From assembly GCF_015453285.1 (NCBI RefSeq), contig NZ_JADLZT010000002.1, forward strand, positions 310,001 through 374,000: 64,000 nt of DNA, written 5' to 3'. This document shows positions 1-64,000 of this stretch, one piece after another; the stretch's first letter is position 1, and every line of letters starts with the position of its first letter. A program made the translations under genes and the position numbers. The notes beneath the pieces are model-generated. The model was not told the DNA's origin, searched no databases, and saw only the letters and a list, made by a program, of their open reading frames with translations. This stretch comes from Lysobacter niastensis (GTDB lineage: Bacteria; Pseudomonadota; Gammaproteobacteria; Xanthomonadales; Xanthomonadaceae).

Positions 1-244
1 CCGCGTCGTTGAGGCGAGTGGCGAACCCGTCGATGCGATGCTCCTGCTGCGTGGACAGGCTGTCCAGCTGCTGGCGCAACTCACCACGCCCCTGGCGTTG
101 CTCCTCGCGCAGCGAATGCTCGAGCTGCACGCCCAGCGGCCCCAGGTCCGCGGCCGGCTTGCGCATCAGCAGGATGACTAGAAGAGCGATCGCGGCGAAC
201 ACCGCGATCAGCAGGACGATCAGGAGCAAGGTGGTTTCAGGCAT
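1..244 (-). CDS. rmuC: DNA recombination protein RmuC, N-terminal part (gene runs off the left edge)
   Basis: About 81 codons of the N-terminus are in the window, read from an ATG at 244. The protein opens with one hydrophobic transmembrane segment (residues 2-27, rich in L, I, V and A), then a polar stretch rich in E, Q and R (residues 40-80) that looks like the start of a coiled coil. This membrane anchor plus coiled coil layout is typical of RmuC, a predicted nuclease-fold protein that limits recombination between inverted repeats. The catalytic domain lies outside the window, so the name rests on the N-terminus alone. The gene follows rlmI in the same direction after a 41-bp gap. Confidence 0.65.
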   Translation of the reverse strand, partial: MPETTLLLIVLLIAVFAAIALLVILLMRKPAADLGPLGVQLEHSLREEQRQGRGELRQQLDSLSTQQEHRIDGFATRLNDA

Positions 245-285
245 GGCGCCAGTGTATAGGCGCCGATCTCAGCCGGTGAGATGCC

Positions 286-1470
286 TCAGTCCAGCACGCG
301 GCAGAACACCGCCTTGAGGTAACGCGACTCCTGCACCTGCGCAAGCCACGGGTGGTCGGCGCCGGCGCCAGCGACCTTCAGCACCTGCACGGTACGACCG
401 GCGTAGTACGCGGCGCGGCGCAGCATGTCGAGGAACTGCTCCTCGCTGACCAGGCCGGTGCACGAGAACGTCGCGAACAGGCCACCCGGCTTGACCACGC
501 CGAGCGCGAGCTTGTTCATGTCGAGGTACTTCTTCAGCGCGGGGATGACCTGCTCGCGGTCGCGCGTCATCTTCGCGGGGTCGAGGATCACGACGTCGTA
601 CTGGTCGCCGCGGATGCCGGCGTCGCGCAGCCACGGGAAGATGTCAGCCTGGATGAAGCGCGGGCGCACGTTGTTGAGGCGCGCGTTGCCCTTGGCGATC
701 TCGATCACGTCGGCATCGATGTCCACGCCGACGACATCGGCGGCGCCGCGCACCGACGAGTACACCGCGAACCCGCCGGTGTTGCAGCACAGGTCGAGCA
801 CGGTCTTGCCTTCCACCTGCTGCGACAGCCATTGGCGGTTCTCGCGCTGGTCGGCGAAGAAACCGGTCTTGTGCGCGCCAGCCGGGTCGGCGCGGAACTT
901 GATGCCGTACTCGGTGATGATCGACGGCGGCACCGGCTCGTTGCCACGGAAGTCGAAGCTCTCCTGCTTCTGCACGTGCTCGTCGGCGAAGCTGTAGAAG
1001 CGGCAGCCGGGGAACTGCGCCTTCAGCGCGTCGTAGATCCATTCGCGATGGCGGAACGCGCCAGCGCTGAAGAACTCCACGACGAGCAGATCGCCGTAGC
1101 GGTCGACGACCAGGCCGGAGATGCCATCGCCTTCGCTGTGCACGACGCGCCAGGCGTCGGACACTTCGTCGAGCTTCAGCACGTCGCGGCGCAGCGACAC
1201 CGCCGCGGCGATCTTGCGCGCGAACCAGCCGGCATCGACGTCGATGTCGGGATCGGTCTCGAGGATGCGCACCGAGATGCGCGAATGGCCGTTGTAGAAG
1301 CCGCGGCCGATCCAGTCGCCCTCGACGCCGATCACATCGACGATGGAGCCGGGCTTGGGCCGCTGCGCGGGTTTCTCGACCAGTCGCTGGAAGATCCACG
1401 GATGGGTGGACTTCCAGGCATTCTTGAGGTGCACGACGGGGTAGGGCGTGCCGGGGAAAGACGTGTTCAT
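286..1470 (-). CDS. rlmI: Class I rRNA large subunit methyltransferase RlmI (23S rRNA m5C)
   Basis: 394 aa, close to E. coli RlmI. It is expected to methylate a 23S rRNA cytosine (C1962 in E. coli numbering) using S-adenosylmethionine. The N-terminal 75 residues look like a PUA RNA-binding domain (HPWIF near residue 23). The Rossmann-fold SAM motif DLCCNTGGF is at 226-234, DPAK at 297-300, and the nucleophile cysteine in FSCTG is Cys337. The ATG at 1470 is the only start that gives the family's normal N-terminus; the reading frame stays open further upstream, but that extension is low-complexity and overlaps the riboswitch region on the other strand. Transcription is divergent from the TerC gene. 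Confidence 0.93.
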   Translation of the reverse strand: MNTSFPGTPYPVVHLKNAWKSTHPWIFQRLVEKPAQRPKPGSIVDVIGVEGDWIGRGFYNGHSRISVRILETDPDIDVDAGWFARKIAAAVSLRRDVLKLDEVSDAWRVVHSEGDGISGLVVDRYGDLLVVEFFSAGAFRHREWIYDALKAQFPGCRFYSFADEHVQKQESFDFRGNEPVPPSIITEYGIKFRADPAGAHKTGFFADQRENRQWLSQQVEGKTVLDLCCNTGGFAVYSSVRGAADVVGVDIDADVIEIAKGNARLNNVRPRFIQADIFPWLRDAGIRGDQYDVVILDPAKMTRDREQVIPALKKYLDMNKLALGVVKPGGLFATFSCTGLVSEEQFLDMLRRAAYYAGRTVQVLKVAGAGADHPWLAQVQESRYLKAVFCRVLD

Positions 1471-1529
1471 CGCGCCATTGTAACGGTCGCTTGACACCCG
1501 CTTGCCCCGGTCTGGAGAATCCTGCCCTT

Positions 1530-1670
1530 CAGAAGGGGAGTAGCTCCCGACTTCGCGGTCGTCATTTCGAGTCACCTGAGGTGCATTCAGGTTTCTCCGG
1601 CCCGAGGGCAGTCCGGCAACGGGCTGTGAGCGAGACCTTCGCCGTACGGCGAAGGTCTGTCCCGGTCCCA
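1530..1670 (+). ncRNA. yybP-ykoY manganese riboswitch aptamer
   Basis: The leader of the downstream TerC/Alx gene carries hallmark segments of this aptamer. GGGGAGTAG is at 1535-1543, the conserved CCCGAGGGCAGTCCGGCAAC segment is at 1601-1620, and GAGACCTTCG begins at 1632. This last segment pairs across a short loop with CGAAGGTC, closing the second arm. From established knowledge, this class binds Mn2+ and controls Mn exporters and TerC-family proteins; a Xanthomonas oryzae member has been structurally characterised. A terminator immediately downstream suggests transcriptional control. The boundaries are approximate. Confidence 0.92.
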
Positions 1671-1679
1671 CCGAATACA

Positions 1680-1707
1680 GCCCGAACCCTGCGGTTCGGG
1701 CTTTTTT
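1680..1707 (+). terminator. Intrinsic terminator, likely the riboswitch expression platform
   Basis: A 9-bp perfect stem (GCCCGAACC / GGTTCGGGC) with a 4-nt loop is followed by six T residues. It sits between the aptamer and the terC start codon, so it must be read through for expression. This fits a switch in which Mn2+ binding favours antitermination (inference). Confidence 0.85.
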
Positions 1708-1724
1708 CGTTTGGAGATCAACTA

Positions 1725-2681
1725 ATGGAAACGATCGGCAATCCGATCCTGTGGGCAGGCTTCGCCGGCCTGGTAACCGCGGCACTGCTGGTGGACCTGG
1801 TGCTGATGCGCCACGGCGGCGACCACAAGGTCACCTTCCGCGAGGCCGCGCTGTGGAGCGCCGGCTGGGTGGGACTGGCACTGATTTTCAACGGCGGCCT
1901 GTGGTGGTACCTGCGAGAGACCGCCGATGTGGTGCTCGCCAACCGCGTCGCCCTGGAGTTCCTGACCGGCTACCTCGTCGAGAAGTCGCTGGCGGTGGAC
2001 AACATCTTCGTGTTCCTGATGCTCTTCATGTACTTCGCGGTGCCCGAGGAGCAGCGCCAGCGCGCGCTGGTGCTCGGCGTGCTCGGCGCGATCGTGCTGC
2101 GCGGCGTGATGATCTTCGCCGGCGCGGTGCTGCTGACGAAGTTCCACTGGCTGCTGTACGTGTTCGGTGCGTTCCTGCTGCTTACGGGCGTCAAGATGTG
2201 GATCGCCGCCGGCCAGGAACCGGACCTGGAAAAGAACCCGGTGCTGCGCTGGATGCGCAGGCACCTGCCGCTGACGCCCACCTACCACGGCCACGCGATG
2301 ACCTGGCGCGAGCATGGCAAGCGCCTGTACACACCGCTGTTCGTGGTGGTGGTGATGATCGGCATCACCGACGTGATCTTCGCCGTCGATAGCATTCCCG
2401 CGATCTTCGCCATCACCACCGATCCGTTCATCGTGCTGACCTCGAACGTCTTCGCGGTGCTCGGCCTGCGCGCGATGTACTTCCTGCTGGCCGGCATGGC
2501 GGGCCGTTTCCACCTGCTGCCCTACGGTCTGGCGGTCGTGCTGGGTTTCATCGGCGTGAAGATGCTGCTGATCGACGTGGTCAAGATCCCGGTGCTGGCC
2601 TCGCTGGCGGTGGTGGCGGCGATCCTGGCCGTCACCGTCGTGCTGAGCCTCAGGCGGCCGGCGCACGTGGAAGCGCAGTAA
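1725..2681 (+). CDS. alx: TerC/Alx family integral membrane protein (probable Mn2+ exporter)
   Basis: 318 aa, polytopic with about eight to nine hydrophobic helices. Family-typical acidic membrane motifs are present: EKSLAVDNIFVF, and ITDVIFAVDSIPAIFA in the second half, with the paired DN and DS residues thought to bind metal. TerC/Alx/MeeF proteins export Mn2+, probably to metalate or protect exported proteins. The ATG at 1725 has GGAG eight bases upstream. Control by the yybP-ykoY leader strongly supports a manganese role. The symbol is by analogy with E. coli alx. Confidence 0.88.
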   Translation: METIGNPILWAGFAGLVTAALLVDLVLMRHGGDHKVTFREAALWSAGWVGLALIFNGGLWWYLRETADVVLANRVALEFLTGYLVEKSLAVDNIFVFLMLFMYFAVPEEQRQRALVLGVLGAIVLRGVMIFAGAVLLTKFHWLLYVFGAFLLLTGVKMWIAAGQEPDLEKNPVLRWMRRHLPLTPTYHGHAMTWREHGKRLYTPLFVVVVMIGITDVIFAVDSIPAIFAITTDPFIVLTSNVFAVLGLRAMYFLLAGMAGRFHLLPYGLAVVLGFIGVKMLLIDVVKIPVLASLAVVAAILAVTVVLSLRRPAHVEAQ

Positions 2682-2795
2682 GCCGTCCGGGCGGGCGTCC
2701 CAGGGCTGGGGCGCCCGTGCCGGCCCATCGGTGGGACGCACTGGCCCAGCCCGGACCCGCTTGCAAACCCGCTTCCCGGCAACAATGTCCTGACC

Positions 2796-5991
<3,196 letters not shown>

Positions 5992-6010
5992 TCCCGGCGT
6001 CGTACTGGAC

Positions 6011-6043
6011 AAAAAAAAGCCCGGCGAATGCCGGGCTTTTTTT
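6011..6043. terminator. Bidirectional intrinsic terminator between icd and the caspase gene
   Basis: A 7-bp GC stem (GCCCGGC / GCCGGGC) with loop GAAT is flanked by eight A on the left and seven T on the right, so it can end transcription from both convergent genes. Confidence 0.9.
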
Positions 6044-6060
6044 GGTCTTGGCTGGCCGCG

Positions 6061-7791
6061 CTATCGGATCAATGGCCGCTTCAGTTGCGAAGGTGGACCG
6101 GCGAGGGATGCCTTCTGGTCGTACCTGAGTCCCTCCAGCTCTTTCGACGTGAGGCGGACCAGTTCCTGCGCGGTCATGCCACCCGTTCGCCGGGATTCGC
6201 GCCAGTTCTTCACCAGCGCGAAGGTGAAAGCGCCATGCGAGGTCGCGCCATGCTCGTACTCGTACGCTGACTGCTGTTCTCCGCACGCGTACAGCAGCAC
6301 CGGCATGTACGGGCCCTTGTGCCCCAGTTCCTTTCGGCGTTCCCGCATTGCCTGGATCCTTTGCGTGCGTACCGGCATCGCATAGCCGAGGCGCCCGGTC
6401 ATGCCCGCCAGCGGCATGTCGGTCTCGTCGACCGTCTTGGCGCGTGTCTTCTGGATATCGAGGTCGCGCTCCACCCACATCTTGTGCTCCTGGTTCCAGC
6501 GCAGGCGGCGGTGGCGCACGTCGTCCGGCGGATTGAGCCCGCGTATGCGCAGCGGCCCGCCCTTGGCCATGCCGCCGGAGTGGCAGCAATCGAGGATGAT
6601 CGTGAAGGCGGAGTCGTACGGCAGCTGCGTGTAGCGCTCGAACAGCCAGTCGTCGGTGATCGCATGGTCCCGCGACCAGTCGAAGTCGTACGGGACCAGC
6701 GCCTCGTCGACGCGATCGATGCGGTCGCCCAAGCCGTAGTCCGCCAACTGGGCGCCATGTCCACTGTAGTAGAGGACGCGCTGGTCTCCCGGCCTGCAGT
6801 TGTCCAGCAGCCAGTCGATCCTCGACCGGATGTTGTCCGCGGTGGCGCGCTTGTCGAGGACGACGCGGATGTCCTCGGCCGGTATTCCCACTTCCTGCAG
6901 CATGGCGCTCATCAGGAACGTGTCGTTGGCGCAGCCGGCCAAGCGATCCTTGGGGTTCGGGTAGTCGTTGATGCCGACCAGCAACGCGCGGTGCGTCGGC
7001 GTGGCCACGCGTCCGGCAACGCGGTGCTCCTTGCGCATCGAACGCGAAATGCGGCTGGTCTCGCCGTTGAGCAGGTCGAACCACACGGTCTCGGCCGTCT
7101 GCGGGTGCCGCAGGTATTCCGCCGCCGAGTGATCCGCGGCGCCGGGAATGTCGAACGTCGTTTCGATCTGGCGGTAGTTGTCGGCCGTGAGCCTGATCCT
7201 GGCCGTGAACACGGAGTCGTGGAGGTTGTACAGGTGATACCAGAACTTCGCCTGTGGGAGGGCACTCAACCTGCCGGCCTGGTACTGGCCGCGCACGAAC
7301 GGATTGCCTATCTGCGAGCCGAGCGATACGAACATGCGGCCGTTGCAGAGGCTGGACGTATCGCTGTGGGTGAACGTGTCGTAGGCCACCAGGGAACCCA
7401 GGCTGTGGCCCAGCACGACGTGAGGCTTGAACGCCGAGATCCGCTCGCTCAGCCGCTCGCGTGTCTCCTTCCGGAAGGTTCCGCTTTCGATCCACTTCAC
7501 CGTGAGTCCGGCGGTGTAACGCAGGCTCGAATCGCTTCCGCGGGCGGTACGGAACGGTGCGGTCACGCCGTTCACCACCAGGCAGGCCAGCGCCTCGAGG
7601 CAGTCCCCCAGGGTGACGTTATGCTTGTCGAAGATGTCGTCGTAGTGGCAGTACTGGATGTCGATGGTACGGCTGGAATCGACGGTCGCACAGGCGCTGC
7701 GGATCGCATCGGCCCACTCGGTTTCCCAGGCACCGCCGACCGGATGCTGGCCGACGCCGTGCACGCACAACACTTTCAACACGCTTGCCAT
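6061..7791 (-). CDS. Alpha/beta hydrolase-caspase fusion protein (peptidase C14 family)
   Basis: 576 aa with two apparent catalytic modules. The N-terminal 240 residues resemble a serine hydrolase: an oxyanion segment VHGVGQHP at 10-17, the nucleophile elbow GHSLGS with Ser130, and candidate Asp192 (NLHDSVF) and His221 (ADHSAAEY). From residue 267 a caspase p20-like domain follows: RALLVGINDYP, the catalytic His345 in YYSGHGAQ, and Cys403 in ILDCCHSGG. Past residue 420 is a p10-like region ending in FTFALVKNW and a short tail. There is no signal peptide or membrane segment, so it is probably cytoplasmic. It lies 42 bp downstream of the amidase gene and is probably co-transcribed. Activation trigger and substrates are unknown. 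Confidence 0.85.
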   Translation of the reverse strand: MASVLKVLCVHGVGQHPVGGAWETEWADAIRSACATVDSSRTIDIQYCHYDDIFDKHNVTLGDCLEALACLVVNGVTAPFRTARGSDSSLRYTAGLTVKWIESGTFRKETRERLSERISAFKPHVVLGHSLGSLVAYDTFTHSDTSSLCNGRMFVSLGSQIGNPFVRGQYQAGRLSALPQAKFWYHLYNLHDSVFTARIRLTADNYRQIETTFDIPGAADHSAAEYLRHPQTAETVWFDLLNGETSRISRSMRKEHRVAGRVATPTHRALLVGINDYPNPKDRLAGCANDTFLMSAMLQEVGIPAEDIRVVLDKRATADNIRSRIDWLLDNCRPGDQRVLYYSGHGAQLADYGLGDRIDRVDEALVPYDFDWSRDHAITDDWLFERYTQLPYDSAFTIILDCCHSGGMAKGGPLRIRGLNPPDDVRHRRLRWNQEHKMWVERDLDIQKTRAKTVDETDMPLAGMTGRLGYAMPVRTQRIQAMRERRKELGHKGPYMPVLLYACGEQQSAYEYEHGATSHGAFTFALVKNWRESRRTGGMTAQELVRLTSKELEGLRYDQKASLAGPPSQLKRPLIR

Positions 7792-7833
7792 GTCGTCATC
7801 CTCGTTTCGTGATGTGTGCGAATCGCGCTGCTG

Positions 7834-8523
7834 CTATGGGCAGCAACCGCCGTCCGATGTGCCTGCCTTCTTCGCGCGCTTGCCGCGTGGAGTTGCGCGG
7901 GTCGAAGCGGCCAGCGCCCTGGGCACGTCGTGGCCGTTGCCCGCCAGCACGAGTTGCCGGAACCGGTCCCAGTCGAACGCGGTGCCCGGGTCGCTGCGCC
8001 GGCTTGGATCCAATCGCGCGTGGGACACCACGTGCTTGAGGTTCGGATACTTCGCCCAGCAGTACCGCACGATGCGGGCGGTCGCCTCGACCTGCCATGC
8101 GGAGAACGGATCGCTCGCCTGTTGCGTGTTGACCACCTCGATGCCGAGCGACCAGTGATTGACCTTGGTGGCGCCGCCCCAGACATCGGCGTGGCTGCAG
8201 GTGTTGCGCACATGCCAGGCGGCGCGGGCTTCGGGGATGCAGGCCCACACCAGTTGCCCGTGCTGGGGTTCGTTCTCATCGGGCACCAGCCAGTGGAACG
8301 AAGCCTTGCGATCCCTGATCACCGAAACCGCGCCGTCGGAGCTAGCGCCCGCGGTCGCATGGATGACCACGGCGCGCACACCTAGGATGGGATCGTAGAT
8401 GCGACGCGACGACGCGCCTTCCCAGTACGGACGGATGCCGGGATACCAGGTTTCCTCCAGCATCACATCGTCGGGGCGGCCTGCCGTGGGCAGGTTGAAC
8501 TGGTACGTGCGGGGTGCGGCCAT
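7834..8523 (-). CDS. N-acetylmuramoyl-L-alanine amidase (amidase_2 family)
   Basis: 229 aa. Zn2+ ligands typical of AmpD/T7 lysozyme-like amidases are visible: His55 (VIHATAG), His168 (SHARLDP) and Asp178 (SDPG); Glu129 in GIEVVN matches the conserved acidic residue. It should cleave the bond between muramic acid and L-alanine in peptidoglycan or muropeptides. No signal peptide is seen, so it acts in the cytoplasm or is released by another route. The ATG at 8523 is chosen because GAGGAGAAC lies just upstream; an in-frame extension to 8595 lacks a site. The C-terminus is basic and ends in GGCCP. It is first gene of the pair with the caspase fusion. Confidence 0.88.
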   Translation of the reverse strand: MAAPRTYQFNLPTAGRPDDVMLEETWYPGIRPYWEGASSRRIYDPILGVRAVVIHATAGASSDGAVSVIRDRKASFHWLVPDENEPQHGQLVWACIPEARAAWHVRNTCSHADVWGGATKVNHWSLGIEVVNTQQASDPFSAWQVEATARIVRYCWAKYPNLKHVVSHARLDPSRRSDPGTAFDWDRFRQLVLAGNGHDVPRALAASTRATPRGKRAKKAGTSDGGCCP

Positions 8524-8839
8524 GCCCGTTCTCCTCGTCGCGGTTCGCGTGGTCGACAGGAAGGGATTCGTTGAACGCGTGCTCGCCCCGGACATCGTTC
8601 GCCGACATCCGCTTCGATGACCGGGGAAACGGCGGGCATGCGTTCGACAGGTCGCGCCGGAGCGTGACGCGGCGTTAAGTGCCGCTGTCGGTGGCTGGCA
8701 CTTGTGTGCTGCCTGTCATGGCGGACGGGCTGCAGGCAGCGGGTACGGCCCGGCCATCGATAGAATCGCTTGCGCGGCAGCGATGCTGCCTTTGCGCGTT
8801 ACGCGGCCCAGTAGGATGTGCCCCAACGGCCGGGCAGCC
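8524..8839. other. Gene-free stretch of 316 bases with three inverted repeats
   Basis: I find no supported gene. Three hairpin-forming repeats follow one another: AAGTGCC/GGCACTT (8677-8683 and 8697-8703), GCTGCCTG/CAGGCAGC (8708-8715 and 8733-8740) and GGCAGC/GCTGCC (8776-8781 and 8785-8790). The stretch must hold the end of the DUF4344 transcript and the promoter of the amidase-caspase pair; no confident -10/-35 pair was recognised. Confidence 0.5.
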
Positions 8840-9877
8840 TCAGCGCACGTATTGAACGCCGGTATTGCGGTCGCGTTCGCGCTCGCGCTGCTCGAACAGC
8901 CGGTTGGCCTTCTCTTCGGTCATCTGGTACTTCGGCGCCACGTACGGCAGCAGCAGGCGCAGCCACGAACGGCTGATGCGACGCGCCTCCTCCGGGCAAC
9001 CCTTGGCGCGTGCCTCCGGCAGGTCACCATCGGTGACGATGCTGAGGTAGCGCGCGGGATCGCTGCCATAGAGCAGGCATTGCAGGTTGAAGTAGCGCTG
9101 CTCGCCCAACGCATGCTGGTCGGCATAGGCGTCGAGGCTGTATTGGCCGGTGCTGCGCACCAGGAACCAGTTCGACGCCATCCGCAGGTTCTCGGTGACC
9201 ACGCCGGTCGATTCGTCCATGCCGGCGAAACGCTGCATCAGCGTGGTCGCCAGCTGGTCGACCGCATCTTCCTCGCGTCCGGTGATGGGGATCTCGAGCA
9301 GGCTGATCAGCGCGTGGCCGGTCTCGTGCAGCAGGATGAAGCGCACGTTGGCGTCGAGATAGCGCTGCGCGTAGGCGTCGCCGCCGCCGTTCTCCTTGGC
9401 CAGCTCGGTCCCGCGGTCGAGCAGTGTCTTCATCGTCTCGTAGCACATCACGACTTCGTTGCGCTCGGGCGAATAGAACGCGTTGACCTCGTTGCACTGC
9501 GCGGTGACGTAGTTGATCGGCCGGGGCAGCATCAACATGCCGTCGATGGCATGGACTTCCGGCAGCTTGCGCAGCATGTCGCCGTCATGGGCCATCTTGT
9601 AGAACGGCTCCAGTTCCGGGCTGCGTGGCTTGATGTACTCGTAGCCGAACTGCACGCCGCCGGCTTTCGTTTCGGAGTTGGCGGCCTTGGCGAACACCAC
9701 CGGCTTGAGCGCGGCCATCTCGTCGGCCACCGCCTTCTCGGCTTCGGCCCGGCCTTCGGCGCGGGCGATCGACAGCTCGACGGCGCGGCGCTTCTGCGCG
9801 ACGAGCGAATAGCCGAACGCGCCGCTGACGGCACCGAGGGCCAGCGACAGCAGGATGATCAGGATTCTCTGCGACAT
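8840..9877 (-). CDS. DUF4344 family putative metallopeptidase, membrane-anchored
   Basis: 345 aa. Residues 5-27 form a hydrophobic N-terminal anchor or signal, followed by a short charged helix (30-55). The zinc-protease motif HETGH is at 184-188, and the downstream EEDAVDQLATTLM provides a plausible third ligand region. This spacing matches DUF4344 proteins, which are predicted metallopeptidases of unknown substrate. The protein most likely faces the periplasm. It is a single gene, 73 bp downstream of the EamA transporter on the same strand. Confidence 0.82.
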   Translation of the reverse strand: MSQRILIILLSLALGAVSGAFGYSLVAQKRRAVELSIARAEGRAEAEKAVADEMAALKPVVFAKAANSETKAGGVQFGYEYIKPRSPELEPFYKMAHDGDMLRKLPEVHAIDGMLMLPRPINYVTAQCNEVNAFYSPERNEVVMCYETMKTLLDRGTELAKENGGGDAYAQRYLDANVRFILLHETGHALISLLEIPITGREEDAVDQLATTLMQRFAGMDESTGVVTENLRMASNWFLVRSTGQYSLDAYADQHALGEQRYFNLQCLLYGSDPARYLSIVTDGDLPEARAKGCPEEARRISRSWLRLLLPYVAPKYQMTEEKANRLFEQRERERDRNTGVQYVR

Positions 9878-9950
9878 GCGCTTCCCCGCGCGCCCACCTG
9901 CCCGGATCGTAGCGGCTCCGCAGGCGCTGCGGAACCGCCAAACGCCAGGG

Positions 9951-10919
9951 TCAGGCGGCGTGGCCTTCGGCGGCGGCCGGCTCCGGACGCACGCGCACCG
10001 CCCACATTACGCCGGCGACCAGCAGGCCGATGCCGAGCATCGTTAGCGGCGCCGGTGCCTGCCCGCGCAACATGAATGCGTAGGCGAGCGCGGCCAGCGT
10101 TTCGAACACGATGAGCTGGCCGACCAGGGCGGTCGGCATGCGCTGGCTGGCCTCGTTCCAGCACAGCGTGCCGAGCCACGACGCGAACAGGCCGATCGCC
10201 GCCATCAGCCCGATGAAAGCCCACGGGCGCGGCCCGAACGGCATCGGGAATGCACTGCCCGACGCCACCATGCCCACCCACAGCACGGCGTATCCAAGCA
10301 GCGCCAGCGGCAATGTCGCCACGCCCTGCGCGGTGGCCCAGGTGCGCGGGCTGCGGTCGGGATGGGCGCGCAGCCAGTCGGCATTGCGCAGCGGGTACCA
10401 GGTCCAGCAGGCCACGGCGACCAGCGCCAGCAACGCGCCCTGCGCGTAGCGCATCGGGTCCGCGCCGGGCGCGCTGCGCAGCGCCTCCCACTCGACGCGG
10501 TTGACGCAGGCGATGCCGGAAACGATCAGCAGCAGTGACGGCGCCAGCTTGCGCCACGGCAGGCGCCCGTCGCGCTGGTGGTTGCGCAGGTTCGCACTGA
10601 TCGCGATCACCACCGGCAGCGTGCCGATGATCATCGTCGGCAACGGTCCTCCGGCACGCTGGATGGCCGCGGCCAGGCACAGGTAATAGAGCAGGTTGCC
10701 GATCGCGGCGAGCTTGAGCGCCTCGATCCAGTCTGCGCGGTGCAGGCGGCGAAGCGCGGCGCGATCCCACCACGCCAGCGGCAGCGTGATCAGGCCGAAG
10801 GCGAGGTAGCGGCCGACCGATTGCAGCGCGGCCGGGTATTCGGGCACCAGCAGCGGCCCGACGAACACCAGGCCCCACATCAGTCCCGCGGCGAGTGCGT
10901 AGAGGGTTCCGATCCACAT
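9951..10919 (-). CDS. EamA/DMT family transporter
   Basis: 322 aa with about ten hydrophobic helices arranged as two EamA repeats, typical of drug/metabolite exporters. The substrate cannot be deduced. The ATG at 10919 is preferred; a GTG at 10934 would add five residues, and neither has a clear Shine-Dalgarno sequence. The gene lies 79 bp downstream of an AraC-type regulator on the same strand, a common pairing in which the regulator controls the exporter (inference). Confidence 0.85.
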   Translation of the reverse strand: MWIGTLYALAAGLMWGLVFVGPLLVPEYPAALQSVGRYLAFGLITLPLAWWDRAALRRLHRADWIEALKLAAIGNLLYYLCLAAAIQRAGGPLPTMIIGTLPVVIAISANLRNHQRDGRLPWRKLAPSLLLIVSGIACVNRVEWEALRSAPGADPMRYAQGALLALVAVACWTWYPLRNADWLRAHPDRSPRTWATAQGVATLPLALLGYAVLWVGMVASGSAFPMPFGPRPWAFIGLMAAIGLFASWLGTLCWNEASQRMPTALVGQLIVFETLAALAYAFMLRGQAPAPLTMLGIGLLVAGVMWAVRVRPEPAAAEGHAA

Positions 10920-10998
10920 GCCGGCAGCGTGCACCGGCGGCGTGGGCGTGTCTTGAACCAGATTGCGGTGCGCGTCCCTGGCAATTCAGTCCGCAGCG

Positions 10999-11823
10999 TC
11001 AGCTGCGCACCTGCTGGCGGTAGCGCGCGGGCGACACGCCGTAGCGGCGCAGGAAAGTGCGGTTGAGGTGCGCCTGGTCGCTGAGTCCGACGGCCGCGGC
11101 GACTGCGGCCGGCGTCTCGCCCGCGGCCAGCAGCCGCTTGGCTTCGAACAGGCGCAGCGCCATCAGCATCTGCTGCGGCGTGGCGTCATGCTGCGCGCGG
11201 AAACTGCGCAGGAAATGGAACGGGCTCAATCCGGCCACCGCCGCGAGTTCGTCCAGCGTCAGCCGTTGCGCCAGGTTCGTGCGCAGGTATTCGATGACGT
11301 GCGCGAATCGCGGCGCCGCTTCCGCCTGCACTGGACGCGGCCTCCGCGCCTGACGGCCGAACGAGTCGAGCAGCGTCAGCAGCAGGCTGTCGAACGCAAC
11401 CGGCTCCTGCTCCTGCCACAGCGCATCGAGCAACCGCGTGATGCGGCGCGCCTGCGCGGGGTCGTGATGTACGGCGGCGTCGAACCACCAGCCGGATTCG
11501 CCGGTCACCGCCTCGACCACGTCGGGGTCGATGTAGGCCATGCGGTAACGCCAGCCGCCTTCGGTTTCGGCGCGGCCGGTGTGCAGTGCGTCGGGATTCA
11601 TCAGCACCAGCGAATCCGGTGGCGCGACGTGTTCGCTGCCACGATAACGAAAGCGCTCGGCGCCGGACTCGATAGCACCCAGCCCGTAGGCCTCATGCGT
11701 ATGCGCATCGAATGCGTGGCGCACGATGTGCGCCCGATACAGCTCGATGCCGGGGCGGTGAGCCGGCCGGCGGAACTGTGCCACGTCCTGTGGATGTTCG
11801 AACTGGTGGGGAACGCCCTGCAT
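10999..11823 (-). CDS. AraC family transcriptional regulator
   Basis: 274 aa. The N-terminal 140 residues form a cupin-like sensor (HAFDAHTHEAYGLG and LVLMNPDALHTG), and residues 170-270 form the double helix-turn-helix: LTLDELAAVAGLSPFHFLRSF, then VGLSDQAHLNRTFLRRYGVSPARYR. The layout matches AraC regulators paired with amino-acid or drug exporters. The ATG at 11823 gives the normal N-terminus. It probably regulates the adjacent EamA transporter. Confidence 0.9.
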   Translation of the reverse strand: MQGVPHQFEHPQDVAQFRRPAHRPGIELYRAHIVRHAFDAHTHEAYGLGAIESGAERFRYRGSEHVAPPDSLVLMNPDALHTGRAETEGGWRYRMAYIDPDVVEAVTGESGWWFDAAVHHDPAQARRITRLLDALWQEQEPVAFDSLLLTLLDSFGRQARRPRPVQAEAAPRFAHVIEYLRTNLAQRLTLDELAAVAGLSPFHFLRSFRAQHDATPQQMLMALRLFEAKRLLAAGETPAAVAAAVGLSDQAHLNRTFLRRYGVSPARYRQQVRS

Positions 11824-11889
11824 GCGGCGATCTTGCCATGCATCGCCGCGGACCCGTGCCCGCATTCATGCGGGCACGAGGTGCCTGCG

Positions 11890-12105
11890 TCAGAGCATGC
11901 GCAGGTATTCGCGTTCGATGGGCCGCCAATCCAGCACGACCGCATCGTCATCGGTATCGGCTTGCCGTGCGCTCGAAAGCGCGAATGCGCGGGGTGCGCC
12001 TGAGCGCCGGGCGTAGCGGGGACCAAAGGCAGGCGTACGGAAGAACTCGAGGTCGAACGCGGCGAAGCCGGTATCGGTCAGGCATTCGTTCTTGAACAAC
12101 TGCAT
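11890..12105 (-). CDS. Small uncharacterised protein, 71 aa
   Basis: I do not recognise the family. An ATG at 12105 is preceded by AGGAGT at a good distance, which supports translation. The product begins MQLFKNECLTDTGFAAFDLE, is soluble, has one Cys, a basic middle (RYARRSG) and an acidic cluster TDDDA near residue 52. It is the second of two tiny same-strand genes; both start with M-[QN]-[LI]-F-[KT]-N. They are divergent from the LysR gene, which may control them. Confidence 0.55.
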   Translation of the reverse strand: MQLFKNECLTDTGFAAFDLEFFRTPAFGPRYARRSGAPRAFALSSARQADTDDDAVVLDWRPIEREYLRML

Positions 12106-12233
12106 GGCTGGACTCCTGGGGGAAGGGAGTTGCCGGAGGCTGTTTGTCCGGCGGGATCAGCTTCGCGAACGGCGATGACAAGGCGCCGACACCGGTATTG
12201 CGGTTTCATGCCGTTTCCGCTGACCCGGTGGTG

Positions 12234-12257
12234 GCAGCGCCGCCGGGGCGGCGCTGC
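12234..12257. other. 11-bp perfect inverted repeat between the two small genes
   Basis: GCAGCGCCGCC and its exact complement are separated by only two bases, ten bases past the stop of the upstream small gene. There is no T-run on the minus strand, so it may be a stability hairpin or partial attenuator rather than a classical terminator. Confidence 0.6.
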
Positions 12258-12266
12258 TTTCCGTGT

Positions 12267-12473
12267 TCAGGCGCATCCGCCGAGGGCGGGACTGGCGTCG
12301 CTACGTGCTTCATCGCGTTCATCGGCACTGCGGGCGTGGCCCAGCGGCGCGAAGAACTGTTCCGACGCGGCGCGATTGCCGTAACCGCGCGAATAGCGCT
12401 CGTCGTCTTCGTCGAACATGTGCGGATCGGCCAGGTGGCCCTGCAGGAAAAGGAGGTTCGTGAAGATGTTCAT
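12267..12473 (-). CDS. Small uncharacterised protein, 68 aa
   Basis: No family recognised. The ATG at 12473 has GGAGCAAG upstream. The N-terminus MNIFTNLLFLQGHLADP is mildly hydrophobic; the rest is polar and acidic (FDEDDERY, SADERDEARSD) and ends GGCA. It is the first of two tiny genes transcribed away from the LysR regulator, with a dyad operator in the shared intergenic region. A longer in-frame extension upstream runs into the LysR coding sequence on the other strand and is rejected. Confidence 0.5.
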   Translation of the reverse strand: MNIFTNLLFLQGHLADPHMFDEDDERYSRGYGNRAASEQFFAPLGHARSADERDEARSDASPALGGCA

Positions 12474-12518
12474 GACTTGCTCCAGTGCGGTGGATGCCGG
12501 CTTGGCGTGGACTACTTC

Positions 12519-12535
12519 CTTGCATGGGATGCAAG
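12519..12535. promoter_or_regulatory. Putative LysR operator (7-bp perfect dyad)
   Basis: CTTGCAT-GGG-ATGCAAG lies in the 154-bp divergent region between the small genes and the LysR gene. Its size and T...A dyad symmetry fit LysR-type binding sites. A further half-site (TTGCAAG) lies about 35 bases closer to the lysR start. The link to this regulator is inferred from position. Confidence 0.6.
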
Positions 12536-12627
12536 ATAGACTTCCGCCAAGCGCTGAAAAAGCGACACTTTTGCAAGACAGCATTGAATCCAGTTCAAGA
12601 CTAGGCCGCAATTGAAAGGACCCTGCG

Positions 12628-13581
12628 ATGAGCCGTCCGCCGCTGCACGCCCTGCTGGGTTTCATCACTGCCGCGCGCCTGGGCAACCTGACCCGCGCGG
12701 CCGAATCGATGCACCTCACCGTCAGCGCGCTTAGCCATCAGATCCGCAGCATCGAAGAGCGCATGGAGCAGCAGCTGTTCGAGCGTGGTGCACGCGGCGT
12801 CAAGCTCACCGATGATGGCCGCGCGCTCTACGACAGCATCAAGCCGCATCTGGATGCGATCGAGCACGCGCTGCAGCCGCGCGCACGGCGCCGCGACGAC
12901 GCGCTGGCGATCACGCTGATGCCATCGTTCGCGTCGAGCTGGCTGGTACCGCGGCTGCCGCGTCTGCTGGCCGCGCATCCGCAACTGGAGATCAGCCTGC
13001 AGTCGAATGTCGGCGTGGTCGATTTCGCGCGCGAGGCCACCATCGATGCCGGCATCCGCTTCGGGCCCGGCCACTGGCAGGGCCTGCAGGCGGTGCACCT
13101 GTTCGACGACTGGCTGATACCGACGGCGAGTCCCGCGCTGATCGAGCGCCTGGGCCGGCCGACGCTGTCCAACCTCCATGAGTTCCCGCTGCTCGGCGCA
13201 CCGGGCGGACGCTGGAGCGAGTGGTTCGCCCGCTTCGGCGGTGTGCCGCCCGAGCGCTTCGTGGCGATCTTCGACGACTCGGAGAACCTGCACCGCGCGG
13301 CCGCCGAAGGCATGGGCATCGTGCTCGGGCGGGTGACGCTGGCGCGGCCGCTGATCGATGCCGGCCGCCTGATACCGCTATTCGAGGAGCGCCTGAAGGC
13401 CGAGTACGCGCACTATCTGGTGTATCCGCCGCGCTCGCAGCACCACCGCGGCCTGGCGGTGTTCCGCGAATGGCTGCTGGAAGAGGCCCAGGCCTACCAG
13501 GCCGCCGAAGCCGAAGGCAAACCATCGACCCGGCGTGCGGGTACGGGGACCCGGGCCCCGTCGCGCCGGCGCAGGCCGTGA
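12628..13581 (+). CDS. LysR family transcriptional regulator (GcvA-like)
   Basis: 317 aa. An N-terminal winged helix-turn-helix (residues 5-65: LTRAAESMHLTVSALSHQIR, ERGARGVKLTDDG) is followed by a periplasmic-binding-protein-type effector domain (residues 90-290). The last 25 residues are a basic, low-complexity tail. GAAAGGA precedes the ATG. Similarity to GcvA-type regulators is suggested by the HTH and by phrases such as FDDWLIPTASPAL. The effector is unknown. It likely controls the divergent small genes. Confidence 0.92.
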   Translation: MSRPPLHALLGFITAARLGNLTRAAESMHLTVSALSHQIRSIEERMEQQLFERGARGVKLTDDGRALYDSIKPHLDAIEHALQPRARRRDDALAITLMPSFASSWLVPRLPRLLAAHPQLEISLQSNVGVVDFAREATIDAGIRFGPGHWQGLQAVHLFDDWLIPTASPALIERLGRPTLSNLHEFPLLGAPGGRWSEWFARFGGVPPERFVAIFDDSENLHRAAAEGMGIVLGRVTLARPLIDAGRLIPLFEERLKAEYAHYLVYPPRSQHHRGLAVFREWLLEEAQAYQAAEAEGKPSTRRAGTGTRAPSRRRRP

Positions 13582-13652
13582 CTGACGTCCATGGCCGCTG
13601 AACGGGTTAGGCTTGCGCACCCGATCCGACACCCCTGCCTGGAGGCCATCGA

Positions 13653-14525
13653 ATGAAACGCCTGCTGCTTGCCGCCGTGGTTCCCGTTCTGCTCGCCGCG
13701 TGCGTGAGTGCGCCCACCAACGAGGAAGCCCGGGCGGCCGCGGCCGCGCCGACGGCCACCGCCGTGGCCACGACCGACACCGCCGCGCTCGACACCGCGC
13801 TGCAGGGTGCATGGCGCGATCCGAAGAACGTCGTTCGCGACCAGTACCGCCACCCGCGCGAGACGTTGTCGTTCTTCGGCGTGGCACCGGGCCAGACCGT
13901 CATCGAGATCACGCCGGGCGGTGGCTGGTACTCCGATATCCTCGCGCCGTACCTGAAGGACAACGGCCACTACGTCGCCGCGGTGTGGGATGACGCGATC
14001 GCCGGCCAGCCGAAATACCGCTACGACCTCAACAAGACGCTGCGCGGCAAGTTCACCAACACCGCCGTGTATGGCTCGCCCGACGTGCGCGTGTTCGACC
14101 CGATGAAGCCGATGTTCGGCCCGGCCGGTTCCGCCGATGCCGTGCTGACCTTCCGCAACGCCCACAACTGGGTCGACGACGGCACCGCCGAGGCCTACTT
14201 CAAGGCGTTCTTCGACGTGCTCAAGCCGGGCGGCACGCTCGGCGTGGTCGATCATCGCGCCAAGCCGGGCACCGATCTGGAGAAGATGAAGTCGTCCGGC
14301 TACCTCACCGAGGCGCTGGTCATCCAGCTCGCGCAGGGCGCCGGCTTCGTGCTCGAAGCCAGGAGCGAGGTCAACGCCAATGCGAAGGACACCGCCGATC
14401 ACCCGAACGGCGTGTGGACGCTGCCGCCGGTGAACCGCCACGACGCCAAGGACGACGCGATGTACAAGGCGATCGGCGAAAGCGACCGCATGACGCTGCG
14501 CTTCCGCAAGCCCGCCGCCCACTGA
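13653..14525 (+). CDS. Lipoprotein with class I SAM-dependent methyltransferase fold
   Basis: 290 aa. A lipoprotein signal (MKRLLLAAVVPVLLAAC, lipobox Cys17) is followed by a short A/T-rich linker and a methyltransferase-like domain: motif I VIEITPGGGWYSDILAPY near residues 78-95, DAVLTFRNAHNW in the middle, and FDVLKPGGTLGVVDH late. This matches the predicted methyltransferases of COG4798, which are exported despite their fold; the substrate is unknown and SAM is not expected in the periplasm. It stands alone between the LysR gene and rluE. Confidence 0.85.
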   Translation: MKRLLLAAVVPVLLAACVSAPTNEEARAAAAAPTATAVATTDTAALDTALQGAWRDPKNVVRDQYRHPRETLSFFGVAPGQTVIEITPGGGWYSDILAPYLKDNGHYVAAVWDDAIAGQPKYRYDLNKTLRGKFTNTAVYGSPDVRVFDPMKPMFGPAGSADAVLTFRNAHNWVDDGTAEAYFKAFFDVLKPGGTLGVVDHRAKPGTDLEKMKSSGYLTEALVIQLAQGAGFVLEARSEVNANAKDTADHPNGVWTLPPVNRHDAKDDAMYKAIGESDRMTLRFRKPAAH

Positions 14526-14540
14526 CTTGATGCTGCGACA

Positions 14541-14602
14541 TCGCAAGGGCCGCGCGCGCGGCTGACAATGGCAAACCACTTCTGTTCTCGTGGCCCTTGC
14601 GA
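14541..14602. repeat. 11-bp perfect inverted repeat in the rluE leader
   Basis: TCGCAAGGGCC (14541-14551) and its exact complement (14592-14602) enclose 40 bases just before the rluE start at 14610. In mRNA it would form a long-loop hairpin containing the alternative ATG at 14568, which argues for the 14610 start. Confidence 0.6.
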
Positions 14603-14609
14603 CAAATCC

Positions 14610-15146
14610 ATGCTGATCGCCTTCAACAAACCCTACGGCGTGCTGTGCCAGTTCACCGATCGCAGCACGCCGCCGCGGCGCACGCTGGCGGAGTTCGGTC
14701 TGCCGCCGGACGTGTACGCCGCCGGCCGCCTCGATCACGACAGCGAAGGTCTGCTGCTGCTGACTGACGATGGCGGCCTCGCGCATCGCCTGACCGACCC
14801 GCGCCACAAGCAACCCAAGACGTATTGGGTGCAGGTGGAAGGCGATCCCGATGAGTCGCAACTGTCGGCACTGCGCCGCGGTGTCGAACTCAACGACGGC
14901 ATGACACTCCCGGCGAAGGCGAAGCGCATCGACGCACCGGCGCTGTGGCCGCGCGATCCGCCGGTGCGCTTCCGCAAGACCGTGCCCGATGCATGGCTGG
15001 AGATCGCCATCAGCGAAGGCCGCAATCGCCAGGTGCGGCGCATGACCGCCGCGGTCGGCCTGCCGACGTTGCGGCTGGTGCGCGCGGCGATCGGCCCCTA
15101 CCGGATCGAAGGATTGCAGCCCGGCCAGTGGCGGCGTTGCGACTGA
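14610..15146 (+). CDS. rluE: 23S rRNA pseudouridine synthase RluE-type
   Basis: 178 aa from ATG 14610; an ATG at 14568 would add 14 residues but lies in the hairpin. The family RsuA/RluB/E/F fold is shown by [11 protein letters not shown], the catalytic-Asp motif [14 protein letters not shown] and the C-terminal [29 protein letters not shown]-like block. There is no N-terminal S4 domain, which fits RluE (E. coli U2457) rather than RluB or RsuA. It is a housekeeping rRNA modification enzyme, convergent with the envelope operon 15 bp downstream. Confidence 0.9.
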
Positions 15147-15161
15147 CCGGACTGCGCGTCC

Positions 15162-17072
15162 TCAATCCGCGCCAGCGGCGGCGCCGGCTTCGCCGTGCTG
15201 TGCCAAGGCCGTGCGGAATGCCGCATCGAGCTTCTGGGCTTCCTTGTTCTTGTCGCGCGCCTTGACGATGTCCTCGTCGTTGCCCGGCGCGCCCAACGGC
15301 GCTCCGAGCGCCGAACGCGAGCGGCTCCACGCGATTCCGCATTGACCCTGGTGCGAGCGCATCACCGGCGTCGCGTCGATGGCGGGCTTGCCGTCGCTGC
15401 TGAAGCTGTAGGAGACCGGCTGCGACGGGGTTGCGTTGAGCAGCCCCAGCGACACGTGGTTGGGCAGCGTGTCCCAGGCGCGCACGTCGGCGTCGGGTTT
15501 GACCTTCATGCCGATGCCGCCGGACACCAGCGTGATCGCCAGGCCGGCCAGCTGCAGCGGCGGCACGCCCGACTGCGTCAGCAGATAGCCGATCTCGGCA
15601 CCGCCCTGCAGCCCGTTTCGCAACTGCGCCTTGCCGTTGAGGATCGAGTCGAACGCGCGGCCGCCACGGGTCGTCGCCTGGAAATGGATGTTGCTGTATT
15701 CCTGCAGGGTCAGCGGAGCGGCGTTGCCGACGAGCGCGCTGGCGCGTTCGTCGCGGCCGGCGTCGATCGAATCGACGATGGTCAGCAGCTTGTTCTCGCT
15801 GCCGCGCGCCATCTTCACCGGGCCACGGCCGAGGTCGGCGATCAGCAGGGTGTTTTCCTTGCCGGGCAGTTGCACGCCGGGGTTCACCTGCTTCGCCACG
15901 GCGAAGGCATCGGCGGCCTGCACCGTGTCGCCCATGCAGTAGGAAGACCAGCCCGACAGGTAGTTCATCAGCGCGAAGTCGCCCTGGAACTCCTCGGCCT
16001 CCGACAGCGTGTCCTGGAACTCGCCGGCCATGAACGAGGCGCGCGCGTTCTGGTAATCGCCTTCGCGCAGGTACAGCAGGCCGCGGTAGTAATAGGCCAT
16101 CACCCGCTCGTAGGGCTCGCCCTTGAAGTCCTTGATGCCTTCGCCGGTCCACTTGCTGCGCGCTTCCTTGGCTACCGCGGTCTTTCCGTAGAAGGATTCG
16201 ATCCGGCGAAGCGCCTCATCGAAGGCCCACTCGGCTTCGTCGTAAGCGCCGATCTCCATCGCCGCCAGGCCAAGGCGTTCGAAGTTCAGCACCGCGTTGT
16301 GCTCGCCATCGAGGTAAAGCGTCCTGTACAGCGGACGCAGTTCTTCGCGCTTGGTCTGCGCAAAGGTCTCCGCATCCGGATTCTCCGGCCGCGTGAAGGT
16401 CGGTTGCGTGCCGAAGGCCGGGAGGCGTGCGCGTCCCTCCCACGATTTCGCGACCTGCAGCGACGCCGGCTTGCCGGGGCCTGCCATGAACTCCGCTTCG
16501 TGCGCCTCCCGCTTGTCGCCGCAGAAACTCTGCGCAGGATGGGCCTTGGACAGGAAGAAGAACTTGTAGGGCACGACCGTCTCGGGTTCCACGGTCGTGA
16601 TGCGAACCCGGTACTTGCCGTCGTCCGGCGACCGCGAGTAGCCGTAGCAATCCCTGGTCTTCGGGCCAAAGAATCCGCCCATGGCGCTCATCCACTTCCA
16701 CGAAGTGGCGCCCTTCTTGTCGGTCACCTGCCGGTAGAAGGACACGTACACCTGCTGGTCGGTGACGACGCCGAAGTTCAGGTACTCGTCCTTGTACAGA
16801 TCGATGTCGTAGTAGGCGACATTGAAGAGCCGCGGCTCCACCTTGAAGAACGACAGCGAATGCATCTGGCGGATGCTGCCGTTCTCAGGCGAGAGGGTTC
16901 CCTCGTAACGGTCGCCGAAGAAGATCGGGATCGAGGGCATCGCATGCTGCGCGTCCCTGTCATAGATCGCATCGAAGACAGGGCCGGCTTCCTGTGCGGA
17001 CGCCTTGAGCGACGTTGCAGCGAAGGCCAGTGAAAGGGCCATGGCCAATGCGGTGCGCGTGGTGTGGTTCAT
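15162..17072 (-). CDS. Exported TPR protein, tandem paralogue A (COG3014-like)
   Basis: 636 aa with a Sec signal peptide (residues 1-26, cut near ASAQ). Residues 30-190 are a beta-rich module, and residues 255-430 hold TPR-like helices (GLAAMEIGAYDEAEWAFDEALRR; MAYYYRGLLYLREGDYQNARASF). The last 200 residues (IADLGRGPVKMARG, PLQLAGLAITLVSGG, WDTLPNHVSLG) resemble the uncharacterised COG3014 group. It is the last gene of a six-gene minus-strand operon with LpoB- and YcfL-like proteins and lies 46 bp after its paralogue. Role unknown; an envelope function is inferred from context. Confidence 0.75.
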   Translation of the reverse strand: MNHTTRTALAMALSLAFAATSLKASAQEAGPVFDAIYDRDAQHAMPSIPIFFGDRYEGTLSPENGSIRQMHSLSFFKVEPRLFNVAYYDIDLYKDEYLNFGVVTDQQVYVSFYRQVTDKKGATSWKWMSAMGGFFGPKTRDCYGYSRSPDDGKYRVRITTVEPETVVPYKFFFLSKAHPAQSFCGDKREAHEAEFMAGPGKPASLQVAKSWEGRARLPAFGTQPTFTRPENPDAETFAQTKREELRPLYRTLYLDGEHNAVLNFERLGLAAMEIGAYDEAEWAFDEALRRIESFYGKTAVAKEARSKWTGEGIKDFKGEPYERVMAYYYRGLLYLREGDYQNARASFMAGEFQDTLSEAEEFQGDFALMNYLSGWSSYCMGDTVQAADAFAVAKQVNPGVQLPGKENTLLIADLGRGPVKMARGSENKLLTIVDSIDAGRDERASALVGNAAPLTLQEYSNIHFQATTRGGRAFDSILNGKAQLRNGLQGGAEIGYLLTQSGVPPLQLAGLAITLVSGGIGMKVKPDADVRAWDTLPNHVSLGLLNATPSQPVSYSFSSDGKPAIDATPVMRSHQGQCGIAWSRSRSALGAPLGAPGNDEDIVKARDKNKEAQKLDAAFRTALAQHGEAGAAAGAD

Positions 17073-17118
17073 GTTCTTTCCCAACAGTATTGAGGCGGCT
17101 TTCTGGCCCGTTCGATGA

Positions 17119-19017
17119 TCAAAGCGCGTTCGTTGCAGCGCCTGCGACTGCGCCATCCCGCAGCGTCGTGCGGAACGCCGCATCGCGTTGCAGCGCTTCC
17201 TTGTTCTTGCTGCGCTCCTTGACGGTGTCCTCGTCGTTACCGGGCGCTCCCGGCGGCACGGCGAGGGCCGAACGCGAGCGGCTCCAGGCGATGCCGCACT
17301 GGCCGTGATGGGCACGCATGACCGGAGTCGGACCTGGCGCCGCCGATTCGTTGCCATCGAAGCTGAAAGAGATGGCAGCGGTGGGTTCCACCTTCGCCAG
17401 CCCCAGGGACACGTGGTCGGGCAACGTATCCCACACGCGTGTGTCGGCCTGCGATTTGACCTGTCCGCCCACGCCGCCGCTGACCACCGCGATGGCCAGG
17501 CCGGCGAGCTGCAGCGCTGGCATGCCCGACTGCGTGAGCGCCTCGCCAACGCCGTACGTGCGGACGAGGTTGTTCTTCAGGGACGCCTTGCCGTCGAGGA
17601 TCGCGTCGAACGCACGGCCGCCGCGGGTCGTCGCCTGGAAGTACACATCGCTGTATTCACTGAGTGGACGTTGCTGCGCGTTGCCGGCAATGGCCGCGTG
17701 CGCCTGCTCACCGCGTCCCGCGTCCATGGACTCGGCGAAAGCCAGCAGCTTGTGCTGGGTTCCCCGCGCCATCTTCACCGGGCCACGGCCGAGGTCGGCG
17801 ATCAGCAGGGTGTTCTCCTTGCCGGGCATTTGCACGGCGGAGTTCACCTGCTTCGCCACGGCGAAAGCATCGCCGGCCTGCACCGTGTCGCCCATGCAGT
17901 AGGAAGACCAGCCCGACAGGTAGTTCATCAGCGCGAAGTCGCCCTGGAATTCCTCGGCTTCCGACAGCGTGTCCTGGAACTCGCCGGCCATGAACGAGGC
18001 TCGTGCGTTCTGGTAGTCGCCCTCGCGCAGGTACAGCAGGCCCCGGTAGTAGTAGGCCATCACGCGTTCGTAGGGCTCGCCCTTGAAGTCCTTGATGCCT
18101 TCGGCGTTCCACTTCGAGCGCGCGTCGCTGGCGATCGACGTCTTCCCGTACACGGCCTCGATGCGCGCCAGGGCTTCATCGAAGGCCCACTCGGCCTCGG
18201 CCCACGCCCCGGCTTCCATCGCCGCCAGTCCCAGGCGCTGGAAGTTCAGCACCGCGTTGTGCTCGCCGTCGAGATACAGCGTCTTGTAGAACGGCTGCAG
18301 TTCACTGCGCTTGGACTGCGCGTAGGCGATGGCGTCCGGCGTATCCGGTTGTACGAACGGTGCCGGCATGCGGAAGTGTTTCGGACGCTCGCGTCCTTCC
18401 CAGCTTCGTGCGAGAGGCAGCGACGCCGGCTGCGCCGGACCGGCCAGGAACTGGCGCGTGTCCTCATCGAGCCTCTTGCCGCATAGCATCGGCTTGGCGA
18501 CGGGCAGCAGGTGGAAGCGATAGCGGGCCACCGTATCCGGAGCCATCGTCGACAGGCGGATGCGGTACTGGCCAGCCTTGCCGACCGCGCGGCCGACGAT
18601 GCAGCCGTTGGAGCTGGCGCCGTGGGCCGCGGTAGCCGCCCACACCCACGAAGGATTTCCTTCCTTGTCGGTGTCGAGGTGGAAGAAATCGATCAACAGA
18701 TCGGCGCCATCGGTCGTCAGGCCGTAGCTGACGATGTCGCCCTCGAGCAGCTCGATGTCGAAGTAGGCGACGTTGAAGTTGCCCTGCCGTTCCGTCCATT
18801 GCCGGTAGGTCTGCCTGAGGGCGCCGTTCTCGGGCGACAGCACCCCTTCATAGGCTTCACCGAAGAAGATCGGCAGCGACGGGATGCGATGCTGCGCCTG
18901 CCCGTCCTGGACTCCGTCGATCAGCAGCGGTGTTTCCTGCGCGGTAGCCAGGAGGGGCGCAGCGACCAGACTGGTCAAGAGCGCCACGGAGAGGGCGGTG
19001 CGTGCGACAACGTGCAT
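17119..19017 (-). CDS. Exported TPR protein, tandem paralogue B (COG3014-like)
   Basis: 632 aa with the same layout as paralogue A: signal peptide (residues 1-26, ATAQ), beta-rich module, TPR helices and a C-terminal region with PALQLAGLAIAVVSGG. The TPR block is nearly identical in sequence to copy A, while the N-terminal module is clearly divergent, for example VYVSFYRQ versus LLIDFFHLD. That pattern suggests duplication followed by diversification of one part and homogenisation of the other. It is the fifth gene of the operon, 89 bp after the 281-aa gene. Confidence 0.75.
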   Translation of the reverse strand: MHVVARTALSVALLTSLVAAPLLATAQETPLLIDGVQDGQAQHRIPSLPIFFGEAYEGVLSPENGALRQTYRQWTERQGNFNVAYFDIELLEGDIVSYGLTTDGADLLIDFFHLDTDKEGNPSWVWAATAAHGASSNGCIVGRAVGKAGQYRIRLSTMAPDTVARYRFHLLPVAKPMLCGKRLDEDTRQFLAGPAQPASLPLARSWEGRERPKHFRMPAPFVQPDTPDAIAYAQSKRSELQPFYKTLYLDGEHNAVLNFQRLGLAAMEAGAWAEAEWAFDEALARIEAVYGKTSIASDARSKWNAEGIKDFKGEPYERVMAYYYRGLLYLREGDYQNARASFMAGEFQDTLSEAEEFQGDFALMNYLSGWSSYCMGDTVQAGDAFAVAKQVNSAVQMPGKENTLLIADLGRGPVKMARGTQHKLLAFAESMDAGRGEQAHAAIAGNAQQRPLSEYSDVYFQATTRGGRAFDAILDGKASLKNNLVRTYGVGEALTQSGMPALQLAGLAIAVVSGGVGGQVKSQADTRVWDTLPDHVSLGLAKVEPTAAISFSFDGNESAAPGPTPVMRAHHGQCGIAWSRSRSALAVPPGAPGNDEDTVKERSKNKEALQRDAAFRTTLRDGAVAGAATNAL

Positions 19018-19106
19018 CGTGGTGAGTCCCTTGTTACTGATTGGGCACGTCACCACCGGGCACCCTCGGCGATGTGGTCGATGGCTGGACGTGCCGCTTG
19101 TTCTGA

Positions 19107-19952
19107 TTACTGCCAATGGCGCGTCAGCGCCGCCATCGTCGCGTTCGCCACGACATCGCCGGCTTCGGCGATCGTCTGCTCGGGCGCGGCTTCGCGCACG
19201 TAGCCGTTGCCGCCTGCGACGAAGCGGCCCGGCGCGCGTTTCGACCCCTTGCCGTCACTGACCAGGCTGGCGAGAAGCTCACCGGTCGCCAGGCGCTTCA
19301 CTTCAACGCGGAACATCACTTCGAAGGGCGCGGAGGCATCATGGGTCTGCAGGACTTCCACCAGCAGATCGGCCTTGTCGTGCAGGGCCTTCAGCTCGAT
19401 GGTCTGGATGTCCTTGCGCTGCTCGGCCGACTCGGCGGCAGCGCGCGAACGCATCGTCACGGTGCGATCCACCAGCTTCGCGCCGGCACCCTGCAGGCGC
19501 GAGTTGAATGCCGTCATCAGCGGCCAGTCGGAGGTCTCGGGCAGCAACTGCCGCGAGCCGTTGTCCTGGGCACTGCGCTCGCCCGAGCGCAACGTCGTGA
19601 CCGAGGCCACGCCGGCGCCTTGCGTCAGCGTGCGTCCATCGTCGCTGAGCTGCGTGACCGCAGCGCCCTGCGCGACGTGGGTGGCCTGCTGCACCTGGTC
19701 GTACTGCGTGGTCAGCGCATCGCCCAGGTCGCGATTCCAGTACACCACCATGCGCGGGCTACCGGCCTTGCGATAGGCCGCGCGGAACGCTTCGACATCG
19801 GCGGCCGCGTTGCCGGTCGCGGCGCGCGCCGGCTCCGGCAACACCTCGGGCATGCCTTCGCGGTACTGCGCGATTGCGCCATGGGAGGCCAGCGCCACCA
19901 ACAGCGCGCTCGCCATCAGACCGGTCTTTCGCAGCATGCGGCTTCCCGGCAT
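19107..19952 (-). CDS. Uncharacterised exported protein, 281 aa
   Basis: A signal peptide covers about residues 6-28 (LRKTGLMASALLVALASHGAIAQ). The mature part has no membrane helix. Residues 70-100 (MVVYWNRDLGDAL) and the C-terminal half (KADLLVEVLQ, VEVKRLATGELLASLVSDG) recall the strand/helix pattern of LpoB/CsgG-type envelope proteins, but I cannot assign a family. The ATG at 19952 overlaps the stop of the YcfL-like gene (TGATG), indicating translational coupling; an internal ATG at 19937 is also possible. Confidence 0.7.
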   Translation of the reverse strand: MPGSRMLRKTGLMASALLVALASHGAIAQYREGMPEVLPEPARAATGNAAADVEAFRAAYRKAGSPRMVVYWNRDLGDALTTQYDQVQQATHVAQGAAVTQLSDDGRTLTQGAGVASVTTLRSGERSAQDNGSRQLLPETSDWPLMTAFNSRLQGAGAKLVDRTVTMRSRAAAESAEQRKDIQTIELKALHDKADLLVEVLQTHDASAPFEVMFRVEVKRLATGELLASLVSDGKGSKRAPGRFVAGGNGYVREAAPEQTIAEAGDVVANATMAALTRHWQ

Positions 19953-20431
19953 CACGGCGCGGCCGTCAGTTCGACGAGGTAGTACTGCACCTCGTCGCGG
20001 CCCATGGAGCGCTCGCGGTATACGCCGGTGCCGTAGGCCGGAATGAACACGCGCGACCACACCGACGTCGGCTCGGTCGGAACCTGCGTCGCGTCCATGA
20101 AGGAGGAGCGTGCCTGCACCTGCAGCGGCTCGCCGGTGCAGTTGATGAAGCGCGCGGTGACTTCGACCGTGTCGGTCTCCGTGCGGCGCGCGAACAGGCC
20201 TTCCACCAGCACCTGGCGCGTCAGCGCCTTGTCAGTGAACTGCACCGCATTGAGGTCGATCGGCGTCATAGCACGCGGAACATTGGCGACCAGCGCGGGA
20301 CCGGCGTACGGCGCTGACTTCCGCGCCTTGGCGGTCTTGCACTTGACGACCTGGTTCTCGGCGGCGCCGGCGGAACCGCCGGCGAAGCCGGCCGCCAGCA
20401 GCAGGATCGAAAGGATGTGCACGGTCTTCAT
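19952..20431 (-). CDS. YcfL-like (DUF1425) exported protein
   Basis: 159 aa with a signal peptide (residues 1-23, ending near SAGAA). The mature domain (NCTGEPLQVQARSSFMD, FIPAYGTGVYRERS) matches the pattern of the YcfL/DUF1425 family, whose gene sits next to lpoB in E. coli. The ATG at 20431 has GAGG eight bases upstream; a GTG at 20440 is in frame. Its stop overlaps the start of the next gene. A partner role with the LpoB-like protein is inferred from synteny. Confidence 0.72.
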   Translation of the reverse strand: MKTVHILSILLLAAGFAGGSAGAAENQVVKCKTAKARKSAPYAGPALVANVPRAMTPIDLNAVQFTDKALTRQVLVEGLFARRTETDTVEVTARFINCTGEPLQVQARSSFMDATQVPTEPTSVWSRVFIPAYGTGVYRERSMGRDEVQYYLVELTAAP

Positions 20432-20441
20432 AGAGGCCACC

Positions 20442-20582
20442 TCAGTGCGCGCCGGCCGGGGCGGGCGCGGCGACCGGCGGCACCTGCGCCTGCGGGTCCA
20501 CCGCGCGCGGCGTGCGCCCCACGCACGCGGAAAGCATCAGAACGGCGCACACCAAAGCCAGCCGCAGACAGCTCGATCCCAT
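20442..20582 (-). CDS. Very small lipoprotein, 46 aa
   Basis: A short gene with a good ribosome-binding site (AGGGGAAAA) before ATG 20582. The product has a hydrophobic signal and lipobox (VLMLSAC, Cys20). After cleavage only about 26 residues remain, rich in Pro, Ala and Val (TPRAVDPQAQVPPVAAPAPA). It lies 10 bp upstream of the YcfL-like gene and 53 bp after the LpoB-like gene. Its lipidated, proline-rich tail resembles the flexible N-terminal linker of LpoB, which the neighbouring LpoB-like protein lacks. Confidence 0.72.
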   Translation of the reverse strand: MGSSCLRLALVCAVLMLSACVGRTPRAVDPQAQVPPVAAPAPAGAH

Positions 20583-20635
20583 ACCCGTTTTTCCCCTGTT
20601 TCATTGATCGCCGGCGTTGCCCGCCAGCGGGTGGA

Positions 20636-21265
20636 TCAGCGATAGATGACGTCGTCGGTCGCCGCGCGCTCGATGTCGTAGCTGTTCGACCACTCGATCA
20701 TTCCCGATTCGAGATCGACCATCTCGAACACGATCTGGGTGTAGCGCTGCATCTGGCCGGTGCGCGGATCGCGCGCTTCGGTCGAGGCGATGTTGCCGGT
20801 CAGGCGGTAGTCGGCGCCGGCGACCGCGTGGGTCATGCCGGTGGTGCCGACGTCGGTGACGCCCTCACGCTTGAGCGCGCGTTCCTCTTCGATCATCGCC
20901 GCGTTCTGGCGCGCGATGAACGTCATCCGGCCCTGGCTGGCGCGGTTGAGCTGCACGCGCAGGCGGTCGGTGATGAGGTTCTTGTTGATCCGCTGCGAGC
21001 TTTCGTTGGTGAAGTACGCGCTGTCGATGATGATGCGCGGCGCCTTGGAGCGACCTGCCAACGTGTCGTTGCCCAGCATGTCGCGGACCATGCGGTCCGC
21101 CATGGCGGCGATGTCGTGCGCTTCGATGCCCAGGCCCGACACGGGACCCTTCTGGGTCGGATCGATGTCGACGGCGCCCTGGTTGCGGTCACGCGCGCCG
21201 GCCGCAGTGGCGATGGCGAGCGCACAGACGGCCGCGACGACGCGGCCGGTTCGGTTCAATAGCAT
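20636..21265 (-). CDS. LpoB-family (PF13036-like) penicillin-binding-protein activator homologue
   Basis: 209 aa. A signal peptide (residues 8-24, AGA-R) lacks a lipobox Cys, unlike true LpoB. The core matches the LpoB/YcfM fold: RIIIDSAYFTNESSQRINKNLI, RGRMTFIARQNA-like QGRMTFIARQNAAMIEEER, ADYRLTGNIAS, and QIVFEMVDLESGMIEWSNSYDIER. LpoB stimulates PBP1b in E. coli; here the protein could be periplasmic and soluble, and the target is unknown. It heads the six-gene operon. Purine-rich GGGGAA precedes the ATG. Confidence 0.82.
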   Translation of the reverse strand: MLLNRTGRVVAAVCALAIATAAGARDRNQGAVDIDPTQKGPVSGLGIEAHDIAAMADRMVRDMLGNDTLAGRSKAPRIIIDSAYFTNESSQRINKNLITDRLRVQLNRASQGRMTFIARQNAAMIEEERALKREGVTDVGTTGMTHAVAGADYRLTGNIASTEARDPRTGQMQRYTQIVFEMVDLESGMIEWSNSYDIERAATDDVIYR

Positions 21266-21359
21266 TGCGTGTTCCCCGCCTCCCGATTGGGAGGCCCCCT
21301 GTGGGCCTCAACTTATCATGTGATCGGCAGGGGTGGCCACAACTGAAGTTCCGTTGTGA

Positions 21360-22352
21360 TTAGCCCGTTGCGGAACCGGGCGCCGCTTGCGCCGTCGCGG
21401 CCACCGGCACCGAGTTCGCGCCGGGGCGCGTGAGCAGCAACACGCCTCCCAGCACCACGGCGGTACCGGCGAGCTGCACCAGCGTGATCGGTTCGCCGAG
21501 CAACCACGCGCCAAGGAACACCAGCGACACCGGGCCGATCACGGACATCTGCGCCGCGGTGCCGGCGCCGAGGCGGGCGACCGCACCCATCGTGAAAGTC
21601 ACCGGCAGGAACGTGCAGAAGATCGCGTTGATCAACGCCAGGCCGTACACCGGCGCCGGCAGTTGCAGCAGGTGCATGGGGTCGCGCAACAGCAGGTAAT
21701 GGATGACGGTGGCGGCGGTCGACACGCACATTGCATACGCCACCAGCCGCAGCGATCCGATGCGCTGGATCAGCTGACCCGACATCGCCAGGTATAGCGC
21801 ATAGCTCAGCGCCGCCAGCAGCACCAAGCCGCTGCCGAGCAGCACGTGCTCGCCCTGCACGCGCAGGTTCTCGACGAATACCAGCGCCACGCCCGCGTAA
21901 CTCACCGCCATCGCGGTCCATTCGCGGCGCGCGACCTTGCGGCCGAAGGCGAACACGCCGATCAGCAGCACGAAGGTGGGGTTGAGGAACAGGATCAGCC
22001 GCTCCAGCGAGACCGGCACGTACTCCAGGCCCCAGAAGTCGAACAGGCTCGACAGGTAATAGCCGAGCACGCCGAGGATGAGGATCAGGCCGAAGTCGCG
22101 CCGCGTCATCGGCTCGCGTGCCGGGCGCCGCGATTCGTGGATGCCCAGCGCGACGAACAGCGGCAGCGACAGCAGCATGCGCAGCGCCAGCACGTCGAGC
22201 GCATCTATGCCGTGGCGGTACTGGAACTTGGCGAGGATCGCCTTGGCCGAGAACAGCACGGCGCCGGTCGCGGCCAAGGCGAAACCGAACCGCCGCCGGG
22301 CGGCTTCATGGTGATGGGTCACGGGATCGGCATGCGGGGCAATGGCCGCCAT
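21360..22352 (-). CDS. EamA/DMT family transporter
   Basis: 330 aa with ten predicted helices in two EamA repeats (for example LGVLGYYLSSLFDFWGLEYV and LALINAIFCTFLPVTFTMGA). A probable exporter of unknown metabolite. The ATG at 22352 is preferred; the frame is open further upstream but without membrane or conserved sequence. It lies 65 bp downstream of the aldo/keto reductase and may share its transcript. Confidence 0.85.
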   Translation of the reverse strand: MAAIAPHADPVTHHHEAARRRFGFALAATGAVLFSAKAILAKFQYRHGIDALDVLALRMLLSLPLFVALGIHESRRPAREPMTRRDFGLILILGVLGYYLSSLFDFWGLEYVPVSLERLILFLNPTFVLLIGVFAFGRKVARREWTAMAVSYAGVALVFVENLRVQGEHVLLGSGLVLLAALSYALYLAMSGQLIQRIGSLRLVAYAMCVSTAATVIHYLLLRDPMHLLQLPAPVYGLALINAIFCTFLPVTFTMGAVARLGAGTAAQMSVIGPVSLVFLGAWLLGEPITLVQLAGTAVVLGGVLLLTRPGANSVPVAATAQAAPGSATG

Positions 22353-22417
22353 GATATCGGCCGCGGTGCCGGCCCTTCCTTGCCGCGCGCGGTCATCGCG
22401 AGCGCGGGAAGCGGCGG

Positions 22418-23365
22418 TCACTCCGCGCTGGCGGCGTCTAGTTGGGCGATCTCCGCCGCCGGCAGCGACAGCCTCGCCGCGCCGATCAGCTCCTGCAGTT
22501 GCGCCACGCTGGTCGCGCTCGCGATCGGCGCAGTGACCGTCGGCCGCGCCATCAGCCAGGCCAACGCCACTTGTGCCGGCGTGGCGCGATGGCCGGCGGC
22601 GACATCGTCCAACGCCTGCAGGATGCGCATGCCACGCGCGGTGAGATAGCGGCCGATCGCACCGGCCCGCGCCGCGCTCCTGCCGATGTCGGCGGCGCTG
22701 CGGTACTTGCCGGTCAGGAAGCCGCTGGCCAGCGAGTAGTACCCGATCACGCCGACGCCACGCTCGCGCACCAGCGGCTCCAGCTCCGCTTCGAAGCCGG
22801 CGCGGTCATGCAGGTTGTATTCCGGTTGCAGGCTTTCGAAGCGCGGCAGCCGCAGCCGCTCCGACGTGTCCAGCGCCTCGGCCAGGCGGGCCGCGCTGTA
22901 GTTGGAGGCACCGAGCACCCGCACCTTGCCCTGTTCGACCAGCCGCGCGAACGCGCCCAGCGTGTCGGCCAGCGGAACCGACGCATCGTCGGCGTGGGCC
23001 TGGTAGAGGTCGATCACGTCGGTTTGCAGCCGCCGCAGCGAGTCCTCGACGGCGGCCTGGATGTTGGGTGGCGACAGGCCCGGCCGCTGCGCCCACTTGC
23101 CGACCTTCGTCGCCAGCACGACCCGGTCCCGTTTCCCGGTGCGGTGGAACCAGCGGCCGAGGATGCTCTCCGATTCACCGCCCTGGTTGCCCGGCACCCA
23201 GTGTGAATAGGAGTCCGCGGTATCGACCAGGTTGAAGCCGGCCTCGACGAAAGCGTCCAGCAAGGCGAACGAGGTGGCCTCGTCGGCGCTCCAGCCGAAC
23301 ACGTTGCCGCCGAAGGCCAGCGGTGCGACAGACAGGGGGGAATGACCAATGGGCCTGGAATCCAT
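22418..23365 (-). CDS. Aldo/keto reductase
   Basis: 315 aa, full length for the AKR TIM-barrel family. Catalytic tetrad residues are recognisable: Asp in LVDTADSYSH with the Tyr next to it, Lys in ATKVGKW, and His in IDLYQAHADD. It reduces aldehydes or ketones with NADPH; the substrate is not evident. It is divergent from the receiver-kinase gene with a 151-bp shared promoter region. Confidence 0.92.
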   Translation of the reverse strand: MDSRPIGHSPLSVAPLAFGGNVFGWSADEATSFALLDAFVEAGFNLVDTADSYSHWVPGNQGGESESILGRWFHRTGKRDRVVLATKVGKWAQRPGLSPPNIQAAVEDSLRRLQTDVIDLYQAHADDASVPLADTLGAFARLVEQGKVRVLGASNYSAARLAEALDTSERLRLPRFESLQPEYNLHDRAGFEAELEPLVRERGVGVIGYYSLASGFLTGKYRSAADIGRSAARAGAIGRYLTARGMRILQALDDVAAGHRATPAQVALAWLMARPTVTAPIASATSVAQLQELIGAARLSLPAAEIAQLDAASAE

Positions 23366-23516
23366 GGGTTGTCCTGTTCATGTTCGTGGGCGCGAGGGCC
23401 GGGTTCAGGGGCACCCGGCTCCGCAGGAAGTGGGATTCTGTTAACGTTTTCTCGACGGCAGCAGGCCGCCGGGGCGCTGCCGGAGGTGCGGCGTCCTTTC
23501 GGGGACTACAGGACGT

Positions 23517-24671
23517 ATGAGCGCAACGATACCCTCGACATTGTCGGGCAAGATCCTCCTCGTCGACGACCAGTCGGCCAACCTGCGCGTGGTTGGCACA
23601 CTGCTGAGCCGGCAGGGTTACGAGGTGATCACCGCGGCCAACGGCGACGAAGCGCTGCAGCGCTACGCCGAGATCCTCCCTGACCTGATCCTGCTCGACA
23701 TGATGATGCCGGGCATGGACGGCTTCGAAGTCCTGGCCGCGCTGCGTGCGCATGAGATCCCGTTGCGCGCGCCTGTCGTGTTCGTTACGGCCGCGCAGGA
23801 CCGGGACCTGCTGTTGCGGGCCTTCGATGCCGGCGTCGTCGACTACGTCACCAAGCCGTTCCTGCCTGAGGAACTGCTGGCGCGCGTCAATACGCACATC
23901 GGGCTCAAGCTCACCCGCGACCGCCTGGAGCGGGTCGCGCGCGAGCGCGAGGCTCTGGTCAGCCTGGTTGCGCACGACCTCAAGAACCCGCTCAGCAGCG
24001 TGCTGTTCGCCAGCGAGCTGCTGCAGAGCGATGCGTGCAAGCCGGAGCGCGTGCCGCGCTACCTGGAAATGATTCATGAGAGCGCGAATGACGCGCTCGG
24101 CTACATCCGCCACTACCTGGAAACCCGCGCCGGCATGGCCGACGCCTCGCGCACGCATGCCTGCGCCAATCTGGGCGAGGCCATCGGCTGGCTGGTGCAG
24201 CGCTACGAGTACCAGCTCGACGCGCGCGGCATCACGGTAAGGCTGGCGATGCCGCCGGCGTCGGCGCGGGTGGCGATCGACCCGCGCGTGCTGCGCCAGG
24301 TCGGCGAGAACCTGATCACCAATGCGATCAAGTACGCGCCGGGTTGCGAAGTGCTGCTGGCGGCACGCAGCGGCGGCCCCGGCTACTGGCAGCTGATCGT
24401 GGCCGACCGCGGCGCCGGCATTCCGCCGGAGCGCCAGCGCGAACTGTTCAAGCCTTTCGTCCGCCTGCACGAAGGCGACGACGATGGACTGTCGAGCGGA
24501 CTGGGCCTGTCGCTGGCCAAGCAGATCATCGTCAATGCCGGCGGCCAGCTCTGGTACGAGCGCCGCAAGCACGGCGGCTCGCGCTTCATCATCGAACTGC
24601 CCGAGTCCGCCGCCGAACCGGTGCCGGAAACCGCGTCGAAGTCACCGGCAGAAACCCCGGCCGCGTCCTGA
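23517..24671 (+). CDS. Receiver-histidine kinase fusion (REC-HisKA-HATPase)
   Basis: 384 aa and soluble. An N-terminal response-regulator receiver domain (residues 12-128) has the phospho-acceptor Asp61 in LILLDMMMPG and the conserved Lys113 (VTKPF). The HisKA dimerisation helix has His153 in VAHDLKNPLSS, and the ATPase domain has N-box NLITNAIKYA, G1 DRGAGIP and G2 GLGLSLAK. There is no membrane or sensor domain, so input probably comes by phosphotransfer to the receiver. No separate response regulator is nearby. Confidence 0.9.
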   Translation: MSATIPSTLSGKILLVDDQSANLRVVGTLLSRQGYEVITAANGDEALQRYAEILPDLILLDMMMPGMDGFEVLAALRAHEIPLRAPVVFVTAAQDRDLLLRAFDAGVVDYVTKPFLPEELLARVNTHIGLKLTRDRLERVAREREALVSLVAHDLKNPLSSVLFASELLQSDACKPERVPRYLEMIHESANDALGYIRHYLETRAGMADASRTHACANLGEAIGWLVQRYEYQLDARGITVRLAMPPASARVAIDPRVLRQVGENLITNAIKYAPGCEVLLAARSGGPGYWQLIVADRGAGIPPERQRELFKPFVRLHEGDDDGLSSGLGLSLAKQIIVNAGGQLWYERRKHGGSRFIIELPESAAEPVPETASKSPAETPAAS

Positions 24672-24684
24672 ACTGGCCGGTCAG

Positions 24685-25047
24685 TCAATCGGCCATCGTC
24701 GTGCGGTGCCGTGGCTGCGGCGCTCGTGTCGAGCGGCGCGCCTCGACGCGCCTTGCGCGGCCTTCGATCGCCGCGCCGTTGCCTTCCTCCTCGGCGCGCT
24801 TCTTTTTGCGATAGGCCGCGTACCAGAGCAAACCTGCACCTGCCACCGATGCGGCGACCAGCGCCGGATGGCGGCGCACGAAGCCGCCCGCGACGCGCGC
24901 GCCGCCTTTCAGCGCACCGAGCTTGGCACCCGTTTCCAGCCACTTGCCGGCGTGCTGTCCCACCGACGGCACCGCTTGCCTGAGGTTGTCGCCGAAGACG
25001 CTGGCCAGTTCCAGCGCGCGCTCGGGCAATGAAGTCAGTCTGCTCAT
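24685..25047 (-). CDS. Small membrane protein, 120 aa, unknown function
   Basis: Family not recognised. ATG 25047 is preceded by GAGGAACC. An amphipathic N-terminal half (residues 1-55) is followed by one short hydrophobic helix (HPALVAASVAGAGLLWYAAY, about 60-79) and a strongly charged tail (KKKRAEEE, then many Arg). The layout recalls small inner-membrane stress proteins, but no specific assignment is made. Its 3' end faces that of the receiver-kinase gene 13 bp away. Confidence 0.65.
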   Translation of the reverse strand: MSRLTSLPERALELASVFGDNLRQAVPSVGQHAGKWLETGAKLGALKGGARVAGGFVRRHPALVAASVAGAGLLWYAAYRKKKRAEEEGNGAAIEGRARRVEARRSTRAPQPRHRTTMAD

Positions 25048-25175
25048 CGGGTTGGTTCCTCGCGAGGGAATGCAGATCAGTGTCGTCGCCGCGGCGTTGA
25101 GCCCGCGTGAGCGGTTGCCGCGCCGCGCCTGAATGCCGATCATGAGCCTCCTGTCCGGCCTCACCGCGTGCCCAC

Positions 25176-25841
25176 ATGATTCGCGTGCTGCCCAACGTGC
25201 TGTCCTCCGCCGAGTTGCAGGCGGTCCGCGATCTGCTGCCGCAGGTGCGTTTCGGCGACGGCCGCGTCACCAATCCCGATTCATCGGTCAAACAGAACCT
25301 GCAGGCACCGCAGGAAGATCCGGCCAATGCCCGCATCGCCCAGATCGCACGCGACGCCCTGATCCGCAACGCCGACCTGCGCACATTCGCGCAGCCGCGC
25401 ACCATGGCGCGGACGACCGTCGTCCGCTACGAGCCCGGGATGACCTATGGCTGGCACGTCGACGAGGCGTTGTTCCCGTCGACGCCGCCGATGCGCAGCG
25501 ACCTGTCCTGCACGATGTTCCTCAACTCGCCGTCCGAGTACGACGGCGGCGAGCTGACGATCCAGCTTGGCGCGCAGGAACTGTCCTACCGGCTCGAGCC
25601 GGGTAGCGCGATCCTGTATCCGTCAACCACTATCCACCGCGTCAGCCCGGTCACGCGCGGCGTGCGGCTGGCGGCGATCACGTGGCTGCAGAGCTGGGTG
25701 GCCGATGCCGGCCAGCGCGAGCTGCTGGTGCAGATCGAGGAAGCGCGAGCCCTCGCGACCGGCGGCGGCGACCGCGATCGCCTGCTGGTGCTGCTGGAGT
25801 CGCTGCGCACCAACCTGTTCCGGATGTGGGCCGATACCTGA
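25176..25841 (+). CDS. PKHD-type Fe(II)/2-oxoglutarate dioxygenase (PiuC/YbiX family)
   Basis: 221 aa, normal for the family. Iron ligands are His94 and Asp96 (YGWHVDEAL) and His154 (TIHRVSPV), with Arg164 placed to bind 2-oxoglutarate; the SCTMFLNSP...YDGGEL strand motif is also present. Relatives are often linked to iron uptake (PiuC beside siderophore receptors), but no receptor gene is adjacent here. The substrate is unknown. Confidence 0.93.
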   Translation: MIRVLPNVLSSAELQAVRDLLPQVRFGDGRVTNPDSSVKQNLQAPQEDPANARIAQIARDALIRNADLRTFAQPRTMARTTVVRYEPGMTYGWHVDEALFPSTPPMRSDLSCTMFLNSPSEYDGGELTIQLGAQELSYRLEPGSAILYPSTTIHRVSPVTRGVRLAAITWLQSWVADAGQRELLVQIEEARALATGGGDRDRLLVLLESLRTNLFRMWADT

Positions 25842-25888
25842 GCCTTCACCGCATGCTGCGCGGGGCCTGGCTCCGCGCGAGGAAACCC

Positions 25889-26173
25889 ATGAAGAGATCC
25901 ACCCTCCTGCTCATCGCCAGCACGCTGCTGCTGTGCGCCTGCAACCGCGGTCCGTCGCCGGACGAGCTCAAACAGAGTTGCGGCCGCCGCCTCGGCAATT
26001 CGACGGCGCTGACCTCCACGCAGATCCAGCGCTTCTGCTCGTGCTTCATCGACGCCGGGCTGGAGAAGTACCCTGCGTCGAAGATCGCGCAGGATTTCAA
26101 GACCGGCACCGGCGACATGTTCAACGAAGCCATGCGCACCGAGTTCAACCAGTGCAAGGCGGTTGCGCGCTGA
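25889..26173 (+). CDS. Small cysteine-containing lipoprotein, 94 aa
   Basis: ATG 25889 with GAGGAAA upstream. A lipoprotein signal (STLLLCAC, lipobox Cys near residue 18) precedes a small mature domain with conserved-looking Cys residues (QSCGRRLG, FCSCFID, FNQCKAVAR) that could form disulfides. Family not recognised. It lies 47 bp after the dioxygenase gene and could be co-transcribed. Confidence 0.75.
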   Translation: MKRSTLLLIASTLLLCACNRGPSPDELKQSCGRRLGNSTALTSTQIQRFCSCFIDAGLEKYPASKIAQDFKTGTGDMFNEAMRTEFNQCKAVAR

Positions 26174-26219
26174 CGATCTGCGTGGCGCGCTCCGCGCCGC
26201 GTGTGTGCGGGAGTTCCGG

Positions 26220-27236
26220 TCAGCCGGTGACGGCGGCATGGAGCTGCGGATGGCGCTGCAGGAAAGCCTCCACCCACGCCTCGCCCTCGGCGATCCGCGC
26301 GCCGTGGCGCTGCATCGCCAGCGCCAGGTCGTGGGCACGGTCGTCGCGGCCATAGCCGTGTGACTGCGCTTTCGAGTAGCGGCCCCACGCAGGCGCGGCG
26401 AGTGCGGCGGACACGCCTGCCGGATCCAGCGCCAGGTGCGAAGCCAGACGCTGCAACTCGTGCTCCGGCTGCACGAGCAGGTTCTCGAAATCCATGCGCA
26501 GCACGCGGCCGCCCTGTTGGCGCGCGATCGCGTCGAAGCGCACGCGCTCGGCCAGCCAGCCCATCGCGCATTGCTGCGGCAACGACATGGCGTGCAGCGC
26601 CAGGCCATAGGCCAGGCCTCGCGCGTGCAGGTCGGCCAGCCGCTCGCCGGCGGCATGGGCGGCGTCGTGCGTCGATCCCGGCGACTTCAGCAGCGTCGCC
26701 AGGTAAGGACGCAGCGGCATGTCGAGCAGCACGACGCGTCCCGTGTGCTGCGAAAGCAGCGGATGGATCAAGCCGTTGCAGCTGCTGGTGGCCTTCACGA
26801 CGGAACGCGAGTACGGCGGAAGCGGCTGCGACCAGCGGGACCACAACGAATGCAGCAGGCGCGGCGCCTCGTCCGGCGACAGCCGCGACTGCGGTTGTCC
26901 CAGCATCGGCCAGGCCTCGGCGAGCGTGCGCAGCGGCAACGGCTCGCGCAACGCCTGCACACTCGGCCAGCTTTCGACCAGGCGGCTCAGCAAAGTCGAG
27001 CCACAGTGTCCGATGTGGAAGATCGCGTCCGCCGGCGATGTGGCTTCCGGCGCGTGCGCCAGCAGCGACTCCAGCGGCAGCCAGCCACCGTCCGCCTGTG
27101 CCGGCAGCGCGCGATCGTCGAGGAAGGCCGCGTCGCGGCGTTGCTCCATCGTGAAGCGCAGCCAGAGCACGCGCCGGCCGACCGTGTCGAGCTTGAAAGG
27201 CAGGAACTGCGGATCGTCCGGCGGCGCGTAGGTCAT
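26220..27236 (-). CDS. Sulfotransferase-like P-loop protein
   Basis: 338 aa. The segment FHIGHCGSTLLSRLVE (73-88) resembles the 5'-PAPS-binding P-loop of sulfotransferases (pattern RSGSTLL), here with HC in place of the usual RS. A later VVKATSSCNGLI and the R-x-P-x-x-Y-L region fit the 3'-phosphate-binding part. The match is fold-level; activity and substrate are unproven. It is a single gene, 93 bp downstream of hrpB on the same strand. Confidence 0.6.
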   Translation of the reverse strand: MTYAPPDDPQFLPFKLDTVGRRVLWLRFTMEQRRDAAFLDDRALPAQADGGWLPLESLLAHAPEATSPADAIFHIGHCGSTLLSRLVESWPSVQALREPLPLRTLAEAWPMLGQPQSRLSPDEAPRLLHSLWSRWSQPLPPYSRSVVKATSSCNGLIHPLLSQHTGRVVLLDMPLRPYLATLLKSPGSTHDAAHAAGERLADLHARGLAYGLALHAMSLPQQCAMGWLAERVRFDAIARQQGGRVLRMDFENLLVQPEHELQRLASHLALDPAGVSAALAAPAWGRYSKAQSHGYGRDDRAHDLALAMQRHGARIAEGEAWVEAFLQRHPQLHAAVTG

Positions 27237-27329
27237 GCGGAAGGAGGGCTGGTCGTTGGGGCGAGTGTAGCGGGTGCGCTCATACGTTCCATGGACCGCG
27301 CGGATGCCGCCCCGCCAATATGCGGCGAA

Positions 27330-29873
27330 CTACGTACCCCTTGGCTTCGCCCGGTGCGTGGCCGTTGCGCTCCATGGATCGTCGGGCCAAGGATGCTTCG
27401 GATACCGCCCCTTCATCTCCTTCTTCACTTCCGGATACGTGCGATCCCAGAAGCCCTTCAGGTCCTGCGTGATCTGCAGCGGCTTGCCGCCCGGCGACAA
27501 CAGGTGCAGCGTCAGCGGCACGCGGCCGTCGGCGATGCGCGGCGTGTCGGCCAGCCCGAACAGTTCCTGCAGCTTCACCGCCAGCACCGGTGCGACCGGT
27601 GCATCGGTCTCGTCGTCGAAGCCGTACTCGATGCGCCGCTCCATTCCCGACGGCACGGTGATACGGGTGGGCGCGAGTGCATCGATCTTCTGCCGCATCG
27701 ACCAGTCCAGCGTCGAGCGCAGCGCCTCGCCCAGATCCTGTTCGTCCAGCGCGTCCAGGCGCGTCTTGCCGGTCAGTGCCGGCTTGAGCCAGGCGTCGAG
27801 CGAGGCGAGCAGCGCGGTATCGGACAGGTCCGGCAGCGCGGCGTCGCCCTGCGCCAGCTCCGGCATCCATGCGCGCAGGCAGCGCACGCGCGCACGCCAC
27901 TGCGCCAGCGATTCGGTCCACGGTAGTGCCTGCAGGCCGAGCTGTCGCACCGCGTCCACCAGCGCGTCGGCATAGCGCGACGGGTCGGGCTTCGCCAGCG
28001 GCCGGCTGTCGATGACGATGCGGTCGTAGCGCGTTTCGCGCACGGCCGCGATGCCGCGCACGGCCGCGTCCCAGATCACGCGATCCTCGGTGACGAAGCG
28101 GCCGGGAAACTCGCGGCGCAGGCGTTGCTCGTCCAGCGGCGCACCGCGTAGCACACGTGCATCGCGGGGATCGTCGCGCAGTTCGCTGATGACGATCCAC
28201 GGTTCGCCGTACAACGCACTCTCGTCGAACAGCTTTGCGCTGCGTCCGTTGGCGAGCTGGTAGCGGTACGGATCGCCCGGATGCTGGCGCGCGATGCGGT
28301 CGGGAAACGCATGCAGCAGCAGGTCGCCGAGCAGGTGCGCCGGCGCTTCGCGCGGTGGCGGTGCATCGAGGCGCAGGCGGCGCCGCCATTGCTTGGCGGC
28401 CTGGTCCAGCGCGGCCAGCGACGAGCGCGAGGCCTCCGGCGCGACGCGCCCGTTGCGGAACGCCGCCAGCGCCTGCCAACGCTCGGCCAGCGCGTCGCTG
28501 CGCTGTCGGCCGGGCCCGGGACGCAGCGCATCGCGTGCTTCCAGCAACGCGGCGAGGTCGCAGGCCAGCGCCTGTTCGGTGGCATCGCGCGGTGCCAGCA
28601 GCATGGCCGCCAGTCTGGGATGCGTGCCGAGTGCGAGCATGCGGCGCCCCAGCGCGGTGATCACGGCTCCGTCGAGCGCGCCCAGGCGCTGCAGCAGTTC
28701 GCGCGCCGCGGCGAGCGCGCCACCCGGCGGGGTGTCGACGAAGCGCAGGTTGGCATCGCCCCACGCCGCCAGCTCCAGTGCCAGCCCGGCGAGTTCGACC
28801 TGGGCGATCTCGGGACGGCGTTGCGGCTCAAGCCGCTGCGATTCCGGCCAAAGCCGCAGCGCCACGCCTTCGGCGACGCGGCCGGCGCGGCCGGCACGCT
28901 GGTCCGCCGAGGCCTGCGCGATGTTGACGACGTCGAGCCGCGCGAATCCGCTGTTGGGGTCGTAGCGCGGTTCGCGCGCCAATCCGGAATCGATGACCAC
29001 GCGCACACCGGGCAGCGTGACGCTGGATTCGGCGACGTTGGTGGCGAGCACGACGCGGCGATGGCCGTCAGGATCGGGCTGCAGCACGCGCGACTGCTGT
29101 TCCACCGGCAGTTCGCCGTGCAGCGTCAACACATCGGCCACGCGCGTGGCGTCGCTGTTGTCGAGCGCCGCCTGCGTGCGCGCAATCTCGCGCTGGCCCG
29201 GCAGGAACACCAGCACGTCGCCCGGATGCTGCGTGAGGGCCTGTTCGATGGCGCGCCGTGTCTGGTGCTCCAGCGCTTCCTCGCGTCGCGCCGGGAAATG
29301 CGAAACCGCCACCGGATAGCTGCGGCCGGCGCTGCTCAGCCGGGGCGCGTCGAGGAACTTCGCCAGCCGCTCGCCATCCAGCGTGGCCGACATCACGACG
29401 ATGCGCAGGTCCTCGCGCAATCCGGCCTGCACGTCCAGCGCGAGCGCGAGGCCGAGGTCGGCCGATAGATGGCGTTCGTGGAACTCGTCGAACAGCAGCG
29501 CGCCGACGCTCTCCAGCATCGGGTCGTCCTGCAGCATCCGCGTGAGGATGCCCTCGGTGACAACTTCTATCCGTGTCGCCGACGACACCTTGTTCTCGAA
29601 GCGGATGCGGTAGCCCACCGTCTCGCCCGCGGCTTCGCCGCGCTGGCGCGCCATGAAGCCTGCGGCGGCGCGCGCGGCGACGCGGCGCGGTTCCAGCATC
29701 ACAATCCTGCGGCCGGCCAGCCACGGCTCGTCGAGCAGGGCGGGAGGCACCTGCGTGGTCTTGCCGGCACCGGGCGGTGCTTCCAGCACCAGTCGCGGAT
29801 GCACGGCCAGCGATGCGCGGATTTCCGGCAGCAGCGGATCGATCGGGAATGCAGGGGAGGCGGGGCGAGTCAC
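27330..29873 (-). CDS. hrpB: ATP-dependent helicase HrpB (DEAH box)
   Basis: 847 aa, usual HrpB length. Walker A APPGAGKTTQVP (GAGKT at 35-39), DEAH-like FDEFHERH, motif III VMSATLDGER, and motif VI RAGRAGRVAEG are all present. The C-terminal HrpB-specific region ends with GGKPLQITQDLKGFW and YPEVKKEMKGRYPKHPWP, which is diagnostic. It is a putative RNA helicase of unclear physiological role. Divergent from tatD. Confidence 0.95.
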   Translation of the reverse strand: MTRPASPAFPIDPLLPEIRASLAVHPRLVLEAPPGAGKTTQVPPALLDEPWLAGRRIVMLEPRRVAARAAAGFMARQRGEAAGETVGYRIRFENKVSSATRIEVVTEGILTRMLQDDPMLESVGALLFDEFHERHLSADLGLALALDVQAGLREDLRIVVMSATLDGERLAKFLDAPRLSSAGRSYPVAVSHFPARREEALEHQTRRAIEQALTQHPGDVLVFLPGQREIARTQAALDNSDATRVADVLTLHGELPVEQQSRVLQPDPDGHRRVVLATNVAESSVTLPGVRVVIDSGLAREPRYDPNSGFARLDVVNIAQASADQRAGRAGRVAEGVALRLWPESQRLEPQRRPEIAQVELAGLALELAAWGDANLRFVDTPPGGALAAARELLQRLGALDGAVITALGRRMLALGTHPRLAAMLLAPRDATEQALACDLAALLEARDALRPGPGRQRSDALAERWQALAAFRNGRVAPEASRSSLAALDQAAKQWRRRLRLDAPPPREAPAHLLGDLLLHAFPDRIARQHPGDPYRYQLANGRSAKLFDESALYGEPWIVISELRDDPRDARVLRGAPLDEQRLRREFPGRFVTEDRVIWDAAVRGIAAVRETRYDRIVIDSRPLAKPDPSRYADALVDAVRQLGLQALPWTESLAQWRARVRCLRAWMPELAQGDAALPDLSDTALLASLDAWLKPALTGKTRLDALDEQDLGEALRSTLDWSMRQKIDALAPTRITVPSGMERRIEYGFDDETDAPVAPVLAVKLQELFGLADTPRIADGRVPLTLHLLSPGGKPLQITQDLKGFWDRTYPEVKKEMKGRYPKHPWPDDPWSATATHRAKPRGT

Positions 29874-29913
29874 GCCGCACAGTCTAAAGGGCGTGCTCGG
29901 CTAAACTTCACCG

Positions 29914-30708
29914 ATGCAACTGATCGATATCGGCGCCAACCTCACCCACGACTCCTTCGACCACGACCGCGACGCGGTGCTGGAGCGCGCACGCGCGGCC
30001 GGCGTCGTGCAGATGGTGATCACCGGCGCCAGCCGCGAACATTCGCCGATGGCGCTGGCGCTGGCGCGGAAGCATCCGGGGGAGCTGTTCGCGACCGCCG
30101 GCGTGCACCCGCACCATGCCAGCGAGTACACCGCCGAGTGCGATGCCGAGATGCGCGAGCTGCACACGCATCCGGAAGTCGTGGCCGTCGGCGAATGCGG
30201 GCTCGATTACTTCCGGGATTTTTCGCCGCGTCCGGCGCAGCGCCGGGCGTTCGAACAGCAGCTGCAGATCGGTGGCGAGACCGGCAAGCCGCTGTTCCTG
30301 CACCAGCGCGACGCGCACGCCGACTTCATGGCGATGATGAAGAACTTCGAGGGCAGACTGGGGCCGGCGGTGGTGCACTGCTTCACCGGCACCCGCGAGG
30401 AACTGTTCGACTACCTCGATCGCGACTGGTACGTCGGCATCACCGGCTGGCTGTGCGACGAACGTCGCGGCCAGCATCTGCGCGAACTGGTCCGCCACAT
30501 CCCGGCCAACCGGCTGCTGATCGAGACCGACGCCCCCTACCTGCTGCCGCGCACGATCAAGCCCGCGCCGTCGCACCGGCGAAACGAGCCGATGTTCCTG
30601 GCCCACATCGTGGAAGAACTGGCTCGCGACCGTGGCGAGGACGTCGCCACAGTCGCGGCCAGCAGCACCGAGGCCGCGCGTACCTTTTTCCGACTGCCTC
30701 CGCGCTGA
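29914..30708 (+). CDS. tatD: TatD family metal-dependent hydrolase/3'-5' DNase
   Basis: 264 aa. The N-terminus IDIGANLTHDSFDHDRD closely follows true E. coli TatD rather than YcfH. Family motifs AGVHPHHA, VAVGECGLDYFRDFS, VHCFTGTREE, GITGWLCDERRG and IETDAPYLLPR are intact, covering the metal ligands. TatD is a cytoplasmic magnesium-dependent exonuclease linked to DNA repair and quality control. No tatABC genes are nearby. Confidence 0.95.
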   Translation: MQLIDIGANLTHDSFDHDRDAVLERARAAGVVQMVITGASREHSPMALALARKHPGELFATAGVHPHHASEYTAECDAEMRELHTHPEVVAVGECGLDYFRDFSPRPAQRRAFEQQLQIGGETGKPLFLHQRDAHADFMAMMKNFEGRLGPAVVHCFTGTREELFDYLDRDWYVGITGWLCDERRGQHLRELVRHIPANRLLIETDAPYLLPRTIKPAPSHRRNEPMFLAHIVEELARDRGEDVATVAASSTEAARTFFRLPPR

Positions 30709-30745
30709 ACGGGAGGCACGCGGGCCGTCGGCGGTTCGGTCAAAC

Positions 30746-31051
30746 TCAACGCTTGGCGAGACGGGTATTGGTGTCGCGCCGGTCGTTATCGGACTTGTTC
30801 TGCAAGTCGATCACCAGCTGGAACTGTCCGCCACCACGGCGATGGCACATGTGGTCGATCTCGACCATCAGGCGGTTGCGCAGGTCGTAGGCCTGGCTGA
30901 AGTTGTCGGCGCCGGTCAGGCCGGCGACCTCCTGCTGTGTCGGCCGTTGCTGGTCGTCGCAGTCCACGTAGACGCTGGCCTGGTGCGGCGGCGAAGCGAG
31001 CGCGGCCGCCGGCGAGAGGGCCAAGGCGAGAAGAAGAATCCTGGCGTTCAT
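30746..31051 (-). CDS. Small exported protein, 101 aa (paralogue 1)
   Basis: A signal peptide (residues 1-19, ending AALAS) precedes a mature domain with DCDDQQRPTQQEVAGLTG, AYDLRNRLMVEI and CHRRGGGQFQLVID. The protein at 33244-33537 has the same layout (VDCGHPEWPSLREFAEQFG, AYRVRQRMIIKA, CRRGGDQLQVVLE), so the two are paralogues. Two Cys could form a disulfide. Function unknown. GGAGTCACGCC stands before the ATG; a nearly identical leader precedes the paralogue. Confidence 0.7.
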   Translation of the reverse strand: MNARILLLALALSPAAALASPPHQASVYVDCDDQQRPTQQEVAGLTGADNFSQAYDLRNRLMVEIDHMCHRRGGGQFQLVIDLQNKSDNDRRDTNTRLAKR

Positions 31052-31242
31052 GGCGTGACTCCTGGCAGTCCCGGGTCCTTCCCGGCAGGACCAGACTCGC
31101 GCTGTCGCCGCCCTCAGTCTTGAGGCCGCGCTGAGGAAGGCGTGACGAACCTCTGAGGACCGTCGCCAAAGCTTGGGAAAACCTTAGGCCGCGTCGTCGT
31201 CCCCCTCGCGTAATCGTTAATGGGCCTTCCCGCGACACCGCG

Positions 31243-33210
31243 ATGAGCCAACCGAACCCCACCGTGCTCACCTTCGACGATTTCGTCCTCGACCTGTCCG
31301 GCCGCCGGTTGCTGCGCGCGGGCGAGTTGCAGCCGCTGGAACCCAAGGCCTTCGCCGTGCTCAGCCTGCTCGCGGCGTCCCCCGGACAGGTGTTCTCACG
31401 GGAGGAAATCCTCGACGCGGTGTGGGGCCATCGCCACGTCACGCCCGGCGTGCTGAACCGGATCATGACGCTGCTGCGCCACGCCCTCGGCGAGGACGCG
31501 CACACGGCGCGCTACCTGCACACGGTGCATGGCTACGGCTACCGCTTCGACCTGCCCGATCCGGCAGCGTCGGGTATCGAAGCCCCTGCGAGCCCGCAAG
31601 TTCGGCCCGAACCCGAGGATCCCGATGACGCCACGGTGCGGTTGCGCACCGCGGATCGCGACGGGATCTTCCCGCGCCCGGCGCGCTCATGGTTGCTGTT
31701 CGGCGTGCTGGCCATCGTGCTGCTCGGGGCATTCACGGCGTGGCGGATGCTGGCGCCCGCCGATTCCGCAAGTGCGCCGGTGGCTTCCGGCGCCGTGGCG
31801 ACACCGGTGCTGGCGGTGCTGCCGCTGCGCGCGACCGGCGACGATCCTCGCGGGCAGGCGTTCGCCGACGGCCTCAGCGAGGAACTGATCGGCCAGCTCT
31901 CGCGGATCGACGGCCTGCGCGTCACGTCGCGAACATCGTCGTTCCAGTTCCGCGATACCAGATTGCCGCTGAGCGACATCGCCAAACGCCTGCACGCGAC
32001 CCATCTGCTTGAAGGCGGCGTGCGACAGGACGGGGATCGCCTGCGCATCAGCCTTCGCCTGGTCGAAGCCGGCAGTGACCGCACCGTGTGGGCGCAGGAC
32101 TTCGACCGCCAGCTCGGCGACATTTTCGTGCTGCAACGAAACATCGCCTACGCCATCGCCAGCGCCTTGCAGCTGCACCTGGGCAAGCCGGTCGCGCTGC
32201 CATCTCGTGAGGATCCGGCGCTGTACCGGCGCTACCTGCTTGCGCGGCATCCCGCCCGCGACAACCTCGACCCGGGTTCGATGCGCGAGGCCGAGTCGGA
32301 GATACGCGACCTGTTGCGCGAGCATCCGGACTACGCACGTGCCTGGGGCGGACTGGCGTCGATCCTGTGGGTGCGGTCGCTGGCGGCGGCGCTGGGCCGC
32401 GACGAACTGCGCGCCGAGGCGGAAGCAGCAGCGGCACGGGCACTGGAACTCGATCCACACCAGCCGGATGCGCACTCGGTGCTGGCCCGCCGCGCCTGCC
32501 GCCTGCAGGAGTGGGCCGAGTGCATGACGCTGTCTCGACGCGCGATCGAGCTGGCGCCCTCGGACCCGATGTTCCGTGGCTGGCATGCGGCCAGCCTGGC
32601 GACGATGGGCTATGTCGACCAGGCGCTGCGCGAGGCCGACGAGGCGCTCGCGGTGGCGCCCTTCGATTCGAACACGCATTTCCTGCGCGGGCGCCTGCTC
32701 GACACGCTAGGCCGGCATGACGAAGCGGAGAAACACCTGCTGATGTCCGACCCGGAACGCGCGCAGACCGCGCTGTACTTCAACGCGATCTGGCGCAAGG
32801 ACTACGACGTCGCCGAGCGTGTCGCCGCCTCGCTGCCGAACGAGATGCCGTGGCGCGGTTCCGAACTCGCCGCCGTCGCCGCGCTGAAAGGCCGGCGCCC
32901 CTGGGACGACGTGACCGCGGCGATCGCGACCAGCGAGAGCCATCCGCTCTATGGCCAGGTGCCCTACGACTTCACCCGCCTGCTGTTGCCGGTGCGCGAT
33001 TACCGGCGCGACATCGAGGCCCTGGACGGCGTGCAGCGCTCCGGCTATGCGTCCTACCAGCTGGTGTTCTGGCAACCGGAGTCACGCGCGCTCCGTCAGG
33101 ATCCGGCGTTCCAGGATTACCTGAGCCGCAGCGGCCTGCTCGCGTACTGGCGCGAGCACGGCTTCCCGACGCAGTGCGTGGCCTCTGGAGCTCGCGTCAA
33201 CTGCGACTGA
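31243..33210 (+). CDS. Membrane-bound winged-helix regulator with TPRs (CadC/ToxR-like)
   Basis: 655 aa. Residues 8-104 form an OmpR-type winged helix (LEPKAFAVLSLLAASPGQVFSREEILDAVWG...HTVHGYGYRF). One transmembrane helix is at 150-171. The periplasmic part starts with a module common in these regulators (AVLPLRATGDD, FADGLSEELIGQLSRIDGLRVTSRTSSFQF) to about residue 325, then TPR-like repeats to about 560. It would sense an envelope signal and regulate from the membrane. Its flanking small exported genes are plausible targets. Confidence 0.88.
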   Translation: MSQPNPTVLTFDDFVLDLSGRRLLRAGELQPLEPKAFAVLSLLAASPGQVFSREEILDAVWGHRHVTPGVLNRIMTLLRHALGEDAHTARYLHTVHGYGYRFDLPDPAASGIEAPASPQVRPEPEDPDDATVRLRTADRDGIFPRPARSWLLFGVLAIVLLGAFTAWRMLAPADSASAPVASGAVATPVLAVLPLRATGDDPRGQAFADGLSEELIGQLSRIDGLRVTSRTSSFQFRDTRLPLSDIAKRLHATHLLEGGVRQDGDRLRISLRLVEAGSDRTVWAQDFDRQLGDIFVLQRNIAYAIASALQLHLGKPVALPSREDPALYRRYLLARHPARDNLDPGSMREAESEIRDLLREHPDYARAWGGLASILWVRSLAAALGRDELRAEAEAAAARALELDPHQPDAHSVLARRACRLQEWAECMTLSRRAIELAPSDPMFRGWHAASLATMGYVDQALREADEALAVAPFDSNTHFLRGRLLDTLGRHDEAEKHLLMSDPERAQTALYFNAIWRKDYDVAERVAASLPNEMPWRGSELAAVAALKGRRPWDDVTAAIATSESHPLYGQVPYDFTRLLLPVRDYRRDIEALDGVQRSGYASYQLVFWQPESRALRQDPAFQDYLSRSGLLAYWREHGFPTQCVASGARVNCD

Positions 33211-33243
33211 GCGCAGCGCATGGGCGCGGTCACGACCTCGCGG

Positions 33244-33537
33244 TCATGGATAGCGTCTGGCCACCATTGCCTGCGTGTCGGCGTCCGGTTCGAGTACGAC
33301 CTGCAACTGGTCGCCGCCACGCCTGCAAGCCCGCAGGGCTTTGATGATCATGCGCTGGCGGACCCGATATGCCGGGTCGAATGCATCGAACCCGAATTGT
33401 TCGGCGAACTCGCGCAACGAAGGCCACTCGGGATGACCGCAGTCGACTGTCAGCATGCTGGTGGACGCCGGAGGCGACGCCTGCGCTGCGAATGGATTCG
33501 CCAACACGAGCGTGAGAAGAAGGGGACGAACGTTCAT
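33244..33537 (-). CDS. Small exported protein, 97 aa (paralogue 2)
   Basis: Paralogue of the 101-aa protein on the other side of the regulator. It has a signal peptide (residues 1-20, AAQAS), two Cys (VDCGHPEW, ACRRGGDQ), and the shared AYR-x-RQRM and RRGG-x-QLQVV blocks. GGGAGTACGCC precedes the ATG. It is convergent with the regulator, 33 bp away. Function unknown. Confidence 0.7.
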   Translation of the reverse strand: MNVRPLLLTLVLANPFAAQASPPASTSMLTVDCGHPEWPSLREFAEQFGFDAFDPAYRVRQRMIIKALRACRRGGDQLQVVLEPDADTQAMVARRYP

Positions 33538-33671
33538 GGCGTACTCCCTGCCGGCGTCGATACTCGGACGCCGTCATTAAAGGTTACGCCGGACGCGGCT
33601 CGCGATTACCGCCGCCACCCTCTCGGGTGGTGCTTAATGGCGACCGCAAGAAAACGTTGCGGCTGACCCGT

Positions 33672-34481
33672 TCAGCTGCGCAGCCCGACACCGCGCTTGA
33701 GCAGCCACAGGCCGAGCGAGGCCAGCAGCACCACGAAGCCGATCATCAGCGCGTACGCGACCCACAGCGGCACGTCGCTGACGCCGAGCAGGCCATAGCG
33801 GAACGCATTGACCATGTAGAAGATCGGATTGGCGTGCGTCATCGCCTCGGCCCACGGCGGCAGCAGCTTCACCGAATAGAACACGCCGCCCAGGTAGGTC
33901 AGCGGGGTCAGGATGAAGGTCGGCACGATCGCGATGTCGTCGAACTTCTTCGCGTAGACCGCGTTGACGAATCCGGCCAGCGAGAAGATCGTCGCGCCCA
34001 GCAGCACCGTCGTCAGCGTCACCAGCGGATGCGGCAGGCGCACCTTGGTGAACAGCATCGAGATCAACAGCACGATGACGCCGACCATCAGGCCGCGCAG
34101 CACCGCGCCGGCCACGTAGCCGGTGAGGATCACCCAGTTCGGCATCGGGCTGACCAGCAGCTCCTCGACGTGGCGTCCGAACTTGGCACCGAAGAAGCTC
34201 GATGAGATGTTGCCGTAGCTGTTCTGGATCACGCTCATCATCACCAGGCCGGGGACGATGAAATCCATGTAGCGGATGCCGTCCATCTCGCCGACGCGCG
34301 AGCCGATCAGGCCGCCGAAGATCAGGAAGTACAGCGTCATCGTGATCGCCGGCGGCACCAGCGTCTGGCCCCAGATGCGCAGGATGCGGTTGACTTCGCG
34401 GCGCACGATCGTGCCGAGCGCGACGAGGTTGCGCTGCATGTCGGTGGGTTCGCGCGTGGCGGAGGTGCTGACCTGGTTCAT
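33672..34481 (-). CDS. ABC-2 type transporter permease (YadH-like)
   Basis: 269 aa with six membrane helices. YadH/NodJ-type signature sequences are visible: FLIFGGLIG, YMDFIVPGLVMMSVIQNSYGN, VEELLVSPMP and LTPLTYLGGVFYS. It is an exporter permease of unknown substrate. The ATG at 34481 overlaps the stop of the ATPase gene (ATGA), so the two are translationally coupled and form one transporter. Confidence 0.92.
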   Translation of the reverse strand: MNQVSTSATREPTDMQRNLVALGTIVRREVNRILRIWGQTLVPPAITMTLYFLIFGGLIGSRVGEMDGIRYMDFIVPGLVMMSVIQNSYGNISSSFFGAKFGRHVEELLVSPMPNWVILTGYVAGAVLRGLMVGVIVLLISMLFTKVRLPHPLVTLTTVLLGATIFSLAGFVNAVYAKKFDDIAIVPTFILTPLTYLGGVFYSVKLLPPWAEAMTHANPIFYMVNAFRYGLLGVSDVPLWVAYALMIGFVVLLASLGLWLLKRGVGLRS

Positions 34482-35494
34482 GCGACCTGCTCCGGCGTCG
34501 TCTGTACGGTGCTGTCCTGTGCGTTCTCGCCGGTCAGGCGCACGAACAGTTCTTCCAGCCGATTGGACTTGGTGCGCATCGAGCGCACGCGGATACCGGC
34601 CTCGTTGAGGCTGGCGAAGACGCGGTTGAGGTCCATCGCGCGCGGCATCTCGATGTCGAGCGTGTGATCGTCTGCGGCCATCAGCGTGGTGCCTTCGATG
34701 ACCGGCAGCGACGGCGGCAGGTGGCCGTCGATGTCGAGCAGGAAGCCTTCGACGTCGAGCTTGGCCAGCAGCGCCTTCATCGGACCCTGCTCGACGATGC
34801 GGCCGCGGTCGATGATGGCGAGGTTGCGGCACAGGCTCTCGGCTTCCTCGAGATAGTGCGTGGTCAGGATGATCGTGGTGCCGGCGGCGTTGATCTCCTT
34901 CAGCGTCTTCCACATGCCACGGCGGATCTCGATGTCGACGCCGGCGGTGGGCTCGTCGAGGATCAGCAGGCGCGGCTGCGTCATCATCGCCCGCGCGATC
35001 ATCAGCCGGCGCTTCATGCCGCCCGAGAGCGTGCGGCTCATCATCGTGGCCTTCTCCCACAGGTGCGCGCGCTTGAGCTCGACCTCGGCGCGGCGGATCG
35101 CCTCCTCGCGCGGCACGCCGTAGAAGCCGGCGTAATTGACCAGGATGTCGAGCGGCTTCTCGAACATGTTGAAGTTCAGCTCCTGCGGCACCAGGCCGAT
35201 CATGCGCATCGCGGCGTCGCGCTGGCGGGCAAGGTCGATGCCGAAGATCGAGACCGAGCCGGCCGACAGGTTGACCAGCGAGCTGACGATGCCGATCAGC
35301 GTGGACTTGCCGGCACCGTTGGGACCCAGCAGGGCGAAGAAGTCGCCCGGTGCCACGTCGAGCGAGACGCCCTTGAGCGCCTGGACGCCCGCCTTGTTGG
35401 GGCCGCCGTCGTAGGTCTTGCGCAGATCGCGCACGGACAAGGCGGGGACGGACAGGGTGGGAGCGGCGGCCGGGACCGCGGCGGTCTGGTTCAT
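34478..35494 (-). CDS. ABC transporter ATP-binding protein (YadG-like)
   Basis: 338 aa. Walker A GPNGAGKST (57-65), signature LSGGMKRR, Walker B LLILDEPTAGVD and the H-loop TTHYLEEAE are intact. A C-terminal extension of about 90 residues is typical of YadG-type subunits. ATG 35494 is chosen over a GTG at 35521. It drives export with the overlapping permease. Confidence 0.92.
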   Translation of the reverse strand: MNQTAAVPAAAPTLSVPALSVRDLRKTYDGGPNKAGVQALKGVSLDVAPGDFFALLGPNGAGKSTLIGIVSSLVNLSAGSVSIFGIDLARQRDAAMRMIGLVPQELNFNMFEKPLDILVNYAGFYGVPREEAIRRAEVELKRAHLWEKATMMSRTLSGGMKRRLMIARAMMTQPRLLILDEPTAGVDIEIRRGMWKTLKEINAAGTTIILTTHYLEEAESLCRNLAIIDRGRIVEQGPMKALLAKLDVEGFLLDIDGHLPPSLPVIEGTTLMAADDHTLDIEMPRAMDLNRVFASLNEAGIRVRSMRTKSNRLEELFVRLTGENAQDSTVQTTPEQVA

Positions 35495-35609
35495 GTCGGG
35501 GGTGCCTGCGCCGCGGGGCACGCGGCCATCATCGGTTCGTTGCCGTTAGTATAGGCGGCCTCACGGTGGCACTCCGGCCACACTCTGTTGCAGCCCTGTC
35601 GGTACCCTC

Positions 35610-36362
35610 GTGGCCATCCAGCACTTCCCTCTCAAGCTCGTCTCGCGTCGCATGCTGGCCCCCACCGTGGGCCACTACACGTTCGTCCGCGATGACGGCC
35701 AGCCGCTCGATTACATCCCGGGCCAGTTCATCCAGGTCCATTTCCAGTACGCCGACGGCACCGCGACCAAGCGCAGCTATTCGCTTGCGACGATCCACGA
35801 CCACGCGCTCGGTCCGGGCGAGGCGGTCGAGATCGCGGTGAGCTACGTGCCTGGCGGTGCCGCGACGGCGCTGTTCGAGGGCCTGGACATCGGCGGCACG
35901 GTCGATGCCAGCGGCCCGTTCGGCCGCTTCTGCCTGATGCCGGCCGATTCCAACAAGCGCTACCTGCTGATCGGCACCGGCACCGGCGTGACGCCGTACC
36001 GGGCCATGCTGCCGCAACTGGAAACGCTGATGCGCCAGCGCGGCGTCGAAGTCGTGCTGCTGTTCGGCGCACGCACGCCGGTGGAGCTGTTGTACGGCGA
36101 CGAGTTCCGCGCCTTCGCCGACAAGCACCCGAACTTCCGCTTTGTCCCGTGCTTCTCGCGCGAACTGCCCGAGAACGCGCACCCGGACGTGCGCCGCGGC
36201 TATGTGCAGCAGCACCTGGCCGAGTTCGCGCCGGACCTCGCACACGACATCGCTTACCTGTGCGGCAACCCGAACATGGTCGATGCCTGCTTCGAGACGC
36301 TGAAGGAGTGCGGCCTGCCGGTGCCGCAGATCCGTCGCGAGAAGTACGTCAGCAGCAAGTAA
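35610..36362 (+). CDS. fpr: Ferredoxin-NADP+ reductase
   Basis: 250 aa starting at a GTG. FAD-binding motif RSYSLATI is near residue 51, the NADP-binding segment LLIGTGTGVTPYRAM near residue 121, and the C-terminal CGNPNMVDAC-x-E and YVSSK match bacterial Fpr. It transfers electrons between NADPH and ferredoxin or flavodoxin, often for iron-sulfur and oxidative-stress metabolism. Divergent from the ABC transporter. Confidence 0.9.
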   Translation: MAIQHFPLKLVSRRMLAPTVGHYTFVRDDGQPLDYIPGQFIQVHFQYADGTATKRSYSLATIHDHALGPGEAVEIAVSYVPGGAATALFEGLDIGGTVDASGPFGRFCLMPADSNKRYLLIGTGTGVTPYRAMLPQLETLMRQRGVEVVLLFGARTPVELLYGDEFRAFADKHPNFRFVPCFSRELPENAHPDVRRGYVQQHLAEFAPDLAHDIAYLCGNPNMVDACFETLKECGLPVPQIRREKYVSSK

Positions 36363-36552
36363 GCGGCGGATCCCCCGCCACGCATGCGTCAGCTGGCGGC
36401 GCATGCCGCGCACGGCACAGTTCCTGCTGCCGACGCTGCACTGGCCTCATGGGGTCATGCTAGATTCCCGTCCGGGGAAGGGGACGGGGCAGTTCATGGA
36501 TGCGAGCCTTGCGGCAGCAGGCGGGCAGCGATCGACGGCGGGCGCGACGGGC

Positions 36553-38226
36553 ATGATCCGGTCACTGATCCGGCACATGGCCGGCTTGGCCCTGCTCGCG
36601 CTTATCGTTCCGGCCCTCCCAGCCCGCGCGCATGAGTTCGACGAGCCCATCGACCTGTACGTCGATTCCGGACTCGCCAACGGCATCGAGCAGCTCGCCA
36701 TCGGCGACGTCAACGGCGACGGCCTCGACGATATCGTCACCTTGCATCGGGCCACCACCGGTCAGACCTCCATGTCCGGGCGCATCGGCATCATGCTGCA
36801 ACGCCGCGGCGGCGGTTTCGAGTTTCCACGCTTCCATGCGTGCAACTGCAGCCCGGACCAGTTGAAGCTGTTCAATTTCGACAGCGATCCGGCGCAGGAG
36901 ATCCTCTACAAGAGTGTGATCGACGACTACTCGTTGCCCGCCGGCGGCTTCGAGGTGCTCGAAATCCTGCCCGACGGCCAGGAACTGACCCAACGCTACG
37001 TCGAAGGCTATCTGCGCGATGAAGCCTTCAGCCTGGTGGACGTCAACCAGGACGGCTACGACGACCTGTTCTTCGCCTATTACGACGACGACAACACGAC
37101 GCCGCAACTCGAGTATCGCTACGCAATCTGGTACCACGTGGTCCACGACACCGATTCGCAGCGGGGACGCCACGGGTTCACGCGCTATCAGGGCGACCGT
37201 TTCGTCTTCAGCGGCATCGACGACTCGCGTTATGTCTCGACGCCGCCCGTGCGCCAGCAGATCGACCTGGATGGCGATGGGTATTACGACGCCATCGAAG
37301 GCCGCTGCACCACGCTGTGCCTGTTCCGCCAGGAGCCCTGGCGCCAGCTGGTGACCGCTCCCATCACCGATTCCACGCCTGGCGACGCCCAGTACGGCGA
37401 CATCGATGGCGACGGCCTGCCCGATCGCCTGAGCAGTATTCAGCTGATGTCGCATGCCGAAGTCCTGGTCGAGCTGCAGACCACGCCGACGCAGTTCGCC
37501 GAAGCCGGCTCCTTTGCTCCGCTGTCTTTGCCGGGACCGCCGTTGATCGGGGACTTCGACAACAACGGATTGACGGACTTCGCCGTCCTCTCCGAGAAGA
37601 TCACCACGTTTGGTGGGCAGGGGTGGCTCAGCGTCGCGTTGCAGACGGCCCCGGGCCAGTTCGCCACGGACAACAAGACCGTCGCGTCCAACCTGGATTA
37701 CGGACGACTGTTTGCCGGCGACTTAAATGCCGATGGCTGCCGCGACCTCATCGCGATGCGTTCAGCCGGTCCGCAGGGCGCCGGCCTGCTGTATTTCCGT
37801 GGCCGCGGCTGCGAACCCGCATCCGACCTCCTCGTGTCGGCAAGCTTCGCCCATGGCCAAGCCAAGGCGTCCATCGACTATCTCGCCGGCTCCGCCCCGT
37901 CGCACGAGCGCTTCGTGCGGGTGGTCGTGGCACCGGCCATCCTTGACGACAGCGCGCTCGACCTCGTCGTGCAGGCGCCTCCGGAGTGCGCAGCGCAGCA
38001 GGCCCGCGCGCCGCGCCGCATCTTTGACTGTTACCTGCCCGCACTGTCGCCGGGCGACCGCTACACGTATGCGTTCCCGGTGCGCGCCGTGCCCGGGAAA
38101 TCGGCTGAGCTCCAGGTCACCGCTTTCCTCCAGGACGATGCTGGGGATTCCAACACCAGGAACAACCGCAGCCAGGTCCGTGCGCAGTACACGGCGCCGC
38201 CTCCGCCCGCCCCGCGCGGCGAGTGA
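36553..38226 (+). CDS. Exported FG-GAP/VCBS repeat protein, 557 aa
   Basis: A signal peptide (MIRSLIRHMAGLALLALIVPALPARA) follows ATG 36553; an upstream ATG at 36496 with GGGG before it would add 19 residues. At least six calcium-binding-like loops occur (GDVNGDGLDD, VNQDGYDD, DLDGDGYYD, DIDGDGLPD, DFDNNGLTD, DLNADGCRD), typical of FG-GAP beta-propellers. The last 110 residues lack the loops and may be an Ig-like domain. Role unknown; adhesion or surface binding is usual. 39 bp before a second such gene. Confidence 0.82.
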   Translation: MIRSLIRHMAGLALLALIVPALPARAHEFDEPIDLYVDSGLANGIEQLAIGDVNGDGLDDIVTLHRATTGQTSMSGRIGIMLQRRGGGFEFPRFHACNCSPDQLKLFNFDSDPAQEILYKSVIDDYSLPAGGFEVLEILPDGQELTQRYVEGYLRDEAFSLVDVNQDGYDDLFFAYYDDDNTTPQLEYRYAIWYHVVHDTDSQRGRHGFTRYQGDRFVFSGIDDSRYVSTPPVRQQIDLDGDGYYDAIEGRCTTLCLFRQEPWRQLVTAPITDSTPGDAQYGDIDGDGLPDRLSSIQLMSHAEVLVELQTTPTQFAEAGSFAPLSLPGPPLIGDFDNNGLTDFAVLSEKITTFGGQGWLSVALQTAPGQFATDNKTVASNLDYGRLFAGDLNADGCRDLIAMRSAGPQGAGLLYFRGRGCEPASDLLVSASFAHGQAKASIDYLAGSAPSHERFVRVVVAPAILDDSALDLVVQAPPECAAQQARAPRRIFDCYLPALSPGDRYTYAFPVRAVPGKSAELQVTAFLQDDAGDSNTRNNRSQVRAQYTAPPPPAPRGE

Positions 38227-38265
38227 TCGCGGCGCTCGCCCTATCCGGTCTGACTCCGACACCCT

Positions 38266-39705
38266 ATGAGCCCTAGGTCACCCAGACATTCGTTGCTCGC
38301 CGCATGCCTGCTGCTGGGTGCATGCGCAAGCGTGCATGCCGCGCAGTTCGCCAAGGGCGTGAAACTGCCGATGGAGCAGAACGCCAACTACAACCGTAAT
38401 GTCGAGTACTCGGCGGTCGGCGACGCCAACGGCGACGGCCGGATGGATGTCGTGTTCTTCACCGATGGCTTCGGCGCTGCGGTCAGCGAGGACTACCAGT
38501 TCTACGTGTACGTACAGCAAGCGGACGGCACGATGTCGCTGGCCACGCGGCAAACCTATGCGCCGGGCAACAAGGTCAAGTACTACACCGAAGGCGCACT
38601 GTTCACGGACCTCGACCAGGACGGCAAGGCGGAGCTGGTCCTGGGCGTGGGCGGCAGCCGTGATCTGGCCGTACTCAAGCGTGGCAACGATGGCCAGTAC
38701 CAGGAAGCCGCGCGGATCACTTCGCCGATCCAGGCCGGCATGAAACGCGCTCAGGACCTGGACGGCGATGGCCAGCTGGAACTGATGGTCAAGAGCTACA
38801 ACGCGCTGGCCGTGTTCAAGGGCAAGGGCCAGCTTGCCTTTGAAAATCCCGTCTACGTGCTCGACTACGGTAGGCCCGGCGTGGGCGGCACCAGTCCGGG
38901 CGGCGGCTTCGTGCTCGACGATATCGACGCGGACGGCCGCACCGACATGTTTACGGTTGACCCCTGGGGCTTTGGCCACCTCGGATTCAATCGCGGCGCG
39001 AAGGAGTTCTTCTTCGGCGAACCGTTGCACGTCGATAATGCACCGCAGTGGCCGGATGCCGTCGCCGTGGGCCGGTTCGACTCGCAACGCGGCGAACGTG
39101 AGATCGCGGTGACGAATCAGGAGAAGGAATACCCGACGCCCAATAGCGTGAGGGTCTACCAGGCGATCAGGATCTACGGCCTGACCGACGAAGGATTCAG
39201 GCTCAGGTCCAGCAAGCGCTACGAAATCCTTTACTCCGTGCGGCACAACAGCATGCTGGCGTCCGACCTGGATGACGATGGCGACGACGATCTGGTGATC
39301 TTCGGCGGCGATCACGTCTATGTGCTCTTCAGCACCGAAGGCGGCGTCCTTTCCGAGCCGTTGCTGGTCCGGGCCGAACCGAGCAACTCGTCGGGCCAAC
39401 AGCCGGTCATGAGCTCGACCCACATCGCCGACTTCAACGGCGACGGCTGCAAGGACATCGGTCACTCCAGTCGCAGCTATGCCATCTACTACCGCACGGA
39501 TTGTCCGTCCGGCGCGGCCAAGCAAGTCGCGGCGGATCTGGTCGGGGCCCCGCGTCCAGCAGTCTCTGGCTCCAGTAGTTCTTCCCGCCAGAGATCCGGA
39601 TCCACCAGGCTCCTGGAACCGTTGAAGCAGAGGGCCAGGGCGAAGGTGACGCGCGATGCGCCCGGCGCACAACCGCCGAAGGGTGTTCGGCGGCAGGAGC
39701 GCTAG
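38266..39705 (+). CDS. Exported FG-GAP/VCBS repeat protein, 479 aa
   Basis: The N-terminus (LLAACLLLGACASVHAAQ) reads either as a lipobox (LLGAC) or as a Sec signal cut after AHA-type VHA. Six DxDxDG-like loops (DANGDGRMD, DLDQDGKAE, DLDGDGQLE, DIDADGRTD, DLDDDGDDD, DFNGDGCKD) mark a second FG-GAP propeller, likely Ca2+-binding. A basic, Ser/Arg-rich tail of about 60 residues ends the protein. Probably co-transcribed with the preceding gene and convergent with the next. Confidence 0.82.
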   Translation: MSPRSPRHSLLAACLLLGACASVHAAQFAKGVKLPMEQNANYNRNVEYSAVGDANGDGRMDVVFFTDGFGAAVSEDYQFYVYVQQADGTMSLATRQTYAPGNKVKYYTEGALFTDLDQDGKAELVLGVGGSRDLAVLKRGNDGQYQEAARITSPIQAGMKRAQDLDGDGQLELMVKSYNALAVFKGKGQLAFENPVYVLDYGRPGVGGTSPGGGFVLDDIDADGRTDMFTVDPWGFGHLGFNRGAKEFFFGEPLHVDNAPQWPDAVAVGRFDSQRGEREIAVTNQEKEYPTPNSVRVYQAIRIYGLTDEGFRLRSSKRYEILYSVRHNSMLASDLDDDGDDDLVIFGGDHVYVLFSTEGGVLSEPLLVRAEPSNSSGQQPVMSSTHIADFNGDGCKDIGHSSRSYAIYYRTDCPSGAAKQVAADLVGAPRPAVSGSSSSSRQRSGSTRLLEPLKQRARAKVTRDAPGAQPPKGVRRQER

Positions 39706-39717
39706 ACCTCCGTTGCC

Positions 39718-40821
39718 TTATCGGCCGGGCACCCGGCAGCAACGGGCACTGAAGGTGAAGTCCTTGGCGCTGGCACCGCTATTGAGTACCGAGGAGAACC
39801 ACTCGTTGCCGTCCGGCTGGTTGGGACCGGAAGCCTGTAGCACCTGGTTGGCGTTGTCGGGGCTGCGCACGCCACCACCTGTCGCCGTGTAGCCCGTCGG
39901 GCAGGTCAGGGCCGCATATCCGCGTTCGCCCGCCGCGATATTGACGACCTGGCTGATGTCGGTGCACTCCAGCGGCGTGGCCTTGGGTGCATCGAAATAA
40001 CCAACGATATCGACGACGTAATCCGCCTGCGCATAGGAATACAGCGTGAAATCGAACGATGGCGTACCGGCTGCGAGCTTGGCGATCATCGAGTTGCCGA
40101 CGATATCGCCGGTTTTGTAGTTCAGGCTCGATGCGTTTGGCCGGGACTCGCCATAGGGATACACGGTCGCGTAGCCCGCCCCTTGGGGGGTGACCGTCGT
40201 CAGGTTCACCACGACGGCCGCCGGGCTGGCAGTGGCAAGCCCGCAGTCGGTAGGACTGCCGCCCTGCGCGGCATAGCTCTGCATGCCCCAGGCGACGAAG
40301 TTTCTGCTTGCATTGGCGGCAATCGGGCCCGCCGCAACGTTGCGGGTATCGGCGATGCGGCAAGGCTGCAGCGGCGTGTAGACGAGGTCGCCCTCGGCAT
40401 CTCCCAGTGCCATCGGCATCACATTGCTCGTTTGCACGGTGAGCGGCACCATCGAAGCCTTGGCCAGCATCGTGATGGCGGCATCGTCCGTCAGTTGCTG
40501 GCCGCGGCCGCTGAGTTCGGCCATGGCACCCTCGAAGGTGTCGCGACGCACGGCACGACGCAGGTTGGCAGAGTCGCCGTGCGCGAACTGCGGCACGAGA
40601 CGCTGTGACCAGACACCAGCATCGAGTCCATAGATCTGCTCGACATAGCTGCCCCATTTCGTGACGAACTGATGGATCAGGGCACCGCGTTCCGCTGGCG
40701 ATGCCGGGGTTATGGAAACGCGTAGGGCGGGGTTGGCCGCCACGGCATAACCCTCGCCCGCGTGGGCGGTGCCGACCGCGGCCATGGCAAAAGCCAGCGT
40801 GCAGACTCGAACTGCGTGCAT
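39718..40821 (-). CDS. Exported protein with secreted beta-repeat domain, 367 aa
   Basis: A signal peptide (residues 1-21, AHAG) follows ATG 40821. Residues 150-275 carry a domain seen in many secreted bacterial proteins, with blocks PCRIADTR, VVNLTTVTPQGAGYATVYPY, RPNASSLNY and DYVVDIVGYFDAP. The C-terminal 80 residues have four Cys and CPTGYTATGGGV. This suggests surface or extracellular binding; no enzyme motif is seen. It lies 41 bp downstream of a lipoprotein gene and faces the FG-GAP pair. Confidence 0.75.
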   Translation of the reverse strand: MHAVRVCTLAFAMAAVGTAHAGEGYAVAANPALRVSITPASPAERGALIHQFVTKWGSYVEQIYGLDAGVWSQRLVPQFAHGDSANLRRAVRRDTFEGAMAELSGRGQQLTDDAAITMLAKASMVPLTVQTSNVMPMALGDAEGDLVYTPLQPCRIADTRNVAAGPIAANASRNFVAWGMQSYAAQGGSPTDCGLATASPAAVVVNLTTVTPQGAGYATVYPYGESRPNASSLNYKTGDIVGNSMIAKLAAGTPSFDFTLYSYAQADYVVDIVGYFDAPKATPLECTDISQVVNIAAGERGYAALTCPTGYTATGGGVRSPDNANQVLQASGPNQPDGNEWFSSVLNSGASAKDFTFSARCCRVPGR

Positions 40822-40862
40822 CAGGTAGTCCCTTCCCCAAGGAACCGCAAGCCTAGCCAAAT

Positions 40863-41369
40863 TCAGCGCACGGTCAACAACACTCCGGTGTCGCATTCGA
40901 TCTGGCGCTCGTCATCGCCCACCCAAACGATCACGTTGTAGGCGCCGGGGACGGCCGGCAGTTTGCCGCGCGCCGAATAACCTGCCGCGATCAGGCGCGG
41001 GTTGCCGTTTGCGATGTCAGGCCGCCGAATGCGCACCGCCGGCAGAAACTGGTCCGCGGCCCCGACGACCTGCGACCGGATCACGATGTGCAGGAGCGGT
41101 GGCGTCGGCCTTTCCGCATCCGCAACCGTGCTCCAGCCCGTGAACTCGGCCACGGATCCAGGGACGAGCGGCGTCAGCCTGCGCGTACCGACGCCATTGA
41201 CCGACTCGAGCGGACAGATCACGCCTTGCCTGGACAGTGTTGCGGAGGCCAGCGCCGCCGGCAGCTCCTCCGAGAATGCAGGCTCTTCAGGCGTGCGTGC
41301 GCACGACGCCATGCCCAACAGGCAGGTCAGGGCCAGTCCAGATGAAATCGCCTGCTTCATACCCTTCAT
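40863..41369 (-). CDS. Lipoprotein, 168 aa, unknown function
   Basis: Signal and lipobox LLGMASC with Cys about residue 23. The mature part has two further Cys (GVICPLES, IECDTGVLL) and no recognised domain; the pattern of strands around LLHIVIRSQV and YNVIVWVGDDERQIEC suggests a small beta fold. First gene of the two-gene unit with the 367-aa exported protein. Confidence 0.75.
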   Translation of the reverse strand: MKGMKQAISSGLALTCLLGMASCARTPEEPAFSEELPAALASATLSRQGVICPLESVNGVGTRRLTPLVPGSVAEFTGWSTVADAERPTPPLLHIVIRSQVVGAADQFLPAVRIRRPDIANGNPRLIAAGYSARGKLPAVPGAYNVIVWVGDDERQIECDTGVLLTVR

Positions 41370-41556
41370 TGCCCGGCCGGGCGCGGTCGAATGCCGCGCA
41401 GGTTATCAGCGCCGTTCCCTCTGTTGTGAACGCAGCACGGGCTCGCGGTGCGGGCGATCGACACTGCGTGCAGCACCCCCCGTCTTCGGTCACATTTTTT
41501 CGTCTGCCCCCGTCTGTCATGCTCAGGGCGCTTTGCCTTAAGGACGAGAGGGAGAC

Positions 41557-43074
41557 ATGCGCAATACCCGGATAGGAATCGCCGCGCTGGCCGCGGTGTG
41601 GCTGTTGTCGGCCTGCGACGGCAGCAACGGCGCGAACGGCCAGGACCTGGCGGTACGCACTTTCGGCTCGATCGCGTTCGAGCCATGCACATTGTCCAGC
41701 CCGATGGCACCGTCGAGCATCGACGCCCAGTGCGCGAAGTTCGAAGTCGCCGAAAACCCGGCCCAGCCGAAGGGCCGCAAGATCCCGCTCAACATCGCGT
41801 GGCTGCCGGCGAGGGACCAGGCCGGCGGCACGTCTGACCCGGTGTTCTTCCTTGCCGGTGGCCCCGGCCAGGCAGCGACGGAGTACGCCGCGCAAGTCGA
41901 CATGGCGCTGCGCGACGTACGCAAGCAGCGCGACATCGTGCTGATCGACCAGCGCGGCACCGGCAAGCTCAGTCCGCTGCAGTGCCGCGACGCGCAGGGC
42001 AAGGACCTGGCGCTGCAGGAGACCGACGAAGCCAATGCCGATGCGATCTCGGGATTCGCTGGCCGTTGCGCGCAGGCGCTCGCCGGCAAGGCCGATCCGC
42101 GCTTCTACACGACCACCGAAGCGATCGGCGACCTGGACCAGGTGCGGCGCGCGCTCGGCGTGCAGAAGATCAACCTGGTCGGCGTGTCCTACGGCACGCG
42201 CGTGGCGCAGCAGTACGCGGCGCGCTTCCCGGAACACACGCGCGCGATCGTGCTCGACGGCGTCGCGCCGAACACGCTGGTGGTCGGCGGCGAGTTCGCG
42301 CGTACGTTCGAGCGCGCGCTTGGCTTGCAGGTCGCTCAATGCCGCCAGCTGGCAAGCTGCCGGGACCGTTTCCCGCAGGACCTGCGCACCCAGCTGCGCA
42401 CGCTCAAGGATCGCCTGCAGAAAGCGCCGGTCGAGGTCGAGTATCGCGACCCCTCCAGCGCCGAGATCCGTCGCGACACCTTGACTGCCGATACGGTCGT
42501 CGGCCTGACCCACATGTTCTCGTACATGCCGCAGATGGCGTCGCTGCTGCCGGTGGTCATCGATGAGGCCGACCGCGGCCGCTACGCGCCGTTGATGGCG
42601 CTGGCGCAGATGATGACGCGCGAGATGGGCGGGCAGATGAACCGTGGCATGCAGTGGTCGGTCATCTGCGCGGAGGATGCCGATCGCTACCGTCCAGATC
42701 CTGACGACGCAGGCACGGTGCTCGGCGGCGACATGGCCAATGCGTTCTTCGCCGCCTGCCAGCAGTGGCCGCATGGCACGCGTCCGGCAGCCTTCAGCGA
42801 GCCGCTGCGATCAAAGGTGCCGGCGCTGCTGATGTCCGGCGAAATCGACCCGGTGACGCCGCCCGCCTATGCCGAAGCGGTGCTGAAAGGCCTGCCCAAC
42901 GGCCGCCACCTGGTGCTGCGCGGACAGGGTCACAACGTCGGCGGCACCGGCTGCATGCCCAAGCTGGTGGGTCAGTTCCTCGAGACCACGGATGCGCGGA
43001 AGCTCGATGCGCAGTGCCTCGACGCCATCGGCTACGTGCCGCCTTTCACCGGCTTCAACGGATGGGAACCGTGA
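41557..43074 (+). CDS. Lipoprotein alpha/beta hydrolase (TAP-like, S33 peptidase family)
   Basis: 505 aa. Lipobox LLSAC (Cys20). Hydrolase features: FLAGGPGQ (oxyanion, 98-105), LIDQRGTG, nucleophile Ser211 in GVSYGT, acid Asp in SGEIDPVTPP and His in GQGHNVGG, with the TAP C-terminal domain between. The family includes proline iminopeptidase-like and tripeptidyl aminopeptidases of the periplasm. It lies just upstream of the NatAB-like genes (34-bp gap) and may share their transcript. Confidence 0.9.
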   Translation: MRNTRIGIAALAAVWLLSACDGSNGANGQDLAVRTFGSIAFEPCTLSSPMAPSSIDAQCAKFEVAENPAQPKGRKIPLNIAWLPARDQAGGTSDPVFFLAGGPGQAATEYAAQVDMALRDVRKQRDIVLIDQRGTGKLSPLQCRDAQGKDLALQETDEANADAISGFAGRCAQALAGKADPRFYTTTEAIGDLDQVRRALGVQKINLVGVSYGTRVAQQYAARFPEHTRAIVLDGVAPNTLVVGGEFARTFERALGLQVAQCRQLASCRDRFPQDLRTQLRTLKDRLQKAPVEVEYRDPSSAEIRRDTLTADTVVGLTHMFSYMPQMASLLPVVIDEADRGRYAPLMALAQMMTREMGGQMNRGMQWSVICAEDADRYRPDPDDAGTVLGGDMANAFFAACQQWPHGTRPAAFSEPLRSKVPALLMSGEIDPVTPPAYAEAVLKGLPNGRHLVLRGQGHNVGGTGCMPKLVGQFLETTDARKLDAQCLDAIGYVPPFTGFNGWEP

Positions 43075-43108
43075 GCGCGCCGCGCGCGACACGACAAGGA
43101 CCGACTCC

Positions 43109-43851
<743 letters not shown>

Positions 43852-43855
<4 letters not shown>

Positions 43856-45054
43856 TGCGCACGGACAAGCAACCCAATGCTTTCGCCACCGCGTGGTCGG
43901 TGCTGCGCAAGGAACTTCGCGACATCTCCCGCGACCGCCGTACGCTGGCGCTCGCGTTGCTGCTCGGCCCTCTGTTGTATCCGGTGTTGATGATCGGCAT
44001 CGGTTACCTGGCCGAGAGCCGCGCCAAGACCCAGCTGGACCAGGTGCTGGAAGTCCCGACCGCGGGCATCGAACGCGCGCCGAATCTCGTCGCGTTCCTT
44101 GCCACGCAGGGCATCAAGGCCACCAAGGCGCCTGCGGATCTCGACGCCACCATCGTCAACCAGGAGGTCGACGTCGGCCTGCGCATCGGCGCGGAGTTCG
44201 CGAAGGACTGGCATGACGGCCGTCCGGCGCTGGTCGAAGTGGTGCAGGACAGCACGCGCCGCAATACCGACATCCCGGGTGCGCGCGTGCGCGCGGCGCT
44301 GTCGGCCTATCGCGACCAGGTGGGTGCGTTGCGCCTGCTCGCGCGCGGCATCGATCCGTCGGTGACACGAGCGCTCAACGTCGGCAGCCGCGACCTGGCG
44401 ACCGAGGATGCCAAGCGCGGCTCGATGCTGTCGGCGATCCTGCCGTACCTGCTGATCCTGATGTCGTTCCTCGGCGGCGCTTACCTGATCATGGACGCCA
44501 CCGCAGGCGAGCGCGAACGGCAATCGCTGGAACCGTTGCTCGCAACGCCGGCCAAGCGCGGCGCGATCGTCAGCGGCAAGATCGCGGCGGCGTGCATGCT
44601 CGGGCTGGCGTCGCTGCTGCTGACGCTGCTGGCGTTCAAGCTCAGCGCGCAACTGGCCGGCGGCACCGCGAAGATGATGGACGTGCGCTTCGCCGCGATC
44701 GGCAAGATGCTGCTGGTGCTGTTGCCGATGCTGTTCATCGGTACGACGCTGCTGACGTATCTGTCGGCGGCCGCCAAGAGCATGAAGGAGGCGCAGAGCC
44801 ACATGACCTGGCTGATGCTGCTGCCGATGATCCCGACGATCGCACTGGCGGTGAATCCGATCCGCACGCAACTGTGGCAGTTCGCGGTGCCGTTCCTGGC
44901 GCAGAATCAGTTGCTGCTGAAGATCATCCGCGGCGAGGCGATCACCTCGCAGGTGTGGATGATCTACCTGGCGGCCGGTTTCGGATTGGCTGCGCTGCTG
45001 TGGATCGCCGCGGTGCGGCGTTATCACCAGGAGCGGTTGGCGATCTCGGGCTGA
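43852..45054 (+). CDS. natB: ABC transporter permease (NatB-like)
   Basis: 400 aa with one N-terminal helix, a large extracytoplasmic loop (about residues 50-190), then a cluster of five helices. The block MDATAGERERQSLEPLLATPAKRGAIVSGK is diagnostic for NatB-type ABC-2 permeases. It forms a Na+ or cation/drug exporter with NatA. Whether Na+ is the real substrate is inferred from family. Confidence 0.88.
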
Positions 45055-45111
45055 TGGCGCGATCACCGGGCGCGCCCGGTGAGCATCCGGTGGCATTGTG
45101 TTCACCCAAAG

Positions 45112-45139
45112 AAAAAGCCCGGCTCGCGCCGGGCTTTTT
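45112..45139. terminator. Bidirectional intrinsic terminator
   Basis: Stem GCCCGGC/GCCGGGC with loop TCGC, flanked by five A on the left and five T on the right. It serves natB (plus strand) and the convergent TonB-domain gene. Confidence 0.88.
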
Positions 45140-45159
45140 CATGCTTCGGTGACCTGGGA

Positions 45160-46194
45160 TCAGCCGCCCGGGTTGAAGCTGATCGTGCGGCGCGTGGTGA
45201 CCGGTGCGGGCACCGGCTGGAAGCGCCACTTGCGCACGGCGGCGACGGCTTCGCGATCGAAGATGCGTGCCGGGTTGGAACGCACCACGCGAGCGGCCGT
45301 GACCGAGCCGTCGCTGGCGACCGTGAACTCGACCTGCACCTCGCCCGACTGGTTCGCGCGCAGCGCGTCAGGCGGGTAGCGCGGGGCCGGGGTCGACAAC
45401 GCACGCAGGTCCGCGCTCGCGGTTGCGGCAGCCGGAACAGCGGCAGCCTGCTGGCGCTGCTGGGCTGCCGTGCGATCGGCGGCGGCCTTGTCGGCTGCCG
45501 CCTTTTCCGCAGCCGCCTGGGCAGCGGCCTTGTCCGCCGCTGCCTTGTCGGAGGCCTGCTGGGTCGCCAGTTGCTTGGCGGCCGAATCCTGCTGCTTCTT
45601 CTGGTCCTCGAGGCGCTTCTTCTCGAGCTCGGCCTGCTTCTTGGCCTGCTCTTCCGCGGTCAGCGCCTGCTGTTCGGCACGCTTGGCGACGGCGGCCTGC
45701 TGTGCGCCGATGCTCGCCTTCAGGCGGGCCAGCGCCGGATGCTGGGAGTCTGCCTTCTCAAGCAGGGCGGCCAGGCGCTGTGCCTCGGCGAAGTCCTCGC
45801 GATTGACGCTCTGCTCGGTGGCGATGACGGTCATCGGCAGAAGGTCGGTCAGGGCGCTGGCGACGGCGGCATCCCCGGGTGCCTTGTCGCGCAGGGCCAG
45901 GTAGTACTCGACCGCGTTGTCGCCGGCCGGGGCGTACAGGCGGTTTTCGCCGTAGGCCTTGCTGCCGGCTTCGCGCAGCTGGTCGGCGGTCATGGCCGAG
46001 ACCTTGGCGGAGACGGCGGTATCGGCGGTCACGGCCGGCGCAGCGGTGCTGGCGGCGGTGGTGGTGGCCGCTTCCGGTGCGGCTTCCTGCTTGCTGCAAG
46101 CCGCCAGCGCGCAGCCCAGCGCCAGCGCGGCGGTCAACTTCGATACGACAGACAACCGGCGCACAGGCCGGCCGTTGGAATGGACGACAGTCAT
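45160..46194 (-). CDS. Lipoprotein with Ala-rich coiled coil and TonB C-terminal domain
   Basis: 344 aa. ATG 46194 has GGGGAG upstream. A lipobox LAAC (Cys33) replaces the membrane anchor of normal TonB. Residues 34-155 are a helical region (DNAVEYYLALRDKAPGD). Residues 165-265 form a highly charged coiled coil rich in A, K, E and Q, like TolA. Residues 270-344 are a TonB_C domain (PRYPPDALRANQSGEVQVEFTV, VVRSNPARIFDREAVAAVRKWRF). It cannot couple to ExbB/D through a TonB helix, so a structural or partner-binding role is likely. Confidence 0.8.
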   Translation of the reverse strand: MTVVHSNGRPVRRLSVVSKLTAALALGCALAACSKQEAAPEAATTTAASTAAPAVTADTAVSAKVSAMTADQLREAGSKAYGENRLYAPAGDNAVEYYLALRDKAPGDAAVASALTDLLPMTVIATEQSVNREDFAEAQRLAALLEKADSQHPALARLKASIGAQQAAVAKRAEQQALTAEEQAKKQAELEKKRLEDQKKQQDSAAKQLATQQASDKAAADKAAAQAAAEKAAADKAAADRTAAQQRQQAAAVPAAATASADLRALSTPAPRYPPDALRANQSGEVQVEFTVASDGSVTAARVVRSNPARIFDREAVAAVRKWRFQPVPAPVTTRRTISFNPGG

Positions 46195-46335
46195 TGGCAA
46201 AACTCCCCTGAAGTGCGCCAGAGCGGGCACACGGCTATAAGGACGCGACAGAGCGCCGTTTTTGTCAAGTCGAAGTTGCATGAACAGCGCAGGTTTGGGA
46301 GCGGCCTGCAAGGCCGGAGTTCCGTGCGCGCGGTC

Positions 46336-47676
46336 TCATTTGCCTATGCAGAAGCTGGCGAAGATGTGGCCCAGCAGGTCGTCGGCGCGGACCTTGCCGG
46401 TGATCTCGCCCAACTGGTCGTGCGCCAGGCGCAACCCTTCCGCGGCCAGGTCGAGGGCCTCGAGATCGAGGTGGACGCGTGCCGCGGCCAGTTCCTCGCG
46501 CGCCTGCATCAGCGCGTCTACGTGCCGCGCCCGCGCGGTGAACTCGCCCTCGCCTGCCGTGTCATCGCCGCCGGCCAGCTCGCGCAGGCGCGCATGCAAC
46601 GCATCCAGGCCCAGGCCGGTGCGGGCGGAGACGTGGACGACGTCGGCCAGCGGCTCCGGGATGGCCGCCAGCAGGTCGGCCTTGTTGTGCAGCCACAGCC
46701 GGGCCGGCACCGCCGCGATCGATTCCGCCACCGCCGCGGTGCCGCTGTCGGGGTCGCGCGCATCGAGCACGACGATGGCGAGGTCGGCGCGTTCAAGTTC
46801 TCCGCGCGCACGACGCATGCCTTCGCGCTCGATCGCATCGCCGCCTTCACGCAATCCGGCGGTATCGACCAGGGTCAGCTCGACGCCGTCGATGCGCACG
46901 ACCTCATGCAGCAGGTCGCGGGTGGTGCCGGCGATATCGGTGACGATGGCGCGATCGCGGCCGGCCAGCGCATTGAGCAGCGAACTCTTGCCGGCGTTCG
47001 GCGGCCCGACGATCACCGCGTGCAGACCTTCGCGCAAACGGCGGCCGCGCTCGGCCGCGCGCAGCAGATCGTCCAGCGCCGTGGCCGTGCTGGCGAGGCG
47101 TGCGCGCAGTTGCGCGCCGCCGAGCGTATCGATCGGTTCGTCGGCAAAGTCGATCGCGGCCTCGACATGCACGCGGATCGCCAGCAGTTCGTCAGCCAGG
47201 GCTTCGACCCGGCGCGAGAACTCGCCATCGAGCGCGCGCCGGGCGGCGCGCGCGGCGCGCGTATCGGCCGCGGCGATGAGATCGGCCACCGCTTCGGCCT
47301 GGGCCAAGTCGAGGCGTCCTTCGAGGAATGCGCGTTCGCTGAACTCGCCGGGTCGGGCACGACGTGCGCCGAGTGCGACGCATCGTGCGACCAGTTCGTG
47401 CAGGACCGCCGGACTGCCGTGCGCCTGAAGCTCGACCACGTCCTCGCCCGTGTAGCTGGCCGGTGCTGCGAAGTACAGGGCGATGCCGTCGTCGATCGCC
47501 TCGCCGTCCGCATCTCGGAAGCGGACGTGATGGGCATGGCGCGCCTTGAGCCGGCGATCGCACAGCGCCTGCGCGATGGCGAGCGATTGCGGGCCCGACA
47601 GGCGCACGATGCCGACACCGCCGGCACCCGGCGCAGTCGCGATGGCGGCGATGGTGTCGCGGGCGGGCTCGGTCAT
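46336..47676 (-). CDS. mnmE: tRNA modification GTPase MnmE
   Basis: 446 aa. N-terminal tetrahydrofolate-binding domain ([21 protein letters not shown]), a G domain with G1 [10 protein letters not shown]2/G3 DIAGTTRD and DTAGLR, G4 NKAD, and the invariant C-terminal CIGK. With MnmG it makes the cmnm5 modification of wobble uridines. The ATG at 47676 gives the standard N-terminus. It is downstream of yidC behind a terminator, the usual order at gammaproteobacterial origins. Confidence 0.96.
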
Positions 47677-47735
47677 GCGGCTATGGTCGCAGAAGGACGG
47701 GAGCGGAGCTAAGCCGGTGGCTTGAGGCGTCCGGA

Positions 47736-47764
47736 AAAACAAAGCCCGCCGGTGGGCGGGCTTT
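47736..47764 (-). terminator. Intrinsic terminator after yidC
   Basis: A 10-bp stem (AAAGCCCGCC / GGCGGGCTTT, 47741-47750 and 47755-47764) with loop GGTG; on the minus strand it is followed by GTTTTT. Confidence 0.85.
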
Positions 47765-47788
47765 GTCGTGTCAGCGGGCGCGATGGGC

Positions 47789-49492
47789 TCAGGCCTTCGC
47801 GGGCTCCTCGCTGTAGCGCTTGACCATCCTCCACTGCTGCAGCAGGCCGAGCGCGCCGTTGGTGACCCAGTACAGCACCAGGCCGGCCGGGAAGAAGGCG
47901 AACATCACGCCGAACACCAGCGGCATGAACTGCATCATCTTGGCCTGCATGGGATCCATGCCGGTGGTCGGGTTGAGCTTCTGCGTGAACCACATCACCG
48001 CCACGTTGATCAGCGGCAGCACGAAGTACGGATCGCGCGACGTCAGGTCGGTGATCCAGCCGATCCACGGCGCGTGGCGCAGTTCGACCGACTCCGACAG
48101 CATCCAGTACAGCGCCAGGAACACCGGCATCTGCAGCAGGATCGGGAAGCAGCCGCCGACCGGATTGATCTTCTCCTTCTTGTACAGCTCCATCATCGCC
48201 ATCTGGAACTTCTGCTTGTCGTCCCCGTAGCGCTCCTTGAGTTGGGCGATACGCGGCTGGAACTTGCGCATCTTCGCCATCGACTTGTACTGCGCGGCCG
48301 ACAGCGGATACATCGCCAGCTTGATCAGCACCACCAGGCCGACGATGGCCCAGCCCCAGTTGCGAACTAGGCCGTAGATCTTCTCCAGCACCCAGAACAG
48401 CCAGCCGGCGAGCGTCGCCATCAGGCTGTAGCTGCTGAAGTCGACGGCACGGTCCAGGCCCGGGACGTTCTGCGCTTCGATCGCCTTGACCAGCTTCGGG
48501 CCAACCCACAGGCGCGCTTCGGTCGCAGCCTTCGCGCCCGGCGCAACATTGACGCCGGGGCCGAGTTCGCGGATCAGGTACTGCGTGCCGCCGGGGCCGG
48601 GCGGAGTGGCCAGCGAGAACGTGCTGGCATCGTTGGAGCCCGGAATCCACGCGGCAAAGAAGTGATGCTGCAGCATGCCGATCCAGCCGCCGGTGACCTG
48701 CTTGTCGAGCGGGCCGTCCTCGACGAAGGCGTCGTACTTGCGCTTCTCGTACTTGTCGGCGGCGCTGTACCACGCGGCGCCCTGGAAGCTGTACTGCTCG
48801 GCGCTCATCGGGCCCTTCTTCACCAGCGCGCGCGGCACGCGGCTGAGCTGGCGATAGACGTAGCCCTGCCACGGCGCGCTGCCGGCGTTGATGATCTCGT
48901 CGCGCACCTTCACCACGTAATTCGCGCGACCGAACGTGTAGGTACGGCGGATCGTCACGCCGTTCGCACCAGTCCAGACGAAGGGTACGTCGACGGTGTT
49001 GCTCCCGTCGGCCAGCTTGTATTCGGTGGCGTTGCCTTCGACGCGGAAGCCCTGCTCGTGGCTCGGCGCGGCGCCGCCCTGGCTGACCCAGCCGCTCTGC
49101 GCGACGAAGTAGCGGCCAGCGACGTCATCGAACAGGCGAACCGGCGCGCTGTTGTCGTCGCTCGTGCTCGGATAGTGCAGCAGATCGGCGCGATGCATCT
49201 CGCCGCCGTCGAGCGTGACCTTCAGGACGTCGGTGGTGACCGTGACCACCGGTCCCTTGCCGGCAGCCGGAGCCTGCGCGCCCGCGGCGCCCATCTGCGC
49301 CAGCGGAACCGCCGGTACGCCGGAGGCATTGGCGGCACTCGGCACCGAGCCGTTGTTCGGCGTGGTGGCGGTCGTTGCCGACGTGGTCGCGGCGGGGGCT
49401 TGGGCAGCGCTCTTCTCCTTGCCCCATTCCATCCACAGCAGGGTCGCCACCATCAGCCAGGCGAAGATCAGGAAGACACGGGTCTGGTTCAT
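47789..49492 (-). CDS. yidC: Membrane protein insertase YidC
   Basis: 567 aa, standard proteobacterial length. N-terminal helix ([19 protein letters not shown]), a large periplasmic P1 domain (about residues 60-345), and five C-terminal helices with [33 protein letters not shown] and [19 protein letters not shown]. It inserts inner-membrane proteins alone or with SecYEG. 15 bp after rnpA, so co-transcribed. Confidence 0.97.
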
Positions 49493-49507
49493 GGGCGACA
49501 GGCGGGC

Positions 49508-49927
49508 TCAGCCGGTACGAATGTCCGGCGTGGATGGGGAAGAAGGAGGGGCGGGCGGCATTGTGCCCACCGCGGCTGGCGCGGGCAACGCGCCGGCACG
49601 GCGCAACAGACCCTGCAGGGCCTCGACGAGTTCCGCGCCGGAGCGGCGCGCAGCGCCGGGGCGCGCGACGACGACGTAATCACCGGGTGCGAGTTCGCCA
49701 CGGATATGGCGGAAGTATTCGCGCAACGCCCGCTTGATGCGGTTGCGGCCGACGGCATGCGAATCGACCTTGCGCGAGACGGCAAGGCCCAGGCGCGGTT
49801 CGCCGTCACCGGACTGCCAATGCAAGGCAAGCACGGGCAGCGCCACGCGCCGGCCGTGCTGGAAGATGCGATCGAAATCTGGGCGCGCGCGAACCCGCGC
49901 ATGGCGCGGGAAGCGGTTCGACGTCAT
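49508..49927 (-). CDS. rnpA: Ribonuclease P protein component
   Basis: 139 aa. The family RNR signature AVGRNRIKRALREYFR and the N-terminal RARPDFDRIFQHGRR are present; the tail past residue 115 is a Pro/Ala-rich extension. It binds the RNase P RNA for tRNA 5' processing. Located between rpmH and yidC as in most bacteria; no yidD gene lies in the 15-bp gap to yidC. Confidence 0.95.
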   Translation of the reverse strand: MTSNRFPRHARVRARPDFDRIFQHGRRVALPVLALHWQSGDGEPRLGLAVSRKVDSHAVGRNRIKRALREYFRHIRGELAPGDYVVVARPGAARRSGAELVEALQGLLRRAGALPAPAAVGTMPPAPPSSPSTPDIRTG

Positions 49928-49980
49928 GTGTCGGTACCGGCGAGCGCCGGTCGGCCCATCAGGCCGGCGGCTTTCTGCGC

Positions 49981-50121
49981 TTAGGCGCAGAGACGCTTGC
50001 GGCCCTTGGCGCGGCGACGGGCAAGAATCTTGCGGCCATCGGCGGTCGCCATACGGGCACGGAAGCCGTGGTCGCGCTTGCGCTTGAGGTTGCTGGGCTG
50101 GTAGGTGCGCTTGGTGGCCAT
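49981..50121 (-). CDS. rpmH: 50S ribosomal protein L34
   Basis: 46 aa, extremely basic, with the invariant L34 pattern: [25 protein letters not shown] and a C-terminal KRLCA. It is a component of the large ribosomal subunit and the first gene of the rpmH-rnpA-yidC transcript, too short to be found by length alone. The stop is TAA at 49981-49983. Confidence 0.98.
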
Positions 50122-50157
50122 GGTCCGGCTCTGCGTAAACGATTGACAAGACCGGCG

Positions 50158-50187
50158 ATTCTAGCGGGCCCGCGGGCGCCGGGTCAA
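50158..50187 (-). promoter_or_regulatory. rpmH promoter
   Basis: On the minus strand TTGACC (50187-50182) and TAGAAT (50163-50158) are separated by 18 bases, close to the sigma-70 consensus and about 37 bases upstream of the rpmH ATG. Confidence 0.7.
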
Positions 50188-50458
50188 CCCGCCTTTCGCC
50201 CGGCAATGGCTCGGGGCCAAGGTTTTGGCGCCAGCCTGCCACGCGTTCCGAATGCCGGCATGGTGCTGGCAGGCGTATCCGTGCTGTGGACTAACCTGTA
50301 GAGCGGCCTGTGGACAAGTCCTGTTCCGCGCCGGGTCGCAGTGATAGTCTGGCCTACCCCCAGAACACGCCCGCCGCGATGCGCGCATCGTGCGGCGGCC
50401 GCTTTGTCTGCCATCTCCGGCAGGCTGCAACACAGCAAGAAGAAGACCCGACGAACAC
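50188..50458 (+). promoter_or_regulatory. dnaA upstream region with DnaA-box-like sites
   Basis: This gene-free stretch holds two DnaA-box-like 9-mers on the reverse strand: TGTGGACTA (50285-50293, two mismatches to TGTGGATAA) and TGTGGACAA (50309-50317, one mismatch). They suggest DnaA autoregulation or part of the origin. GATAGT at 50342-50347 could be a -10 element; no good -35 was found. AAGAAGA at 50438 may act as the dnaA ribosome-binding site. Confidence 0.55.
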
Positions 50459-51790
50459 ATGGAAGCCTGGCCCCGCTGCCTCGAACGCCTCGAAGCCGAA
50501 TATCCGGCAGAGGACGTCCACACCTGGCTGAAGCCCCTGCAGGCCACGCAACGCGACGACATCACCGTTCTCTACGCGCCGAACGCCTTCGTCGTCGAGC
50601 ACGTACGCGAGCGTTACCTGGCAAGAATCCGCGAACTGCTGCTGCACTTTGCAGGCACGCAGGAAGTCAGCCTGGAAGTGGGTTCGCTGCCGCGTGCCGC
50701 CAAGCCCGCCAACGACATCCCCGCGCCACGTCCGGTGCCGGTGTCCGGTGCGGCCGCCGAGCCCTTCCAGGGCAATCTCGACAACCATTACACCTTTGAG
50801 AACTTCGTCGAGGGCCGCAGCAACCAGCTCGGCCGCGCCGCGGCGTGGCAGGCTGCGCAGAAGCCAGGCGAACGTGCACACAACCCGTTGCTGCTGTACG
50901 GCGGCACCGGTCTGGGCAAGACGCATCTGATGTTCGCCGCCGGCAACGCGATGCGCACGAACAATCCGGGCATGCGCGTGATGTACCTGCGCTCGGAACA
51001 GTTCTTCAGCGCGATGATGAAGGCGCTGCAGGACAAGGCGATGGATCAGTTCAAGCGCCAGTTCCAGCAGGTCGACGCGCTGCTGATCGACGACATCCAG
51101 TTCTTCGCCGGCAAGGACCGCACGCAGGAGGAGTTCTTCCACACCTTCAACGCGCTGTTCGACGGCAAGCAGCAGATCATCCTGACCTGCGACCGCTATC
51201 CGCGCGAAGTGGAAGGCCTGGAGCCGCGCCTGAAGTCGCGCCTGGCCTGGGGCCTGTCGGTGGCGATCGAGCCGCCGGACTTCGAGACGCGCGCTCAGAT
51301 CGTGCTGTCGAAGGCGCGCGAGCGCGGCGCCAACATTCCCGAGGAAGTCGCGTTCCTGCTGGCCAAGAAGATGCGCAGCAACGTGCGTGACCTGGAAGGC
51401 GCGCTCAACACGCTGACCGCCCGCGCCAACTTCACCGGTCGTGCCATTACGCCGGAGTTCGCCCAGGAAACCCTGCGCGACCTGCTGCGTGCCCAGCAGC
51501 AGGCCATCGGCATCCCCAACATCCAGAAGACCGTGGCAGACTACTACGGCCTTCAGATCAAGGACTTGCTGTCGAAGCGGCGGACCCGTTCGCTGGCCCG
51601 GCCTCGCCAGATGGCGATGGCGCTGACCAAGGAACTGACCGAGCACAGCCTGCCCGAGATCGGCGACGCCTTTGCCGGACGCGATCACACCACCGTGCTG
51701 CATGCCTGCCGGCAGATCCGCACGCTGATGGAAACCGACGGCAAGCTGCGCGAGGACTGGGACAAGCTGATCCGCAAGCTCAGCGAATGA
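50459..51790 (+). CDS. dnaA: Chromosomal replication initiator DnaA
   Basis: 443 aa. Domain I (residues 1-75: [18 protein letters not shown]), a short linker, and AAA+ domain III with Walker A GGTGLGKT (148-155), Walker [10 protein letters not shown], and sensor regions. Domain IV carries the DNA-binding signature [15 protein letters not shown]. It binds DnaA boxes and melts oriC in its ATP form. Divergent from rpmH, followed by a probable oriC. Confidence 0.98.
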
Positions 51791-52128
51791 CGGCATCCAG
51801 CCGGGCGTTCGTGTCGAGTGCGGCGTGTGTGGGGATAGCCTAGCGGGACAGCAGCACGTCCCGCAAAGGACAAAAATGGGGATCGTCGACGTACAAACTG
51901 TGGACAACTCGGCGCCCGGCGCCGGCGCTCAAAATTATCCACAGCTTGTTCCGACCTTCCACAGCAAGTTCCACCAGGGTTTTGCGTCCGATAAAAGTCT
52001 TTAAAAACAAAAACCTAGACGTGTTTTCCCGGGTTTTTGGCTGCTCCATCACCACCATGCTTTTGATTTATTCCACTTATTAGTTTTGGGTTTGCCGCCC
52101 ATATCGAAACGGGGTCAAAGGGGTCCGC
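51791..52128. other. Probable replication origin oriC (dnaA-dnaN spacer)
   Basis: A 338-base gene-free spacer with a perfect DnaA box TTATCCACA (51935-51943), a near-perfect inverted one TGTGGACAA (51899-51907) and a weak one CCTTCCACA (51955-51963). To their right lies an AT-rich tract (about 51990-52090, with runs of T and A) much richer in AT than anything nearby, a candidate DNA-unwinding element. Location between dnaA and dnaN is standard for oriC in related bacteria. Confidence 0.75.
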
Positions 52129-53229
52129 ATGCGTTTCAGCCTGCAACGCGAAGTGTTCCTGAAGCCGTTGGCGCAAGTCGTCAATGTCGTAGAACGCCGG
52201 CAAACCCTGCCGGTCCTCGCCAATCTCCTGGTCCAGGTGAAGAACGGACAGTTGTCCCTGACCGGCACCGACCTCGAAGTCGAGATGGTCTCGCGCATCC
52301 TTGTCGATGACCCGCAGGACGGCGAAACCACGATCCCGGCACGCAAGCTGTTCGAGATCGTTCGTGCCCTGCCCGACGGCAGCAAGGTCACCGTCAGTCA
52401 GACCGCCGAGAAGATCACCGTGCAGGCCGGACGCTCCCGCTTCACGCTGTCGAGCCTGCCTGCGAACGACTTCCCGTCGATCGACGAAGTCGAAGCCACC
52501 GAGCGCGTACGCGTGCCGGAAGCCGCCTTGAAGGAGCTAATCGAACGCACGGCGTTCGCGATGGCCCAGCAGGACGTGCGCTATTACCTCAATGGCCTGC
52601 TGTTCGACCTGCGCGAGAACAGCCTGCGCTGCGTCGCCACCGACGGTCATCGCCTGGCGCTCTGCGAAGCCGAGTTCGAAGGCGGTGCGCAGACCAAGCG
52701 CCAGATCATCGTGCCTCGCAAGGGCGTGCAGGAACTTCAGCGACTCCTCGAAGGTGGCGATCGCGAGCTCGAGCTGGAAATGGGCCGTGGCCACATCCGG
52801 GTCAAGCGCGATGACGTGACCTTTACCAGCAAGCTGATCGATGGTCGCTTCCCCGATTACGAAGCCGTGATCCCGATTGGCGCGGATCGCGAAGTGAAGA
52901 TCGACCGTGAAATCCTGCGTGCCGCACTGCAGCGCGCCGCGATTCTGTCCAACGAGAAGTACCGCGGCGTGCGCGTCGAGGTGTCTCCGGGCCAGCTGAA
53001 GATCAGCGCGCACAATCCGGAGCAGGAAGAAGCGCAGGAAGAGGTCGAGGCCGACACGAAGGTCGACGACCTGGCGATCGGCTTCAACGTGAACTACCTC
53101 CTCGACGCACTGACCGCGCTGAAGGACGAGCACGTGGTTATTGCCCTCCGTGATGCGAATTCGTCTGCCCTGGTCCGCGAGGCGGCCAACGAGCGTTGTC
53201 GCCACGTGGTGATGCCGCTCCGGCTTTGA
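52129..53229 (+). CDS. dnaN: DNA polymerase III subunit beta (sliding clamp)
   Basis: 366 aa, identical in length to the E. coli clamp. N-terminus MRFSLQREVFLKPLAQVVNV, the internal ATDGHRLALCEAEF and the C-terminal MPLRL are family signatures. It forms the ring that tethers DNA polymerase III. TGA at 53227-53229 is directly followed by a parS site and a terminator. Confidence 0.98.
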   Translation: MRFSLQREVFLKPLAQVVNVVERRQTLPVLANLLVQVKNGQLSLTGTDLEVEMVSRILVDDPQDGETTIPARKLFEIVRALPDGSKVTVSQTAEKITVQAGRSRFTLSSLPANDFPSIDEVEATERVRVPEAALKELIERTAFAMAQQDVRYYLNGLLFDLRENSLRCVATDGHRLALCEAEFEGGAQTKRQIIVPRKGVQELQRLLEGGDRELELEMGRGHIRVKRDDVTFTSKLIDGRFPDYEAVIPIGADREVKIDREILRAALQRAAILSNEKYRGVRVEVSPGQLKISAHNPEQEEAQEEVEADTKVDDLAIGFNVNYLLDALTALKDEHVVIALRDANSSALVREAANERCRHVVMPLRL

Positions 53230-53245
53230 TGTTTCACGTGGAACA
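53230..53245. promoter_or_regulatory. parS centromere site 1
   Basis: TGTTTCACGTGGAACA, the exact reverse complement of the classical Bacillus parS sequence. It begins at the base after the dnaN stop. ParB is expected to load here to organise origin segregation. Confidence 0.9.
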
Positions 53246-53257
53246 GAACCAGCAGAG

Positions 53258-53285
53258 CGCCCGGCACACGCCGGGCGTTTTGTTT
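53258..53285 (+). terminator. Intrinsic terminator after dnaN
   Basis: Stem CGCCCGGC/GCCGGGCG (53258-53265 and 53270-53277), loop ACAC, followed by TTTTGTTTT. It would separate dnaA-dnaN from recF-gyrB transcription at least partly. Confidence 0.85.
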
Positions 53286-53349
53286 TGCTGGTTCAAACGT
53301 CCCGTCTCGCATCCCGGGCTGTACTTGCAGTCCCCATTAAACTGACCGG

Positions 53350-54510
53350 ATGCACGTAACCCGACTCGATATCCGCGGCCTGCGGCGCTTCGCCGACATC
53401 CGGCTGGATCCCGCGCCAGGCATCAACCTGATCACTGGCGAGAACGGCGCCGGCAAGACCAGTGTGCTCGAGGCCCTGCACCTGATGGCTTACGGGCGCA
53501 GCTTCCGTGGGCGGGTTCGCGACGGCCTGATCCGTGTGGGGGATCCTGCGCTGGAGATATTCGTCGAGTGGCAGGACGGATCCAGCGGTACCGCCCAGGG
53601 CCCGGGCAACGGGGGCACCGGTCGCCTGCGTCGCGCAGGCCTGCGCCACAGCGGGCAGGATTGGACGGGACGCCTGGATGGTCGCGAGGTAGACCAGCTC
53701 GGTGACTTGTGCGCTGCCCTCGCCGTCGTGAGCTTCGAGCCCGGAAGCCATGCTTTGATCACTGGAGGCAGCGAGTCCCGCCGGCGCTACCTGGATTGGG
53801 GCTTGTTCCACGTGGAACCTGAGTTTCTGGCGCTGTGGCGCCGCTACGCCCGTGCCTTGAAGCAACGAAACGCCCTGCTCAAACGGCACGCACGGGCCGG
53901 TGAAGTCGAAGCCTGGGACAGAGAACTGGCCGAAGCAGGCGAACCGCTTGGTCGCTACCGTCAGTTGTACCTGGAATCCCTGCAGCCGCATGTTGCTGGA
54001 CTGGCGAGGGACCTGGCGCCGGCCTTGGGCGAGGTAACCCTGGAGTATCTGCCCGGATGGCGACGGGACCAGCTCTCGCTGGCGGATGCCCTCCTGGTGG
54101 CGCGGGATCGCGATCTGGCGGCCGGGCATACCTCGGTCGGGCCTCATCGAGCCGACTGGCGCATCGCGTTTACCGGAATTCCGGGCCGCGAAGCGTTATC
54201 TCGCGGCCAGGCGAAGCTCACGGCCCTGGCAACCCTGCTGGGTCAGGCGGAACACCATGCCGCGGCGCGCCAGGACTGGCCCGTGGTGGCGCTGGACGAC
54301 CTGGCCTCGGAGCTGGACCGCAATCATCAGCAACGAGTCCTAGAACGGCTCCGTGCGAGCGGTGCCCAGGTACTCATCACCGGGACGGAGCTCCCCGCTG
54401 GACTGGGAGCGGCAAATGCGGGGTTCCGGAGGTTCCACGTGGAACATGGGCTTATGGGTAACCCTGAAGATCTCGCTCCGTCGGTACCGACTGCCCGGTC
54501 AGCGCCCTGA
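53350..54510 (+). CDS. recF: DNA replication/repair protein RecF
   Basis: 386 aa, slightly longer than E. coli RecF (357). Walker A GENGAGKTS (30-38), the SMC-like signature ALSRGQAKLTALA, and Walker B LDDLASELD are present. It loads RecA at gaps with RecO and RecR. Two parS sites fall inside the coding sequence and encode the FHVE peptides at GLFHVEP and RFHVEHG. Confidence 0.97.
   Translation: MHVTRLDIRGLRRFADIRLDPAPGINLITGENGAGKTSVLEALHLMAYGRSFRGRVRDGLIRVGDPALEIFVEWQDGSSGTAQGPGNGGTGRLRRAGLRHSGQDWTGRLDGREVDQLGDLCAALAVVSFEPGSHALITGGSESRRRYLDWGLFHVEPEFLALWRRYARALKQRNALLKRHARAGEVEAWDRELAEAGEPLGRYRQLYLESLQPHVAGLARDLAPALGEVTLEYLPGWRRDQLSLADALLVARDRDLAAGHTSVGPHRADWRIAFTGIPGREALSRGQAKLTALATLLGQAEHHAAARQDWPVVALDDLASELDRNHQQRVLERLRASGAQVLITGTELPAGLGAANAGFRRFHVEHGLMGNPEDLAPSVPTARSAP
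53804..53819. promoter_or_regulatory. parS centromere site 2 (inside recF)
   Basis: TGTTCCACGTGGAACC, one base off the perfect 16-bp palindrome TGTTCCACGTGGAACA used in Pseudomonas and relatives. Confidence 0.88.
54431..54446. promoter_or_regulatory. parS centromere site 3 (inside recF 3' end)
   Basis: GGTTCCACGTGGAACA, the exact reverse complement of site 2. It lies 64 bases before the recF stop. Confidence 0.88.
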
Positions 54511-54601
54511 CTGCCCCCTTGGCAACCGCCTGGAGCCTTCAGAAAGGCGGCTCCGGCCTGGTGGACGCGCCCTGTTATACTCCCGGGAACACTTTAGCTA
54601 A

Positions 54602-57157
<2,556 letters not shown>

Positions 57158-57283
57158 GGCTGCGCGACTACCAATGGCTCCGCTCGAACGGCCCCGCGGG
57201 CGGGGCCGGCTGCCGACGTCACATTGACGGTCCATTAATCCGGCGCGGGCTACAAACGCATATCTGAATCCGGGACTTCAAGA

Positions 57284-58087
57284 ATGAAGCCACTCCTGCT
57301 CGGGCTTTCCATGGCGGCCGTGCTGGTCGCCTGCGCCACCACCACCTCGCCCACCGGTCGCAAGCAATACGTCGGCGCGGTTCCCCAAGGGCAGCTCGAT
57401 CAGCTCGGGGTGCAGGAGTTCGAAAAGGCCAAGCAGCAGAAGCCGCTGAGCAACGATGCGCGCCTGAACGCCTACGTGCGTTGCGTCGTCAATGACATCA
57501 CGCGGGAACTGCCGCCGGGCTGGCAGGCGCAATGGGAAACCGCGCTGTTCGTCGATGAGTCGCCGAACGCGTTCGCGCTGCCGGGAGGCAAGGTCGGCGT
57601 GAACACCGGCATCTTCACGGTGGCCAAGAACCAGGACCAGCTGGCGACGGTCATCGCCCACGAGATTGGGCACGTGGTTTCGCGTCACCACGACGAACGC
57701 ATCACCCGTCAGCAGGGCACCTCGACGCTGCTCGGCATCGGCAGCGCGATCCTTGGCTCGGCCTACGGTTCCGGTGCGGGCAATGCGGCCGGCCAGATCG
57801 GCGGCGCGGCGGCGCAGACCTTCTACCTGCTGCCGAACTCACGCGAACAGGAGAGCGAGGCCGATGTCGTCGGTCAGAAACTGGCTGCCGAGGCCGGCTT
57901 CGATCCGCGCCAGGCCGTCAACCTCTGGCAGAACATGATTGCGGCGGGTGGAAGCCGCCCTCCCCAGTGGCTTTCGACGCACCCGGACCCGCAGTCGCGC
58001 ATCAATGAACTGAGTGGCCGCGCCGCGGCGCTCATGCCGGTATACGAACAGGCCCGCGCAGCCGGCCATACGCCGAAGTGTGGTTGA
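57284..58087 (+). CDS. M48 family metallopeptidase, lipoprotein
   Basis: 267 aa. Lipobox LVAC (Cys17), the Zn motif HEIGH (126-130) and third ligand Glu in REQESEADVVG. The spacing and the ALPGGKVGVNTG segment match the LoiP/YcaL type of outer-membrane-linked M48 peptidases, which process envelope proteins. It is a single gene between gyrB and the TPR gene. Confidence 0.92.
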   Translation: MKPLLLGLSMAAVLVACATTTSPTGRKQYVGAVPQGQLDQLGVQEFEKAKQQKPLSNDARLNAYVRCVVNDITRELPPGWQAQWETALFVDESPNAFALPGGKVGVNTGIFTVAKNQDQLATVIAHEIGHVVSRHHDERITRQQGTSTLLGIGSAILGSAYGSGAGNAAGQIGGAAAQTFYLLPNSREQESEADVVGQKLAAEAGFDPRQAVNLWQNMIAAGGSRPPQWLSTHPDPQSRINELSGRAAALMPVYEQARAAGHTPKCG

Positions 58088-58212
58088 AACCGCCAGATTT
58101 CACCTAGTAAACCCGTTTCGCACGGCCGTACGTTCTGATAGCGTGACGACCCTTTCGCCCATACAGCTTCGTCACCTGGCGTGACTGCAGAATCAATTTT
58201 CGAGGTATGCAC

Positions 58213-59436
58213 ATGAGCCACTCTTCCGCCCGGAACCGGTCCTTCCTCGCTGCCGCCATCGGTGCCGTGCTGGCGTTTGGTGCGCTGAGCCAGGTGCATG
58301 CCCAGACTGCCCAGGACCGCGCGCAGGAACGCCGCGATCGTCAGGCGCAGAAGAACCAGGGCAAGGCGGCGGCGCCCGCGGCAAACCAGTACCCCAATGC
58401 CACGCGCCAGGAACCGCCTGCCAAGGCCTCGGCCAAGGTCACGCCGAAGCTCCAGAAGATGATGAAGGCCTATGACGACGACAAGGGCGCAGACGCCCGC
58501 GCCATCGCCGACGAAATCCTCGCCAACGAAGCCGCCAACGCCTATGACAAGTCTTTCTCGGCGCAGATCGCTGGTCAGATCGCCTACGAGGCCGACGACG
58601 CGGCCGCCGCGCTGAACTATTGGAACAAGGCGCTGGAATCCAACGGCCTGGACAACAACAGCCACTTCAACCTGATGTTCACCGTGGCCCAGGTGCAGCT
58701 GCAGGAAGACAAGTACACCGAGTCGCTGGCGACGGTCGACCGCTTCCTCAAGGAGTCGGGCAGCCAGAAGCCGGAGCAGCTGATCGTCAAGGGCAACGCC
58801 CTGTATCGCCTGGAGCGTTATCCGGAAGCCGCGGCCGTGCTGAAGCAGGCCATCGACGCCAGCCCCGAGCCCAAGGCCGAGTGGCAGCAGTTGCTGATGG
58901 CTGCCTACGCCGAAGCCGGCCAGGGCGGCGAAGCCACCAAGATGGCCGAGGCCGTTGCCGCCAAGAACCCGAACGACAAGCGTGCCCAGCTCAACCTGGC
59001 CGTGATCTACCAGCAGAATGACCAGTTCGACAAGGCCGCGGCCGTGCTGGAGAAGATGCGTGCTTCCGGCCAGCTGACCGAAGACAAGGAATACCGCCAG
59101 CTCTACGCCTCCTACCTGAATATGGACGGCAAGGAGAAGGAAGCGGTGACGGTCATCAACGACGGCCTGCAGAAGGGCATCCTGAAGCCGGATTACCAGA
59201 CCTATCTGGCGATGGCGCAGGCGTATTATTTCTCCGACCAGGTGGCACCGGCGATCGACGCCTACAAGAAGGCTGCCCCCCTGGGTCCGGACGGCGAGAC
59301 CTACCTCAATCTCGCCCGCGTGCTGTGGCAGGAAGACCGCATTCCCGAGGCCAAGGAAGCCGCAAAGCAGGCGATCGCCAAGGGCGTTAAGAAGCCCGAC
59401 GACGCCAAGAAGATTCTGGCACTGCCGGCGAAGTAA
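58213..59436 (+). CDS. Periplasmic TPR protein
   Basis: 407 aa. ATG 58213 is chosen because GAGG lies seven bases before it, too close to the alternative ATG 58207. A Sec signal (residues 1-30, VHAQ) is followed by a charged linker and from residue 75 by TPR-like repeats (DAAAALNYWNKALESNG, ERYPEAAAVLKQAID, FDKAAAVLEKM, VAPAIDAYKKAA). It precedes tonB by 150 bp, hinting at a role with TonB-dependent transport, but this is not shown by sequence. Confidence 0.85.
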   Translation: MSHSSARNRSFLAAAIGAVLAFGALSQVHAQTAQDRAQERRDRQAQKNQGKAAAPAANQYPNATRQEPPAKASAKVTPKLQKMMKAYDDDKGADARAIADEILANEAANAYDKSFSAQIAGQIAYEADDAAAALNYWNKALESNGLDNNSHFNLMFTVAQVQLQEDKYTESLATVDRFLKESGSQKPEQLIVKGNALYRLERYPEAAAVLKQAIDASPEPKAEWQQLLMAAYAEAGQGGEATKMAEAVAAKNPNDKRAQLNLAVIYQQNDQFDKAAAVLEKMRASGQLTEDKEYRQLYASYLNMDGKEKEAVTVINDGLQKGILKPDYQTYLAMAQAYYFSDQVAPAIDAYKKAAPLGPDGETYLNLARVLWQEDRIPEAKEAAKQAIAKGVKKPDDAKKILALPAK

Positions 59437-59586
59437 CCGGCATCACGGAATTGCTGCAACCGGCTTGGAACTACGCCGCCGGTTTGGTATATCCTAGGAG
59501 GTTCCCGCGACCACGTTCGGCCGCGGGGATCGTTTGACGGCCCCGCGGCGCCTCGGCGTCCGGAGACACTTCCTGAGCTACGGCGC

Positions 59587-60180
59587 ATGACGCAAGACTT
59601 CGAAATCCATAAGAAAGATGACGACCGCGAAGGGCTGAACTGGGCGCGCATCGCCGGTATCACCATGGCGATCGCCGTGCATGCCGCAGCACTGCTTCTG
59701 CTGCTGGCTCCGATGGCGCCGCCGGCGCAGGACCAGCAGGAAGAAGAAGTCACCTTCGTAAACATTATCAAGCCGCCGCGTCCGTCCCCGGTTCCGCCGC
59801 CGCCGGAAGAGCCGCCGATCGTGGTCGACGAGCCGTCGCCGGTCGACGTGGCCGCTCCGCCGCCGTCGCCGCCGTCGCCGCCCGCCGCGGTGGCTGACAT
59901 CGGTTCGAGCGTGGACCCCTCGTCCAAGCGCCTGAATCCGCCCAAGTATCCGCCGACCGAGGCCCGCCAGGGCGTGGGTGGCACGGTTGTGCTGGTGATT
60001 ACCCTCGACGGACAGGGCAACGTGCTCAACGTCGAAGTCGAGAAGTCCAGCCGCAACCGCAACCTGGACCGCGCCGCAATGGAAGCCGCTCGGAAATGGA
60101 AGTTCAACCCGGAAATGCGTAACGGCGTCGGTGTACAGAGCCGCGTCCGCGTCCCGGTCGATTTCGTCCCGCCGACCTGA
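59587..60180 (+). CDS. tonB: Energy transducer TonB
   Basis: 197 aa. Membrane anchor at residues 22-44, a Pro-rich spanning linker (PPRPSPVPPPPEEPP, PPSPPSPP), and a C-terminal TonB domain (NPPKYPPTEARQGVGGTVVLVI, AAMEAARKWKFNPEMRNG). It passes proton-motive energy from ExbB/ExbD to outer-membrane receptors. First gene of the tonB-exbB-exbD1-exbD2 unit, the arrangement known from Xanthomonas. Confidence 0.95.
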   Translation: MTQDFEIHKKDDDREGLNWARIAGITMAIAVHAAALLLLLAPMAPPAQDQQEEEVTFVNIIKPPRPSPVPPPPEEPPIVVDEPSPVDVAAPPPSPPSPPAAVADIGSSVDPSSKRLNPPKYPPTEARQGVGGTVVLVITLDGQGNVLNVEVEKSSRNRNLDRAAMEAARKWKFNPEMRNGVGVQSRVRVPVDFVPPT

Positions 60181-60255
60181 TCGGGGTCACGGAACGAGTT
60201 CTAAGCAACAAGCACTAACTTTTATTCCTTTCCACGATATCCAAAGGTAAGCGTC

Positions 60256-61008
60256 ATGCTGCAGGAAACCACCACCGCCGCTGCTACCGGGGGCTCGAAC
60301 GCTGAAGCCCTCCAGCAGATGAGCTTCTCGCATCTGTTGCAAAACTTTGACTTCGTCGGCTGGGTCGTGTTCATCACGCTCGCCATCATGTCGGTTCTGT
60401 CGGTCTACTGGATCGTCGTGAACTTCATCAAGAACATGCGTCTGCGCGCCAATTCGGACCGCGTCGTCAGCACGTTCTGGGAAACGCCGAACGCGCAGGA
60501 CGCCATCCGCTTCATGGAAGAGCAGGGCCGCAGCGAGCCGTTCTCGAAGATCGCGCTCGACGCCGCCCAGGCTGCCGCTCACCACCAGCGCCACGAAGGT
60601 TCGCGCCTGGTCGAGTCGCTGAACCGTTCGGAGTTCGTGGACCGCGCCCTGCGCCAGGCCGTGACCCGCGAGTCGATGAAGCTCGAGAGCGGCCTGACCG
60701 TGCTCGCCACCGTCGGTTCGACCGCTCCGTTCGTCGGTCTGCTCGGTACCGTGTGGGGCATCTACCACGCCCTGCTGCGCCTCGGCGCCAGCGGTGAGTC
60801 GTCGATCCAGGCCGTTGCCGGCCCGGTGGGTGAAGCGCTGATCATGACCGCCATCGGTCTGTTCGTCGCCATCCCGGCGGTGCTGTCGTACAACTTCTTC
60901 GTGCGCCTGAACCGCGTCACGAACAACAAGTTCGACACCTTCGCCCACGACCTGCACGACTTCTTCGCCACCGGTTCGCGCGTTGGCGAGCAGGCCGGCA
61001 AGCGCTAA
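60256..61008 (+). CDS. exbB: ExbB-like proton channel protein (MotA/TolQ/ExbB family)
   Basis: 250 aa with three membrane helices; the family block LTVLATVGSTAPFVGLLGTVWGI and VGEALIMTAIGLFVAIPAVLSYNFF are diagnostic. It forms the pentameric inner-membrane channel with ExbD. 75 bp after tonB. Confidence 0.95.
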   Translation: MLQETTTAAATGGSNAEALQQMSFSHLLQNFDFVGWVVFITLAIMSVLSVYWIVVNFIKNMRLRANSDRVVSTFWETPNAQDAIRFMEEQGRSEPFSKIALDAAQAAAHHQRHEGSRLVESLNRSEFVDRALRQAVTRESMKLESGLTVLATVGSTAPFVGLLGTVWGIYHALLRLGASGESSIQAVAGPVGEALIMTAIGLFVAIPAVLSYNFFVRLNRVTNNKFDTFAHDLHDFFATGSRVGEQAGKR

Positions 61009-61050
61009 TCCGCAGTAACGTCTTCATCTTCGTGTAGTTGGAGTTCGGAA

Positions 61051-61467
61051 ATGGCCTTCAGTTCAGGCAACGATAGCGGCGGCCCGATGGCCGAAATCAA
61101 CGTCACCCCCCTCGTGGACGTGATGTTGGTGCTGCTGATCATCTTCATGATCACGGCACCGCTGATGACGCATAAGATCCAGGTCAAGCTGCCTGAGGCC
61201 AATCTGGACGAGAAGGCCAAGGAGACGAAGACGCCGCCGATTACCGTCGCGGTGCAGGAGAACGGCTCGTTGTATTGGAACGACGAGCCGATCACCCGCG
61301 ACCTCCTCGAGAGCCGTCTCTCGATCGAGGCGCAGAAGACCCCGCAGCCGCAGCTCAACATCCGTGGCGACCAGACCACCAAGTACCGCGTCATCGCGGA
61401 GGTGGCGAAGGTTGCCCAGACGCAGGGCATGCGCAAGGTCGGCTTCGTGGCCAAGAAAGAACACTGA
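61051..61467 (+). CDS. exbD1: ExbD biopolymer transport protein 1
   Basis: 138 aa. One N-terminal helix with the essential proton-carrying Asp23 ([16 protein letters not shown]) and a periplasmic domain (ITVAVQENGSLYWNDEPI). 42 bp after exbB. Works with ExbB and TonB. Confidence 0.95.
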   Translation: MAFSSGNDSGGPMAEINVTPLVDVMLVLLIIFMITAPLMTHKIQVKLPEANLDEKAKETKTPPITVAVQENGSLYWNDEPITRDLLESRLSIEAQKTPQPQLNIRGDQTTKYRVIAEVAKVAQTQGMRKVGFVAKKEH

Positions 61468-61482
61468 TTGGAGATTTGACTC

Positions 61483-61899
61483 ATGGCTTTCGCTTCAGGC
61501 TCCAGCAGTGGCGCGATGTCCGACATCAACGTCACGCCCCTCGTGGACGTGCTGTTGGTGCTGCTGATCATCTTCATGGTGACGGCGCCGACGTTGACCT
61601 ACCCGATCGACGTCAACCTGCCCCAGAAGTCGCTTAACCCGCCGCCCCAGGTGAAGGAGCCGCCGCCGCCGATCAGGCTGCGCATCGACGCCACGGGCCA
61701 GGTGTACTGGAACGACGCACCGCAGCCGATGTCTGTGATCCAGAATCTGATGGAAGTCGAGGTCAACCGCGACCCGACCAACCAGCCGATGCTGGAGATC
61801 GACACGAACCCGGATGCGAATTACGGCGTGCTGGCCAAGGTTCTGGCCCATGCCAAGAACGCAAAGATGGAAAAGATCGGCTTCGTCCAGAACGACTGA
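61483..61899 (+). CDS. exbD2: ExbD biopolymer transport protein 2
   Basis: 138 aa, paralogue of ExbD1, with the essential Asp22 ([16 protein letters not shown]). In Xanthomonas the second ExbD is needed for only some TonB-dependent functions (established for X. campestris). 15 bp after exbD1. Confidence 0.95.
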
Positions 61900-61954
61900 T
61901 CCACGGACAAGGTCGATCGACAAAAAAATATTGTCGTGATGCTTACCTGTCGTG

Positions 61955-61985
61955 AAAACGCCGCCTTCGGGCGGCGTTTTTTTTT
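61955..61985 (+). terminator. Intrinsic terminator after exbD2
   Basis: An 11-bp stem AAAACGCCGCC / GGCGGCGTTTT with loop TTCG, continued by more T residues. It separates the tonB operon from the third exbD. Confidence 0.92.
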
Positions 61986-62054
61986 GCCCTCTTGCCGACC
62001 GGCTCGGTGCAGGCGTAGCGTGGAGTCGGGCATGGGGCCCCAGGAGGTTGCGCT

Positions 62055-62459
62055 ATGGCCGTCTCCGCTTTCCCGTCCGACTCCCGCCAACGCCGCGACG
62101 TCGCGGAAATCAACATCACTCCACTGGTCGATGTATTGCTGGTCCTGCTGGTGATCTTCATGGTTACCGCCCCCGCCATGACCGGGCGCATGGACCTCAG
62201 GCTTCCACAAGCGGCGCCGCCGGATCAACGTGAACCACCGCCGCGTGTCGAGTTGCGCGTGCAGGCTCATGGCGGATATCTGCTCGACGGCCGCGCGATT
62301 GCCGCAGATGAACTACCCGATGCCTTGAACACCGTGGCACGCGCGGAACCTTCGAGCATCCTGCAGATCTCGGCCGCGGATGACGCCGACTACCAGGCGT
62401 TCGCAAGCGCTTTAGCGCAGGCGCAGCGCAGTGGCCTCAGCAACATCTCGATGCAATGA
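62055..62459 (+). CDS. Third ExbD-family protein
   Basis: 134 aa. It has the ExbD anchor with Asp26 ([16 protein letters not shown]) and a more divergent periplasmic domain (PPPRVELRVQAHGGYLLDGRAI). It lies beyond the terminator and so has its own promoter or depends on read-through. GGAG-like AGGAGG precedes the ATG. Its partner could be ExbB above or an unlinked TolQ/ExbB. Confidence 0.92.
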   Translation: MAVSAFPSDSRQRRDVAEINITPLVDVLLVLLVIFMVTAPAMTGRMDLRLPQAAPPDQREPPPRVELRVQAHGGYLLDGRAIAADELPDALNTVARAEPSSILQISAADDADYQAFASALAQAQRSGLSNISMQ

Positions 62460-62468
62460 CGCCCTGCG

Positions 62469-63224
62469 TCAACGAGAAGCCGTGAGTATCTGGAGGTAAT
62501 GGCGAATGGTCGCGTCGAGGCCCTCGTACAGGGCCTCGCCGATCAGGGCGTGTCCGATCGAGACCTCGAGGACCGAGGGCACTTCGCGCACGAACACAGC
62601 GAGGTTGTCCTGACTCAAGTCGTGACCGGCATTGATGCCGAGGCCCGCAGCAGACGCACGGCGGGCGGCATCCGCATAACGCGCTACGGCCTGTGGCTGC
62701 GAAGGCGTGCCGTAGGCTTCGGCATACGGACCGGTGTAAAGCTCGATGCGATCGGCGCCCACTTCGGCGGCGACATTGAAATCGCCGGATTCCGCATCGG
62801 CAAACAAGCTCACCCGGCAGCCCAGCGATTTCAGCTCCGCCACGAGCGGACGCAGCGCCTCGCCGTCGCGGCGGAAATCGAAACCATGGTCCGACGTGAT
62901 CTGTCCGTCGCTGTCGGGAACCAGGGTGGCCTGTGCGGGACGCACGCGCCGGCAAAGCTCGATGAAGCCGGGGTATCCCTGTCGCGCCGGCGCGAACGGA
63001 TTGCCTTCGAGGTTGTACTCGACGCCGCGCTCGCGCGTGAGTTCGCCCAGTGCAAGTACGTCGTCGGAACGTATGTGGCGCGCGTCCGGACGCGGGTGCA
63101 CGGTGATGCCATGCGCACCGGCATCCAGGCAGGTGCGTGCGGCATGGACCACGTCCGGCTCCAGGCCCCCGCGCGAGTTGCGCAACACCGCAATCTTGTT
63201 GACGTTGACGCTGAGGAACGTCAT
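62469..63224 (-). CDS. pdxJ: Pyridoxine 5'-phosphate synthase PdxJ
   Basis: 251 aa, full-length TIM barrel. Conserved segments [48 protein letters not shown] and [13 protein letters not shown] are intact. It condenses 1-deoxyxylulose 5-phosphate with 3-amino-1-hydroxyacetone phosphate in vitamin B6 synthesis. Convergent with the third exbD, 9 bp apart. Confidence 0.97.
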
Positions 63225-63258
63225 CGGTGCATCCGGCCGCGTCGAAGATCGCGCGAGT

Positions 63259-63750
63259 TTACCGGCATGCCTCGGTGCTTTGGTGATAGACCACCGGCTC
63301 CCAGTACTTCTTGTCGTACAGGCTGGCGCTCTTCAGATCGAGCAGATGCGCCGCGATCATGTACGTCGTGTTGGGCTTCACGTCGATCTCGAGCGTCTTC
63401 GACAGGTCGCGGCCGGAGCCGCGCTGGCGCAGCTGCAGATCGTTGAACTCGATCGGGTCGATCAGCTCGATGACCGTCAGCGTGTGCGGTCCGGCCGTGA
63501 CGCGGTAGCCGGGCTGGGTCGGGCCGGCCAGCTTGCCGTCGATCTCGAGCACGCGGGCACGGAACAGGTCGTTGCTGCGCGAGGCGGCATTGAAGGTGCT
63601 GATCCTGCCGCACCCCGCCGAAGCTGCGGGCGTGTCGGCCTGGCCGGCGGGCGGCGAACCGGGTTCCTGGCTGCCCGCCTGGGCGATGCCGGCACCAGCG
63701 GCCAGGCACACCAGGGACAGCGCAAGGCGGACCATCGGAGGGGCTTTCAT
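63259..63750 (-). CDS. Exported protein, 163 aa, unknown function
   Basis: Signal peptide residues 1-25 (AGIAQAGS); GGAG stands before ATG 63750. The mature part ([37 protein letters not shown]) has the strand pattern of PEGA-like or carboxypeptidase-regulatory beta modules, but no family is assigned. Upstream of pdxJ on the same strand. Confidence 0.7.
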
Positions 63751-63827
63751 GGGCGATCTCCGGACACGCGTCTGATGCGCCGGATGCTAGCGCGGCCGCC
63801 GGGGCGCTCCGCGTGAACGCCGGAGAT

Positions 63828-64000
63828 TCAGGCGGCCGGCGGAGCCGGCGGCTGCCCGGAATTGCGGCGTGCTTCGGCTTGCGCGCGCAGCCGGCGCAGT
63901 TCCTCGGGATCGATCATGGCGGCGGTGTCGCGGCTGCGGCTGCCGACACGCTGGGCCACCAGCGACAGCACCCAGGCCAGCAGCAGGCCGAGTGCCAGCA
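63828..64000 (-). CDS. C-terminal end of a membrane protein (gene runs off the right edge)
   Basis: About 57 codons read in from beyond the window to a TGA at 63828. A hydrophobic helix (LALGLLLAWVLSLVAQRVG) is followed by a cytoplasmic-looking tail DPEELRRLRAQAEARRNSG and a Pro/Ala-rich end. Too little is present to name it. Confidence 0.55.
   Translation of the reverse strand, partial: LALGLLLAWVLSLVAQRVGSRSRDTAAMIDPEELRRLRAQAEARRNSGQPPAPPAA

Follow-up and report, generated by a model that had tools for sequence, protein, structure and literature searches.

Introduction

To our knowledge, pores, nucleases or protein cleavage are the means of action of all bacterial caspase pathways elucidated to date. 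The parts of a 2012 survey consulted here (PMC3501461) report four metacaspases fused to an Amidase_2 domain, one of them with an additional GDSL lipase domain, as well as one amidase located within a metacaspase operon of Geobacter sulfurreducens. According to excerpts of a 2020 study (PMC7159879), the caspase of the VMAP (MoxR-vWA) system is always found with a neighbouring α/β-hydrolase gene, and the trypsin-NucA ‘System 3’ couples peptidases to Endonuclease_NS, sometimes together with effectors that cut peptidoglycan. Neither PMC7159879 nor PMC8195603 uses the word ‘amidase’. The canu system, as described in an extract of PMC12799240, consists of a caspase encoded with an MBL-fold pro-nuclease that the caspase activates.

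The window analyzed in this work is a stretch of 64,000 nucleotides from Lysobacter niastensis (contig NZ_JADLZT010000002.1, positions 310,001 to 374,000). It carries an amidase gene adjacent to a gene encoding an α/β-hydrolase-caspase fusion. A previous sequence-only reading of this locus was aware of no published system laid out in exactly this way. This holds for the exact combination, to which nothing nearer was found in open-licence PubMed Central than the related fusions and pairs reported in the consulted parts of PMC3501461 and PMC7159879. However, the components and two of the pairings (amidase-caspase and caspase/hydrolase) are already known.

Results

The amidase and the hydrolase-caspase fusion

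The pair consists of two co-directional genes, both on the reverse strand. The first one (7834..8523) encodes an Amidase_2 (AmiD/AmpD-like) N-acetylmuramoyl-L-alanine amidase of 229 aa, identified from its ORF, Pfam and PDB sequence matches. The second one (6061..7791) encodes a fusion protein of 576 aa with a hydrolase region (residues ~1-255) followed by a caspase domain (residues 267-559). The intergenic stretch (7792..7833, reverse strand) has the 42 bp initially reported and includes a GAGGA-like ribosome-binding sequence before the start of the caspase gene; by eye, such a sequence precedes both starts. For the amidase, two features favour the start at 8523 over an ATG at 8595 in the same frame: the ribosome-binding-like sequence in front of it, and the Met found at approximately the same place in the orthologue from another genome of the family sample (G004).

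The amidase matches the Pfam Amidase_2 profile with an E-value of 7.7e-20 (72 bits for a cut-off of 26). Its zinc ligands (His55, His168 and Asp178) are intact, as had been claimed: they align, together with Glu129, which we take to be the catalytic Glu, with those of Escherichia coli AmiD (PDB 2bh7), the closest PDB sequence match, and all four residues are kept in the G004 orthologue. An assignment to AmpD itself was rejected, as the score obtained with the AmpD equivalog (NCBIfam NF008758) is 60.1 bits, far under the cut-off of 143. The C-terminal tail of the protein is basic and rich in Arg and Lys. Since no stretch of 19 residues reaches an average of 1.5 on the Kyte-Doolittle scale in the amidase or in the fusion, both proteins are devoid of any obvious signal peptide or membrane helix.

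The caspase half of the fusion (6115..6993, reverse strand) matches Peptidase_C14 (E = 1.6e-26, residues 267-559) and carries the His-Cys dyad of the metacaspase/Peptidase_C14 family. This dyad, His345/Cys403, was described as intact and is indeed invariant in the 11 aligned fusions, as are Ser130 (within a GHSLGS motif), Asp192 and His221 of the N-terminal region (7018..7791, reverse strand). The alignment has 11 rows and excludes the relative found in genome G631, owing to the different reading frame of the N-terminal part of its gene. The GxSxG elbow and the conserved Ser-Asp-His residues are those of an α/β-hydrolase, the catalytic triad itself being predicted. The serine-hydrolase module that had been proposed is upheld by its invariant residues but not by a profile match above threshold: Abhydrolase_6 gives an E-value of 0.09 on the whole fusion and of 0.0033, a weak match below the curated cut-off, on the isolated N-terminal half. 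It was found in four out of five members of the fusion family (best E = 0.0024), always under the curated cut-off, and an unrelated family, SH3BP5, scores about equally in three of the five. The AlphaFold model, computed from an alignment of only five rows, has a mean pLDDT of 37.6 and is too poor to be used. In a sequence alignment with the Trypanosoma brucei metacaspase MCA2, Asp290, Ser343 and Asp401 of the fusion correspond to Asp95, Ser156 and Asp211 of TbMCA2; we presume that these are the positions of the acidic S1 pocket, and the TbMCA2 numbering is likewise assumed. The caspase, with its acidic Asp290 and Asp401, is predicted to cleave after Arg or Lys. PADLOC recognised in the fusion only a generic caspase model (1.8e-19).

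Genomic site of the pair

The two genes are located between icd, which encodes a monomeric isocitrate dehydrogenase, and a DUF4344 gene. Seven further flanking genes that were scanned encode a rhomboid protein, a TerC protein, a methyltransferase, an EamA transporter, AraC- and LysR-type regulators, and a protein without Pfam match that has a weak methyltransferase-like PADLOC match (mad2 at 1.1e-6). Among the eight profile-scanned flanking genes and the DUF4344 gene, neither profiles nor PADLOC recognised any sensor, NTPase, defence or secretion gene; the other ORFs of positions 1-16000 of the window were read by eye only. No MoxR, vWA or VMAP gene was found among the same genes, and the pair and its scanned flanks include neither an MBL-fold gene nor a trypsin-NucA arrangement, the latter being found in genomes G003, G007 and G004. 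No defence island was seen: the scanned flanks are housekeeping, regulatory or unassigned genes and the weak mad2 match is the only one given by PADLOC. A location among defence or secretion genes, which the sequence-only reading would have counted as support for a system, is thus unsupported.

In all 11 genus-mates, the flanking genes are present but neither of the two genes lies between them. The segment 6042..8842 is replaced at the same site by 32 bp in G003 and by 56 bp, with slightly different edges, in G010 (window compared by blastn with L093 and L100), and the flanks are separated by 173 bp in G006. In the eight remaining genus-mates, the gap ranges from ~0.7 to 5.4 kb and includes other ORFs, retrieved by a composition-based picker. 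The icd-DUF4344 site is therefore variable. Since no genus-mate keeps one of the two genes without the other at this site, a joint gain of both genes is likely, two successive insertions remaining an alternative. Strong compositional foreignness was rejected, since the GC3 values of the two genes (0.87 and 0.83) are host-like (mean of 0.83, standard deviation of 0.07, for 56 picked ORFs of the window).

Between icd and the 3′ end of the caspase gene, a GC-rich hairpin (6011..6043), preceded by an A-run and followed by a T-run, was interpreted by eye as a probable bidirectional terminator; a pattern scan did not report it. A promoter scan returned no site. According to a rough estimate, which assumes ~3,600 genes and uses an upper count of 13 loosely defined amidase candidates for this genome, less than 1% of given genes would adjoin an amidase. 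The adjacency is notable but not decisive alone.

Distribution of the fusion and of the amidase

The fusion family is rare in the sampled genomes. In the family sample, 12 out of 395 genomes match the fusion at an E-value of 1e-20; in 10 of these, among which is the genome of the window itself, the match extends over nearly the full length. Full-length fusions show a patchy presence in Pseudoxanthomonas (nine out of 38 genomes; the loci L030, L031 and L032 are taken to belong to the genomes G297, G376 and G287 and were counted once). The other full-length relatives are encoded by Rhizobium johnstonii 3841 (44%) and by G631. The phylum sample gave two matches at 1e-30 among 398 genomes, the window's own and G631, and the order of G631 gave one at 1e-40 among 229, G631 itself. 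A phage origin of the fusion was rejected, as the single matching phage record spans the caspase half only, and so was a plasmid origin, as none of the 192 matching plasmid records covers 80% of the protein; scans of viral contigs gave no confirmed relative.

The amidase has only one close relative among those found, in G004 (73-74%): besides the window's own genome, it is the only match at 1e-18 in the family sample (two genomes out of 395), and the phylum sample at 1e-25 gave only the window's own (one out of 398). The eight phage records matching the amidase are all partial and under 60% identity, and a phage origin was rejected. In G004, the orthologous gene is located at another locus, divergent from a gene encoding a Tle1-like hydrolase (a label taken from Pfam), and this hydrolase gene is in turn followed by one encoding a Trypsin_2-Endonuclease_NS protein.

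A repeated co-occurrence of the fusion with Amidase_2 had been put forward as support for a system. This was not observed: tblastn searches (1e-5, over 15-18 kb) found no relative of the window amidase beside the fusion at the 11 homologous loci (nine from Pseudoxanthomonas, one from R. johnstonii and one from G631), nor any relative of the amidase, trypsin-endonuclease or HExxH proteins associated with the one-polypeptide fusions presented below. Elsewhere in the genome, one distant amidase match (30-35%) occurs in R. johnstonii and in every one of the nine Pseudoxanthomonas genomes. Since fusion orthologues from Pseudoxanthomonas and Rhizobium do without the amidase, the strict pair is known from a single case (n = 1). 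At all nine Pseudoxanthomonas loci, the fusion gene is flanked by a DUF1993 gene and, opposite to it, by a convergent sigma-70-type gene (family names from scans of one locus). The neighbour of the fusion gene in R. johnstonii encodes another α/β-hydrolase and the wider island includes AAA-M41 protease, PIN, DUF3800, CHAT and resolvase genes, whereas a second caspase adjoins the fusion in G631. The sequence-only reading considered that homologues without conserved neighbours, or with dead catalytic sites, would argue against a system: the neighbours indeed differ from one lineage to another, but all 11 aligned fusions retain intact catalytic residues.

Amidase, hydrolase and caspase in one polypeptide

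Orthologues aside, the caspase has its best matches of the family sample in proteins of ~980-1010 aa with an N-terminal Amidase_2 domain and a C-terminal caspase domain. In contrast to the two ORFs of the window, both domains thus belong to a single polypeptide in two genomes of the same genus (G003 and G007), in two genomes of another genus of the family (G024 and G217) and on a plasmid of Kovacikia minuta, whose protein of 994 aa is the only one among 117 matching plasmid records to cover 80% of the query. All five proteins have a GHSxG motif between the amidase and the caspase, in a region that we read as a putative α/β-hydrolase (with a weak DUF900 hit in G024 only), and the GHG and DCCHSG motifs in their caspase domain. 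Four of the five amidase domains have His-His-Cys zinc ligands, which are also those of T7 lysozyme; G024 has an apparent Pro in place of the second His. The next gene always encodes a HExxH protein of ~600 aa without Pfam match (its frame is interrupted in Kovacikia), and a Trypsin_2-Endonuclease_NS gene follows in G003 and G007 only (two out of five). The plasmid neighbourhoods come from 15 chosen hits and are not a basis for any frequency. One trypsin-endonuclease relative among the plasmid hits belongs to a cluster of type II secretion genes and not to a conflict-like one.

The two trios have distantly related parts. Their amidases belong to the same Pfam family but gave no tblastn hit at 1e-3, and a profile comparison by hhalign gave a probability of 18% (E = 0.0013); the third zinc ligand is Asp in the window amidase versus Cys in the one-polypeptide type. 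The hydrolase regions have no profile similarity (0.3%, E = 0.23). In a tree of 15 out of 19 proteins (the remaining four lacked a recognised Cys motif), the caspases fall into separate clades, the deep forks being moderately supported (88/99). Therefore, orthology between the window trio and the one-polypeptide fusions is unsupported. Since the parts are only distantly related, the amidase, hydrolase and caspase trio looks to have been assembled at least twice, within the limits set by shallow alignments.

Discussion

We tentatively propose that the pair is a small accessory cassette of self-directed lytic conflict (suicide/lysis), a reading that we regard as the most likely of those considered here but hold with slightly less than even confidence. 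An infection or stress cue would activate the caspase, and the fused serine hydrolase would attack an ester substrate, possibly a membrane lipid. The caspase may also release or unblock the amidase, whose Arg/Lys-rich C-terminal tail is a candidate target. The cytosolic amidase would then cut peptidoglycan once within reach, and the cell would be dismantled. Two observations argue for a lytic unit: the same three domain types recur in one polypeptide in the genus, in the family and in a cyanobacterium, and the amidase orthologue of G004 has a protease-nuclease neighbourhood. The earlier idea of a lytic, defence or programmed-death unit is thus partly sustained. The strongest objections to it are that orthologous fusions occur without the amidase, which leaves a single strict pair, and that the flanking genes are ordinary; the host-like composition and the lack of any sensor, NTPase or defence gene among the scanned flanks also weigh against it. 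A more specific version seems improbable: a caspase-triggered autolysin, put together more than once out of distantly related parts, whose caspase-hydrolase would set free a dedicated cytosolic peptidoglycan amidase and thereby lyse infected cells ahead of phage release. If true, it would be a wall-directed counterpart of caspase-activated nucleases.

The adjacency could also be a coincidence, which we consider rather unlikely: the amidase would be an AmpD-like cytosolic enzyme of muropeptide recycling or another accessory amidase, and the fusion an independent accessory protease that landed at a variable site. The lack of an amidase at all 11 fusion loci is consistent with this, as are the other picked ORFs found at the icd-DUF4344 site in eight of the 11 genus-mates, which indicate that unrelated insertions can accumulate there. 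AmpD is cytosolic, and the window amidase likewise has no obvious signal peptide. Against a coincidence stand its score for AmpD (60 versus 143 bits), AmiD as its closest PDB sequence match, its sole close relative, which again adjoins a hydrolase and a protease, and the other proteins in which these domain types are joined. Also unlikely, to a slightly greater degree, is a non-lethal role of the fusion, as a regulatory protease-esterase involved in stress or signalling processing, to which the amidase would be a lineage-specific addition that adjusts wall turnover. The constant location of the nine Pseudoxanthomonas fusion genes between the DUF1993 gene and the convergent sigma-70-type gene would fit such a role, and the consulted parts of PMC3501461 mention metacaspase operons with sigma factors. 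By contrast, the patchy presence of the fusion does not suggest a regulator, and the second caspase in G631 and the other α/β-hydrolase in R. johnstonii look like clustered destructive enzymes.

Finally, these proteins might be antibacterial effectors aimed at neighbours, belonging to a set like those delivered by T6SSs (amidase, lipase, nuclease). Amidases, lipases and Endonuclease_NS proteins are common effector classes, and the G004 set includes an amidase, a Tle1-like lipase and Endonuclease_NS. Nevertheless, the sheath gene T6SS_VipA (PF05591), used as sole marker, is absent from the six genomes searched, including those of the window and G004 (in the control search, one of 14 control genomes, E. 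coli, was positive), and the proteins have no obvious signal peptide, which makes this explanation very unlikely.

The recurring set of amidase, hydrolase and caspase, apparently built at least twice and with intact catalytic residues in the aligned fusions, provides a compact two-gene system for asking if the cell wall can come under the control of a bacterial caspase. The three-gene operon found in the same genus (amidase-hydrolase-caspase protein, HExxH protein and trypsin-endonuclease) is a larger second test object, whose first two genes have a relative in a cyanobacterium.

Compared with described proteins and systems, the window amidase shares with E. coli AmiD and AmpD the Amidase_2 fold, the zinc ligands and the catalytic Glu, but it lacks the lipoprotein or secretion signal of AmiD and has its own N- and C-terminal extensions. 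The amidase-metacaspase fusions mentioned in the consulted parts of PMC3501461 similarly link a peptidoglycan amidase to a caspase-family protease; in the window, however, the AmiD/AmpD-like amidase, whose ligands are His-His-Asp, has a gene of its own, and the fusion partner of the caspase is an α/β-hydrolase. The caspase and hydrolase of the VMAP systems, likened here by their description in excerpts of PMC7159879, are encoded by two genes there but form one protein in the window. As in canu (extract of PMC12799240), a bacterial caspase is encoded with a hydrolytic effector; the canu effector is an MBL-fold pro-nuclease and its caspase has an Ig-like fold, whereas the effector of the window would be an amidase whose activation is putative. 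Lastly, the trypsin-NucA ‘System 3’, as presented in the same excerpts of PMC7159879, resembles both the G003/G007 operon and the G004 locus.

The alpha/beta-hydrolase-caspase fusion gene and the neighboring Amidase_2 gene lie in a variable site (window 5990-8843) flanked by the isocitrate dehydrogenase gene and a DUF4344 gene. This site carries other predicted ORFs in eight of the 11 genus-mates and is nearly empty in the other three (G003, G010 and G006). The sequence of a terminator-like hairpin (window 6008-6047) matches at many places in the same genome and in related ones, as would be expected of a common type of terminator.

Relatives of the fusion were found in a more distant genome, G631 (L104:7200-10018), where the N-terminal part lies in another frame and a second, stand-alone caspase follows, and in Rhizobium johnstonii 3841 (L033:213-14969), in a region also encoding an AAA-M41 protease, PIN, DUF3800 and CHAT proteins, a second alpha/beta-hydrolase and a resolvase. 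In another genome of the family, G004 (L090:8233-12738), the orthologue of the amidase is divergent from the gene for a Tle1-like hydrolase and from one encoding a Trypsin_2-Endonuclease_NS protein.

Two genus-mates, G003 (L121:4127-11130) and G007 (L122:4083-11013), carry a three-gene operon encoding a long Amidase_2-GHSxG-caspase fusion, a HExxH protein of about 600 aa and a Trypsin_2-Endonuclease_NS protein; its first two genes are likewise present in G024 and G217, from another genus of the family, and on a Kovacikia minuta plasmid. In the G024 fusion (L123), a proline appears to occupy the expected position of the second zinc histidine of the amidase, which is perhaps inactive, the remainder of the fusion being intact. 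According to record annotations, plasmid-borne matches to the HExxH protein adjoin MBL-fold and DUF2235 genes in Methylorubrum (L130), an AAA ATPase gene in Hymenobacter (L132), and GH25 and amidase genes in Rhizobium (L129). Matches to the hydrolase region of these long fusions, on a Sinorhizobium fredii plasmid (L131:5966-8020) and elsewhere, are annotated as C1 family peptidases; this hydrolase type may therefore also be joined to papain-like peptidases.
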